A stretch of DNA of 45,674 nt. Source: Candidatus Methylomirabilota bacterium. GTDB lineage: Bacteria; Methylomirabilota; Methylomirabilia; Rokubacteriales; CSP1-6. Below, in pieces: positions 1 to 45,674 of the stretch. The notes beneath the pieces are model-generated. The model did not search any database, had not been told where the DNA came from, and saw only the letters and a program-made list of their open reading frames with translations. Each line of letters begins with the position of its first letter. The first letter of the stretch is position 1. Location of the stretch: the NCBI GenBank assembly GCA_036002485.1, contig DASYTI010000141.1, positions 1 to 45,674 on the forward strand. Direction: 5' to 3'. The translations under genes and the position numbers were made by a program.

Positions 1-498
1 GCCCTCGGCCGCCCCGTGGCCGACTTCACCCGGCCCGTGGACTCCATCACCTTCTGTCTGTCCAAGGGCCTTGCTGCCCCCGTGGGCTCGCTCGTATGCG
101 GGTCTGGAGAGTTCATCGCGCAAGCGCGCCGGATGCGCAAGTTGCTGGGGGGCGGCATGCGCCAGGTAGGCATCCTGGCCGCCGCCGGTCTTGTCGCCCT
201 CGGCACCATGGTCGATCGGCTCGCCGAGGACCATGACCATGCCAAACGGTTGGCCCGGGGACTGGCGGGACTGCCCCGCCTTCAGCTTGACCCGGAGAAA
301 GTCCAGACCAATATCGTGATCTTCCGCGTGGACCGGGAGGGCGGGGCCCAGGAACTCTCCGCGGGCTGCCTGGCCCGCAAGGTCAAGATCCACCAGTTCG
401 GACCGGGCGCCATCCGGTGCGTGACCCACAAGGACGTGGACCGGGAAGACATCGACCGCGCCCTCGACGCGGTCCGCGAGATCACCAAGCCCTGGTAA
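1..498 (+). CDS. Low-specificity L-threonine aldolase, C-terminal part
   Basis: The frame is open from the first base, so the N-terminal half lies outside the window; 165 residues are visible. The family is PLP-dependent and cleaves L-threonine or allo-threonine to glycine and acetaldehyde in the cytoplasm. The segment [14 protein letters not shown] matches the PLP-lysine region of threonine aldolases (SKGLgAPVGS). It is followed by the conserved helix with [15 protein letters not shown]. The C-terminal small domain ([10 protein letters not shown]...[10 protein letters not shown]) is also typical. It ends 14 bases before a DppD-like ATPase gene, so the two may be co-transcribed, although no functional link is obvious. 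Confidence in the family is high; exact substrate preference cannot be read from the fragment. Confidence 0.9.
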
Positions 499-512
499 CG
501 GGAGCCCACACG

Positions 513-1490
513 ATGGCCGAGCGCCTGCTGGACGTCAAGAACCTCAAGACCTACTTCTTCACCGACGAGGGTGTGGTGCGCGCCGTGGACGGCATCGACC
601 TCTACATCGAGAAGGGCGAGACCCTGGGCGTGGTCGGCGAGTCCGGCTGCGGCAAGTCGGTGACGGCCCTCAGCATCATGAAGCTGATCCCGCAGCCGCC
701 CGGCAAGATCGTCGAGGGCGAGATCCTCTACAACGGCCGGAACCTGGTGGACCTGCCCGCGAACCAGATGCGCAAGATCCGCGGGAAAGAGATCTCGATG
801 ATCTTCCAGGAGCCCATGACCTCGCTGAACCCCGTGTTCACCTGCGGCGAGCAGATCGCCGAGGCCCTGCGGCTGCACGAGGGGCTGGGCCGGCGGGCCG
901 CCATGGACAAGACGGTCGACATGCTCAAGCTCGTGCACATTCCTAACGCCGAGCGACGCGTCAAGGAGTACCCGCACCAGCTGTCCGGCGGCATGCGCCA
1001 GCGCATCATGATCGCCATGGCCCTGTCCTGCAATCCCAACCTCCTCATCGCCGACGAGCCCACCACCGCCCTCGACGTGACCATCCAGGCCCAGATCCTC
1101 GACCTGCTCAATGAGCTCAAGAGCAAGCTCAAGATGGCCGTCATGCTGATCACCCACGACATGGGCGTGATCGCGGAGACGGCCCAGCGGGTCGTCGTCA
1201 TGTACGCCGCCAAGGTGGCCGAGGAAGCGTCGGTCGCCGATCTCTTCAAGGAGCCGCTGCACCCCTACACGCAGGGGCTCCTCCGATCCATCCCGAGAAT
1301 CGATCTGGCCGCGACGGAGCGGCGCCGGCTCGAGACGATTCCCGGGACGGTACCGACGCTCCGAGGCGACATCGCCCCCGGCTGCCGCTTCGCGCCGCGC
1401 TGCCCGTTCGTGAAGTCCGTGTGCACCGAGAAGGATCCCGTGATCAAGGAAGTCAAGCCCGGGCACAAAGTGGCGTGCTGGCTTTACTAA
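513..1490 (+). CDS. dppD: Peptide/nickel ABC transporter ATP-binding protein (DppD/OppD type)
   Basis: This 325-residue protein is an ATPase subunit of a dipeptide/oligopeptide-type importer at the cytoplasmic membrane. Visible motifs are Walker A GESGCGKS at residues 42-49, signature LSGGMRQRI, Walker [13 protein letters not shown] and an H-loop in ITHDMG. The C-terminal oligopeptide-transporter extension carries the Cys pattern [10 protein letters not shown]...C typical of OppD/DppD. The frame is open upstream to a GTG at 417, but the ATG at 513 starts the conserved N-terminus ([11 protein letters not shown]) and avoids overlapping the aldolase. Its partner ATPase follows at 1643 after a palindromic repeat. 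The permease and binding-protein genes are not in the window. Substrate is unknown; gene symbol by similarity only. Confidence 0.9.
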
Positions 1491-1493
1491 GTC

Positions 1494-1592
1494 GGAGGGG
1501 GCCCAGGTGGCCCCCTCCGAACCTCCCCCAGGGGATGGCGCGGGCGAAGCCCGCGCTCGAAGCGGAGATGCAGGGTGCGTGAGGTAGGATCA
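1494..1592 (+). repeat. Multi-hairpin dispersed repeat, divergent copy 1
   Basis: Just after the dppD stop lies a perfect inverted repeat TCGGAGGGGGCC / GGCCCCCTCCGA. Next comes a CCTCCCCC tract, then a second hairpin GCGGGC-GAA-GCCCGC followed by CTCGAAGCGGA. The same order is found at 11234-11396 and, inverted, at 15926-16031. The first hairpin could act as a terminator or attenuator between dppD and dppF, though no T-run follows it. This copy is the most diverged and lacks the third hairpin. Confidence 0.7.
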
Positions 1593-1642
1593 ACGGGCTA
1601 CATTGCGGTCACTTTCGGGTGGAAAGGTTAGGTCATCATTCT

Positions 1643-2617
1643 ATGGCCGAGACACCGCTCCTTCATGTGAAGAACCTCAAGAAGTACTTCCCCATCCGGG
1701 GTGGACTCTTCTCCCGGGAGGTGGCGCGCGTCCACGCGGTGGATGACATCTCCTTCACCATTCTGAAAGGCGAGACGCTGGGGCTGGTGGGCGAGTCGGG
1801 CTGCGGCAAGTCCACCACCGGCCGGTGCATCCTCCGGCTGATCGAGCCGACGGCGGGCGAGGTGACCTTCGAAGGTCAGAACGTGACGACGCTCGACAAG
1901 CGGTCGCTCCGGCACCTCCGGCGCGACATGCAGATCATCTTCCAGGACCCCTACGCGTCGTTGAACCCGCGCATGACGGTGGGCTCGATCATCGGCGAGG
2001 CGCTCGTCATCCACAAGCTCGCCAAGACGCGCAAGGAGCGTGAGGAGCGCGTGATTCACCTCCTGGAGACGGTCGGCCTCAGCTCCGATCACCTCCGCCG
2101 CTACCCGCACGAGTTCTCGGGCGGCCAGCGGCAGCGCATCGGCATCGCCCGGGCCCTCGCCGTGAGCCCCAAGCTCATCGTGGCCGATGAGCCAGTCTCG
2201 GCGCTCGACGTCTCGATCCAGGCGCAGGTCATCAACCTGATGGAGGATCTGCAGAAGCAGTTCAACCTGACCTACCTCTTCATCGCGCACGACCTCTCCG
2301 TGGTCGAGCATATCTCGAACCGCGTGGCCGTCATGTACCTGGGCAAGATCGTGGAGATCGCCCCGGCCAAGGAGCTCTACAACAACCCAAAGCACCCCTA
2401 CACCGAGGCGCTTCTCTCCGCGGTCCCCATTCCGGATCCGGCCGTCAAGCGCAAGCGCATCCTGCTCGAGGGAGACGTGCCCAGCCCGATCAGGCCGCCC
2501 TCCGGCTGCCGCTTCCACACGCGCTGCCCCATCCGGATTCCCAGCTGCTCGGAGAACGAGCAGATCCTGAAAGAGATCTCGCCGGGGCACTGGGTGGCGT
2601 GTCAAGTCAGAGCGTAG
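1643..2617 (+). CDS. dppF: Peptide/nickel ABC transporter ATP-binding protein (DppF/OppF type)
   Basis: Second ATPase (324 residues) of the same importer type. Motifs are Walker [13 protein letters not shown], signature [15 protein letters not shown], Walker [13 protein letters not shown] and an H-loop in IAHDLS. The C-terminal oligopeptide-transporter tail has [21 protein letters not shown] eight codons upstream (1619) is possible, but [16 protein letters not shown] is the usual N-terminus of the family and parallels the partner gene. It lies 152 bases after dppD with a hairpin repeat between them, which is wider than usual for this pair. DppD and DppF normally form a heterodimer under two permeases; those and the binding protein are not in the window. 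Confidence 0.9.
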
Positions 2618-2630
2618 CGCTCCTTCTCCA

Positions 2631-2665
2631 TCCCTCTCCCCTCTGGGGAGAGGGCAGGGTGAGGG
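2631..2665 (-). repeat. REP-like palindrome (CCCTCACCCTGCCC family), copy 1
   Basis: The sequence CCCTCTCCCCTCTGGGGAGAGGG forms a strong hairpin. On the minus strand it reads CCCTCACCCTGCCCTCTCCC, the same start as the copy at 14457. It sits directly after the dppF stop and could also act as a weak terminator. Confidence 0.65.
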
Positions 2666-2792
2666 GGCGTCTTCCATGACTGCCATCCTGTCCGCCCTTG
2701 GAGCCTGACCCATCCCCCGGATCCGCGTCGGGCAGTTCGAGCTCTTCTACCAGCGCACCGGCCCCGCGCGCCCGCCCTCCGTCATCCTCATC

Positions 2793-3521
2793 ATGGGCTG
2801 GGGCGGCGACCATACCGCCTGGGCCTTGCAGGTGGCCGCCTTGGCCGAAGAGTTCGACGTCATCGCCTTCGACAATCGCGGCGCGGGACAAAGCGATGCG
2901 CCGGACGTGACGTATTCGATGGTCGACATGGCCGAGGACGTCACCGGCCTCATGGACGAGCTGGGGGTGCGCACCGCCCATGTGGTCGGCGCCTCCATGG
3001 GCGGCATGATCGGGCAAGAGCTGGCCCTCCGGCACCCCGACCGCGTGCTGAGCCTGCAGCTCCACGGCACGACCGCTCATATCGACGAGTGGGGCCGCGC
3101 GGTCATCGACAACTTTCTCCGCGCCAAGAGGCATGGCAATGTCGAAGAGTTCACCCTCTTCGTCCTGCCCTGGATCCTCTGCCGGAAGACCTTCACGGAG
3201 CGACGCGACTTCGTGGAGATGTGGATACAGCGGGCCCTCGAGTACCCGTTCCAGACGACCCTCGTCGGGCTGAACCGCCAGGCTCAGGCCATACGCGGCC
3301 ATGACACCCGCGACCGCCTGGCCACGCTGCGCATGCCCACGCTCATCACCACGGGCACGGAGGACATCCTGGTGCCGCCCTCCGCCTCGGACGATCTCCA
3401 CGCGCGGATCGCGGGCTCTGAGCTCGTCCGCATCCCCGAGGCGGGCCACATGCACTTCCTCGAGCAGGCTCCCACCTTCAACGACGCCTGCCTCGGCTTC
3501 CTCCGCAAGCACCTGAACTAA
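2793..3521 (+). CDS. Alpha/beta-fold hydrolase, 5' end apparently damaged
   Basis: The product is an alpha/beta hydrolase of unknown substrate. The nucleophile elbow GASMGGMIG, the acid region TGTEDILVPP and the catalytic His in EAGHMHFLEQ are all present in order. The only canonical start in the open part is ATG 2793, which begins inside the oxyanion segment (LIMGWGGDH) and would remove the first beta strands. The same frame is open back to 2709 and encodes a normal-looking N-terminus (IRVGQFELFYQRTG), but no NTG codon occurs there. An in-frame ATG at 2676, preceded by GAGGGGG, is followed after ten codons by TGA at 2706. The gene may be a recent pseudogene or contain a sequence error. Hydrolase family confident; N-terminus unresolved. 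Confidence 0.8.
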   Translation: MGWGGDHTAWALQVAALAEEFDVIAFDNRGAGQSDAPDVTYSMVDMAEDVTGLMDELGVRTAHVVGASMGGMIGQELALRHPDRVLSLQLHGTTAHIDEWGRAVIDNFLRAKRHGNVEEFTLFVLPWILCRKTFTERRDFVEMWIQRALEYPFQTTLVGLNRQAQAIRGHDTRDRLATLRMPTLITTGTEDILVPPSASDDLHARIAGSELVRIPEAGHMHFLEQAPTFNDACLGFLRKHLN

Positions 3522-3523
3522 GC

Positions 3524-3539
3524 AGGCGGCTCAAAAAGT
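3524..3539 (+). repeat. Remnant arm of the terminal-inverted-repeat element
   Basis: AGGCGGCTCAAAAAG closely matches the terminal arm of the palindromic element at 40496-40671 (GAGGCGGCT-AAAAGGGCCC). No matching second arm was found nearby, so this looks like a decayed or solo end just downstream of the hydrolase gene. Confidence 0.45.
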
Positions 3540-3632
3540 CTAGACACGGCTCGTCGCGATCGTCAGACTGACGGGTCCGGTAGCACACTTCCTGGCTGCC
3601 GGCGGAGCAGGACCGCATTCGCAAGGCTGGAT

Positions 3633-3658
3633 GGTTCAACTGACTGGTTCAACCGACT
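3633..3658 (+). repeat. Two tandem 13-bp repeats
   Basis: GGTTCAACTGACT is followed immediately by GGTTCAACCGACT, ending 12 bases before the start codon of the substrate-binding protein gene. It could be an operator-like site for that gene or chance; nothing else in the sequence decides this. Confidence 0.5.
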
Positions 3659-3670
3659 GGAGTCCCGGTG

Positions 3671-4639
3671 ATGGAACGACGCACCTTCCTGGCGACGATC
3701 GCTGGCAGTCTCCTCGCCGCGCCCCTCCCCGCTGAGGCGCAACAGGGGCGGAAGGTCTACCGGATCGGGTTCCTGCGCGCGGGCCAAGCGCCCAAGACCT
3801 GGGTCGAGGCGCTTCAGCAAGGCCTACGGGAGCGAGGATACGTCGAGGGCCAGAATGTAGTCGTCGAATTCCGATACGGCAGCCTCGACCAGCTTCCGCA
3901 GCTTGCCGAAGACTTGGTGCGATTGAAGGTCGACGTCATCCTGGCTGGGGCCTCATCAGCGGCTGTGGCAGCCAAGAGGGTCACCACGTCAGTGCCTATC
4001 GTCATGGTCGGCGTGAGCCACCCGGTTGAGATCGGGCTCGTCCCAAGCCTGGCACGCCCGGGGGGCAACATCACGGGCGTGGCCTTCAATTCTGCCGATC
4101 TCGCCGGAAAGCGCCTGGAGCTGCTCAGGGAGCTCGTTCCCAAGCTCAGGCGAGTCGCCGTGCTCTCGTATCCCGCGCATCCGACCAACGCGGTGCAGCT
4201 CAAGGGGGCGGAGGTCGCGGCGCGCACACTGGGCATGCAGTTTGAGCAGGTGCCGGTCCGGGGCCCCAACGATTTTGACGCGGCATTCAGGGCTGTGCGC
4301 AACGCCGCCGATGGTCTGCTGTACATAGATACTCCCCTTTTCACTACGCATGGTGCTCGACTCACAGACTTGGCGGCCAGGAGCCGGCTGCCCGCGATCT
4401 ACGGGACCCGGGAGATTGTGGAAGTCGGCGGCCTCATGTCGTACGGTCCGTACATCCCGGACTTATACAGGCTCGCCGCCACCTACGTGGACAAGGTCTT
4501 GAAGGGAGCGAAGCCGGCTGACCTCCCTGTCGAGCAACCCACGAAGTTCGAGCTGGTCATCAACCTCAAGACCGCCAAGGCTCTCGGCCTGACGATTCCG
4601 CAATCGCTCTTGCTGCGGGCGGATGAGGTGATCCAGTGA
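3671..4639 (+). CDS. ABC_sub_bind-type periplasmic substrate-binding protein
   Basis: This 322-residue exported protein belongs to the TrpX/ABC_sub_bind family (PF04392 type). The N-terminus MERRTFLATIAGSLLAAPLPAEAQ is a signal peptide with an RR pair, possibly Tat-dependent. The mature part shows RIGFLRAG, ERGYVEGQNVVVEFRYG, ARPGGNITGVAF and the C-terminal KFELVINLKTAKALGLTIPQ, all hallmarks of the family. ATG 3671 is preferred over the GTG one codon upstream because it begins the signal peptide. No permease or ATPase gene adjoins it, so it is an orphan binding protein. It closely resembles the genes at 19429 and 20413. The ligand cannot be predicted. Confidence 0.88.
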   Translation: MERRTFLATIAGSLLAAPLPAEAQQGRKVYRIGFLRAGQAPKTWVEALQQGLRERGYVEGQNVVVEFRYGSLDQLPQLAEDLVRLKVDVILAGASSAAVAAKRVTTSVPIVMVGVSHPVEIGLVPSLARPGGNITGVAFNSADLAGKRLELLRELVPKLRRVAVLSYPAHPTNAVQLKGAEVAARTLGMQFEQVPVRGPNDFDAAFRAVRNAADGLLYIDTPLFTTHGARLTDLAARSRLPAIYGTREIVEVGGLMSYGPYIPDLYRLAATYVDKVLKGAKPADLPVEQPTKFELVINLKTAKALGLTIPQSLLLRADEVIQ

Positions 4640-4672
4640 CCCCGAGTCGCCCCCCCCCGCATTTTCCGCCTG

Positions 4673-5086
4673 CTAGCGCTTCTTGTCGGAAAGCTTCACG
4701 GCGAGATCGCGCAGACGCTGCTGGGTCGCGGGACTCAGCATGGCGGCAAAGCTGGCCGGGTCGCTCTTGGCGCGCTCCACGGCCTGGAGCATCTTCTGCG
4801 CGTCCCCGCCGCTATTCTGCGCGAGCTCACTGAGCACCTGGGCGGCCACCGCGTAGAATTCCTGCGTCAACGCGTCCGAGCCCGTAAGGGCGCGTACCTG
4901 CTGGTCCACCGCCGCGCCCTGAGGGTTCTTCGCGAGCTCGCCGGCGCGCGCATTGGGGTCGAGCAGGATCTGGAGGGTCTGGTTGAGCGCGTCCTGCGAG
5001 GTCGGGTCGAGCGCTTGGGCGGCGGCCGGGCCGGCGCTCGCCAGGAAGGCCAGGGCCACCACCACCCCGAGGCGAAGCGGGATCAC
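4673..5086 (-). CDS. Small secreted protein of unknown function
   Basis: The 137-residue product starts with a signal peptide (VVVALAFLASAGPAAAQA) and continues as a soluble, alanine- and glutamine-rich, probably helical protein. No family is recognised. Its ATG overlaps the stop of the upstream M23 peptidase gene by four bases (ATGA), so translation is probably coupled. It is the last gene of the bactofilin-peptidase operon, which suggests a role in the periplasm or wall, but that is inference from context only. It ends 33 bases from the convergent substrate-binding protein gene. Confidence 0.75.
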   Translation of the reverse strand: MIPLRLGVVVALAFLASAGPAAAQALDPTSQDALNQTLQILLDPNARAGELAKNPQGAAVDQQVRALTGSDALTQEFYAVAAQVLSELAQNSGGDAQKMLQAVERAKSDPASFAAMLSPATQQRLRDLAVKLSDKKR

Positions 5087-5970
5087 TCCCAGAGGTAGCT
5101 GGTCGGGTTGACCGACTGCCCTTTGACCTGGATCTCGTAGTGGAGGTGCGGGCCCGAGGACCGTCCGGTATTGCCGGACAGCGCGAGCACGTCGCCGCGC
5201 TGCACCTTCTGGTTGGTGGTCACCTGGAGCTTCGAGAGGTGACCATAGAGGGACTTGGTCTCGTGGTCATGGTCGAGGATGAGAGTCTGTCCATATTCCG
5301 GATGGATCCCCGCGAAGACCACCGTCCCGGGAGCGGGCGACTTGACGGGCGTGCCGATGGGCGCGCCGATGTCGAGGCCGCTGTGGAACTCGGACTTGGA
5401 TGACCAGGGCGAGGCGCGGCCCCCGAAGCCGGAATTGATCGGACCGCGCAGCGGCCAGCGTGACGGGAGCGCGGCCAGGACACGCGTGGCCCGGACCAGG
5501 AAGCGCTCGAGGGAGCGGAGGTTCTCGCCCTCCTCCTTGACGATGGTGGTCAGCCGCTCGAGCTCGTCGCCGATGGCGCCATGGTCGGGAGCTTCGCCGG
5601 TCCGCACCGACCCCGTGGGCCCGCCGATCCCGCTGCCTCGCTTGGCCTTGCCATCCTCCGGCCCGAACGGCTCCCAAATCTTGGCCTGGAGACCGCGCCA
5701 GCTGTCGATCTCGGCGCGAAGCTCGCGCATGCGCGCCTGGGAGCTCTCGATGAGGGCCTGCTGCTCGGTCACGCGCGCCGAGAGCTGCGCGAGGGAGGCT
5801 CGCTCGCGCCGGAGCTGGAGGTAGTCGCCATAGATGGCGGCCAGAGCCAGCGGCGCGGCCAGGAGGAAGCCGATGCCGATGACGATGGTCCAGCGGGGAA
5901 GGGCGAGACGGACGACGCGACGTCCGTCGCCATGCACGACCAGGAGATTGAATTCTTTCGGTGTCGGCAT
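5083..5970 (-). CDS. Membrane-anchored M23 (LytM) family metallopeptidase
   Basis: A 295-residue protein with one N-terminal membrane helix (about residues 27-48), a coiled coil (about 50-95) and a C-terminal LytM/M23 domain. The zinc and catalytic residues are intact: HSGLD (H196, D200), YGHL (H244) and HLHYE (H275, H277). Enzymes of this family cleave peptidoglycan peptide cross-links in the periplasm; with all ligands present this one is probably active rather than a degenerate EnvC/NlpD-like activator. It lies six bases after a bactofilin gene. Bactofilin/M23 pairs occur widely and link a cytoskeletal scaffold to local wall remodelling. The small secreted protein downstream overlaps by four bases. 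Confidence 0.92.
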   Translation of the reverse strand: MPTPKEFNLLVVHGDGRRVVRLALPRWTIVIGIGFLLAAPLALAAIYGDYLQLRRERASLAQLSARVTEQQALIESSQARMRELRAEIDSWRGLQAKIWEPFGPEDGKAKRGSGIGGPTGSVRTGEAPDHGAIGDELERLTTIVKEEGENLRSLERFLVRATRVLAALPSRWPLRGPINSGFGGRASPWSSKSEFHSGLDIGAPIGTPVKSPAPGTVVFAGIHPEYGQTLILDHDHETKSLYGHLSKLQVTTNQKVQRGDVLALSGNTGRSSGPHLHYEIQVKGQSVNPTSYLWE

Positions 5971-5976
5971 GCTCCC

Positions 5977-6387
5977 TCAGCGCTTCAGCGGCACGACCGA
6001 GAAATCCCGAGTCGTCGTCGCCTCGGCGTTCGGATTGACCTTGGTCATGCGGCAGTGGCCCTCGAAGAGCACGCCTTCCTCCAGGACGACCACCGGCGCC
6101 TCCACGTCTCCGAAGACTCGCGCCGTACGCTTCAGCTCCACGCGCTCGCTGGCCGAGATATTGCCCACCACCTCGCCGCTCACCACCACCCGCCCCGCGC
6201 GGACGTCGCCGTTGACGGCGGCCTTCTCACCGATGATGAGGGTGTCCGTCGATGCGATCTCGCCCTTGAACCGTCCGTTCAGCATGACCGTCCCGCTGAA
6301 CGTGTACCGCCCCTCGATCTCCGAGCCCTCGTCGATGAAGGCGGTAAGCCCGCTGCGGCCCGGCGACTTCCGCTTGCGCATCCACAT
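5977..6387 (-). CDS. Bactofilin (polymer-forming cytoskeletal protein)
   Basis: The 136-residue protein has the bactofilin (DUF583) beta-helix core: repeated short strands such as SGTVMLNGRFKGEI, DTLIIGEKAAVNGDV, GRVVVSGEVVGNI and RVELKRTARVFGDV. Bactofilins polymerise without nucleotides and scaffold cell-shape and wall enzymes at the inner membrane. The first ATG (6387) is preferred over the one two codons later because AAGGAGG lies 13 bases upstream, already at the long end of useful spacing. A minus-strand promoter candidate lies at 6540-6569, giving a leader of about 150 bases. The gene heads an operon with the M23 peptidase and a small secreted protein. Confidence 0.93.
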   Translation of the reverse strand: MWMRKRKSPGRSGLTAFIDEGSEIEGRYTFSGTVMLNGRFKGEIASTDTLIIGEKAAVNGDVRAGRVVVSGEVVGNISASERVELKRTARVFGDVEAPVVVLEEGVLFEGHCRMTKVNPNAEATTTRDFSVVPLKR

Positions 6388-6539
6388 GGTCGACCGGCAG
6401 CCTCCTTCACCGATGCTGCGAGTGCGGCGCGCTCCGCATCACCTTCCGGGCCCGAGCCGGGCACGTGGAAGGAGGGTGACGATGCTCGATCAAGCAATAG
6501 GAAGGATGTATGAAGATCCCGGTCTGCCGGGTTACGGCG

Positions 6540-6569
6540 GTTTTAGCACGTGCTCTTCCGAGGTGTCAA
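6540..6569 (-). promoter_or_regulatory. Candidate sigma-70-type promoter for the bactofilin operon
   Basis: On the minus strand TTGACA (6564-6569) is followed after 18 bases by TAAAAC (6540-6545, 4 of 6 to TATAAT). It lies back to back with the alaC promoter. The predicted 5' leader is about 150 bases and contains inverted repeats around 6415-6470. Motif inspection only. Confidence 0.45.
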
Positions 6570-6623
6570 CCCCGGAAATCCGCGCGCCGCCATGCGCGCT
6601 ATGTCCGCGCCACTTCGGGTTTG

Positions 6624-6653
6624 TTGACACCCGGAAAGTGTCCGAAGTATCAT
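6624..6653 (+). promoter_or_regulatory. Strong candidate sigma-70-type promoter for alaC-hom-thrC
   Basis: A perfect -35 TTGACA (6624-6629) is followed after 18 bases by TATCAT (6648-6653, 5 of 6). Transcription would begin near 6660, about 15 bases before the alaC ATG. No leader peptide or attenuator fits in that space. Confidence 0.7.
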
Positions 6654-6674
6654 CGGCGAATCGAGAGACGAGCA

Positions 6675-7847
6675 ATGGACGACTTCTACCGGATCAAGCG
6701 GCTACCCCCCTACGTCTTCGCCATCGTCAATGACCTCAAGACGAAGGCGCGGACCCAGGGCCAGGACATCATCGATCTCGGCATGGGTAATCCCGACCAG
6801 GCCACTCCCAAGCACATCGTGGACAAGCTGGTGGAGGCGGCCCGCAACCCCCGCAACCACCGCTATTCGGCCTCGCGAGGGATCACCCGGCTGCGGAAGG
6901 CCGTCACCACCTGGTACCGGGACCGCTACAAGGTCGAGCTGGACCCCGAGACGGAGGCCATTGCCACCATCGGGGCCAAGGAGGGCATGTCCCACCTGGC
7001 CCTGGCCGTCCTCCAGCCGGGAGACGGCGTGCTGGTGCCGAATCCGACCTATCCCATCCACTCGTACTCCGTGGTCATCGCGGACGGCGACCTGCGCTCC
7101 GTGCCCATGGTGCCGGGCGAGGACTTCTTCGCCCGCCTCCAGGAGGCCGCCCGCCTGTCCTGGCCCAAGGCCAAGATGCTCATCCTGTCCTTCCCCCACA
7201 ATCCGACCACGATGTGCGTGGAGCAGGACTTCTTCGTCAAGGTGGTGGACTTCGCCAAAGAACACAAGCTCATGGTGGTCCACGACTTCGCCTACGCCGA
7301 TTTCGCCTTCGACGGCTACCGGCCGCCCTCCTTCCTCTCGGTGCCGGGGGCCAAGGAGGTCGGGGTCGAGATCTTCTCGCTCTCGAAGTCCTACAACATG
7401 CCCGGCTGGCGGATGGGATTCGTGTGCGGCAACGCCCGGATGATCCACGCGCTGGGCCGGATCAAGTCCTACCTCGACTACGGCGCCTTCCAGCCCATCC
7501 AGATCGCGGCCATCGTGGCCCTGGAGGGCGAGCAGTCCGTGGTGCGCGACATCGTCCTACTCCACCAGAAGCGCCGCGACGTCCTCGTGGACGGGCTCAA
7601 CAAGATCGGCTGGTCCGTGCCCAAGCCCAAGGGCACCATGTTCGTGTGGGCGCCCATCCCCGACAGCTTCCGGGCCATGGGATCGCTGGAATTCTCCAAG
7701 ATGCTGATCCAGGAGTGCAAGGTCGCGGTCTCCCCGGGCATCGGCTTCGGCGAGTACGGCGAGGGCTACGTCCGATTCGCGCTCGTCGAGAACGAGCAGC
7801 GCATCAGACAGGCCCTCCGCGGTCTCAAGACTCTGGGCGCCCGCTGA
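6675..7847 (+). CDS. alaC: PLP aminotransferase, AlaC-like
   Basis: The 390-residue class I/II aminotransferase resembles E. coli AlaC (glutamate-pyruvate aminotransferase) along its length: [44 protein letters not shown]-like YPIHSYSV and [11 protein letters not shown]. The PLP lysine lies in [18 protein letters not shown] 6675 is chosen because it starts the conserved N-terminus and sits just after a good promoter; the open frame further upstream crosses that promoter. It is followed 31 bases later by hom and then thrC. In many bacteria a homologue precedes hom and may make an aspartate-family precursor or alanine, so the in vivo substrate could be broader than pyruvate/glutamate. A related but distinct paralogue, dapL-like, is at 37119. 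Confidence 0.9.
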
Positions 7848-7878
7848 CCGGGCGCGCAGAGCGGCCTTCGGTCCCGCC

Positions 7879-9180
7879 ATGAACGAGATCAAGATCGGCC
7901 TCCTCGGCCTGGGCACCGTGGGCAGCGGCGTCATCAAGGTGCTCCAGAGCCATGGCCCCGACATGGAGGAGCGCGCGGGCTGCCGGCTCCGATTCCACGT
8001 GATCGCGGATGCGGACCTGACGCGTCCGCGTGAGGGGCTGGACCTGAAGCGCCTGCCCCTCGTCAACGACGCCGTGAAGGTGCTCGATGATCCGGCCGTG
8101 CAGATCGTCATCGAGCTGGTGGGCGGACTCGAGCCCGCCCGCACCTTCATCCTGCGCGCCCTCGAGGCGGGCAAGCACGTGGTCACCGCCAACAAGGCGC
8201 TCCTGGCCCATCACGGCCCCGAGATCTTCGAAGCGGCGCGGCGCAATCGCGTCCTCCTGGGCTTCGAGGCCGCCGTGGCGGGAGGCATCCCCCTCATCCG
8301 CGCCGTGAAGGACGGGCTGCCCGCCAATCGCGTGCTCTCGGCCTTCGGCATCGTCAATGGCACGTGCAACTACATCCTCTCGAAGATGACGGACGAGGGG
8401 CTGGACTTCTCCGTGGTGCTCAAGGAGGCGCAGGCCCAGGGCTATGCCGAGGCTGATCCCACCCTCGATATCGAGGGCATGGACTCCGCCCACAAGCTGC
8501 AGATCCTGGCCACCCTCGCCTTCCGCACCGCGGTGGACTTGAAGGACATCCACACGGAGGGCATCACGGGCATCGCGCCGCAGGACGTGGAGAACGCGGC
8601 GGAGCTCGGCTATCGGATCAAGCTGCTCGCCATCGCCAAGGCCCTGGACGGAGCGCTCGAGGCGCGGGTGCACCCGACCATGATCCCCGCCGCTTCGCCC
8701 ATGGCCGCCGTCTCCGGCGTCTTCAACGCCGTCTTCATCACGGGTGACAATGTCGGCAACCTCATGTTCTACGGCCGCGGCGCGGGCCAGCTGCCCACGG
8801 CCTCCGCGGTGTGGTCGGACACGCTCGAGATCGCCCGGCGCGTCGCCCACGGCATCCCGGCCATGGAAGGGGATCTCCCGTCGATCAGCGAGCACCCGCT
8901 GCCCCTCCGGCGCATGGAGGACATCCGCTCCGCCTACTACCTCCGCGTCATGGCCATGGACCGCCCGGGCGTGCTGGCCCAGGTGGCGGGCATCCTGGGA
9001 CAGCACGACATCTCGCTGGCCTCCGTCCTCCAGAAGGAGCGCGCCCAGGGCGAGGCGGTGCCCGTGGTGATGATGACCCACGACGCCCGCGAACGGGACA
9101 TGCGGGCGGCCCTCCAGGCCATCGACAAGCTGCCCGTGGTCGCCTCGCGCACGACCATGATTCGCGTGGAGCCGGCATGA
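7879..9180 (+). CDS. hom: Homoserine dehydrogenase
   Basis: A 433-residue monofunctional homoserine dehydrogenase, converting aspartate semialdehyde to homoserine with NAD(P)H. The nucleotide-binding loop GLGTVGSGV is at residues 10-18, followed by VVTANKALLA, the catalytic-domain motif FEAAVAGGIPLI, VNGTCNYILSKM and EADPTLDIEGMD. The C-terminal ~80 residues (YYLRVMAMDRPGVLAQVAGIL...) form an ACT domain, normally the site of threonine feedback inhibition. Its stop overlaps the thrC start (ATGA), so the two are translationally coupled. No separate homoserine kinase (thrB) is in this cluster. Confidence 0.97.
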   Translation: MNEIKIGLLGLGTVGSGVIKVLQSHGPDMEERAGCRLRFHVIADADLTRPREGLDLKRLPLVNDAVKVLDDPAVQIVIELVGGLEPARTFILRALEAGKHVVTANKALLAHHGPEIFEAARRNRVLLGFEAAVAGGIPLIRAVKDGLPANRVLSAFGIVNGTCNYILSKMTDEGLDFSVVLKEAQAQGYAEADPTLDIEGMDSAHKLQILATLAFRTAVDLKDIHTEGITGIAPQDVENAAELGYRIKLLAIAKALDGALEARVHPTMIPAASPMAAVSGVFNAVFITGDNVGNLMFYGRGAGQLPTASAVWSDTLEIARRVAHGIPAMEGDLPSISEHPLPLRRMEDIRSAYYLRVMAMDRPGVLAQVAGILGQHDISLASVLQKERAQGEAVPVVMMTHDARERDMRAALQAIDKLPVVASRTTMIRVEPA

Positions 9181-10235
9181 CCTTGTGGCCGGGCGTCATC
9201 GAGCGCTATCGGCAATTCCTGCCCGTGACGGCCTCCACGCCCGTGGTCACCCTGCACGAGGGCAATACGCCGCTCATCCCCGCCCCGCGTCTGGCCGAGG
9301 CGACGGACCCGAGCCTGCGCATCTTCCTCAAGTGCGAGGGCTTCAACCCCACGGGCTCGTTCAAGGATCGCGGCATGACCATGGCGATCTCCAAGGCCGT
9401 CGAGGCGGGCTCGCGCGCCGTCATCTGCGCCTCCACCGGCAATACCTCGGCCTCGGCCGCCGCCTACGCGGCCCGCGCGGGCATCCGAGCCTTCGTCATG
9501 GTGCCCAAGGGCGCCGTGGCCATCGGCAAGCTCTCGCAAGCGGCGATTCACGGCGCCACCGTGCTCGTGATGGAAGGCAATTTCGACCAGGCCCTCTCCA
9601 TCGTCACGCAGATCGCGGACCGCCATCCCGTCACCCTCGTCAACAGCCTCAATCCGTTCCGCCTCGAAGGGCAGAAGACCGGCGCCTTCGAGGTCGTGGA
9701 CCAGCTCGGGCGCGCGCCCGACTACCATCTGATTCCCGTGGGCAATGCGGGCAATATCTCCGCGTACTGGCGCGGGTACCGCGAGTACCACCGGGCGGGC
9801 ATCGCCAAGGAGCTCCCGAAGATGGTGGGCTTCCAGGCGGCGGGCGCGGCCCCCATCGTCGAGGACCGTGTCATCGCCGAGCCCAAGACCCTCGCCACGG
9901 CCATTCGCATCGGCAATCCCGCCTCGTGGGGGCTGGCCAAGGAGGCGCTGTCCGACTCGAGCGGCTGGATCGACGCCGTGACCGATGAGGAGATCGTGCG
10001 CGGCTACCGGATGCTCGCCCGCGAGGAAGGCATCTTCATGGAGCCGGCCTCCTGCGCCACGGTGGCCGGGCTCGCCAAGATGGTCAAGGCGGGACGGTTC
10101 GAGCCCGGCTCCACGCTCGTGCTGACCCTCACCGGCCATGGCCTCAAGGATCCGGACACCGCGCTCGAGTCCGCCACGCGTCCGGTGACCGTGCCCGCCC
10201 GCCTCGACGCCGTCCTCGCGCAGCTCGGACTCTAG
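9177..10235 (+). CDS. thrC: Threonine synthase
   Basis: A 352-residue short-type threonine synthase converting O-phosphohomoserine to threonine, PLP-dependent. The PLP lysine is K63 in NPTGSFKDRGM; the phosphate-binding region is ASTGNTSASAAAYAARAG and the ring-binding loop PVGNAGNISAYWRGY is also present. The ATG at 9177 overlaps the hom stop by four bases, which fixes the start. It completes the alaC-hom-thrC operon; the homoserine kinase step must be encoded elsewhere. The next gene begins six bases downstream. Confidence 0.97.
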   Translation: MTLWPGVIERYRQFLPVTASTPVVTLHEGNTPLIPAPRLAEATDPSLRIFLKCEGFNPTGSFKDRGMTMAISKAVEAGSRAVICASTGNTSASAAAYAARAGIRAFVMVPKGAVAIGKLSQAAIHGATVLVMEGNFDQALSIVTQIADRHPVTLVNSLNPFRLEGQKTGAFEVVDQLGRAPDYHLIPVGNAGNISAYWRGYREYHRAGIAKELPKMVGFQAAGAAPIVEDRVIAEPKTLATAIRIGNPASWGLAKEALSDSSGWIDAVTDEEIVRGYRMLAREEGIFMEPASCATVAGLAKMVKAGRFEPGSTLVLTLTGHGLKDPDTALESATRPVTVPARLDAVLAQLGL

Positions 10236-10241
10236 CCGGAC

Positions 10242-11231
10242 GTGCCCGGCGTGGCGCGGCTGGTCAAGATCCTCCTCGGGATCGCGATCAGCGTCGCCCT
10301 CCTCGTCTACCTCTTCTGGAACGTGGACGTTCGCGCCGTGCTCTCCCGGCTCGCCGATACCCAGTGGCGGTGGCTCCTCCTCAGCATAGCCCTCAACCTT
10401 GCCGCGCTCTGGGCCCGCGCCCTCCGCTGGCGATATCTCTTTCCTCCCGGCTCCCATCCCGCGCGCCTCTTCAACGCCGTCATGATCGGCTACATGGGCA
10501 ACAACGTGCTCCCGCTGCGCGCGGGCGAAGTGCTGCGGGTCTACGTGGCGGCACGCCATGGCCCCCGCGTGTGGACCACGGTGGCCACCCTGGTCGTCGA
10601 GCGCGCGCTCGACGGCCTGGCCATTGGGCTCATGCTCGTCATCAGTCTGACCCTCGTCCCTACGCCCCGTGAGGTCGCCTGGGCCGCCGAGGTTTTCGGC
10701 GCCCTCGTCCTCCTGCTCTCGCTCGCCCTCGTGGTCATCGCGGCGGCGCCCCTGTCCTGCCGCATTTTCATCCACTCGCTCGCCTATCGTTGGCCCGCCA
10801 TCGAGCGGCGGCTGCTTCAGGCCTTCGATGTCATGGCGGACGGGCTGCAGAGCATGAGGCGGCTCCGCCAGCTCGTGCCGATCGTGGTCTGGTCCGTGGT
10901 GATCTGGCTCCTCATCGTGTTCTCGTTCTGGACGGCCTTCCGGGCGGCCAGCCTCGACCTGCCCCTCCTGGCCGCCACCACCGTCATCGCCTTCGTGGGG
11001 CTCGGCATCAGCCTGCCGTCGAGCCCGGGCTTCATCGGCATCATCCAGGCGGCCACCGTGCTCGCCCTGTCCTTCTTCGGCGTGCCGCGCGCGGAGGCGC
11101 TCAGCTTCTCGCTGCTCCTGCACGCGTCGCAGTTCGTGCCCGTGACCGTCTGGGGGCTTGCCCTGCTCGTGGTGGAGCACGTGAGCCTTTCGGCCGCATC
11201 GCAGAGGCCGGCCGTCTCCGCCAGCGATTAA
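10242..11231 (+). CDS. YbhN/flippase-like integral membrane protein (LPG synthase TM family)
   Basis: The 329-residue polytopic membrane protein belongs to the lysylphosphatidylglycerol-synthase-transmembrane/UPF0104 family. Characteristic segments are RWRYLFPP, NAVMIGYMGNNVLPLRAGEVLRV and FVGLGISLPSSPGFIGIIQ, with about eight hydrophobic spans. Members are implicated in lipid or glycolipid movement or synthesis across the inner membrane, but this one's substrate is unknown. It begins with GTG six bases after the thrC stop, so it is probably the last gene of that operon, although no metabolic link to threonine is evident. A multi-hairpin repeat directly follows the stop. Confidence 0.85.
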   Translation: MPGVARLVKILLGIAISVALLVYLFWNVDVRAVLSRLADTQWRWLLLSIALNLAALWARALRWRYLFPPGSHPARLFNAVMIGYMGNNVLPLRAGEVLRVYVAARHGPRVWTTVATLVVERALDGLAIGLMLVISLTLVPTPREVAWAAEVFGALVLLLSLALVVIAAAPLSCRIFIHSLAYRWPAIERRLLQAFDVMADGLQSMRRLRQLVPIVVWSVVIWLLIVFSFWTAFRAASLDLPLLAATTVIAFVGLGISLPSSPGFIGIIQAATVLALSFFGVPRAEALSFSLLLHASQFVPVTVWGLALLVVEHVSLSAASQRPAVSASD

Positions 11232-11233
11232 GA

Positions 11234-11396
11234 CTCGGAGGGGGGCTCCGCCCCCCTTCCGAGGCCTTCCCCCGGCGCAGTGCGAGCCGCAGGACGTCGC
11301 GGGGCTGGGGCCCCGCCGTCCGAGGCGAGCGATCTGAAATCTGCGCCGGCACAGCCGGCGCTCGAAGCGGAACACTCTCGCTCGCGAGGGCATGGC
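11234..11396 (+). repeat. Multi-hairpin dispersed repeat, copy 2
   Basis: This copy has hairpin 1 (CTCGGAGGGGGGC / GCCCCCCTTCCGAG), a spacer of about 70 bases, hairpin 2 (GCGCCGGC / GCCGGCGC), the block CTCGAAGCGGAACA and hairpin 3 (CTCGCTCGCGAG). It begins two bases after the ybhN-like stop and may terminate that operon. The tail after hairpin 2 is nearly identical, in inverted orientation, to the copy at 15926-16031. The rest of the 315-base gap before 11547 (11397-11546) shows no gene; it ends in a Shine-Dalgarno-like AGGGGGAGACGAGG before the next start. Confidence 0.8.
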
Positions 11397-11546
11397 CACT
11401 ACTTGAATTGACCTCTCGCCGGCGGGTTTCTGGGCATCCCCCGCGGGTCCCCTCCCCGTAAACGCACGGCCGGGGGATGGCGTCTATCCCGTGAAGGCGC
11501 AGTCGGGACTTTACCCAACACGAGCCAATAGGGGGAGACGAGGACC

Positions 11547-12011
11547 ATGAATCGAGAAATCTCGGGCTGGACGACGGGAGTGGCGGTGGTGACCGGCATC
11601 TTCGCGGGCATCGCGCTGTGGGCGACGGTGGCGGGGGCCCAGGAGATCCGCGACGATCTCCGGGACATCCGTGACGACCGCCAGGACATCCGTCGCGACA
11701 CGCGCGACATCCGGGAGGACAGAGGGGAGATCCGGCAGGACAGCCGGGAGATCCGGCAGGATGCCCGCGAGCTGCAGGGCGACCGGCAGAGCCTTCGCGA
11801 GGCCATCAAGTCCGGCGATCCCCAGGCGATCAAGAACGCCCGGCGCGAGCTGCGCCAGGACCGGCGGGAGATGCGGCGCGACGTCGCCGAGCGTCACCAT
11901 GATGTCCGTGACCTTCGCCAGGACCGGCGGGAGCGGCACGGCGACGTGCGGGAGCTTCGCCACGATCGGCGGGAGATGCGCCGGGACGTCCATGCGCGGC
12001 GCGCGGGGTAG
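11547..12011 (+). CDS. Secreted Asp/Arg-rich heptad-repeat protein
   Basis: The 154-residue product has an N-terminal hydrophobic signal (about residues 9-31, cut likely after AGA). The rest is almost entirely D, R, E, Q and L, built on repeats of about seven residues such as DIRDDRQ, DIRRDTR, DIREDRG and EIRQDSR, broken once by LREAIKSGDPQAIKNAR and then resuming. This predicts one or two long, highly charged helices or coiled coils in the periplasm. No function is known to me for such proteins. AGGGGGAGACGAGG precedes the ATG. It lies upstream of the ECF sigma operon but is separated from it by an inverted-repeat element, so co-regulation is only a possibility. Confidence 0.75.
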   Translation: MNREISGWTTGVAVVTGIFAGIALWATVAGAQEIRDDLRDIRDDRQDIRRDTRDIREDRGEIRQDSREIRQDARELQGDRQSLREAIKSGDPQAIKNARRELRQDRREMRRDVAERHHDVRDLRQDRRERHGDVRELRHDRREMRRDVHARRAG

Positions 12012-12062
12012 GACGGGCCCGAGGGCGGCGGAGAGGCCCCCGACCGGGTCTCCCGCCGCCCT

Positions 12063-12277
12063 GGTACTGGGTCAAGTTGCGAGCCAGACGAGGCCCGAGG
12101 GAGCCAGCAACGCGAGGCGTACGTGGCCGTTCGAGCTGAGGGCGAAGCCCGAGGCGAGGGCTGAGTGGATTGTACGTTGAGCGTTGCTGGCGACCGAGAA
12201 CGTGGCTCTTCGAGCCGAACGGCCCTGCCGTGAGGCGAGGGCTGAGTTGATATGGCGAAGCAAATTGGCCCAGTACC
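12063..12277. repeat. Palindromic element with long terminal inverted repeats, copy 1
   Basis: About 215 bp bounded by GGTACTGGGTCAAGTTGC on the left and an imperfect inverse (GCAAATTGGCCCAGTACC) on the right. The interior contains further partial inverted repeats (CAGCAACGCGAGGCGTACGT against GTACGTTGAGCGTTGCTGG). A second copy with the same left end is at 28497-28713 and a fragment at 14537-14578. It encodes nothing obvious and looks like a MITE-like or large REP-like element. It occupies most of the 401-base gap 12012-12412; the remainder (12278-12412) shows no gene. Confidence 0.8.
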
Positions 12278-12412
12278 CCCCTGTAAACGGACGGCGAGAA
12301 GGTGTCGTCTAACCCCCAGGAGTCGGACCGAAGGCGGCCGGGCCGGGGATGCCGAAGCCAGTCCGGGCCAGGGTTTGGGCTCCCCGACAACCATGTGCGA
12401 AGATCGACGCCA

Positions 12413-12997
12413 GTGGAGACTCTCGCGCCGTCCGATGAAGCGCTCTGCAAGAGAGTCGCGGAACGGGACGGGCGAGCTTTCGACGACCTCGTGGAGCGCT
12501 ACCAGGAGCGGGCGTATCGCATCGCCTGGTCCGTGGTGCGCGACCGAGAAGACGCCAAGGATTGCTCCCAGGAAGCATTCATTCGCCTGTACGAGTCGGC
12601 GGAGACCTTCGCGGGGCAAGCGAAGTTCTCTACCTGGTTCTACCGCATCCTCGTCAACTGCTGTCTGGACCATCAGCGCCGGCGCCGGGGCTGGCGTCGG
12701 CTCGTGGGCTGGGGCGGCTCGAGCGAGGAGCGCGAGAGCGGCGATCCCATCGAGCGGCACGCGGCGCCTTTCGTGGATCCCGCCGAGGCCGTGGGGGCGG
12801 AGCGGCACATGAGCCAGATCTGGGAGGCGGTCGAGGAGCTCTCCCCGCAGCAGCGAACGGCCGTGCTCCTCCAGTGTCGGGAGGAGCTCTCCACCAAGGA
12901 GATCGCGGTGGTGCTCCACCTGTCGGAAGCGACGGTGCGGGTTCATCTGCACCGCGCATACTCGACGCTCAAGCGTCGCTTCGGAGAGCCGTCATGA
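12413..12997 (+). CDS. ECF-type RNA polymerase sigma factor
   Basis: With the GTG at 12413 the protein has 194 residues, normal for an ECF sigma factor. Region 2 is seen in FDDLVERYQERAYRIAWSVV...DCSQEAFIRLY and FSTWFYRILVNCCLDHQRRR; region 4 is LSPQQRTAVLLQCREELSTKEIAVVLHLSEATVRVHLHRA. The frame is open upstream to a GTG at 12302, but those 37 residues are low-complexity and lie next to the repeat, so the shorter start is chosen. The stop overlaps the next gene, a single-pass membrane protein, by four bases, the usual sigma/anti-sigma arrangement. The operon continues with two secreted proteins, pointing to an envelope signal. Confidence 0.93.
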   Translation: METLAPSDEALCKRVAERDGRAFDDLVERYQERAYRIAWSVVRDREDAKDCSQEAFIRLYESAETFAGQAKFSTWFYRILVNCCLDHQRRRRGWRRLVGWGGSSEERESGDPIERHAAPFVDPAEAVGAERHMSQIWEAVEELSPQQRTAVLLQCREELSTKEIAVVLHLSEATVRVHLHRAYSTLKRRFGEPS

Positions 12998-13398
12998 ACA
13001 GACCACCGGAAATGAACACGCCACCAGAGGACGAGTTCCGTGATCTCGTCCAGGAGCTCCGGCGCACCGCGCCCGAGCCGCCGCCCATTCACTGGGGCGC
13101 CTACCGCGCCGAGCTGCGGGACAAGCTCGAGCGGCGTCAGGCGCGTTCGCCCTGGGCATGGACGTGGAGCTGGAAGAGCCGCCCCCTCCAGATCGCCTTG
13201 GCGACAAGTCTCGTCGCCGTGCTGACCTGGGTCGGATTGCCGGGTCGACAGGTGACGGATCCGGTGCTCATGGAAAACGCCATCCTGGCCAGCCGTCTCG
13301 ACCTCATTGCCCAGCTCGACGTGGTCCAGCGGCTGGACGTGCTCGAGGACTTCGACGTGATCAGCCGACTGGACCGGCTGACGACCAACGAGGGATAG
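12994..13398 (+). CDS. Probable membrane anti-sigma factor (no zinc finger)
   Basis: This 134-residue protein has a soluble N-terminus of about 60 residues, one membrane helix (about 64-83, LQIALATSLVAVLTWVGLPG) and a short outer tail. The tail contains a leucine/aspartate repeat (LDLIAQLDVVQRLDVLEDF). Position directly after an ECF sigma gene with an ATGA overlap and the single-pass topology suggest an anti-sigma factor. No HxxxCxxC zinc motif is present, so it is not a standard zf-HC2 type. The function is inferred from context, not sequence similarity. Confidence 0.65.
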   Translation: MNRPPEMNTPPEDEFRDLVQELRRTAPEPPPIHWGAYRAELRDKLERRQARSPWAWTWSWKSRPLQIALATSLVAVLTWVGLPGRQVTDPVLMENAILASRLDLIAQLDVVQRLDVLEDFDVISRLDRLTTNEG

Positions 13399-13407
13399 GA
13401 ACCAGCT

Positions 13408-13770
13408 GTGATCGCGAAGTGGCTCCGGCAAACAATCCTGGCCCTCCCGGCTCTCCTCGCCATGACCGGCGCCGCGTGGGCGGCAGGGCCCGCCGCGCCG
13501 CCCAAGGGGTCCCCGACCGCCCCGCCCATCGACGCCGAGATGCTGCGCGATCTCGATCTCCTCGACAACCCGGACTACTCGCGCGACCGAGAAGTGGCGA
13601 AGCGAATGCGGCTCCTGGAGCGACTCCGCGTGCTCGAGTCCTATCGGGCTCTGGAGAGCCAGACCCCCACTGCCCCCGCCACGCCGGCGGGCCAGACGCC
13701 CCCGGCCGGCTCCACTGCTCCATCGAGCTCCGCTCCCCCAACCGGCTCCACTCCCAAGGAGGTGAGGTAA
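13408..13770 (+). CDS. Small secreted Pro/Thr-rich-tail protein of the sigma operon
   Basis: A 120-residue protein from GTG 13408 with a signal peptide (LALPALLAMTGAAWAAG). A short central segment is rich in Leu, Arg and Asp (MLRDLDLLDNPDYSRD...RMRLLERLRVLESYRALES), followed by a low-complexity Pro/Ala/Thr/Ser tail. The LD-rich middle resembles the outer tail of the upstream putative anti-sigma factor, which may mean the two interact; that is inference. No known domain is recognised. The stop (TAA) directly abuts the ATG of the DUF3106 gene, indicating a single operon. Confidence 0.7.
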   Translation: MIAKWLRQTILALPALLAMTGAAWAAGPAAPPKGSPTAPPIDAEMLRDLDLLDNPDYSRDREVAKRMRLLERLRVLESYRALESQTPTAPATPAGQTPPAGSTAPSSSAPPTGSTPKEVR

Positions 13771-14430
13771 ATGCGCCGCCTCGTCGTGACAACCCTCTTC
13801 GCCGCCGCCGTGCTGTCGGCCGCCGTCCCATCGGCGGCGCAGACATCCGGTGAGCAGGCGCCCCGGACCTCGGAGAGCGAAGTCCGCGGTCTCGATCGAC
13901 TGACGCCCGAGGAGCGGGCCCTGGCCGAGAAGAATCTGGAGAAGTGGCGGCACCTCTCGCCGGAGCAACGGCAGCGGGCGCTCGAGAACTACCAGCACTG
14001 GAAGAGCCTCACCCCGGGCGAGCGGCAGGCGGCCCGGCAGAACCTCCAGCGCCTGCGGAACATGCCGCCGGGCGAGCGCGCGCGCATCATGGAGGACTTC
14101 CAGCGGTGGAACAGCCTGCCCGCGGAGCGCAAGCGCGAGCTCGAGGCGGCGCACGAGCGCTTCCAGAAGCTGCCCCCGGAGCAACAGCAGCAGCTCCAGC
14201 GGCGCTTCCAGCGCTATCAGGCCATGAATCCCGAGCAGCGCGAGCGCTTCGAGAAGAACGTGGAGCGGTGGCGCCAGATGACGCCCGAGCAGCGCCAGCA
14301 TCTGCGCGAGCAGGCCCGCCAGCGCCGGACTCACAACGGCCCTGGTCTCCGCCCGGGAGAGCCGCGGCCCGAGGGCGAGCAGCCCGAGGGTCACGGCCCC
14401 GGTCCTCGAGGCGCTCGACCACCGCGCTAG
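13771..14430 (+). CDS. Secreted DUF3106-type protein with repeated LTPEER/LSPEQR motifs
   Basis: The 219-residue exported protein has a signal peptide (VTTLFAAAVLSAAVPSAAQ), then about seven helical repeats of roughly 20-24 residues. Each starts with a motif like LTPEERALAEKNLEKW, LSPEQRQRALENYQHW, LTPGERQAARQNLQRL, MPPGERARIMEDFQRW, LPPEQQQQLQRRFQRY and MTPEQRQHLREQARQR. A Gly/Pro/Arg-rich tail ends it. This matches DUF3106 and is reminiscent of the LTxxQ motif of Spy/CpxP periplasmic chaperones, although homology to those is not certain. AAGGAGG lies about eight bases upstream. As the last gene of an ECF sigma operon it is a plausible effector or sensor for envelope stress. Confidence 0.85.
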   Translation: MRRLVVTTLFAAAVLSAAVPSAAQTSGEQAPRTSESEVRGLDRLTPEERALAEKNLEKWRHLSPEQRQRALENYQHWKSLTPGERQAARQNLQRLRNMPPGERARIMEDFQRWNSLPAERKRELEAAHERFQKLPPEQQQQLQRRFQRYQAMNPEQRERFEKNVERWRQMTPEQRQHLREQARQRRTHNGPGLRPGEPRPEGEQPEGHGPGPRGARPPR

Positions 14431-14456
14431 CCTCGGCTTTTCGCAAAACAACGCCA

Positions 14457-14528
14457 CCCTCACCCTGCCCTCTCCCTCTCCGAGGGAGAGGGATTCATTT
14501 TGATCCCTCGCCCCCGAAGGGGGAGAGG
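14457..14528 (+). repeat. REP-like palindrome pair (CCCTCACCCTGCCC family), copy 2
   Basis: CCCTCACCCTGCCCTCTCCC runs into the hairpin CCCTCTCC-GA-GGGAGAGGG. After ATTCATTTTGAT comes a second hairpin, CCTCGCCCCC-GAA-GGGGGAGAGG. It lies downstream of the DUF3106 gene and may end that operon's transcript. The first part matches, inverted, the copy at 2631-2665. Confidence 0.7.
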
Positions 14529-14536
14529 ACCGCAGT

Positions 14537-14578
14537 TCGAGTTGAAGGGCGAAACCCTGAGACGAGGGCTGAGTAGAT
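14537..14578 (+). repeat. Fragment of the palindromic inverted-repeat element
   Basis: About 42 bases (TTCGAGTTGAAGGGCGAAAC ... GACGAGGGCTGAGTAGAT) closely resemble an interior stretch of the element at 12063-12277 (TTCGAGCTGAGGGCGAAGCC ... GGCGAGGGCTGAGTGGAT). The terminal inverted repeats are missing, so it is a partial or decayed copy. Confidence 0.6.
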
Positions 14579-14638
14579 AAGGGGGAAATTAGGATGCGGT
14601 AGGCGCGCTCGTAAAGAGTGCGCGCTAGCCTCGGTTCC

Positions 14639-14668
14639 TTTACAGTCTCCGCAGGGGTCGTGTACGAT
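14639..14668 (+). promoter_or_regulatory. Candidate promoter for lysC, nearly leaderless
   Basis: TTTACA (14639-14644) is followed after 18 bases by TACGAT (14663-14668). The hexamer ends nine bases before the lysC ATG, so the expected transcript start is about three bases upstream of it. No Shine-Dalgarno sequence is visible. There is no room for a lysine riboswitch. Confidence 0.5.
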
Positions 14669-14677
14669 GACTGCCTC

Positions 14678-15907
14678 ATGGGCCAGCTCATCGTGCAGAA
14701 GTATGGCGGCTCGTCCGTCGCCGACCCCGAGAAGATCAAGAGCGTCGCGCGTCGCGTAGCCGAAGGCGCCTCCCAGGGCCACCGGATGGTGGTCGTCGTC
14801 TCGGCCATGGGCAAGACCACCGACAGCCTCGTCGCTCTCGCGCAGGCCATCACGCCGACGCCGGATCCGCGCGAGATGGACATGGTGCTGGCCTCGGGCG
14901 AGCAGATCACCATCGGCCTGCTCGCCATGGCTCTCGGCAGTCTCGGCCACCCCGCCTGCTCCTTCACCGGCCCGCAGGTCGGGATGATCACCGACGGGGT
15001 CCACACCCAGGCGCGCATCCGGCGCATCACGGCCGAGCGGATCCAGACCGCCCTCGAAGCGGGCAAGGTCGTGGTGGTGGCGGGCTTTCAGGGCATGACG
15101 GAGTCGGGAGACATCACCACCCTCGGGCGCGGCGGCTCCGACCTCACGGGCGTGGCCCTGGCCGCCGCCCTCAAGGCGGATGTGTGCGAGATCTACACCG
15201 ACGTGGACGGCGTCTACACCGCCGATCCGAACGTGGTCCCCGACGCCCGCAAGCTCGCGCGCGTCTCCTACGACGAGATGCTCGAGATGGCCGCGCTGGG
15301 GGCCAAGGTGCTCCAGGCGCGGTCGGTGGAGTTCGCCAAGAAGTTCAGCGTCCCCGTGCATGTCCGTTCCACGTTCAAGCCGGATCCGGGCACCATCGTG
15401 ACGAGGGAGGATCGCAGCATGGAAGACGTGGTGGTCACCGGGGTCACGCATGACCGAGGCCAGGCCAAGCTCTCCATCCTGCGCGTGCCGGATCGGCCGG
15501 GCATCGCCAGCCAGGTGTTCGGCGGTCTCGCCCAGCAGAACATCGTGGTGGACATGATCGTGCAGAACATCGGGCGCGATGGCTCGACGGATATCTCCTT
15601 CACGCTGCCGCGGGCGGACCGCCAGCGCGCCGAGGCCGCCCTGGCCACGGTGGCCAAGGCAGTGGGGGCGAGCGGCGTGGCCGCGGATGACCGCGTGGCC
15701 AAGGTCTCCATCGTCGGCGTAGGCATGCGCAGCCACTCCGGGGTGGCCGCGCGCATGTTCGAGACCTTGTCCAAGGAGAACATCAATATCCAGATGATCT
15801 CGACCTCCGAGATCGCCGTCTCCTGCGTCATCGAGGACAAGTACGCCGAGCTCGCCGTGCGCGCCCTGCACGACGCCTTCGAGCTGGGCAAAGAGCGGGG
15901 AGCCTGA
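14678..15907 (+). CDS. lysC: Aspartate kinase
   Basis: A 409-residue monofunctional aspartokinase, first enzyme of the aspartate family pathway (aspartate plus ATP to aspartyl phosphate). The N-terminus [20 protein letters not shown] carries the ATP-binding KxGGSS with K8. Other kinase motifs are [40 protein letters not shown] and [13 protein letters not shown]. Two C-terminal ACT domains (about residues 265-405; [13 protein letters not shown] and [16 protein letters not shown]) are the usual site of lysine/threonine feedback. The frame is open to a start at 14618, but ATG 14678 begins the conserved sequence and follows a promoter-like motif. The gene stands alone, away from hom and dap genes. 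Confidence 0.97.
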
Positions 15908-15925
15908 GGCTGTCCACGTGATGCC

Positions 15926-16031
15926 CATCATGCCCTCGCGAGCGAGAATGTTCCGCATCGAGCGCCGGCTTCGCCGGCGCAATCGGTTCGGGGGGAGGCT
16001 TCGGAAGGGGGGCGGAGCCCCCCTCCGAGTG
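15926..16031 (-). repeat. Multi-hairpin dispersed repeat, copy 3 (inverted)
   Basis: In plus-strand order: CATGATGCCCTCGCGAGCGAG (third hairpin), TGTTCCGCATCGAGCGCCGG with its pair CCGGCGC (second hairpin), and GGAAGGGGGGC / GCCCCCCTCCGAG (first hairpin). It is the reverse complement of the 11234-11396 element but without that copy's spacer insertion. It fills the gap between lysC and the alcohol dehydrogenase gene and could act as a terminator for lysC. Confidence 0.8.
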
Positions 16032-16039
16032 ACCTAGCC

Positions 16040-17155
16040 ATGCCCGCCACCGCCAAGGCCGCCGTCTTCTTCGGTCCGGGCAAGCCCTTCGAGATCCGAG
16101 AAGTGCCCATTCCCGAGGTCGACGCCAACGCCGTGCTCATCCGCGTCACCACCGCCAATATCTGCGGGTCCGACCTGCATTTCTGGCGCGGGGACGCGCC
16201 CGTGAGACTCCCCGACGACGGCTGGATCTTCGGCCACGAGATGACGGGCCGGGTGGCCAAGCTCGGATCCAGGATCAAGACCGATTCGCTCGGCCGCCCG
16301 CTCAAGGAAGGCGACCGCGTCGCCTACACCTACTTCTACCCGTGCGGCCGATGCTACGCGTGTCTCAACAAGGAGCCCGCCGCCTGCCCGCACAAGCTCG
16401 AGCGGCCTCTCGGGCCCAGCGCCTTTCCGCATTTGCACGGCGCCTTCGCCGATCATTACTATCTCCGTCCGGGCGGCGCCCTCTTCGCGGTGCCCGCGGA
16501 GCTCGCCGATGAGGTGGTGGCGCCCGTCAACTGCGCCCTCGCCCAAGTCATGTACGGCCTCCACGTGGCCGGGGTGCGCTTCGGGGACAGCGTGGTCATT
16601 CAGGGGGCGGGCGGGCTTGGACTCCAGGCCGCCGCCGTCGCCAAGGACATGGGGGCGGCCACCGTCATCGTGGTGGACCAGATTCCCGGGCGGCTCGAGC
16701 TCGCCAAGGCCTTCGGCGCCGATCACACGCTGAACCTCAAGGAAGTGCCGGACCGCCGGGAGCGCGTGAAGCTCGTGCGGGAATGGACGGGCGGAGTCGG
16801 GGCCGATGTCGCGTGCGACTTCGTCGGCTTTCCCGTCGTCATCACCGAGGGCATCGAGATGCTCCGCTCGGGCGGCACCTATCTCGAGATCGGGACCATC
16901 AGCCGCGGCGCCAAGATCGAGCTGGAGCCCTCACTGCTCGTCTGGGGCTCGAAGAAGATCGTGGGCGTCATCCAGTACGACCCGTGGATCATCCCGCGCG
17001 CCCTCGACTTCCTCGTGCGCACAAAGGCGCGCTGGCCCTGGGATCGCATCATCTCCCACAAGTACCCGCTCGAGCAGATCAACGAGGCCTTCGCGGCCTC
17101 GGAGTGGCACAACAAGGAGACGACGAGCATCACCCGCGCGGCGCTCAACCCGTAG
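16040..17155 (+). CDS. Zinc-dependent medium-chain alcohol dehydrogenase
   Basis: The 371-residue protein is an MDR-family dehydrogenase. Catalytic zinc ligands are in ICGSDLHFW (Cys) and FGHEMTG (His/Glu); the structural zinc cluster is CGRCYACLNKEPAAC. The Rossmann motif GAGGLGLQ and an acidic residue at the end of the next strand (VVDQIPGR) suggest NAD rather than NADP. The C-terminal region (WDRIISHKYPLEQINEAFAA) is typical of the family. The substrate cannot be assigned; sorbitol/threonine-dehydrogenase-like and alcohol dehydrogenases share these motifs. The ATG follows a multi-hairpin repeat and has no clear Shine-Dalgarno site. Confidence 0.92.
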   Translation: MPATAKAAVFFGPGKPFEIREVPIPEVDANAVLIRVTTANICGSDLHFWRGDAPVRLPDDGWIFGHEMTGRVAKLGSRIKTDSLGRPLKEGDRVAYTYFYPCGRCYACLNKEPAACPHKLERPLGPSAFPHLHGAFADHYYLRPGGALFAVPAELADEVVAPVNCALAQVMYGLHVAGVRFGDSVVIQGAGGLGLQAAAVAKDMGAATVIVVDQIPGRLELAKAFGADHTLNLKEVPDRRERVKLVREWTGGVGADVACDFVGFPVVITEGIEMLRSGGTYLEIGTISRGAKIELEPSLLVWGSKKIVGVIQYDPWIIPRALDFLVRTKARWPWDRIISHKYPLEQINEAFAASEWHNKETTSITRAALNP

Positions 17156-17223
17156 GCGAGGCGCCGGCGGGAGCGCGTCGGCTCGGGCCCGTCCGGGGTC
17201 GCGGACAAGGAGGACTCCCTACC

Positions 17224-17574
17224 ATGCGACCGCTCCCCCTCACGGTATTGCTCGTGGGTCTGCTACTGCCCGTCTCGGCATGGGCACAGGAGCGAATGAT
17301 GGACTGGCACTGGGACATGCATCCCGTCTGGTGGCCGTTCGCCGCGCTCGCGGCGAGCCTGCTTCTTCTGGTCTTGTTCGGCTGGGTTCTCCTGAACCTG
17401 GCCCCTCTCGTCCTCGGGGTCATCGCCGCCGTCCTGGGCATCCGCTGGCTGAAGACCGGCCGCGTCTCGCGCCATGATCCGGCCATCGCCGTCCTCCGGG
17501 AGCGCTACGCGCGAGGCGAGATCAGCAAGGAAGAATTCGAGGCCAAGCTGAGGGACTTGGAAAGCCGACCCTGA
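17224..17574 (+). CDS. Membrane protein with C-terminal SHOCT-like domain
   Basis: A 116-residue protein with a signal peptide or first membrane helix (LPLTVLLVGLLLPVSAWAQ), a Trp/His-rich loop (MMDWHWDMHPVWW) and two close hydrophobic spans. It ends with a short C-terminal domain, VLRERYARGEISKEEFEAKL, which is the SHOCT signature. AAGGAGGA lies ten bases before the ATG. SHOCT proteins are small and mostly uncharacterised; they often sit in the membrane with the domain in the cytoplasm. No functional partner is evident. Confidence 0.85.
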   Translation: MRPLPLTVLLVGLLLPVSAWAQERMMDWHWDMHPVWWPFAALAASLLLLVLFGWVLLNLAPLVLGVIAAVLGIRWLKTGRVSRHDPAIAVLRERYARGEISKEEFEAKLRDLESRP

Positions 17575-17624
17575 CCGAGGGCGCACGACCACGGCGAGGC
17601 ATCGCGCCCCTGAGGCCGCGCGAC

Positions 17625-17876
17625 TCAGCGCGCCTGCGATGAGGACGGGCCAGGACGTGGCGGCGGAGGCTTCCGGGCAGCTGAGGCCACGCGGTGAAAA
17701 TCGCTGCTGTTGGAGTCGGTCTTGCCGCCCACCTGGGTGCCGCAGACGCTGCACGTGTAGTCGTACTTGTTGCCGATCGGGAGGACGAGCAGGAGCTTCT
17801 TCCGGACGGGCGTCGCCCGTTTGCAGCGGGGACAGAAGAGGCTCGAGGCCTCCAGCTCACCAAAGCTATCTGCCAT
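17625..17876 (-). CDS. Small zinc-ribbon protein
   Basis: The 83-residue cytoplasmic protein has two CxxC knuckles, FCPRCKR (about residues 14-20) and CSVCGTQ (about 41-47), separated by a basic/hydrophobic strand pair (KKLLLVLPIGNKYDYTC). This is a zinc-ribbon or rubredoxin-like fold. The C-terminus is a Pro/Arg/Ser tail. ATG 17876 is chosen because the two knuckles follow normally and TACAAT ends six bases upstream, as in a leaderless promoter; the longer frame would overlap the divergent gene at 17938. No specific role can be inferred. Confidence 0.7.
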   Translation of the reverse strand: MADSFGELEASSLFCPRCKRATPVRKKLLLVLPIGNKYDYTCSVCGTQVGGKTDSNSSDFHRVASAARKPPPPRPGPSSSQAR

Positions 17877-17937
17877 GCGGCCATTGTAGTCCAGGCGTCG
17901 AGCGGTCGCGGCCCCGGATGACGCCAAGGAGAACTCC

Positions 17938-18285
17938 ATGAGGAAGGCGCTGGGGTGGATCGCTCTCGCGTGCGCGCTCCTGTCCGCCGGCGAGGCGGCC
18001 GCCATCACCGGGAACGACTATCAGAAGCTTTCCGGGTCGGAGCGGGCCATGTTCGTGGCGGGGGCCTTCGAAGGGTGGCTGGTCGCCGACACGGTCATGC
18101 GGGCACGCCCGTCGCCGCTATTCAGCACGACTTTTGGCCAGATCGTCCGGTGCGTATCCGGCCGGCTGTCCACGGCTCAGGTTCGGACCATCGTGGACCG
18201 GTACGTGAGCCGAAATCCCAGCGAGCGGAAACAAGACATGGGCCAGCTCGTCCTGCTTGCCCTGGAAGAGGCATGCCGGAAGTGA
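17938..18285 (+). CDS. Secreted protein with Rap1a/Tai-like immunity domain (tentative)
   Basis: A 115-residue protein with a signal peptide (ALACALLSAGEAAA). The mature part (RAMFVAGAFEGWLVAD...IVRCVSGRLSTAQVRTIVDRYVSRNPSERKQDMGQLVLLALEEAC) resembles the Rap1a/Tai fold: a G-rich helix, a conserved Cys, a 'vv.kYv..nPe' segment and a terminal Cys. Family members include type VI amidase immunity proteins, but many stand-alone secreted homologues have no known effector. No effector gene is seen next to it. AAGGAG lies nine bases before the ATG. Family assignment is from memory of the pattern and is moderate. Confidence 0.7.
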   Translation: MRKALGWIALACALLSAGEAAAITGNDYQKLSGSERAMFVAGAFEGWLVADTVMRARPSPLFSTTFGQIVRCVSGRLSTAQVRTIVDRYVSRNPSERKQDMGQLVLLALEEACRK

Positions 18286-18417
18286 CCCGAGGGGCCTCCG
18301 AAAACCACCGGGGCCGGCCGATGAAATCTCTAAGAGGCTGTCCGGAAGGAGGGCGGCCGCACATTGTGCACCCGCAAGCCCCGGCCGAGGTGTCGGGCGG
18401 ACGAGACGAGGCAGGCC

Positions 18418-18585
18418 ATGACCATCAAGCAAGCACAGAAACAGGTCAAGCAGGCGCTCAAGGATCACGAGCGAGCCACATCAGAGGGACGACGGCTCAA
18501 GGCGGCCTATGACCACATCCTGGCCAGCAGGTTCCTCGAGGGCGTGGACCACGGGGTGCGCCTCGAGCGCAAGCGCCGCAAATAA
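18418..18585 (+). CDS. Small basic helical protein, unknown
   Basis: Fifty-five residues starting at ATG 18418 with a weak GAGGC Shine-Dalgarno. The sequence is Lys/Arg/Gln-rich and probably helical (MTIKQAQKQVKQALKDHERA, then RRLKAAYDHILASRFLEGV). No family is recognised. The regular amphipathic pattern supports it being a real gene, but the short length leaves doubt. It lies between the Rap1a-like gene and a convergent DUF1772 gene. Confidence 0.5.
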   Translation: MTIKQAQKQVKQALKDHERATSEGRRLKAAYDHILASRFLEGVDHGVRLERKRRK

Positions 18586-18649
18586 CCGTGGGGGCGGGGC
18601 CGGTCGGGTCGAGCCGTCGGGCCTCCTCGTCCGGGTCGAGGTGGCGGGC

Positions 18650-19090
18650 TCAGGCGCTCGCGAACAAGAACAGGAATGCCGTGAACGCCACCAGACTTGC
18701 AGCACTACGAACGGCATGGAGGCGGCCCCAGCGCCTCAACAGGACGGCGCTCTCCGACGAATTGAGCTCCAGCGAGACGTCGAGCAGGCGTGTGGTCGTC
18801 GGCATGATCACGAGGAGCGTGAAGGGAACAACGGCGCCGAGCAGGAGCCCGCCGATAAGCCATCCGATCTGGCCCCCGAGGCCCCACCGCACCATCGCGG
18901 CGAGCGCGCCAATGAGTGCCAGGGTGGCTTGCATGATGGCTCCTCGCTCGTAGCTCGGGCGGAACTCGGTGACCGCCAGGGCTGATCCGCAACTCACGCG
19001 CGCCGGATGCTCGACGGCCGTGACGTAGAGGGCAGCCCCCGCGAAGAGGCCGGCCGCGAGGGTCGCGAGAATTTCCAGGAGCGGGGACAT
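18650..19090 (-). CDS. DUF1772 (anthrone-oxygenase-like) membrane protein
   Basis: A 146-residue protein with four hydrophobic spans. The opening LATLAAGLFAGAALYVTAVEHPAR and the middle segment LLGAVVPFTLLVIMPTTTRLLD match DUF1772, which includes fungal anthrone oxygenases; the bacterial members are uncharacterised. AAGGAG lies about 12 bases upstream of the ATG. It faces toward the small basic protein gene at 18418 and has no evident partner. Confidence 0.85.
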   Translation of the reverse strand: MSPLLEILATLAAGLFAGAALYVTAVEHPARVSCGSALAVTEFRPSYERGAIMQATLALIGALAAMVRWGLGGQIGWLIGGLLLGAVVPFTLLVIMPTTTRLLDVSLELNSSESAVLLRRWGRLHAVRSAASLVAFTAFLFLFASA

Positions 19091-19428
19091 CGCGGATCAC
19101 TCCTTGTCGGAGCGGACGGGCATCGGCGTATGACGGCATGATACCAGTCCGCTACGCTCGCCGCGCCTGCTGCCAGAGCGCGTCACAGGCCGCGTGCAGG
19201 CGGATCATTTGCCCTGTTCCGTATAGGTAGGACACCTTGCTGTATCTGATCTAGCGCGTCCCCTGTTCGGTCACCCAGAGTAAGCAGTTTCGGGGCCGTC
19301 GTCGGGCTCCACGATAATCCCGCCCAACAAACCGCTGTACTCAACCCTCGTAGGGCTGCACCGCGTGAGCAAGTGAGCCGACCGACTCTCTGGCTCACCC
19401 GCTTCCCTTCGGCTACGATAGCCCCGCG
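19091..19428. other. 338-base intergenic region
   Basis: No gene is supported here. It contains the upstream region of the DUF1772 gene, the left 17-bp direct repeat (19239-19255), and at its end TACGAT nine bases before the ATG at 19429. Base composition looks less GC-rich from about 19200 onward (not computed), as in the genes that follow. Confidence 0.6.
19239..19255 (+). repeat. Left 17-bp direct repeat flanking the substrate-binding-protein segment
   Basis: GCTGTATCTGATCTAGC occurs here and, identically, at 21719-21735. The two copies bracket about 2.46 kb containing one broken gene, one intact gene and one gene remnant. Confidence 0.75.
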
Positions 19429-20413
19429 ATGGAGCCCGCCAACTCTACCCCTCGTACCCCGTACCCGCTGGAGCGGCGCACCTTCATGGCGCTAGTCTCG
19501 GGCCGTCTTCTCGCCGCGCCGCTCGCCACCGAGGCGCAGTCGACCAAAGTCGCCCGGGTCGGCATATTGTCGACTGGCAACCCCCGTTCAGCCGCCATAT
19601 TCCAGGCTTTTGAGCAAAGACTGCGCGAGCTGGGCTACATCGAAGGTCAGAACCTCGCCATCGAGTTCCGGAATGCCGAGGGAAAGACCGAGAGGCTTTC
19701 CGGTCTTGCTGCGGAGCTGGTCGGTCTGAACGCGGATGTCATCGTAGTGGCCACCGATCCAGCGACTCGTGCCGTCAAGGAAGCAAGTGCCAAAATCCCA
19801 ATCGTCATCGTGTCAGTTAACTATGACCCCGTCGAACTCGGTTACATCGCCAGTCTCGCTCGGCCGGGGACGAACATCACGGGGGTATTATTCCTTCACC
19901 GCGAGTTGACAGGTAAACGGTTCGAGCTCTTCAAAGAGATGTTGCCCACTGTCAAGCGCGTCGCCGTTCTCTCCGATCCTCTTGCGGCCGAGCAGCTCAG
20001 GGCGGTGGAAGCGGCCAACCGGTCGATGGGTCTCAAGCTCCAGTTGATCGAGCTCGTTCCGTGCCGCGGTGCGCTCTCACGCCGAAGCGCTCCTCGCCTT
20101 GACGACCCCAGTCATCTTCCGCGAGCGCTCGAAGATCGCGCAGCTCGCCCTGAAGAATCGGCTCCCGACGAGCTTCGCGCATCGTGAGCACGTCGACGCT
20201 GGCGGGCTCATGTCATATGGCCCGAACTTCGCAGACATGTGGCGGCTCGCCGCCGTCTACGTGGATAAAATCCTGAAGGGCGCCAAAGCCGCTGAGCTCC
20301 CGGTCGAGCAGCCCACCAAATTCGAGCTAATCATCAACCTCAAGACCGCCAAGGCCCTCGGCCTGACCATCCCGCCGTCGTTGCTGCGGAGGGCGGATGA
20401 GGTAATTCAGTAG
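19429..20413 (+). pseudogene. ABC_sub_bind substrate-binding protein gene, internal deletion and frameshift
   Basis: The first part encodes a normal family N-terminus (LERRTFMALVSGRLLAAPLA, then VARVGILSTGNPRS, ELGYIEGQNLAIEFRN and ARPGTNITGVLF) up to about 20060. The family continues in another frame from about 20070 (IAQLALKNRLPTSFAHREHV, then GGLMSYGPNF and KFELIINLKTAKALGLTIP) to the stop at 20413. Compared with the intact gene at 3671, the segment around residues 200-220 is missing, so a small deletion shifted the frame. The predicted product is truncated and probably non-functional. The start ATG 19429 follows TACGAT by nine bases. Its last base is shared with the GTG of the next, intact paralogue. 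Confidence 0.85.
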
Positions 20414-21393
20414 TGCATCGGCGCGCATTCCTCAGCACAATGACGGGCAGCCTCCTCGCCGCGCCGCTCGTCGCCGAGGCACAGCAACAGGCGGGGAAGC
20501 TGTCGCGTATCGGTGTCCTGATGAACCTCTATCCCCCCGACGCGGACCCGCCTCAGGCCCTTCGCCAAGGGCTTCGTGACCTCGGCTACGTCGAAGGACA
20601 GAATCTCGTCATCGACTGGCGATACCAACTGGGCCGGGACAACCGCCTGCCCACTTTGGCCGCGGAGCTGGTCCGTCTCAAGCCGGACGTCATTGTCGCG
20701 GATGTCACGGTGGCCATCCGCGCCGCCATGCAGGCGACCTCGACCATCCCGATCGTGATGGCGATCAGCGCGGACGCCGTCGGAAGCGGCCTCGTCTCCA
20801 ATCTCGGGCGCCCCGGAAGGAATGTCACCGGCGTCACGATCATGCTGGCGGAAATGAGCGCGAAGCGGCTACAGCTCCTCAAGGAAGCGGTGCCGAACGT
20901 GTCGCGTGTGGCCGTACTGTGGAATCCGGCTCTTCCATGGCATCCGACCATGCTGAAGGAAGTCGAGGCCGCCGCGCCGTCATTGCGACTTCAACCCATC
21001 GCCATCGCCGTGCGGAGCCGCGACGACTTTGGGAACGCCTTCGCGGAGATCGCGAGTGCTCGCGTCGACGGGTCGTTCGTGAGCGAAACGATGACTCCCA
21101 CCGCCCGACGACAACTCGTCGACTTCGCGGCCAAGAACCGGCTGCCCACGGTGTTCATGAACCGAGACTATGTGGCGGCCGGCGGTCTAATGTCGTATGC
21201 ACCGAATTTCTCCGACGGGTTTCGGCACGCCGCACAGTATGTCGACAAGATTCTCAAAGGAGCCAGGCCCGGAGATCTCCCCGTGGAGCAGCCGACGAAG
21301 TTTGATTTCGTGATCAACCTCAAGACCGCCAAGGCGCTGGGCCTGACAATCCCGCAGTCCCTCCTGCAGCGAGCGGACGAGGCGATCCAGTAA
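20413..21393 (+). CDS. ABC_sub_bind-type substrate-binding protein, intact paralogue
   Basis: A 326-residue exported binding protein of the same family as 3671 and 19429. The N-terminus MHRRAFLSTMTGSLLAAPLV (then AEAQQ) is an RR-type signal peptide. The core shows RIGVLMNLYPP, DLGYVEGQNLVIDWRY, GRPGRNVTGVTIM, GGLMSYAPNF and the terminal KFDFVINLKTAKALGLTIPQ. The GTG start overlaps the preceding stop by one base, so it was probably the second gene of a transcription unit whose first gene is now broken. No permease or ATPase is adjacent. Ligand unknown. Confidence 0.88.
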   Translation: MHRRAFLSTMTGSLLAAPLVAEAQQQAGKLSRIGVLMNLYPPDADPPQALRQGLRDLGYVEGQNLVIDWRYQLGRDNRLPTLAAELVRLKPDVIVADVTVAIRAAMQATSTIPIVMAISADAVGSGLVSNLGRPGRNVTGVTIMLAEMSAKRLQLLKEAVPNVSRVAVLWNPALPWHPTMLKEVEAAAPSLRLQPIAIAVRSRDDFGNAFAEIASARVDGSFVSETMTPTARRQLVDFAAKNRLPTVFMNRDYVAAGGLMSYAPNFSDGFRHAAQYVDKILKGARPGDLPVEQPTKFDFVINLKTAKALGLTIPQSLLQRADEAIQ

Positions 21394-21684
21394 GTGACGG
21401 CAGTGTGGCTGAACTTGAGCCCACGAGTCATCCTTGCCGCCCTCGTGCTGGCCGCGTCCACAGCAGCCGCGCAGACTCCATCCCGCCCTGGTGTCCCGCC
21501 GTAGGACGCCTGGACGTGCCCCCTCACTCACCCCATCAAGGGGAACTTCACCACGTACTCAGGTGAGCGGTGCATCCATTACATGAAGGGTGAGCAGTTC
21601 TACGGCAAGACCAAGCCGGGCTGTGGACCGGCTGGACGACGCACCCACCCGCAATCCGCGCGCAACCGAGGAGCCCGAGCGTAG
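21394..21684 (+). pseudogene. Remnant of a small secreted sunset-domain-like protein
   Basis: GTG 21394, directly after the binding-protein stop, opens a frame with a signal peptide (VILAALVLAASTAAAQ), but TAG at 21502 interrupts it. The same frame continues with CPLTHPIKGNFTTYSGERC and FYGKTKPG, which resembles the 'CP.tHPIKGN...fYd.tkp' pattern of sunset-domain proteins. The usual C-terminal ECFATEAEA-type segment is replaced by unrelated residues, consistent with a further frameshift. Hence a decayed gene. Family assignment is from pattern memory; the amber codon is directly visible. Confidence 0.6.
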
Positions 21685-21707
21685 ATCACTCAGCCATGAA
21701 TCCGAGG

Positions 21708-21735
21708 AGATACAGGACGCTGTATCTGATCTAGC
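21708..21735 (+). repeat. Right 17-bp direct repeat overlapping a perfect 8-bp inverted repeat
   Basis: GCTGTATCTGATCTAGC at 21719-21735 is identical to 19239-19255. Its left part also pairs with upstream sequence, AGATACAG-GACG-CTGTATCT (21708-21727), a perfect 8-bp stem with a 4-base loop. The left copy does not have this stem. Confidence 0.75.
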
Positions 21736-21775
21736 ACTCTAGAAGCGGGGCGGCGCCAGTGGCAGGCTGAGGGCG

Positions 21776-22258
21776 ATGACCTATCCGCGCCCTCAGCTCA
21801 GGCTCCTCTTTCTCCTCGCGGGCATCTTCCTCGTGGGGCTCGGCGTGCGCGAATGGCGCGCGGGGTTTCCGGAGCTGGCCGAGCGGCTGGAGCGCTTCGA
21901 TCGTGAAGACGCGCCGCCGCCCATCCCTCCCCAGCCCCGTCCACGGGCCATGCCTCGCTGGGCAGCCGCGGCGAAACCCGAGACGCCGACGCCGCCACCG
22001 ATGGCCGGGCCTCGAAGGTCGCGCGTGGCTGCCGTCGAGCCCGAGCCCGTGACGGATCCCCGGCCGCTCGACCTGAACCATGCGAGCGTGGAGGAGATCG
22101 CGCGGCTTCCGGGCGTGGGGCCGGGCCTGGCCCGCCGCATCATCGAGGAGCGCGAGCGGCGGGGCCGCTTCGACTCGCCCGACGGGCTCCGGAGCGTGCT
22201 GGGGCTCGGGCCGAGGAAGCTGGCCGCGCTCCGCGATCTCGTCACCGTCGGTGACTAG
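21776..22258 (+). CDS. ComEA-like helix-hairpin-helix protein
   Basis: The 160-residue protein has one N-terminal membrane helix (LRLLFLLAGIFLVGLGVREW) and a Pro-rich linker of about 70 residues. A C-terminal ComEA-type double HhH domain follows: LDLNHASVEEIARLPGVGPG and FDSPDGLRSVLGLGPRKL. ComEA binds incoming double-stranded DNA at the outer face of the membrane in natural transformation. The next gene, comEC, starts two bases after its stop, supporting that role. Unlike the longer Gram-positive type, this one has a short anchor and long linker, but a ComEA-like function is likely. Confidence 0.88.
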   Translation: MTYPRPQLRLLFLLAGIFLVGLGVREWRAGFPELAERLERFDREDAPPPIPPQPRPRAMPRWAAAAKPETPTPPPMAGPRRSRVAAVEPEPVTDPRPLDLNHASVEEIARLPGVGPGLARRIIEERERRGRFDSPDGLRSVLGLGPRKLAALRDLVTVGD

Positions 22259-22259
22259 G

Positions 22260-24650
22260 ATGGCCTGGCAGGACGCGCCGCTGGCGCTGCTCGCGGCTGC
22301 ATTGGCCTCGGGGATCTGGGCGCGCGCCTGGATCGCACCTCCGACGGGATGGCTCTTGACGGTGGGCGCCGTCCTCCTCATCGCCGGGGCGGCGGCACTC
22401 TTGTGGCGCCGCGAGCGCGGGGCAAGCGTGGCGCTCGTCGGGCTCACCGCCGTTCTCGGCATGCTGCGCGGGGCGACGCTGCCGCTTCCGTCTGATCACA
22501 TTGCGCGGGTGGCCCTGGCCCCGTCGGCCACCGTCGAGGGACGGCTCGCCGAGGAGCCCACGCGCTGGGCGCCAGATCGGACGCGGCTCGTGCTGGAGGT
22601 CGACGGCCTCGTCGACGGCGAGGACAGGCGGCCCGCGACCGGGCGCATCCAGTTCACGCTCTACGGCGAGCCGCCCACGGTGGGCGAGGGACAGCGCGTC
22701 GCCGCTGATCTCAAGCTGCACCGGCCGCTGGGATTCCGGAACCCCGGCGGCTTCGACTATCCGGCTCTCCTGCGACGCGAGGGCATTCTCCTCGTCGGCA
22801 GCGGCCGGGCCGCCGCCCTCGTGCCCCTGACGCCCGACGAGCCGCCGTGGCCCGTGCGCGTGAAGCGCTGGGCGGTGGCCACGATCGCCGCGCACTTGCC
22901 GGAGGCTTCGGCCGCGCTCCTCTCGGGCCTCATCCTTGGCGAGAAGACCGGCATGCCGCCCGAGGCCGACGAGGCGTTCCGCCGGGCCGGCGTCTATCAC
23001 ATCCTGGCCGTCTCCGGGTTCAACGTGGCGCTCCTCGCCTCTTTTGTCTTCTTCGTACTCGCGAGCCTCGGGGTCTCGCGCCGCCCCACGGCCGTGGCGG
23101 CCGCGCTCTCGCTCGTGGGCTTTGCCCTCGTGGTCGGCGGTCAGCCCTCGGTGCTGCGCGCCACCGTGATGGGACTCATGCTCTTGCTCGCGCTGCTCCT
23201 CGAGCGGGAGTCGCAGCTGCCGAACGCGCTGGCCCTGGCCGTGCTCCTCCTCCTGGCCTGGCGCCCCGGCGATCTCTGGGAGCCCGGCTTCCAGCTCTCC
23301 TTCGCGGCCACGGCCGGCATCATCTGGCTGGCCGCGCCGCTGGGCGCCTGGCTCGGCACTCTCGGCTGGACCGCCTGGCTCGCCTCCGCCGTGGCGGTCA
23401 GCCTGGGCGCTCAGCTCGCGGTCACCCCCGTCATGCTTGCCCACTTCAACCAGCTCTCGCTGGCCGGCGTGGCCGCCAATCTCGTCGTGGTGCCTCTGGC
23501 TGCCGCCGGCACTACGCTCGGCATGCTGGCGCTGCTGGTCGCGTGCGCCTCCGACCTCCTCGCGGATCTCCTCTTCCAGGCGCTCTGGCTCGTGCTCTGG
23601 GCCTTGCGCCTGGCCGTCAAGGCCGCCGCGCTCCTGCCGGCAGCGCTGGTCTACCTGCCCGCGCCTGGCTGGGCAGCCATGGCCGCCTGGTACGCGGCGT
23701 TTGCCCTCCTGCCCTCTCTCGGAGCGGGGCGCCGATACCGCATGGCCACCGTCGGACTCGTCAGCCTGGTCCTGGCCTTGTCTCTCTGGCAATGGGTGCG
23801 TCCCGGCGACGGTAGGCTTCGCGTCACCTTCCTCGACGTGGGCCAGGGTGATGCCATTCTCGTCGAAGCCGCCGAGGGGCCGAGGCTTCTCGTGGACGGC
23901 GGCCCGGGCGGAGCGCGACGTCTCGACGTAGGTGAGCGCGTGCTCCTCCCCTATCTCTGGAACCGCCCGGCGGCGCGCCTGGACGTCATGGCCTTGACGC
24001 ATTCTGATCCCGACCACTCGGGCGGCCTCGGCGCCGTCCTCAAGCGGATGCGGGTCGGCGAGTTCTGGGAAAACGGGCGCTGGGCCCAGGGCAGCGAGGG
24101 AACCTTGCGGGCGCTCGAGCGCTCGGGCGCGTGCCGACGGACGCTGGCCGCGGGCCAACGCTTCTGGCTGGGCTCGGCTCTGGTCACCGTGCTCGGCCCC
24201 GACGGTACGGCGCCGCTCGACCAGCCGCCGCCCATCAGCGAGAACGAGGAGTCTCTGGTGCTGCGGCTCGACTGGCGGGGCTTCTCGCTTCTCCTGACGG
24301 GAGATCTCGGCGCGCCGGGCGAGGAGCGTCTCCTCGCCGCCCACGCTCCGCTCCGGGCGCTCGCCCTCAAGGTCGGCCACCACGGCAGTCGATTCTCGTC
24401 AAGCGAGGACTTTCTCGAAGCGGCGCGTCCGGCCATCGCGGTGATCTCAGCGGGCGCGCGCAACCCCTTCCGGCACCCGACGCCGGAGGCGCTGGGCCGC
24501 CTCGAGGCCGTGGGGGCGCGGATCTACCGGACCGACAGGGATGGAGCCATCCTCTTGGAAACCGACGGCGCCACTGTGTGGGTCACGCGCTGGGCGGCGG
24601 GGACGACGGAGCGCTTCGCCCTCGACCCCGAGGCAACGTTGGCCCAATGA
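22260..24650 (+). CDS. comEC: ComEC/Rec2 DNA-uptake channel
   Basis: A 796-residue protein with an N-terminal DUF4131-type region, a central polytopic competence domain (LSGLILGEKTGMPPEADEAF, YHILAVSGFNVALLA) and a C-terminal metallo-beta-lactamase-like domain. The last shows FLDVGQGDAILVE, DGGPGG, LTHSDPDHSGGL and LKVGHHGSRFSSS, so the metal-binding histidines and aspartates are present. ComEC forms the inner-membrane channel for single-stranded DNA in transformation; the beta-lactamase domain is thought to be the nuclease that degrades the other strand. ATG 22260 is chosen because it falls two bases after the comEA-like stop; the frame is open further upstream only within that gene. Confidence 0.95.
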   Translation: MAWQDAPLALLAAALASGIWARAWIAPPTGWLLTVGAVLLIAGAAALLWRRERGASVALVGLTAVLGMLRGATLPLPSDHIARVALAPSATVEGRLAEEPTRWAPDRTRLVLEVDGLVDGEDRRPATGRIQFTLYGEPPTVGEGQRVAADLKLHRPLGFRNPGGFDYPALLRREGILLVGSGRAAALVPLTPDEPPWPVRVKRWAVATIAAHLPEASAALLSGLILGEKTGMPPEADEAFRRAGVYHILAVSGFNVALLASFVFFVLASLGVSRRPTAVAAALSLVGFALVVGGQPSVLRATVMGLMLLLALLLERESQLPNALALAVLLLLAWRPGDLWEPGFQLSFAATAGIIWLAAPLGAWLGTLGWTAWLASAVAVSLGAQLAVTPVMLAHFNQLSLAGVAANLVVVPLAAAGTTLGMLALLVACASDLLADLLFQALWLVLWALRLAVKAAALLPAALVYLPAPGWAAMAAWYAAFALLPSLGAGRRYRMATVGLVSLVLALSLWQWVRPGDGRLRVTFLDVGQGDAILVEAAEGPRLLVDGGPGGARRLDVGERVLLPYLWNRPAARLDVMALTHSDPDHSGGLGAVLKRMRVGEFWENGRWAQGSEGTLRALERSGACRRTLAAGQRFWLGSALVTVLGPDGTAPLDQPPPISENEESLVLRLDWRGFSLLLTGDLGAPGEERLLAAHAPLRALALKVGHHGSRFSSSEDFLEAARPAIAVISAGARNPFRHPTPEALGRLEAVGARIYRTDRDGAILLETDGATVWVTRWAAGTTERFALDPEATLAQ

Positions 24651-24727
24651 TTCATTGGCTTGGCGCTCGTACGGGGTCACGCCCAGGAAAATTGACACCA
24701 GGCGGGGCGGCCTTCTAGGCTCATCAT

Positions 24728-26158
24728 GTGGTCTTCAGCTCGCCGATCTTCCTTTTCCTCTTCCTGCCCGTAGTCCTCGCGGGGTATTTCGTCACCCGAG
24801 GCCGGCTGCGCAATCTCTGGCTCCTCGGCATGAGCCTCGTCTTCTACGGCTGGGGTGAGCCCCGCTTCATCGTGATCATGCTGGCCTCGATCGCCGCCAA
24901 CTTCGGGTTCGGGCTCTTGCTCGACCGCATCCGCGGGCGACCGGGCGCGCGGGCCCTGCTCGCGGTGGCCGTGGCGCTGAACCTGGGCCTGCTCGTCCTC
25001 TACAAGTACGCCGCCTTCCTCGCGGGCAATGCGAGCGCCGTCCTGACCCTCATCGGGGCCAGCCCCGTACAGATGCCGGCCTTCGCGCTGCCCCTCGGGA
25101 TTTCCTTCTACACGTTTCACGCGCTGTCGTACCTCGTCGACGTCTCGCGCCGCGCCGCCGACGGGCAGCGCGACCCGGCGGCCATGGGGCTCTACATCGT
25201 GTTCTTTCCCCAGCTCATCGCCGGCCCCATCATCCGCTACCACTACATCGCCGACCAGCTCGTCCATCGCGTGGTGACGCGGGAAGGCTTCGCCCTCGGC
25301 GTCGAGCGGTTCGTCATCGGTCTCGGCAAGAAGATGCTCGTGGCCAATACGGTGGCCGTGCCCGCCGACGCGATCTTCGCCCTGCCCACATTGGAGCTGA
25401 CGCCGGGGCTGGCGTGGCTCGGGGTCGTCTGCTACACGCTCCAGATCTACTTCGATTTCTCGGGCTACTCGGACATGGCCATCGGGCTGGCCCGGCTCTT
25501 CGGCTTCCGCTTCCCGGAGAACTTCAACTACCCGTACATCGCCCGCTCGATGACGGAGTTCTGGCGGCGGTGGCACATCTCGCTCTCGACGTGGTTTCGC
25601 GACTATCTCTACGTTCCCCTCGGAGGCAATCGCCACGGTTCCGCCCGAACCTACCTCAACCTCTGGCTCGTCTTCTTCCTCTGCGGTCTCTGGCATGGCG
25701 CGGCGTGGACGTTCGTGGCGTGGGGGCTCTATCACGGCAGCTTCCTCGTCCTCGAGCGGCTCGGCCTCGGGCGCTGGCTCGAGCGCCTCTGGACTCCGGC
25801 GCGTCACGCCTACACCATCCTCGCGGTCATGGTGGGCTGGGTGTTCTTCAGGGCCGAGACCTTGGGCCAAGCGGAAAGCTTCCTGGCGGCCATGGCCGGC
25901 TTCGCGTCGGGCTCCGGGCTGGAGCAACACGTGGGGCTCCACGTGAACGCCATCGTGGCCCTGGCTCTGGCCGCCGGCGTGCTCGGCTCGGCGCCGCTCC
26001 TGCCGCGTCTCGCCCGGTGGCGCCGCGGCATCGCGACGATCGAGGGCCGCGCGCTCGTCGAGGCCGGGCGACTGGCCGGTCTCGTCTTTCTCCTCGTCGC
26101 CTCGGCCATGCTGATGGCCGCGGGCACCTACAACCCCTTCATCTACTTCCGGTTCTGA
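24728..26158 (+). CDS. MBOAT-family O-acyltransferase (AlgI-like)
   Basis: A 476-residue polytopic membrane protein of the MBOAT family. The start VFSSPIFLFLFLPVVLAGYF and the core FDFSGYSDMAIGLARLFGFR and MTEFWRRWHISLSTWFRDYL are highly typical of AlgI/PatA/DltB-like acyltransferases. The likely catalytic His is in CGLWHGAAWTFVAWG. Such proteins pass acetyl groups across the inner membrane to a periplasmic transferase that acetylates an exopolysaccharide or peptidoglycan. GTG 24728 starts the typical N-terminus; an ATG overlapping it at 24726 is out of frame. The AlgJ/AlgX-like partner begins four bases downstream. The acetylated polymer is unknown; no alginate genes are in the window. Confidence 0.93.
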   Translation: MVFSSPIFLFLFLPVVLAGYFVTRGRLRNLWLLGMSLVFYGWGEPRFIVIMLASIAANFGFGLLLDRIRGRPGARALLAVAVALNLGLLVLYKYAAFLAGNASAVLTLIGASPVQMPAFALPLGISFYTFHALSYLVDVSRRAADGQRDPAAMGLYIVFFPQLIAGPIIRYHYIADQLVHRVVTREGFALGVERFVIGLGKKMLVANTVAVPADAIFALPTLELTPGLAWLGVVCYTLQIYFDFSGYSDMAIGLARLFGFRFPENFNYPYIARSMTEFWRRWHISLSTWFRDYLYVPLGGNRHGSARTYLNLWLVFFLCGLWHGAAWTFVAWGLYHGSFLVLERLGLGRWLERLWTPARHAYTILAVMVGWVFFRAETLGQAESFLAAMAGFASGSGLEQHVGLHVNAIVALALAAGVLGSAPLLPRLARWRRGIATIEGRALVEAGRLAGLVFLLVASAMLMAAGTYNPFIYFRF

Positions 26159-26161
26159 GCG

Positions 26162-27325
26162 GTGCCGACGCCCACCATCGATCGTCTGCGCGTGCGGTCG
26201 GACACGGTCCTCGTCATCGTGTTCCTGATCGCGATCTGTCTGCCCGCCGCCGACGTGCTCCTCGACCTCGACCCCACCCGGCTCAGCGAGAAGCGCCGCC
26301 TCGCGCCCCCGCCGCCCGTGCGTCTGAGCCAGCCCCTCGAGGTCTCCTATACGGCCGCCTTCGAATCCTGGTGGAATGACAGCTTCGGCTTCCGCCGGTC
26401 ACTGGTGGTGGGCTATAGCCGCGCCCTCCTCGCCTTCGGCGTCTCGCCCACGCCCAGCGTCATCCTGGGCAGGTCTGGCTGGCTCTTCTTCGCCGGCGAT
26501 GAGGCGCTCGCCTCGTATCGGGCGGTCCAGCCCTTCACGGAAGCTGAGCTGGCCGCGTGGCAGCACCGCATCGAAACGCGTCGCGACTGGCTCGCCGAGC
26601 GCGGCATCCACTACCTCGTGGTCATCGCGCCCAACAAGGAGACGATCTACCCGGAGTTCATGCCCGGGCACCTCAACCGCGTGCGGCCGGTCACGCGTCT
26701 GGATCAGCTCGTGACCTACCTGCGTTCGCATTCGAGCGTGGCCATCGTCGATCCGAGGGACGCCCTGCGGGCGGCCAAGGCCGAGGGCATCGTCTACCTC
26801 AGGACCGATACGCACTGGAATGATGTCGGAGCCTGGCTCCTGCATCGGGAGATCCTGATGGGCCTCCGCCAGTGGTACCCACAGCTCGAGCTGACCCCCG
26901 CGGGCGCCTTCGTCCCCAACATTCGCACGCGGTGGAGCGGCGACCTCGCAACCATGCTCGGCCTCGACGGCCGGCTGTCAGAGGATAAGCTCGAGCTCGC
27001 GCCGCGGAATGGCCGCGCCGCGCGGGTAGCCGACCCCGGTCCGCGGCCGGAGGATCCGCAGCGGAAGCTTTCCGCCGCGGAGCGAGGAACCGCCTCGCTG
27101 CCGCGGGCCGTCATGTTCCACGATTCCTTCGGATTGAGCTTGCAGCCATTCGTGGCCGAGAGCTTCTCGCGCATCGTCTTCTCGTCGGGGCCGACGAACT
27201 GGCGCCGCAATTTCGACGCGGCCCTGGTCGAGCGGGAGCGCCCGGCCGTGGTCATCCAGGAGATCGCCGAGCGCTTCGCGGTGGGACCCACCGGACTGCG
27301 GGCGGTCGCCCCCGCCTCTCCCTGA
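26162..27325 (+). CDS. AlgJ/AlgX-like SGNH-type acetyltransferase
   Basis: The 387-residue protein has an N-terminal membrane anchor (VLVIVFLIAICLPAADVLL) and an extracytoplasmic SGNH-like domain. Visible family features are SWWNDSFGFRRSLV, GRSGWLFFAGDEAL, VIAPNKETIYPEFMP, the Asp/His pair in RTDTHWNDVGAW and the Ser in MFHDSFGLSL; together these form the AlgJ/AlgX catalytic triad. It would transfer acetyl groups received through the MBOAT partner to a polysaccharide in the periplasm. GTG 26162 follows the partner's stop by three bases, so the two are co-expressed. A strong hairpin terminator follows. Confidence 0.88.
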   Translation: MPTPTIDRLRVRSDTVLVIVFLIAICLPAADVLLDLDPTRLSEKRRLAPPPPVRLSQPLEVSYTAAFESWWNDSFGFRRSLVVGYSRALLAFGVSPTPSVILGRSGWLFFAGDEALASYRAVQPFTEAELAAWQHRIETRRDWLAERGIHYLVVIAPNKETIYPEFMPGHLNRVRPVTRLDQLVTYLRSHSSVAIVDPRDALRAAKAEGIVYLRTDTHWNDVGAWLLHREILMGLRQWYPQLELTPAGAFVPNIRTRWSGDLATMLGLDGRLSEDKLELAPRNGRAARVADPGPRPEDPQRKLSAAERGTASLPRAVMFHDSFGLSLQPFVAESFSRIVFSSGPTNWRRNFDAALVERERPAVVIQEIAERFAVGPTGLRAVAPASP

Positions 27326-27331
27326 ACGCAC

Positions 27332-27360
27332 CACGGCCCCCGAGAGCTTCGGGGGCCGTG
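27332..27360. terminator. Strong hairpin between convergent genes
   Basis: CACGGCCCCCGA and TCGGGGGCCGTG form a perfect 12-bp stem with a short loop, placed between the stops of the AlgJ-like gene (27325) and rpoA (27389, minus). No long T-run follows on either side, but position and strength suit a bidirectional terminator. Confidence 0.75.
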
Positions 27361-27388
27361 ATGGGACGCGCGGAAGCGAGAGGGAGGT

Positions 27389-28396
27389 CTAGCTCTCGAA
27401 GCTGCGCTCGTACTGGGTACGCAGCCGCTCCAGCTCCTCGGGATCGAGACGCATGCCGAGGGAAAGCCCCATCTCTCCCAGGATGGTCTTGATCTCGTTC
27501 AGCGACTTCTTGCCGAAGTTCTTGGTCTTCAGGAGCTCCGACTCCGTCTTCTGCACCAGGTCGGCGATGGTCCGGATATTGGCGGTCTTGAGGCAGTTCG
27601 AGGCGCGGACGGACAGCTCGAGCTCGTCCACGTTGCGGAAGAGATGCTCGTTGAGCTCGACCCGCGCGGCCGTGTCCACCCCCGGCTCGCCCCCCGGCTG
27701 CTCCTCGGGCGGCGGCGCCTGCGGGAACTCCGTCAGCAGGTCGAAGGAATCCTCGAGGATGCGGGAGGCCTCGCCCACCGCCACCTCGGGGGTGACGCTG
27801 CCATTGGTCCACACCTCGATCACCAGCCGCTCGAGGCCCGGCTCCTGCTTCGACGGCTCGACGTGGAAGTTGACGCGCTTGACGGGCGAGAAGTCCGAGT
27901 CGATGAGCATGGCATTGATGGGCAGGGCTTCCGGCTCGCGCTTCTCGGCCGCCTGATAGCCGCGGCCGCGCTCGACGCACACTTCCATCTCGAGGGAGCC
28001 GTCCTTGTCGAGGGTGGACAGCACCACGTCGGGGGTGAGGATCTCGACGTCCGCGTCGGGCTCGAAGTCGCGCGCCGTCACCGTGCGCGGCCCCGGCACC
28101 TTGAGGCGCAGGAGCTTCGGCCGGTTGATGGCGACGGCGAAGACGAGCTTGCGGAGGTTCAAGATGATGTCGAGGGTGTCCTCGGTGACGCCCTGCGTGT
28201 GGGAGAACTCGTGGAGCACACCCTCGATCTTGACCCAGGTGGGCGCGGCTCCGGGGATGGAGGACAGCAGGACCCGGCGATAGGCATTGCCCACGGTGAG
28301 AGCAAAGCCGGGCTCGAACGGCTCGATGGCGATCTTGCCGTGGGCGCGCTCGGTAGCCAGCCACTCGTGGCGGACGGGAAGTACCAGCTGCGGCAT
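27389..28396 (-). CDS. rpoA: RNA polymerase alpha subunit, isolated from ribosomal-protein genes
   Basis: The 335-residue protein has both alpha domains. The N-terminal dimerisation domain shows [20 protein letters not shown] and [20 protein letters not shown]; the C-terminal domain is [20 protein letters not shown] then [10 protein letters not shown] and [18 protein letters not shown]. The arginine matching E. coli R265 and the following Asn are kept, so UP-element DNA contact is plausible. ATG 28396 is preferred over the one at 28426 because AGGAGG lies six bases upstream. The N-domain core differs from the usual GHTLGNALRR. rpoA normally sits between rpsD and rplQ; here it is alone, so it is either relocated or a second copy. 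Either way it looks functional. Confidence 0.95.
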
Positions 28397-28444
28397 CGGA
28401 TTCCTCCTGAGGGTAATCGTGGCCACCTTCGGCCGAGGGGGGTC

Positions 28445-28472
28445 ATTATAGCAGACTCCGAACGATCGCCAA
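28445..28472 (-). promoter_or_regulatory. Strong candidate promoter for rpoA (extended -10)
   Basis: On the minus strand TTGGCG (28467-28472) is followed after 16 bases by a perfect TATAAT (28445-28450). The -10 is preceded by TGC, giving the extended form TGCTATAAT. The predicted leader is about 42 bases and ends with the AGGAGG ribosome-binding site. Confidence 0.7.
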
Positions 28473-28496
28473 GCGGACTCGGCAAATTTGAACCAT

Positions 28497-28713
28497 GGTA
28501 CTGGGTCAAGTTGCGAGCCAGATCCACCCGGCCCTCGCCTCGCGGCTGCGCCCCTCGGCTCGAACTACCACGCCCGAGGGAGCCAGCGGCGCGAGGCGTA
28601 CCTGTATGTACGTTGAGCGTCGCTGGCGACTGAGAACGTGGCCTTTCGAGCTGAGCAGCGAAGCTGGAGGCGAGGGCTGAATAGAATCTGGCGAAGCAAA
28701 TTGTCCCAGTACC
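28497..28713. repeat. Palindromic element with long terminal inverted repeats, copy 2
   Basis: About 217 bp bounded by GGTACTGGGTCAAGTTGC (left) and GCAAATTGTCCCAGTACC (right). The left terminus is identical to copy 1 (12063) over at least 26 bases. The interior shares the blocks GCGAGGCGTAC, GTACGTTGAGCG and GGCGAGGGCTGA. It lies between the rpoA promoter and mltG. No reading frame of interest; mobility is inferred from its dispersed copies only. Confidence 0.8.
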
Positions 28714-28759
28714 CAATGTTTGACTGAAGTTCGGGGCCCGGGCAAGATAAGACAAAATC

Positions 28760-29815
28760 ATGATGGAGCGGCCCCGATTCCTCAAGGGCTGGACCGACGC
28801 CGAGCCAGGCCCCGCCCGTCCCCTTCGGGGGCTCGTGATCCTGGTCACCCTCCTCGCCCTTCTCTTCGTGGGACTTCAGGGTTGGTGGCTCCTGACGCCC
28901 GCCCCCGCCCTCGTCTCGAGTCCGCGCGTCGTGGACATTCCTCTTCATCTGGGTCTGCTCGACATCGCGAAGCGGCTCGACGAGGCCGGGGTGATCCGCA
29001 GTCCCATGGGCTTCACGCTCCTGGCCGTCGTCCGCGGCAGCGCGCGCTCGCTCAAGGCAGGCGAGTACGAGATGCCCGCGGGCGCCACCACCATCGACGT
29101 GATCAATCTCCTCGAAGGCGGGCGCGTCCTCCAGCATTCGGTGGTGCTGCGCGAGGGCAATACCTTGGCCGAGATCGCGAAGGAGATCGAGGCGCAGGGA
29201 CTGGCGCGGGCGGACGAGGTGGTGCGGGTGGGTCATGACCCCCTCTTCCTTCGCGCCCTCGACATCCCCGCCTCCTCGGCGGAGGGCTACCTCTTCCCCG
29301 ACACCTATCAGCTCGTCAAGGGCATGGCGGCCGAGGAGATCCTCGTCCGGATGATCGCGCGCATGCGGGAGCAGCTCACACCCGACGTCGTGGCCGCCGC
29401 CGAAGCGCGCGGGCTGACGATCCACGGGCTCCTCACGCTGGCCTCCATCATCGAGCGCGAGGGCATCGTGCCGAACGAGCTGCCCCTCATCTCCGCGGTG
29501 TTCTGGAACCGGCTCCGGATCGACATGCCCCTCCAGGCCGATCCCACGGTGCAGTATGCCGTGGGCAAGAACCGCCAGGCGCTCACGCGCGCCGACCTCC
29601 AGGTCGACCATCCCTACAATACGTATCGCCGCATCGGCCTCCCACCCGGCCCCATCGGCAATCCGGGGCTGCCCGCCATCGTAGCGGCGGCCTATCCGGC
29701 CACCGTCAAGTACCTCTACTTCGTCGCCACGGACAACCAGCGCCACCATTTCTCCCAAACCCTGGCCGCCCACAACGAGGCCGTCGCCCGGTACCGCCTC
29801 GGCCGGCCACGCTAG
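28760..29815 (+). CDS. mltG: Endolytic murein transglycosylase MltG
   Basis: A 351-residue YceG/MltG protein: cytoplasmic tail, one membrane helix (about residues 23-45), then a periplasmic LysM-like region and the transglycosylase domain. The catalytic glutamate is E232 in LASIIEREG; other family motifs are EGYLFPDTYQ, NRLRIDMPLQADPTVQYA and HPYNTYRRIGLPPGPIGNPG. The enzyme cleaves nascent glycan strands near the membrane and limits their length. Either of two consecutive-codon ATGs (28760, 28763) could start it. TTGACT at 28720-28725 with CAAGAT 17 bases further is a weak promoter candidate. Confidence 0.96.
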   Translation: MMERPRFLKGWTDAEPGPARPLRGLVILVTLLALLFVGLQGWWLLTPAPALVSSPRVVDIPLHLGLLDIAKRLDEAGVIRSPMGFTLLAVVRGSARSLKAGEYEMPAGATTIDVINLLEGGRVLQHSVVLREGNTLAEIAKEIEAQGLARADEVVRVGHDPLFLRALDIPASSAEGYLFPDTYQLVKGMAAEEILVRMIARMREQLTPDVVAAAEARGLTIHGLLTLASIIEREGIVPNELPLISAVFWNRLRIDMPLQADPTVQYAVGKNRQALTRADLQVDHPYNTYRRIGLPPGPIGNPGLPAIVAAAYPATVKYLYFVATDNQRHHFSQTLAAHNEAVARYRLGRPR

Positions 29816-29830
29816 CGCGCGCCCCCGTTC

Positions 29831-29859
29831 TTGTCAGCCCCCGAGCTCGATGCTATAAA
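29831..29859 (+). promoter_or_regulatory. Candidate promoter for the plsC-like gene, nearly leaderless
   Basis: TTGTCA (29831-29836) is followed after exactly 17 bases by TATAAA (29854-29859). The -10 ends ten bases before the ATG at 29870, predicting a leader of about four bases with no Shine-Dalgarno site. Confidence 0.6.
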
Positions 29860-29869
29860 CAGGCCGACC

Positions 29870-30661
29870 ATGGCGCCCGAAGACGACTCGAGAACGCTGG
29901 GAGTTCTGCCCGCGCCATCTCCGTTGCCCGATTTTCGTGTGCGAGATGGGCGGGGTTCCCAGGGGCATCCGCGCCCGGGCCGGTTTCCGCTGCTCTATCA
30001 GCTGCTCCGCGCGAGCTGTGCGCCCGCCCTCCGGCGACTTTTTGGTCTCGCCGTGTCAGGCCTCGAGCGGCTTCCCGAGAAGGAACCATTCATCCTCGCG
30101 GCCAACCATCACAACTACCTCGACGGGATCGTCCTCGGAGTCGCCGTGCCGCGACCCATAAGCTTCCTGGTCATGCCGCGCGTATACCATGCGAGCCCCC
30201 TCCACCCGCCCTTCCATCGGCGCATCGGGTCGATTCCCGTCAATCTCGAGCGGCCTGATCCCGGCGCGATCAAGAGCGCGCTTCGCGTGCTCGAGGACGG
30301 CGGCGTCGTCGGCATCTTCCCCGAGGGGCCCTTTTCTCGCGAGGGCCGTCTCATGCCCGGGCAATCCGGCGTGGCCATGATCGCCCTGCGCGCCGGGGTC
30401 CCCGTGGTGCCGGCGGCCGTCACGGGCACCTACGAGGCGCTCTGCGGTCGACGTTTCTACGTGCCTCGCTTGACGAGGCTGGCCGTGCGCTTCGGCGAGC
30501 CGCTGCGCTTTCCCGGGGCGGGCCGCGGTCCGCTGCGGCACCGGCGCGGTACCCATGCCGATCGCGAGGACATCACTCGCCGGGTCATGAGCCACATCGC
30601 GGCCCTGCTCGACGCGGGCCTGCCCGCGCCGGCCCATCGCGGCGAGGCCGACGCTTCGTGA
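29870..30661 (+). CDS. 1-acyl-glycerol-3-phosphate acyltransferase family protein (PlsC-like)
   Basis: A 263-residue LPLAT-family acyltransferase. The HX4D catalytic motif is in AANHHNYLDGIV; later blocks are IGSIPVNLERPD, GGVVGIFPEGPFSREGRL (EGT-like) and AGVPVVPAAVTGTYEAL. The family adds the second acyl chain in phosphatidic acid synthesis at the inner membrane, but homologues also acylate other lipids. The frame is open to a TTG at 29831, but that codon falls on a -35 element, so ATG 29870 is chosen. The gene's TGA overlaps the argH start. There are no long hydrophobic spans, so it is probably peripheral. Confidence 0.9.
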   Translation: MAPEDDSRTLGVLPAPSPLPDFRVRDGRGSQGHPRPGRFPLLYQLLRASCAPALRRLFGLAVSGLERLPEKEPFILAANHHNYLDGIVLGVAVPRPISFLVMPRVYHASPLHPPFHRRIGSIPVNLERPDPGAIKSALRVLEDGGVVGIFPEGPFSREGRLMPGQSGVAMIALRAGVPVVPAAVTGTYEALCGRRFYVPRLTRLAVRFGEPLRFPGAGRGPLRHRRGTHADREDITRRVMSHIAALLDAGLPAPAHRGEADAS

Positions 30662-32073
30662 CCGCGTCCGGAGGCGGCCCGGGCGCAGGCAAGGCCCGGG
30701 GCGGCCGCTTCTCGGAGGGGGCGGACCCGGCGGCCGAGGCCTTTACCTCGTCCCTGTCCTTCGATCGCCGGCTCTGGCCTCAAGACATCCGCGGCAGCGT
30801 GGCCTGGGCACGGGCCCTCGAGCGCGCCGGCCTCATCCAGGCGAGCGAGCTCGCCCAGATCGAGCAGGGCCTCGAGGCCGTGCGACAGGAGCTCGAGAGC
30901 GGGCGCTTCCCCTTCCGCCGCGAGCTCGAAGACATCCACATGAATGTCGAGCGGCGGCTCGTGGAGCTGGCGGGGGCCGTGGGCGGCAAGCTCCATACGG
31001 GACGCTCGCGCAATGACCAGATCGCGCTCGACGAGCGCCTCTATCTCCGCGACGTGCTGGGCCACGTGGACGGAGGGCTCGAGCGCGTGCAGGCGGCGCT
31101 GCTCGCCCAGGCCGAGCGTCACCGCGCCACGGCCATGCCCGGCTATACCCATCTCCAGCGCGCCCAGCCTGTGCTGCTCGCCCATCATCTCCTGGCCTAT
31201 GTCTTCATGCTGCAGCGGGACCGCGAGCGCTTTGCCGACTGCGCGAAGCGGGTCAATGTCCTGCCCCTGGGCTCGGCCGCCCTGGCCGGCGCCGCCTTCC
31301 CCATAGACCGCGAGGCCCTGGCGCGCGATCTGGGCTTCGCCGCCCCCACGGCCAATAGCATGGACGCGGTGGCCGACCGGGACCACGTGATCGAGTTCCT
31401 GGCCGCGGCCGCCGTCTTCGGCATGCACACTTCCCGGCTCGCCACCGATCTCACGCTGTGGGCGACCGCGGAGTTCGGCTTCGTCGAGTTCTCCGACGCC
31501 TTCGCCACGGGCTCGTCGATCATGCCGCAGAAGAAGAATCCGGACGTGGCCGAGATCGTGCGGGGCAAGACAGGGCGGCTGTACGGCAACCTCGTGGCCG
31601 TGCTCACGAGCATGAAGGGGCTCCCCCTGACTTACAACTCCGACATGCAGGAGGACAAGGAGCCGCTCTTCGACACCGTCGACACCCTGGAAGCGGTGCT
31701 CGGCGTGCTCCCGCCCATGCTGGAAGGGCTCACCTTCCGTGTCGACCGGCTGCAAGCGGCGGCGGGAGCGTTCTACTCGACGGCGACCGATCTTGCCGAC
31801 TACCTCGTCCGCAAAGGGCTGCCCTTCCGGGAGGCCCACGAGATCGTCGGCCGGACGGTGCGCTACGGTCTCGAGCAGAAGAAGGAGCTGGGCGAGCTCA
31901 CCCTCGAGGAGCTCGAGCGCTTCTCGCCGCTCATCGGCGCGGACGTCCATGCCGCCCTCACCGTCGAGGCCTCGCTGCGCGCGCGCGCGGTGTCGGGAGG
32001 CACCGCCCCCGAGGCGGTGGCGAAGGCCCTCGCCCAGGCGCGCGCCCTCCTCCGCGGGGGCGGGCGCCGGTGA
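30658..32073 (+). CDS. argH: Argininosuccinate lyase
   Basis: A 471-residue fumarase/aspartase-superfamily enzyme making arginine and fumarate from argininosuccinate. Conserved blocks are RGGRFSEGADPAAEAFTSSL, LEDIHMNVERRL with HTGRSRNDQIA, GYTHLQRAQPVLLAHHLLAY and the catalytic flexible loop GSSIMPQKKNPDVAEI. The GTG start overlaps the plsC-like stop (GTGA), and its own stop overlaps the next start the same way. argG is not in the window. In many bacteria argH lies next to an LptM-like lipoprotein gene and lysA, and the same neighbourhood is seen here. Confidence 0.97.
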   Translation: MTASGGGPGAGKARGGRFSEGADPAAEAFTSSLSFDRRLWPQDIRGSVAWARALERAGLIQASELAQIEQGLEAVRQELESGRFPFRRELEDIHMNVERRLVELAGAVGGKLHTGRSRNDQIALDERLYLRDVLGHVDGGLERVQAALLAQAERHRATAMPGYTHLQRAQPVLLAHHLLAYVFMLQRDRERFADCAKRVNVLPLGSAALAGAAFPIDREALARDLGFAAPTANSMDAVADRDHVIEFLAAAAVFGMHTSRLATDLTLWATAEFGFVEFSDAFATGSSIMPQKKNPDVAEIVRGKTGRLYGNLVAVLTSMKGLPLTYNSDMQEDKEPLFDTVDTLEAVLGVLPPMLEGLTFRVDRLQAAAGAFYSTATDLADYLVRKGLPFREAHEIVGRTVRYGLEQKKELGELTLEELERFSPLIGADVHAALTVEASLRARAVSGGTAPEAVAKALAQARALLRGGGRR

Positions 32074-33161
32074 GGCAGCTGCCCCGGGCGGCCCTGGCCG
32101 CGGCCGGGCTTGTCCTCTTCGTCCTTGCCACGGGCGCCTGCGGCAAAAAGGGCCCACCCGTCGCGCCCGAACGGCGAGTGCCCGCGGCGCCGTCGGCGGT
32201 GCGCGCCGCCGTCGAGGAGCGCAGCATCGTTGTGTCCTGGCAAAATCCCCGCACGCGCTTCGACAATTCGCGTCTGCGCGACCTCACGCTCCTGCACGTG
32301 TTCCGGAGAGAGGAGGCGCCCGGAGCGACCGCCAAGCCCGCCATGCTCTCCGGCGACGAGGTGGTGGGCTATGCGGAGGTCGCGCGCATTCGCCTCGACG
32401 CCGCGCCACCCGAGGGGGTGCAGATACAAGGAGACAGCATCAGCTTCCGCGACGCCAAGGGGCTGATCCTGGGGCGACGCTATGTCTACGTCGTCACCGC
32501 CGAGGACAGCATCGGCCGCTCGAGCCCGCCTTCAGCGCGGGTCGACGTCACCTTCCTGGCCGCGCCTGTCGCGCCGACCGGCCTGACCATCGTGCCCGGA
32601 GACAAGCAGGTTCGGCTCCAGTGGCAGGCGCCGACCTCCCTCATTGACGGCGGGGCGCTCTCGGGCGACACGCGCTACGTGGTACTCCGCGCCGCCGGCG
32701 ACGGCGCCCTCGCGCCGGTTACCGCCGAGCCCGTGAGCGGCACCTCCTATACGGATACCGGGCTCGAGAACGATGCGACATACCGTTACGCGGTTCAGGC
32801 CGTACGCGTCGACCCGGCGGGCATGGCCCGCGGCCCCGCCTCGACGGCGGTGCCCGCCACGCCCGTGGACACCACCCCGCCCTCTGCGCCCACCAATCTC
32901 ATCGTCATCCCCGGCGAGGGCGCGATGCGCCTGGCCTGGAACCCGAGCCCGGAGGAGGATGTCGCGTTGTACGCGGTCTACCGGGCCGTGGGCGACGGGG
33001 ACTTCCTCAGGATAGGCACGACGCAGACCCCGACCACGGTGTTCATCGATCGGGATATCAGCCGCGGCACCCGCTATCGCTACGCGGTGACGGCGATCGA
33101 CAGGGCAAGAAAGGCCAACGAGAGCCCGCGCTCCAACGTCGTCACGGTGACCGCGGAGTAG
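32070..33161 (+). CDS. Lipoprotein with LptM-like start and fibronectin type III repeats
   Basis: A 363-residue predicted lipoprotein starting at GTG 32070 (GTGA overlap with argH). The signal ends in LVLFVLATGACGKKGPPV: a lipobox Cys followed by GKKGP, as in the tiny LptM/YifL lipoproteins usually encoded between argH and lysA. About three fibronectin-III-like domains follow, each with a 'P..P..L.v..g...v.l.W..P' start: PSAVRAAVEERSIVVSWQNP, PTGLTIVPGDKQVRLQWQAP and PTNLIVIPGEGAMRLAWNPS, with RYVYVVTAED, TYRYAVQAV and RYRYAVTAID at the ends. It probably faces the periplasm at the outer membrane. Function unknown; the LptM part suggests an outer-membrane assembly link, which is inference. Confidence 0.85.
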   Translation: MRQLPRAALAAAGLVLFVLATGACGKKGPPVAPERRVPAAPSAVRAAVEERSIVVSWQNPRTRFDNSRLRDLTLLHVFRREEAPGATAKPAMLSGDEVVGYAEVARIRLDAAPPEGVQIQGDSISFRDAKGLILGRRYVYVVTAEDSIGRSSPPSARVDVTFLAAPVAPTGLTIVPGDKQVRLQWQAPTSLIDGGALSGDTRYVVLRAAGDGALAPVTAEPVSGTSYTDTGLENDATYRYAVQAVRVDPAGMARGPASTAVPATPVDTTPPSAPTNLIVIPGEGAMRLAWNPSPEEDVALYAVYRAVGDGDFLRIGTTQTPTTVFIDRDISRGTRYRYAVTAIDRARKANESPRSNVVTVTAE

Positions 33162-33200
33162 TTCTGCCAGAGAGATTTTTGTCGACCGGTGGGGGGGCCC

Positions 33201-33228
33201 GGGGGAGGAGCGGCGGTCGCTCCCCCCC
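33201..33228. terminator. Candidate hairpin between convergent genes
   Basis: GGGGGAGGAGCG and CGCTCCCCC pair with a small bulge between the Fn3 lipoprotein stop and the lysA stop (minus). No clear T-run follows, so it is a terminator candidate by position and stem only. Confidence 0.5.
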
Positions 33229-33236
33229 GGAACCGG

Positions 33237-34496
33237 TTAAATCTCGTTCTGCCAGACTTGCTCGGGCGACTGACGGCGCCGGAGCAGACGCAGCGTGCTG
33301 TCGAGCTCGAGCATGACCTCGGGCGCCTGCGGGTAGGAATTGTAGTTGATGGTCGCCATGGCGGCACAGTAGGCGCCGGCTCCGCCCACCACGACCAGAT
33401 CGCCGATCTCCGGGCGCGGCACCCAGCGAGGCATGAGCGCCTCGGGGTCGCCGGGTGCGGGGGTGAGGATGTCGCCGGACTCGCAGCAGGGTCCCACGAA
33501 GACCACCGCCGCCTGCTCCCGTCCCGCGGCCAGCACGTCGATCGGGTGCTGCGCCCCGTAGAGCGAGGGCCGCGTGATCTCGGGCATGCCCGCGTCGAGC
33601 TTGGCAAAGAGGTAGCCGTCGGCGCCGGTGTCCACGACGTCGACGCAGGAGGCGACGATGGCGCCGGCATTGGCCACGAGAAGGGTGCCGGGCTCGATCT
33701 CGAGGTGGAGGCCGCGGCCATCGCGCTCGTGAAACGCCTCGACCTCACGCCGAACGTGCGCGCCGACATCGGCCAGATCCACCGAGGGCTCCTCCGGCAT
33801 GCGCCCCACCTTGAAGCCGCCCCCCAGATTGACGCGGCTGACCTCGGACAGCTGGGCGACGAGGTCGAGCGTCATGCGGGCGCAGCGCTTCCAGATTTCG
33901 GGGTCGGTGCCCGAGCCGATGTGCGAGTGGAGCCGGTTGATCCGCAGCCCGTGCCGCTCCGCCACCGCCTTGACCTGACCCAGGTCCTCGTGCCAGATCC
34001 CGAAGCTCGAGGCGGGACCGCCGGTATTCGTGCGCTTGGTCGAGCCGCTGCCCAGGCCCGGGTTCATGCGAACCGAGATCTCACGACCCGGGGCGAGGCG
34101 CCCGAACTCGTCGAGCTGGTGCAGCGAGCAGGCGTTGAAGAGCACGCCGCGTGCGATATGCGCCTCGAGGAAGCGGGAAGGCATCTGGGAGGTGAGCAGG
34201 ACGCGGCCAGGGGAAAAGCCGGCCCGGAGGGCCCGCTCCACCTCGAAATCGCTCGAGGCATCGACGTGCAGGCCGAGGTCACGGAAGAGCTGGAGGACGC
34301 CGCGGCTCGGATTGGCCTTCATGGCATAGCGCAGGGTGAAGCCGAAGGGCGCCGGGAAGGCCAGGGCCTGACGCGCGGCGTCCTCGAGGGCGGCGCGGTC
34401 GTAGACGTAGCAGGGCGTGCCGAAGCGCCGACGCACTTCGGCCGCGACCTCCGCGGTGAGACGCGAAGGTTGCCCCGGCGCTTCACGAGAGTTCAT
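33237..34496 (-). CDS. lysA: Diaminopimelate decarboxylase
   Basis: A 419-residue PLP enzyme of the alanine-racemase-fold decarboxylases, making lysine from meso-diaminopimelate. The PLP lysine is in LRYAMKANPSRGVL; HSHIGSGTDPEIW and NLGGGFKVG bind the cofactor phosphate, EPGTLLVANAGA follows, and the active-site GPCCESGDILTP is at the subunit interface. It is transcribed away from dapA across a 110-base region and toward the argH cluster. TAGACT lies eight bases before its ATG on the minus strand, so it may be nearly leaderless; no Shine-Dalgarno is visible. The family assignment is sure; some loops diverge from E. coli LysA. Confidence 0.95.
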   Translation of the reverse strand: MNSREAPGQPSRLTAEVAAEVRRRFGTPCYVYDRAALEDAARQALAFPAPFGFTLRYAMKANPSRGVLQLFRDLGLHVDASSDFEVERALRAGFSPGRVLLTSQMPSRFLEAHIARGVLFNACSLHQLDEFGRLAPGREISVRMNPGLGSGSTKRTNTGGPASSFGIWHEDLGQVKAVAERHGLRINRLHSHIGSGTDPEIWKRCARMTLDLVAQLSEVSRVNLGGGFKVGRMPEEPSVDLADVGAHVRREVEAFHERDGRGLHLEIEPGTLLVANAGAIVASCVDVVDTGADGYLFAKLDAGMPEITRPSLYGAQHPIDVLAAGREQAAVVFVGPCCESGDILTPAPGDPEALMPRWVPRPEIGDLVVVGGAGAYCAAMATINYNSYPQAPEVMLELDSTLRLLRRRQSPEQVWQNEI

Positions 34497-34528
34497 GGCC
34501 CGTCAGTCTACCCCATCGGTTGACATGC

Positions 34529-34558
34529 TTGAAGTGCTTCCGGATGTGGTGTTAGAGT
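34529..34558 (+). promoter_or_regulatory. Candidate promoter for the dapA operon
   Basis: TTGAAG (34529-34534) and TAGAGT (34553-34558) are 18 bases apart, giving a leader of about 40 bases that ends with ACGGAGGG seven bases before dapA. A better -35 sequence, TTGACA at 34520-34525, has no good -10 at the right distance. Motif inspection only. Confidence 0.4.
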
Positions 34559-34606
34559 CAAGAAACTCTTCGTCCCAGATCGCACCGACTAACGGAGGGC
34601 CTCGCA

Positions 34607-35497
34607 ATGCGCACCACATTCCAGGGCTCGATCGTCGCCATGGTCACCCCGTTCAAAAACGGCCGGGTGGATGAGGCCAAGCTGCGAGAGCTGGTGGAGT
34701 TCCACGTCACGAGCGGGACGGACGGCATCGTCCCCTGTGGCACCACCGGCGAGTCGCCGACCCTGAGCCACGATGAGCACAAGCGCGTGGTGGAGATCGT
34801 CGTGGAGACGGCGCGCGGCCGGCTTCCCGTCATCGCGGGCACGGGCTCGAACGCCACCGCGGAGGCCATCGACCTCACGAAGCACGCGGCCAAGGCGGGG
34901 GCCTCGGGCGCGCTCGTGGTCAACCCGTACTACAACAAGCCGACGCAGGAGGGACTGTACCAGCACTTTCGCGCCGTGGCCGAGTGCTCGGAGCTGCCCA
35001 TCATCCTGTACAACATCGCCGGGCGAACGGCCATCAATGTCGAGACCGACACCCTCGCCCGCCTGGCCCGGGACTGCAAGAACCTCGTGGGCGTCAAGGA
35101 GGCCTCCGGCTCCCTCGACCAGATGACCCAGGTCATCCTGGCCTGCGGCCCGGACTTCAGCGTGCTCTCGGGTGACGACAACCTGACCCTGCCCCTCATG
35201 TCCGTGGGAGGCCGAGGCGTGATCTCCGTCATCGCCAATATCGTCCCCCGCGAGACCGTCGAGATGACCCACGCGGCCCTGGCCGGCGACTGGAAGCACG
35301 CGCGCGAGATGCACCTCAAGCTGTTCCCGCTCTCGCGCGCCGTGTTCATCGAGACCAATCCCATCCCGGTCAAGGAAGCCATGGCCATGATGGGCATGCT
35401 CGAGCCCGAGTTCCGCCTGCCCATGTGCCGCATGGGGACGGCCAATCGCGAGCGGCTCCGGACCGTCCTCGTCCAGCACGGCCTCCTCAAGGGCTGA
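34607..35497 (+). CDS. dapA: 4-hydroxy-tetrahydrodipicolinate synthase
   Basis: A 296-residue TIM-barrel aldolase condensing pyruvate with aspartate semialdehyde. The Schiff-base lysine is K164 in GVKEASGSL; the catalytic Tyr and the substrate-binding Arg are in LYNIAGRT (Y135, R140), and GTTGESPTLSHDEH carries the Thr relay. GGAGGG precedes the ATG. It is the first gene of a run with dapB, an FAH hydrolase, dapL, folB and folK. Lysine feedback sites cannot be judged from sequence alone. Confidence 0.97.
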   Translation: MRTTFQGSIVAMVTPFKNGRVDEAKLRELVEFHVTSGTDGIVPCGTTGESPTLSHDEHKRVVEIVVETARGRLPVIAGTGSNATAEAIDLTKHAAKAGASGALVVNPYYNKPTQEGLYQHFRAVAECSELPIILYNIAGRTAINVETDTLARLARDCKNLVGVKEASGSLDQMTQVILACGPDFSVLSGDDNLTLPLMSVGGRGVISVIANIVPRETVEMTHAALAGDWKHAREMHLKLFPLSRAVFIETNPIPVKEAMAMMGMLEPEFRLPMCRMGTANRERLRTVLVQHGLLKG

Positions 35498-35506
35498 CCG
35501 GCTCCG

Positions 35507-36310
35507 ATGGTCGACGTCGTCATTGCCGGCGCCGCCGGCAGGATGGGGTGTCGTCTCGTCGCCCTGATACAGGCGGAGAAGGATCTCCGCCTGGCCGCGG
35601 CCCTCGAGGCGCCGGGCCACCCGTCCCTGCTCAGGGACGCGGGCGAGGTGGCCGGGGTGGGCAAGCTCGGGATCCCCATCACTGCCGACCCCGAAGGAGC
35701 CCTCGGCCGCGATCGAGTGCTCATCGAGTTCTCCATCCCCGACGCGAGCCTGGGGCATCTTCGGATGGCCGCGCGTCAACGCGCACGGGCCGTCATCGGG
35801 ACGACCGGTTTCGCGGCGGCCCAGCGCGCCGAGATCGAGCGCCTCGCCAAGGAGATCCCCGTCTTCCTCTCGCCCAACATGAGCGTCGGGGTCAACGTGA
35901 TGTTCCGCGTGCTCGCCGACATGGCGCGATTTCTCGGGGAGGAGTACGACGTCGAGATCTCCGAGATGCATCACCGCTTCAAGAAGGACGCGCCCAGCGG
36001 CACCGCCGCGCGGATGGCCGAGATCGTCGCGCAGGCCCTCGGTCGAGACCTGTCGAAGACCGGGGTCTACGGCCGCCACGGGCTGCCGGGTGAGCGACCG
36101 CACGCCGAGATCGGGATCCACTCGATCCGCGGCGGCGACGTGGTGGGCGAGCACACCGTCACCTTCGCCGCCCTGGGCGAGCGGCTCGAGCTGACCCATC
36201 GCTCGCAGAGCCGCGACAACTTCGCCCACGGGGCGTTGCGCGCGGCCCGCTTCATCGCCCAGGCCGCCCCCGGGCTCTATTCCATGCAGGACGTCCTCAA
36301 GCTAGGATGA
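35507..36310 (+). CDS. dapB: 4-hydroxy-tetrahydrodipicolinate reductase
   Basis: A 267-residue NAD(P)H-dependent reductase, the step after DapA. The nucleotide-binding loop is VIAGAAGRMGCRLV; VIGTTGF, LSPNMSVGVNVMF and the catalytic motif EMHHRFKKDAPSGTA (paired His, Lys and the DAPSGTA substrate loop) are intact. IHSIRGGDVVGEHTV and RSQSRDNFAHGALRAA complete the C-terminal tetramer domain. It follows dapA by nine bases. Its product feeds directly into the DapL aminotransferase encoded two genes downstream, so succinylase or acetylase genes are not required. Confidence 0.97.
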   Translation: MVDVVIAGAAGRMGCRLVALIQAEKDLRLAAALEAPGHPSLLRDAGEVAGVGKLGIPITADPEGALGRDRVLIEFSIPDASLGHLRMAARQRARAVIGTTGFAAAQRAEIERLAKEIPVFLSPNMSVGVNVMFRVLADMARFLGEEYDVEISEMHHRFKKDAPSGTAARMAEIVAQALGRDLSKTGVYGRHGLPGERPHAEIGIHSIRGGDVVGEHTVTFAALGERLELTHRSQSRDNFAHGALRAARFIAQAAPGLYSMQDVLKLG

Positions 36311-36347
36311 CGACCGACGGTCGCTCATTAGAGCGGAAAGCTCACCC

Positions 36348-37106
36348 ATGAAGATCGTCCGCTTCAAGGCGGCGGGCAAGACGCGCTATGGTGCGCTCGA
36401 GGGGCGGCAGATCCTCGAGTACTCGGGCACGCCCTACGGCACCTTCAAGAAGGCCCGCAAGCGCTGGCCCGTCAAGCAGGCCGTCCTCCTCACGCCGGCG
36501 GTGCCCTCCAAGATCGTCTGCGTCGGTCTCAACTACCGCGATCACGCCGAGGAGATGGCCCTGCCCATTCCCGAGGAGCCGGCGCTCTTCTTCAAGCCGC
36601 TAACCGCGCTCTGCGGGCCGGACGATCCCATCGTCTATCCCGTCCAGTCGAGCCGCGTGGACTACGAGGGGGAGCTGGCCATCGTCATCCGCAAGCGCTG
36701 CCGCCACGCCCCCGTGGAGCGGGCGCGCGAATACGTGCTCGGCTACACCTGCCTGAACGATGTCACGGCCCGCGATATCCAGAAGCGTGACGGGCACCCG
36801 TCGCGGGCCAAGGCCTTCGACACCTTCTGCCCCGCCGGTCCCTGCATCGTCACCGGCATCGACCCCAATGCCGTCGAGATCGAGACCTGGGTGAATGGCG
36901 AGCGGCGACAGGTGGGAAGCACCAAGACCTTGATCTTCCCCGTGGAGGATCTGGTGGCGCGCATCTCGGCGGTGATGACGCTGTTGCCGGGCGACCTCAT
37001 CTCCACGGGCACCCCGGCCGGCGTGGGACCCCTCGTGCCCGGCGATCGCGTCGAGGTGCGCATCGAGGGAATCGGCAGCCTCGAGAACCCCGTGATCAAG
37101 CTCTAG
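36348..37106 (+). CDS. Fumarylacetoacetate hydrolase family protein
   Basis: A 252-residue FAH-fold enzyme. The metal-binding pattern is seen in VCVGLNYRDHAEEM, VDYEGELAIVI and NDVTARDIQ; the C-terminal SGTPAGVG-like block appears as ISTGTPAGVGPLVPGDRVEV. The family includes acylpyruvate hydrolases, oxaloacetate decarboxylases and oxaloacetate tautomerases, so the reaction is open. It lies inside the lysine operon, 37 bases after dapB and 12 bases before dapL. An oxaloacetate- or pyruvate-related role would fit DapA's need for pyruvate, but that is only a hypothesis. Confidence 0.9.
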   Translation: MKIVRFKAAGKTRYGALEGRQILEYSGTPYGTFKKARKRWPVKQAVLLTPAVPSKIVCVGLNYRDHAEEMALPIPEEPALFFKPLTALCGPDDPIVYPVQSSRVDYEGELAIVIRKRCRHAPVERAREYVLGYTCLNDVTARDIQKRDGHPSRAKAFDTFCPAGPCIVTGIDPNAVEIETWVNGERRQVGSTKTLIFPVEDLVARISAVMTLLPGDLISTGTPAGVGPLVPGDRVEVRIEGIGSLENPVIKL

Positions 37107-37118
37107 GAGATCGCCCCC

Positions 37119-38303
37119 GTGGCCCAGACGACACCCAAACCCCTCGAGATGGCCGAGCGCCTCCGCAAGCTGCCGCCGTATCTCTTCGCGGAGATCGACA
37201 GGAAGAAGCGCGAGGCGCGCGCGCGAGGCGCGGATCTCATCGACATGGGCATCGGCGATCCTGATTTGCCGACGCCGCCCCACATCATCGAGGCGCTCAA
37301 GCGCGGCGCCGAGAACCCGGCCAGCCACCGCTATCCGGACTACGAGGGTCTCCTGGCCTTTCGCGCGGCCGTCTGCGACTGGTACACGCGGCGCTTCGGC
37401 GTGTCGCTCAATCCGGAGACCGAGGCGCTGACCCTCATCGGCTCGAAGGAGGGCACCGCGCACATGCCGCTGGCCTGGGTCAATCCCGGCGACGCCGTGC
37501 TCGTGCCCGACCCCGGCTATCCGGTCTACGCGGCGGGGACGTGGTTCGCGGACGGCGAGGTCCACTTCATGCCGCTCCGGCGTCAGAACGGCTTCCTGCC
37601 CGATCTGGACGCCATTCCGGCGGACGTGGCACGGCGGGCCAAGCTCATGTACCTCAACTACCCGAACAACCCGACGGCGGCGGTGGCCAGCGGGGAATTC
37701 TTCGCCAAGGTCGTCCCCTTCGCCCGCGAGCACGGCATCATCGTCTGTCACGACGCCATGTACTCCGAGCTCCGGTTCGACGGCTACCGGCCGCCCTCCT
37801 TCCTGGAGACGCCGGGGGCCATGGAGGTCGGGGTCGAGTTCCACTCCCTGTCGAAGACCTATTCCATGACGGGCTGGCGCATCGGCTTCTGCGTCGGCAA
37901 TGCAAAGTACCTGGCCGGCCTTGGCAAGATCAAGACCAATGTCGACTCGGGAGTGTTCCAGGCCGTGCAGGAGGCCGGCATCGCCGCCCTGAACGGACCC
38001 CAGGACATTCCCGAGCAATACCGCAAGGTCTACCAGGAGCGGCGTGACGTGGTGGTGGCGGGATTGAAAGCCCTGGGCTGGGAGGTGGACGTGCCCAAGG
38101 CGGCCTTCTTCGTGTGGGCGCCCGTGCCGAAAGGCCTCGACTCGCGCACCTTCGCCTCGAGGCTGCTGGAGGAAGTGGGTTGCGTGGTGACGCCGGGTGT
38201 GGGCTTCGGCCCGTCGGGCGAGGGCTTCTATCGGGTGGCCTTGACTATCGACGCCAAGCGTCTCGCCGAGGCCATGGAGCGGCTCAAAGGGCTCAAGCTC
38301 TGA
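37119..38303 (+). CDS. dapL: LL-diaminopimelate aminotransferase
   Basis: A 394-residue class I/II aminotransferase. The N-terminus RLRKLPPYLFAEIDRKKREA, IDMGIGDPDLPTP, SHRYPDYEGLLAFR and YPNNPTAAVA are typical of bacterial DapL. The PLP lysine is in SLSKTYSMTGWRIGF. DapL converts tetrahydrodipicolinate directly to LL-diaminopimelate using glutamate, bypassing dapC/D/E. Its place in an operon with dapA and dapB strongly supports this role over a general aminotransferase. GTG 37119 starts 12 bases after the FAH gene. Its stop overlaps the folB start. dapF (epimerase) is not in the window. Confidence 0.92.
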   Translation: MAQTTPKPLEMAERLRKLPPYLFAEIDRKKREARARGADLIDMGIGDPDLPTPPHIIEALKRGAENPASHRYPDYEGLLAFRAAVCDWYTRRFGVSLNPETEALTLIGSKEGTAHMPLAWVNPGDAVLVPDPGYPVYAAGTWFADGEVHFMPLRRQNGFLPDLDAIPADVARRAKLMYLNYPNNPTAAVASGEFFAKVVPFAREHGIIVCHDAMYSELRFDGYRPPSFLETPGAMEVGVEFHSLSKTYSMTGWRIGFCVGNAKYLAGLGKIKTNVDSGVFQAVQEAGIAALNGPQDIPEQYRKVYQERRDVVVAGLKALGWEVDVPKAAFFVWAPVPKGLDSRTFASRLLEEVGCVVTPGVGFGPSGEGFYRVALTIDAKRLAEAMERLKGLKL

Positions 38304-38674
38304 GCTCTGATAAAATCTTCCTCGAGGACGTGCGCTTCTACGGTCACCACGGTGTGACCAAGGCGCAGCAGACGGTGGGGGCGTGGTTCTCGGTCGACGT
38401 AGAGCTAAGCGTGGACCTGGCCGCGGCGGCCACGTCCGACGATCTCCGGACCACGGTGGACTACGGACTGGTGGCGGCGCGGATCGTGGAGGAATCCACG
38501 AAGGAGCGCGTCAACCTCCTGGAGCGGCTGGCGGGAAGGCTGGCCGGCATGCTCCTCGGGGAGTTTCCCTGCGCCGAGGTGCGCGTCCGCGTGCGGAAGC
38601 TTACTCCGCCCATGGAAGGGCTGCAGGGCATCCCCGGGGTCGAGCTTGTCCGCCGGCGAGTGCCGAGTGGATGA
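38300..38674 (+). CDS. folB: Dihydroneopterin aldolase
   Basis: A 124-residue FolB protein of the folate pathway, producing 6-hydroxymethyl-dihydropterin. The conserved start DKIFLEDVRFYGHHGVTKAQ, then VDYGLVAARIVEES, NLLERLAGRLAGML and VRVRKLTPPMEGLQGIPGVE are all present. No ATG, GTG or TTG exists upstream of the conserved N-terminus; the best start is CTG 38300, which overlaps the dapL stop (CTGA). A GTG at 38330 would delete the first strand. So a rare CTG start with translational coupling is likely. folK follows. Confidence 0.92.
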   Translation: MSSDKIFLEDVRFYGHHGVTKAQQTVGAWFSVDVELSVDLAAAATSDDLRTTVDYGLVAARIVEESTKERVNLLERLAGRLAGMLLGEFPCAEVRVRVRKLTPPMEGLQGIPGVELVRRRVPSG

Positions 38675-38693
38675 CGCGGGGGCGAGGGCGCCA

Positions 38694-39245
38694 ATGGCGA
38701 AGGTCTTTCTCTCGGTGGGCTCCAATATGGGCGATCGCGTCGCGCTCCTGCGCGAGGCGGTGGTTCAGCTCCGGAGCCTGCCCGAGGTCGAGTTCCTCGA
38801 CGCCTCGCCGCTCTACTGGACCGAGCCCTGGGAGCGGCAGCCCGGAAAGAGCCGCCTGAGCCAGGAGACCTGGTTCTTCAACTGCGTGATCGCCATCGAG
38901 ACCACCCTCGAGCCCCCCGCCCTCCTCGAGCGGGTGCAAAACGTCGAGCGCGGGCTCGGCCGCACGCGCGGCGCGGGCACCCCCGAGGCTCTCAGGTATG
39001 AGCCGCGCCCGCTCGACATCGACATCCTCCTCTACGATGATCGCGTGATCAGCGGGCCGGATCACCTGCACATCCCGCATCTCCTGATGCACGAGCGCGC
39101 CTTCGTCCTGCGTCCCCTCGCCGATCTCGCCCCCGAGCTCGAGCACCCCGTGCTCTATCAGACCATCCGCCAGCTCCTCGAGGAGCTGGCCGACGAGCAC
39201 GAGGTGCGCCTTTCCGACCTTCCGCGACGCTGGTTCGATTTCTAG
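38694..39245 (+). CDS. folK: 2-amino-4-hydroxy-6-hydroxymethyldihydropteridine pyrophosphokinase
   Basis: A 183-residue HPPK. Motifs are VFLSVGSNMGDRVALLREAV, the pterin-binding YWTEPWE...QETWFFNCVIAIET, LERGLGRTR-like VERGLGRTRG and the metal-binding PRPLDIDILLYDD, followed by IPHLLMHERAFVLRPLADLAP. It uses ATP to activate the FolB product for FolP. ATG 38694 begins the conserved sequence; the frame is open 16 codons further upstream without similarity. It lies 19 bases after folB, with a purine-rich GGCGAGGGCG before the start. Confidence 0.96.
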   Translation: MAKVFLSVGSNMGDRVALLREAVVQLRSLPEVEFLDASPLYWTEPWERQPGKSRLSQETWFFNCVIAIETTLEPPALLERVQNVERGLGRTRGAGTPEALRYEPRPLDIDILLYDDRVISGPDHLHIPHLLMHERAFVLRPLADLAPELEHPVLYQTIRQLLEELADEHEVRLSDLPRRWFDF

Positions 39246-39263
39246 ACGTCGGCCGAGGTCGTC

Positions 39264-39791
39264 GTGGCGGATGACGAGTTCCGACAGCAGGCCCTCCAGC
39301 ACCTCGACGCGCTCCACAACCTCGCCGTCTACCTGACGCGCAACGGCTCCGAGGCCGAGGACCTGGTCCAGGAGACGTATGTCCGCGCGCTCCGCTTCTC
39401 CCACCGCTTCCAGCCGGGAACCCATCTACGGGCCTGGATGTTTCAAATCCTGAGGAACACGTTCTTGACCTTTTACCGCCTCCGGGAGCGCGAGCCGGCG
39501 CTCGGTGAGGCGGGTGTGGCGGACGGCCAGGCCCCGATGTTCCACGACGCCCCCACCCAGGACGGCGAGAGCCAGAGCGCGCACATGGATCTCGAAGGCG
39601 CCCTCCGGCGCATTCCCGAAGAGTTTCGGACTCCGCTCATGCTGGCCGAGATCGAGGGCTTGTCGCTCGACGACGTGGCCCGCATCATGGATTGCCCCGT
39701 GGGAACCGTGAAGTCGAGGATATTCAGGGCCAAGGAGCGGCTGCGGGCGCTTCTCAAGGACTATGGCCGGCCGGGCGAGGGCGCTTCATGA
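39264..39791 (+). CDS. ECF-type RNA polymerase sigma factor
   Basis: A 175-residue sigma factor. Region 2 contains HNLAVYLTRNGSEAEDLVQETYVRALRF and HLRAWMFQILRNTFLTFYRLR; region 4 contains RRIPEEFRTPLMLAEIEGLSLDDVARIMDC and VGTVKSRIFRAKERLRALL. GTG 39264 lies 18 bases after folK. The stop overlaps the start of a membrane anti-sigma-like gene (ATGA). This pair is distinct from the one at 12413; its signal is not evident, as no further gene belongs to the unit. Confidence 0.94.
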   Translation: MADDEFRQQALQHLDALHNLAVYLTRNGSEAEDLVQETYVRALRFSHRFQPGTHLRAWMFQILRNTFLTFYRLREREPALGEAGVADGQAPMFHDAPTQDGESQSAHMDLEGALRRIPEEFRTPLMLAEIEGLSLDDVARIMDCPVGTVKSRIFRAKERLRALLKDYGRPGEGAS

Positions 39792-40495
39792 CCAGCCCCC
39801 TGGACGACGAGCCGGACGAGACCGGCCATCTCCTGCGCGGGGCGCTCCCGCGCTGGCCGGCCCCGGCCCGTCTGCGCCGGGCCGTCATGGAGGCCCTCAA
39901 TCCGGTCGAGGCCCGGTCGCGGCCATCCCTCTGGCTGGCTCCCGCGCTGGCCGCGCTGGCCGCGGCCATGGTCATGGTGCTGTGGCTCGCCCCCGCCCTG
40001 CCGCGCGGAACCGTCGATCCCGTGCTGTATCTCTCGCGTGCCGCCATCTCCGAGCACGCGCGCGCCGTTATCTGGAGCGACACGCGTCCGGAGCTGCTTC
40101 CGGCGGCGCTGCCTCGCGTGATGGAGGAGAGCGGGGTCACCCTCAACTGGGTCTTCACCGGGGACGATGACCTTCAGCTCATTGGCGCCGTGCCCACTGT
40201 GGTCGAGGGCCGGCGTGCCATGTCCCTCGTCTACCGTGACCGCGATGGCCATACCGTCGTCTATGTCATCGCGCCGGGGCCGGTCGTGGCCATCCCGGAG
40301 CGCGGCCGCGTGCAGATCGACCGGTGGCGACCGCTCCTCAGGCAGGAGAACGACGGCTTCAGCCTCATCGTGTGGCGGCAGGCGGGGCTCGTCTGCGTGA
40401 TGGCCTCCGACCTGGTGTCCGAGGGCGACGTCGGCCGCTTCAAGCAGTACTTCGCGAAGGTCCGGGCCTCGACCGAGCTGACCAAACGCTACTGA
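39788..40495 (+). CDS. Membrane-bound anti-sigma factor
   Basis: A 235-residue protein with a cytoplasmic N-terminus of about 45 residues, one membrane helix (LWLAPALAALAAAMVMVLWL) and a periplasmic domain of about 160 residues. The outer domain (DLQLIGAVPTVVEGRRAMSL, YRDRDGHTVVYVIAPG, GFSLIVWRQAGLVCVMASDL) resembles the periplasmic part of RsiW-type anti-sigma factors, which ends 'G.nl..W...gl.y..vsdl'. No HxxxCxxC motif is seen at the N-terminus, so zinc-dependent sensing is unlikely. ATGA overlap with the ECF sigma gene supports the role. A long hairpin element follows its stop directly. Confidence 0.82.
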   Translation: MTSPLDDEPDETGHLLRGALPRWPAPARLRRAVMEALNPVEARSRPSLWLAPALAALAAAMVMVLWLAPALPRGTVDPVLYLSRAAISEHARAVIWSDTRPELLPAALPRVMEESGVTLNWVFTGDDDLQLIGAVPTVVEGRRAMSLVYRDRDGHTVVYVIAPGPVVAIPERGRVQIDRWRPLLRQENDGFSLIVWRQAGLVCVMASDLVSEGDVGRFKQYFAKVRASTELTKRY

Positions 40496-40671
40496 GAGGC
40501 GGCTGAAAAGGGCCCATCTGCTTCGTTGACGCCCTCGGCAGCAGGTTCAACGTACAGAGAGTACGCCTCACCTGCTGATCCACTCAGCCCTCGTCTCGCG
40601 TCGGCCGATGGCCACCGCTCGACTCGAACGGCGGGGCGTCGCCTCGCATCTGGGCCCTTTTGAGCCGCCTC
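40496..40671. repeat. Palindromic element with long terminal inverted repeats, variant type
   Basis: About 176 bp starting with GAGGCGGCTGAAAAGGGCCC and ending with its near-perfect inverse GGGCCCTTTTGAGCCGCCTC. The inside includes CAACGTACAGAGAGTACGCC and CTCAGCCCTCGTCTCG, close to inverted interior blocks of the elements at 12063 and 28497. The termini differ from those two. It fills the gap between convergent genes and may double as a terminator. A solo arm resembling its end is at 3524-3539. Confidence 0.8.
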
Positions 40672-40677
40672 TCGGGT

Positions 40678-41793
40678 CTAGAGACCCCCCCAGACTTCCT
40701 GGGCCAGGTCGACGCACAGCCTGAGCTTGGCCTTCTCCTGCTCGACGGTGATCACGTTCCCCTCCACGGTCGAGGAGAAGCCGCACTGGGGGCTGACGCA
40801 GAGCTGCTCCAGGGCCACGTAGCGCGAGGCCTCGTCCAGCCGGCGCTTGAGATCGTCCGTCTTCTCGAGGGTGCCCACCTTGGTGGTGACCAGGCCCAGC
40901 ACGACGCGGACATTCTTCGGGACGTGGCGGAGCGGGGAGAAGTCCCCCGAGCGCGCGTCGTCGAACTCGAGGAAGAAGCCATCGTAGGGGAGCTGGGTGA
41001 AGATGGTCTCGGCGATCTTCGCGTAGCCGCCCTGGGCTCGCCAGGACGAGCGGAAGTTGCCGCGGCACAGATGGGTGCAGACGGTCAGGTCCTTGGGCTT
41101 GTCGCGCAGCGTGGCCTGGACGAGCTTGACGGACATGGCGAGCTGCTCGTCCGGATCGTCGTTCCGCGCTCTCCCCTGGGCGCGCATGTCCTCGTCGCAG
41201 AGGTAGGCCAGGCTCACGTCGTCGAGCTGGAGATAGCGGCAGCCCGCGGCGTAGAGGTCGGCGATCTCGGCCCGGTAGGCGGCGGCGGTATCCTCCACGA
41301 AGCCGTCGAGATCGGGGTACACGGACTTGTCGATATTCTCGCGTCCCACCTGCGTGTAGAGCATGCAGGGGGACGGCATGGTCAGCTTGGCCGTACGGGA
41401 CACTGTCGATTTCAGGAAAGAGAACGGCGCGACGAAGATCGGGCGGGGCCGGGTGATCCGGCTCGTGATGGCCAGATCCGGCCGGGTGAAGAAGACCTCA
41501 CCGGTCGGCCCGCGGAACGTGACGGGAAGCGCCTTGCCCGCGCTGGCCAGACCGCCGAGCTGGGTCAGGAAGTCCATGTGCCAGGACTTGCGGCGGAGCT
41601 CGCCGTCGGTGATGCCCTGGAGGCCGGCTTCCTCCTGAAGCTTCACGACCTCGCGGATACCCGCGTCCTCGGCCGCGGCCAGCTCCTGGGTGGTGGCCTG
41701 CCCCGATTCCTTCTTGAGCCGGAGCGCCTTGAGGCTGGGCGGGCGAAGCAGACTCCCCACGTGATCAGCGCGAAACGGAGGGCGCGACGCCAC
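40678..41793 (-). CDS. Cobalamin-independent methionine synthase-type methyltransferase (MetE C-terminal-like)
   Basis: A 371-residue protein covering only the catalytic half of MetE, as in the YxjG/YxjH and archaeal-type family. It starts with PPFRADHVGSLLRP; GITDGELRRKSW follows. The zinc ligands are visible: His and Cys in VCTHLCRGNF, a Glu in GFFLEFDD and a Cys in LCVSPQCGFSST. Such enzymes transfer methyl groups to homocysteine or related thiols, but the methyl donor for short forms is often not methyl-folate. GTG 41793 is chosen because AAAGGG lies eight bases upstream; the GTG at 41802 would directly abut that site. It is downstream of the MlaC-like gene on the same strand. Confidence 0.88.
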   Translation of the reverse strand: MASRPPFRADHVGSLLRPPSLKALRLKKESGQATTQELAAAEDAGIREVVKLQEEAGLQGITDGELRRKSWHMDFLTQLGGLASAGKALPVTFRGPTGEVFFTRPDLAITSRITRPRPIFVAPFSFLKSTVSRTAKLTMPSPCMLYTQVGRENIDKSVYPDLDGFVEDTAAAYRAEIADLYAAGCRYLQLDDVSLAYLCDEDMRAQGRARNDDPDEQLAMSVKLVQATLRDKPKDLTVCTHLCRGNFRSSWRAQGGYAKIAETIFTQLPYDGFFLEFDDARSGDFSPLRHVPKNVRVVLGLVTTKVGTLEKTDDLKRRLDEASRYVALEQLCVSPQCGFSSTVEGNVITVEQEKAKLRLCVDLAQEVWGGL

Positions 41794-41814
41794 GATAGTC
41801 ACCCTTTCTCAATC

Positions 41815-41842
41815 CGGGAACGGGCCGCTCGGGCCCTTCCCG
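41815..41842 (-). terminator. Hairpin between the MlaC-like and MetE-like genes
   Basis: CGGGAA-C-GGGCC and GGCCC-TTCCCG pair with a single bulged base. It lies between the MlaC-like stop and the MetE-like start on the minus strand and may end or attenuate the upstream transcript. No T-run follows, so confidence is low. Confidence 0.4.
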
Positions 41843-41863
41843 AGGATGGGACGCCCAGCAACC

Positions 41864-42478
41864 TCAGTCGGCCGCAGCGCGCTTGGCCTTTAGGAGCTCA
41901 TCGCGCTTGACGCGGATCAGCCGGGCAAGCTCCGCATAGCCTGACTTCCGGATGACCCGGTCGAACTGGGCGCGGTAGTTGGCCACGAGGCTGATCTGCT
42001 CGACCGCGACGTCGAAGACGAGCCAGCGGCCGTCGCGGTGCACGAGCCGGGCGTCCACCGTCAACTCATGTCCTTTCTTGGTGAAGACGCGGGCGCGGAC
42101 GTCGGCCCGGTCGCCCTCGACCAGCTCGCCGACGTACCGGACCCGGAGGCCCCCTTCTCTGTCCATTCGCGAGATATAGATCGCCTCCAGGAACTCGGCA
42201 AAGAGCAGGACGAAATCGTCGCGCTCGGCCGGAGTCAGCTCCTCCCAATGACGCCCAAGCGCACCCTCTGCCGCCTCCGGCGCGCCGAAGACCTGAATCG
42301 CGACCTTGCGCACGGCCGCCTGAAGCGCTTCGATCGTGTCCTTCTCCCGCAGCACGGTGTCCTGGATCAGCTGCAGTACCCGCTCGGTGTATTGCTGCAT
42401 CTCCTCGGTCGGCGACTCTGGCCACGCCGGCGCCGGAGCGGCGAGCACAAGCGCCAGCACCGCCAACCCCGCTCTCAC
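41864..42478 (-). CDS. MlaC/Ttg2D-family periplasmic protein
   Basis: A 204-residue exported protein with a signal peptide (AGLAVLALVLAAPAPAWPES). The body (ELTPAERDDFVLLFAEFLEA, ISRMDREGG, VRARVFTKKGHELTVDARLV, DGRWLVFDVAVEQISLVANY, RAQFDRVIRKSGYAELARLI) is a clear MlaC/toluene-tolerance domain. MlaC shuttles phospholipids between the outer and inner membranes. No mlaA, B, D, E or F gene is in the window. GTG 42478 overlaps the stop of the metacaspase-like gene (GTGA), so the two are translationally coupled, an unusual partnership. Confidence 0.9.
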   Translation of the reverse strand: MRAGLAVLALVLAAPAPAWPESPTEEMQQYTERVLQLIQDTVLREKDTIEALQAAVRKVAIQVFGAPEAAEGALGRHWEELTPAERDDFVLLFAEFLEAIYISRMDREGGLRVRYVGELVEGDRADVRARVFTKKGHELTVDARLVHRDGRWLVFDVAVEQISLVANYRAQFDRVIRKSGYAELARLIRVKRDELLKAKRAAAD

Positions 42479-44547
42479 CGCTTCACTCGGATCAGCGGTA
42501 GTGAACCTTCGACCTCGCCCTTCATCATCGGATGCTGATTGCCTCCGACGGCGCGCGACCTCCGCCCCACCTCGCGCTCCAGATACGCGTAGAGCTCCTG
42601 GAGCGACACGATGCCGTCGCTGTTCGCGTCGGCTGCGCCCCGGAGGCCCTGGACGAGATAGTAGGTGAACAGGCCGTGACCGAGCGCGGAGAGCTCGATC
42701 GATACTTCCGAGGCCCGGGAGGCGGTGATGACCACGCGCCCCCGGGATTGCGCGAGACGCTCGAGGAAGAGGTCGTCGACGCTCACGGCGCGCGTCTTCT
42801 GCGACGCGAATGTCCGCCCGCCCGCGGCGCCGCTGTAGCAGGCGTCGAAGAACGCCACCACGCGCTCGGCCTCGATCCGCTCGAAGATCGTCCGGATCTC
42901 GTCCATCGGGAGGGCCGAGGCGTAGAGATCCTCGGGATCGGCGTCCGTCGGGAGCAGATACTTCGCGAGCCCGTCGCGCTCCGCCCCACGCAGGTCAGCC
43001 TCGGGCCCGCCGTGGCCCGCGAAGAAGATCAGCACGGTGTCGTCCCTCCGCGCGGAGCGCGCCAGGAACGTGCCGAGCGCGTACCGAATATTACGGAGGG
43101 TCGGCTTGCGCGCCGCCTTGTCCGTCAAGAGGAGCACGTTCTCTTTCTTGAACTCCCCCGGCCCGATCAGCGTCTGATACACGGCCTCGGCGTCTGCCAC
43201 GCTGTAGGCGAGCCGCGGGATGGCCGGGTTGTCGTAGCGCCCGGCGCCGATGACCACCGCCCAGCGCTCCCGCGGCGGCGGGGGGGCCACCGACAGGGCG
43301 GGGGCGAGGCGGCGATCGTAGGTGATGGTGCGGACCTCCTGGCGGGCCGTGCGGTCCATCTCTGTGGCGGTGATCACGATCACGTTCGGCCCTTCGCGGA
43401 GCGTCACGGGAACGCTCACCACGACGGATTTTGGCGCGCCACTCTCGGTCTCCCGGTGGATCTCACTACCGTTCAGCGTCACGCTGACCGTCGCCACGCC
43501 GCGTCCCGAGGTCACGATTGCCGTCGCAATTAACGCGGGGTCGCCAACCCGCGCCTGCTCCAGCGGATTGCGGAATGCGATGGCGAGGGGCTCGGGCTTC
43601 TCCACGCCGGCCGGTGCAGTGGCGGCCGCGAGGCGCTTGAGTTCGAGCCGGCGCTCCTTCGTCTCGAAGGCCAGGCGGAAGACGCCGCGGAGGGCGGCGT
43701 CCTGATGGAGCGTGAGGGTCACCCGCGAGGCGAGCGACGTAACGAACTGGAGCGCGATCTTGTCGTCGGCGGTGTCGACGAGCACATGGACGGGCGTGAG
43801 GTCGGAGTCCGTTACCCCGAAGCGCCCTTCGACCCGCCACTTTCCGCCCTCGAAACGCGCGGAGTCCACGATGAGGGTGCGCCGCGACACCGCGAAATCG
43901 AGCTCCCCCTCCCAGCGTCCGATGATGAGGGGCGGGAGGCTTGTTGCGGGATCGGGCGGCAGAGCCAGTGGCGGCGAGAGGGCGACGGGGACAGCAGGTT
44001 CGGCGGTGGACTTCTCGGCGGCGGCAGCGCGGCTCAGCCGGTCGAGCGCCGTGGTCGGCGCGGTGGACGGGGCACCCGGCTGAGACGACACGCGCCTGAG
44101 CTCGATCGGTCGCTGTTTCGCCTCGTTGGGGAGCTTAAACGTGCCGCGTAACAGATTCCCCTCGACGAGGTCGAGCTCGACAGCCGACGCGAGCTGTGTG
44201 ACGAACCTAAGCGTGAGACGATCGCCTTTCACCTCGAGCGTGGCCGACATCGGCGTGAGATAGAGGCCAGTCGTGCCGTACTCGATGTCGGCAGACCACT
44301 TCTCGCCCTGACGACGCACCGACCGGACGACGAGCGTCCGGTCAGGGAAGGTGAGGTCCACTTCGCCCTCCCACCTGCCGACGATCCGCCCAGGGCCCAT
44401 CTCGCGCGGCACGCTCGGAGCGGCGAGCGTCGCTCCGAACTGTTGGGATAGGGCGCAACCCGCGAGCGCCAGGCCGAGCAGCGCTCCGAGCGCGACGCGC
44501 CCTAAACCCGTCGGAAAGCAAACCGGACTAGATGTTGCGTCGCCCAC
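42475..44547 (-). CDS. Metacaspase-like (peptidase C14) lipoprotein with duplicated N-terminal domain and EF-hand loop
   Basis: A 690-residue predicted lipoprotein: hydrophobic signal with lipobox LAGC (Cys31). Two similar domains follow, each opening GRWEGEVDLTFPDRTLVV or GRWEGELDFAVSRRTLIV, about 110 residues each with a Pro/Ala linker. Then comes an Ig-like segment (VSVTLNGSEIHRE...GPNVIVITATEMD) and a caspase domain with His512 in FFAGHGG and Cys570 in DACYSGAAGG. Near the C-terminus DANSDGIVSLQE (640-651) is a complete EF-hand calcium loop, suggesting calcium control. GTG 44547 has GGAGG ten bases upstream. Its substrate is unknown. It is coupled to the MlaC-like gene, which points to an envelope role. 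Confidence 0.9.
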   Translation of the reverse strand: MGDATSSPVCFPTGLGRVALGALLGLALAGCALSQQFGATLAAPSVPREMGPGRIVGRWEGEVDLTFPDRTLVVRSVRRQGEKWSADIEYGTTGLYLTPMSATLEVKGDRLTLRFVTQLASAVELDLVEGNLLRGTFKLPNEAKQRPIELRRVSSQPGAPSTAPTTALDRLSRAAAAEKSTAEPAVPVALSPPLALPPDPATSLPPLIIGRWEGELDFAVSRRTLIVDSARFEGGKWRVEGRFGVTDSDLTPVHVLVDTADDKIALQFVTSLASRVTLTLHQDAALRGVFRLAFETKERRLELKRLAAATAPAGVEKPEPLAIAFRNPLEQARVGDPALIATAIVTSGRGVATVSVTLNGSEIHRETESGAPKSVVVSVPVTLREGPNVIVITATEMDRTARQEVRTITYDRRLAPALSVAPPPPRERWAVVIGAGRYDNPAIPRLAYSVADAEAVYQTLIGPGEFKKENVLLLTDKAARKPTLRNIRYALGTFLARSARRDDTVLIFFAGHGGPEADLRGAERDGLAKYLLPTDADPEDLYASALPMDEIRTIFERIEAERVVAFFDACYSGAAGGRTFASQKTRAVSVDDLFLERLAQSRGRVVITASRASEVSIELSALGHGLFTYYLVQGLRGAADANSDGIVSLQELYAYLEREVGRRSRAVGGNQHPMMKGEVEGSLPLIRVKR

Positions 44548-44721
44548 TGGGTGATGACCTCCGCAACAGGGAGGAGCCCCGGAACCGGCATATCTCGCTG
44601 AGTAGAGCGATTATGGCCCGATCCGTTCAGCTTTCACATCGAAAATGCGGGGCCAGAAAGCGGGGGTCAATAATCTTGACGAGACCAAACAAACGGACCC
44701 CCCGACGAACGAGGAAAGGCC
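44548..44721. other. Intergenic region with candidate minus-strand promoter
   Basis: No gene is supported in these 174 bases. On the minus strand GTGAAA (44632-44637) and CATAAT (44610-44615) are 16 bases apart and could drive the metacaspase-MlaC unit with a leader of about 56 bases. The composition is less GC-rich than the surroundings (AATAATCTTGACGAGACC, CAAACAAACGG), which may mark the remains of an insertion. Confidence 0.4.
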
Positions 44722-45674
44722 TCAGGCCTCTCGCGCGATGACGTGCTCCCCTTTCATGGGCGAGGGCGAGACGTCGCCGCTCTTCCCAGGCACGAAGGCG
44801 GGGGCGGGCGATTCCATCCCGCGGGCCACGACAAAGGGCAAGGCCATGACCGCCCAGGCGACCATCACGACCTCGGAGTCGCCGAAGTTGTATTCGGAGA
44901 GCCCGCCCACGAGAAAGCCCGTCACCGCCGCGAGGCTGCCCGCCACGAGGGCCCGCTCACGGATCAGCGAGACGTCGAGCCGCCCCAGGCGCCCGATGGC
45001 GCGCGCGTAGAAGACGACCCAGATCAGGAGCCACGCCGTGAATCCGAGGAGCCCGCGCTCCACGAGGATCTGGAGCGGCGTATTGTGCACGTGTCCCGTG
45101 CGCTTCTTGAAGGCCTCGGGTCGAGCGTAGCGCTCGTACTCGCGCTTGACTCCGCCCGGGCCCCAGCCGAGCAGCGGGCGCTCGCGCCACATGGCCAGGC
45201 CGCTCTCCCACATGTAGCGCCGCTCCTGGAGTCCCGCCTGGTGGGGATCAGTCATGGTCAGGATGCGATGCCGCAGCTCGTTGAGGATGAGAAAGCGAAG
45301 GCGAATCTCAGAGGGCATGACGAGCAAGGCCACGAAGATCAGGGCGAGCGCGCCCAGGGCGATCCCGCCGCGCCGCCGGAACGCGGGGAGGACCGCCACC
45401 GCCCCCGCGGCCAGCCCTAGCCAGGCGCCACGGGTGAAGGTGGCGATGAGCCCGGCCAGGGCGGTGAGCCAGAGAAGCACCGACCCGGGCCTGAATCCGC
45501 GTCCGGGCATCACGCGCGGGAGCAGGGCGAGGGCCACGATGGTCAGGATGCCCGCGAGCGTCATGTAGATGCTGAAGAGGCCACGGGCCCGCTCGCAGTG
45601 ATGATAGATGAAGCGCGGCCACCAGTCGGTGGGCTCGGGTCCCGGACAGAGCCCGACCTGGACGAGGCCCAGGA
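44722..45674 (-). CDS. O-antigen ligase family protein, 5' end beyond the window
   Basis: The frame is open from the window edge, and 316 residues are visible; the true start lies outside. The segment RARGLFSIYMTLAGILTIVA and the Wzy_C core (ATFTRGAWLGLAAGAVAVLP, AMWRERPLLGWGPGGVKREY, GHVHNTPLQILVERGLLGFT) match O-antigen ligase/polymerase proteins. Conserved Arg and His residues (TRGAW, GHVHN) lie in the expected periplasmic loops. Such proteins attach or polymerise surface polysaccharides at the periplasmic face of the inner membrane. The C-terminal tail (KSGDVSPSPMKGEHVIAREA) is low-complexity. It is upstream of the metacaspase gene on the same strand but 174 bases away. Confidence 0.88.
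   Translation of the reverse strand, partial: LGLVQVGLCPGPEPTDWWPRFIYHHCERARGLFSIYMTLAGILTIVALALLPRVMPGRGFRPGSVLLWLTALAGLIATFTRGAWLGLAAGAVAVLPAFRRRGGIALGALALIFVALLVMPSEIRLRFLILNELRHRILTMTDPHQAGLQERRYMWESGLAMWRERPLLGWGPGGVKREYERYARPEAFKKRTGHVHNTPLQILVERGLLGFTAWLLIWVVFYARAIGRLGRLDVSLIRERALVAGSLAAVTGFLVGGLSEYNFGDSEVVMVAWAVMALPFVVARGMESPAPAFVPGKSGDVSPSPMKGEHVIAREA

Follow-up and report, generated by a model that had tools for sequence, protein, structure and literature searches.

The locus analyzed here encodes a caspase relative whose stop codon overlaps the start codon of a gene for a MlaC-family protein, and it raises the questions of (i) whether the caspase relative is a lipid-anchored protease of the cell envelope; (ii) whether the MlaC-family protein is its genuine partner; and (iii) whether the two proteins act together in a process that involves lipids. 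To our knowledge, the roles of bacterial caspase relatives outside defence and outside the cyanobacteria are mostly unknown. The window, i.e., the whole stretch of DNA that was analyzed, comprises 45,674 nucleotides and is contig C141 of a 4.4 Mb genome whose named relatives belong to Candidatus Rokubacteria. From its N terminus to its C terminus, the caspase lipoprotein contains a lipobox, two copies of a domain that we refer to as GRWEGE, an Ig-like domain of the Big_7 type, and a C14 domain that includes an EF-hand loop (Table 1).

Table 1. Features of the caspase–MlaC gene pair; positions are those of the window
Feature	Position	Strand	Details and basis
Caspase lipoprotein gene, 690 aa	42475..44547	-	GTG start, TGA stop; open reading frame and translation
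GGAGG, resembling a ribosome-binding site	44558..44562	-	10 nt upstream of the caspase GTG; sequence
Lipobox L28-A-G-C31	44455..44466	-	end of the predicted signal peptide; orthologue alignment
GRWEGE copy 1, residues 50-156	44080..44400	-	predicted barrel (AlphaFold2); Foldseek against PDB
GRWEGE copy 2, residues 203-310	43618..43941	-	full-length model shows the eight strands of copy 1
Ig-like domain, Big_7 type, residues 322-410	43318..43584	-	modeled with seven strands
Caspase (C14) domain, residues 428-676	42520..43266	-	Pfam; structure match
His512	43012-43014	-	catalytic dyad
Cys570	42838-42840	-	catalytic dyad
EF-hand loop D640-E651	42595..42630	-	flanked by predicted helices 626-638 and 649-666
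GTGA shared by the caspase stop and the MlaC start	42475..42478	-	sequence
Orphan MlaC-family gene, 204 aa with signal peptide	41864..42478	-	PF05494; GTG start

The assignment of the protein as a lipoprotein depends on its start codon. No in-frame ATG, GTG or TTG upstream of the caspase GTG extends the open reading frame, and this check, together with the sequence preceding the GTG, excludes a longer or alternative start that would lack the lipobox. The LAGC sequence satisfies the lipobox pattern [LVI][ASTVI][GAS]C, and the conserved cysteine is followed by A-L, aspartic acid being absent from position +2. All four orthologues contain L-x-G-C, with L28, G30, C31 and A32 invariant. The lipoprotein signal that had been proposed for this protein therefore stands, as the start-codon check leaves Cys31 intact and the cysteine is present in each orthologue. 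On the strength of its sequence, the protein is probably exported and acylated in the cell.

Pfam recognizes the C14 domain (PF00656, Peptidase_C14) with an E-value of 1.4e-16 and a score of 61.3 bits against a curated cut-off of 21.4; the NCBIfam model for EACC1-associated caspases (NF047832) gives 109.2 bits, below its curated cut-off of 140. His512 and Cys570 align with the dyad of the metacaspases of yeast, Candida, Arabidopsis and trypanosomes, while D452 and D568 align with the NDA and D-x-C positions of metacaspases, and all four residues are invariant in the four orthologues. The two acidic residues presumably form the S1 pocket for Arg or Lys. With its catalytic and S1-pocket residues intact, the protein is predicted to cleave after Arg or Lys, and judging from these residues it is probably an active protease. 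The best structural match of the AlphaFold2 caspase domain is MALT1 (TM-score 0.77 on the target), and metacaspases and GSU0716 of Geobacter are also matched. Dyad, EF-hand loop and lipobox were all found where the original prediction had located them. The Ig-like domain is recognized weakly by Pfam in the window protein (Cadherin-like, E 0.078); in the orthologue L036 (1.5e-5), as in paralogues, Big_7 exceeds its cut-off.

The EF-hand loop, DANSDGIVSLQE, has D, N, D and E at positions 1, 3, 5 and 12, respectively, and in the model a short strand within it (646-648), with a helix on either side, gives the geometry of an EF-hand; the loop may bind calcium. However, the loop, or most of it, is retained in 25 of 26 aligned caspase sequences, and we consequently no longer treat it as a distinguishing feature. 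The sequences that retain it include two paralogues that are likely pseudo-caspases, having lost the dyad to Tyr/Ser (L016:1543-2646) and to Arg/Asp (L017:1495-2598). Because most paralogues, including these two, contain the EF-hand, it may be structural, and because the two dyad-less proteins have kept it, a gating of catalysis by calcium does not follow from its presence.

The presence of two GRWEGE copies in one protein was confirmed; they are 43% identical. No Pfam family matched the domain, even at permissive thresholds. Across 11 copies, the G-x-W-x-G, a second W and the L-R-G positions are invariant. AlphaFold2 models copy 1 as a short helix followed by eight strands (pLDDT 91, pTM 0.83), and we predict that GRWEGE is a small eight-stranded antiparallel calycin-like barrel. 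In a Foldseek search of the PDB, the top match of this copy was a designed beta barrel (E 2e-4), while the nearest natural folds were Lili-Mip, a lipid-binding, lipocalin-like milk protein of a cockroach (5epq/4nyq, E 1e-3), followed by the fatty acid transporter REP1 (3ppt, E 1.4e-3); the TM-scores of these matches (0.5–0.56) indicate a weak likeness at the level of topology only. The fold comparison thus gives moderate support to the original guess that the domain is lipocalin-like. The GRWEGE domains are putative lipid binders; the barrel of 107 residues may be packed solid.

The GRWEGE region was also used to search 95 genomes of the phylum, which revealed exported proteins with a single GRWEGE domain, from genus g9 and from G021. 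Three such proteins of about 137 residues, from three species of one genus (L032:8143-8556, L033:8570-8986 and L034:8886-9299), are encoded next to a gene that by eye resembles a hydantoinase B subunit, with no caspase or MlaC gene adjacent.

The barrels might also act on the protease directly. One GRWEGE member matches Inh, a protease inhibitor, very weakly and without significance (E 0.14), and the loop that follows Cys570 (residues 573-590), which is modeled with low confidence and contains the conserved basic residues R578 and R586, is a possible site of self-cleavage. These observations would fit inhibitory barrels of the Inh type that cover the active site of an envelope stress or death effector until cleavage in this loop frees it, with the MlaC protein aiding membrane repair. 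In the full-length AlphaFold2 model (pTM 0.45), the relative placement of the domains is unreliable; we regard this explanation as improbable.

The downstream gene encodes a MlaC-family protein by Pfam, PF05494 covering residues 28-186 with an E-value of 3.7e-33 and 115.1 bits against a curated cut-off of 26, and the protein matches the MlaC structures 2qgu and 8oj4. Its hydrophobic N-terminal signal was judged by eye. It scores below the curated cut-offs of the two relevant NCBIfam models (MlaC, 30.7 of 195; HpnM, 64 of 160.1). Eight MlaC-family genes are present in the genome, only one of which lies with mlaD and mlaE (contig C205). Consistent with the earlier statement that no other mla genes are near the pair, the mlaD and mlaE genes of this genome are located on C205 and C1, and none on C141. 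In a tree of 37 MlaC proteins, the four that are linked to caspases group together in a single clade (98/99 support) and are separate from the MlaCs of mla operons. The partner is thus not placed in the canonical Mla pathway, the operon genes lying on C205 and the partner in another clade. Searches of the genome for the LolA and MlaA families gave no match; family searches of this type used a loose first filter and also missed caspases known to be present there, and we therefore give these two negatives no weight.

MlaC-like genes have multiplied strongly in the phylum, with the number given above in the genome studied here and as many as 15 in G076. Several others are coupled to a gene for an MFS permease (L049:278-2106, L051, L053, L055 and L064), the two genes overlapping in several genera, and in G008 the MFS and MlaC parts read as a single fusion of 615 residues (L057:1383-3230, minus strand). 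Such a coupling suggests that these MFS permeases transport lipids or amphiphiles and have a carrier of their own.

We found four GRWEGE-caspases among 95 Methylomirabilota genomes, each in a different genus, and in all four cases a MlaC gene follows directly downstream. The GTGA overlap, on which the proposal of a coupled pair had been based, is readable at each locus, at three from the gene calls and at the G010 locus from an upstream GTG, while the flanking genes differ between the genomes. The neighborhood search therefore bears out the pairing, and a pair that is unique to this contig is excluded. In a search of 60 relatives, the only full-length ones besides the window protein were those of G018, G010 (about 63–64% identical) and G022 (about 55–56%); many other proteins share only residues 316-690, mostly at 42–68% identity, and are often encoded two or three in tandem. 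When the caspase halves alone were compared (26 sequences aligned), the GRWEGE group was not resolved as a clade. At some 30 further caspase loci, from Rokubacteria and from plasmids, no MlaC gene was detected within the available flank of usually about 1.5 kb, so MlaC goes with GRWEGE-caspases and not with caspases generally. Crude dN/dS values, mostly 0.27–0.54 for both genes, with one MlaC pair involving G022 at 0.75, indicate purifying selection on the caspase and MlaC sequences alike. The pair is known from four draft genomes of one bacterial family. A phage origin was rejected, as viral contigs yielded no relative, and so was a plasmid origin, as plasmids hold only distant caspases (28–35% identity) that have no GRWEGE domain.

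The distribution of the pair leaves room for a history without a joint purpose, in which a member of the abundant MlaC family landed once behind a caspase gene and the operon was then inherited or transferred as a block. The caspase is present in only one of the five species of its genus, and its identity to the G018 orthologue (72%) nearly equals that of RpoA (75%), a similarity between genera that, together with the absence from four congeneric species, makes block transfer possible and that fits strong constraint equally well. Against such a history, the overlap has been retained in four genera amid different neighbors, both genes are under purifying selection, and MlaC is strictly linked to the GRWEGE domains. 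We consider it unlikely that the two genes stay together without a joint function.

The reading that we favor, tentatively and with somewhat less than even confidence, is that the two genes form one envelope module in which the lipid occupancy of the barrels switches proteolysis and the MlaC-like carrier handles the lipid. In such a module, the first product would be an orthocaspase that is exported, lipid-anchored and predicted to cleave behind Arg or Lys, and its pair of calycin-like barrels would probably bind or detect lipid; the second product, soluble and MlaC-like, would probably ferry lipid to the barrels or away from them. Lipid occupancy would then act as the switch for the proteolysis of an envelope substrate, and calcium in the EF-hand would either support the structure or be required in addition. 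We infer both the physical contact between caspase and MlaC and the direction of control. This model is supported by the fixed, overlapping MlaC gene amid varying neighbors, by the single clade of the linked MlaCs, by the lipid carriers among the nearest natural folds of the barrel, and by the invariance of the dyad, D452 and D568 in genes under apparent constraint. It is weakened because the fold match is one of topology, with a designed barrel at its head, because MlaC-like genes are numerous and also couple to other genes such as those for MFS permeases, and because the pair occurs in few genomes and is missing from close relatives. The originally proposed connection between an envelope caspase and lipid transport is thus upheld in part: the conserved, translationally coupled pair and the predicted lipocalin-like fold speak for it, while an EF-hand and a place in the envelope are ordinary in this phylum.

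The control might also run in reverse, the caspase cutting or activating the MlaC-like carrier or a membrane partner so that proteolysis regulates lipid transport, with the barrels doing no more than holding the protease to its substrate. The fixed gene pair and the intact catalytic residues of all four orthologues would suit this, but the weak likeness of the barrels to lipid carriers would have to be put down to chance, and we hold this version to be unlikely.

Returning to the envelope module with lipid as the switch, a caspase that is always co-encoded with a lipid-carrier-like protein provides a testable hypothesis, lipid being the trigger or the target, for the exported Ig/EF-hand branch of the family. 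The observations suggest that this membrane-anchored caspase relative acts as a protease in the envelope and that its activity is linked to lipids. In its most specific form, which we think has a low probability, the protein would be a lipid-gated envelope caspase with tandem calycin-like receptors, which a MlaC-like carrier dedicated to them would fill or empty, and it would convert the lipid state of the envelope into proteolysis. If true, it would connect caspase-fold proteases with the MlaC lipid-transfer family, a link for which no precedent is known, and the pair broadens the roles suggested for that family beyond the Mla pathway.

Several known systems share parts of this arrangement. 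Among them are other Rokubacterial caspases (G000:C1 in the genome studied here, G020:C87 and G021:C162), which are exported and have the same Ig, caspase and EF-hand half (60–68% identical), but which differ in having other N-terminal domains, in occurring in tandem arrays with CHASE2-adenylate cyclase and TPR neighbors, and in lacking MlaC. At L039:7311-12589, L042:1368-11928 and L044:1789-12413, one to three exported caspases adjoin genes for a CHASE2-adenylate cyclase and an exported TPR protein; this arrangement occurs in several Rokubacteria, including the genome studied here, and looks like a conserved sensing system. The caspase domain also matches the PADLOC 'caspase' model; the neighbors checked are metabolism and envelope genes, with no defence genes among them, and an anti-phage system was therefore rejected.

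Like MlaC/HpnM carriers (PF05494), the partner has a full-length MlaC domain and a signal peptide, but it is encoded outside an mla operon, is coupled to a protease, and belongs to a clade separate from the operon MlaCs. The predicted up-and-down barrel of eight strands with a short N-terminal helix resembles calycin-like lipid carriers (Lili-Mip, FABP), than which GRWEGE is smaller and with which it shares no sequence similarity in Pfam. The MALT1 paracaspase, the closest structure to the caspase domain, likewise has its caspase next to Ig domains, but it is not a lipoprotein and lacks barrels and an EF-hand.

Big_7 and EF-hand parts were described for archaeal orthocaspases in 2019 (PMC6426788), and a catalogue published in 2012 (PMC3501461) covers exported bacterial caspases, N-terminal export-like helices included, as well as caspases encoded in operons; since these features have already been published, Big_7, EF-hand and export are not new. 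The claim that this protein is special in its EF-hand and its place in the envelope accordingly fails, both being usual among the caspase paralogues of the phylum. Our search of the open-licence literature for caspase and MlaC returned only unrelated papers, and none on calycin-like caspase domains. With orthocaspases and bacterial metacaspases (MEROPS C14), the window protein shares the p20-like core, the H512/C570 dyad and the acidic S1 residues; to these it adds the lipobox, two N-terminal calycin-like barrels and the MlaC partner, and what is new, as far as we have found, is the tandem of calycin-like domains in a caspase and its constant pairing with MlaC.
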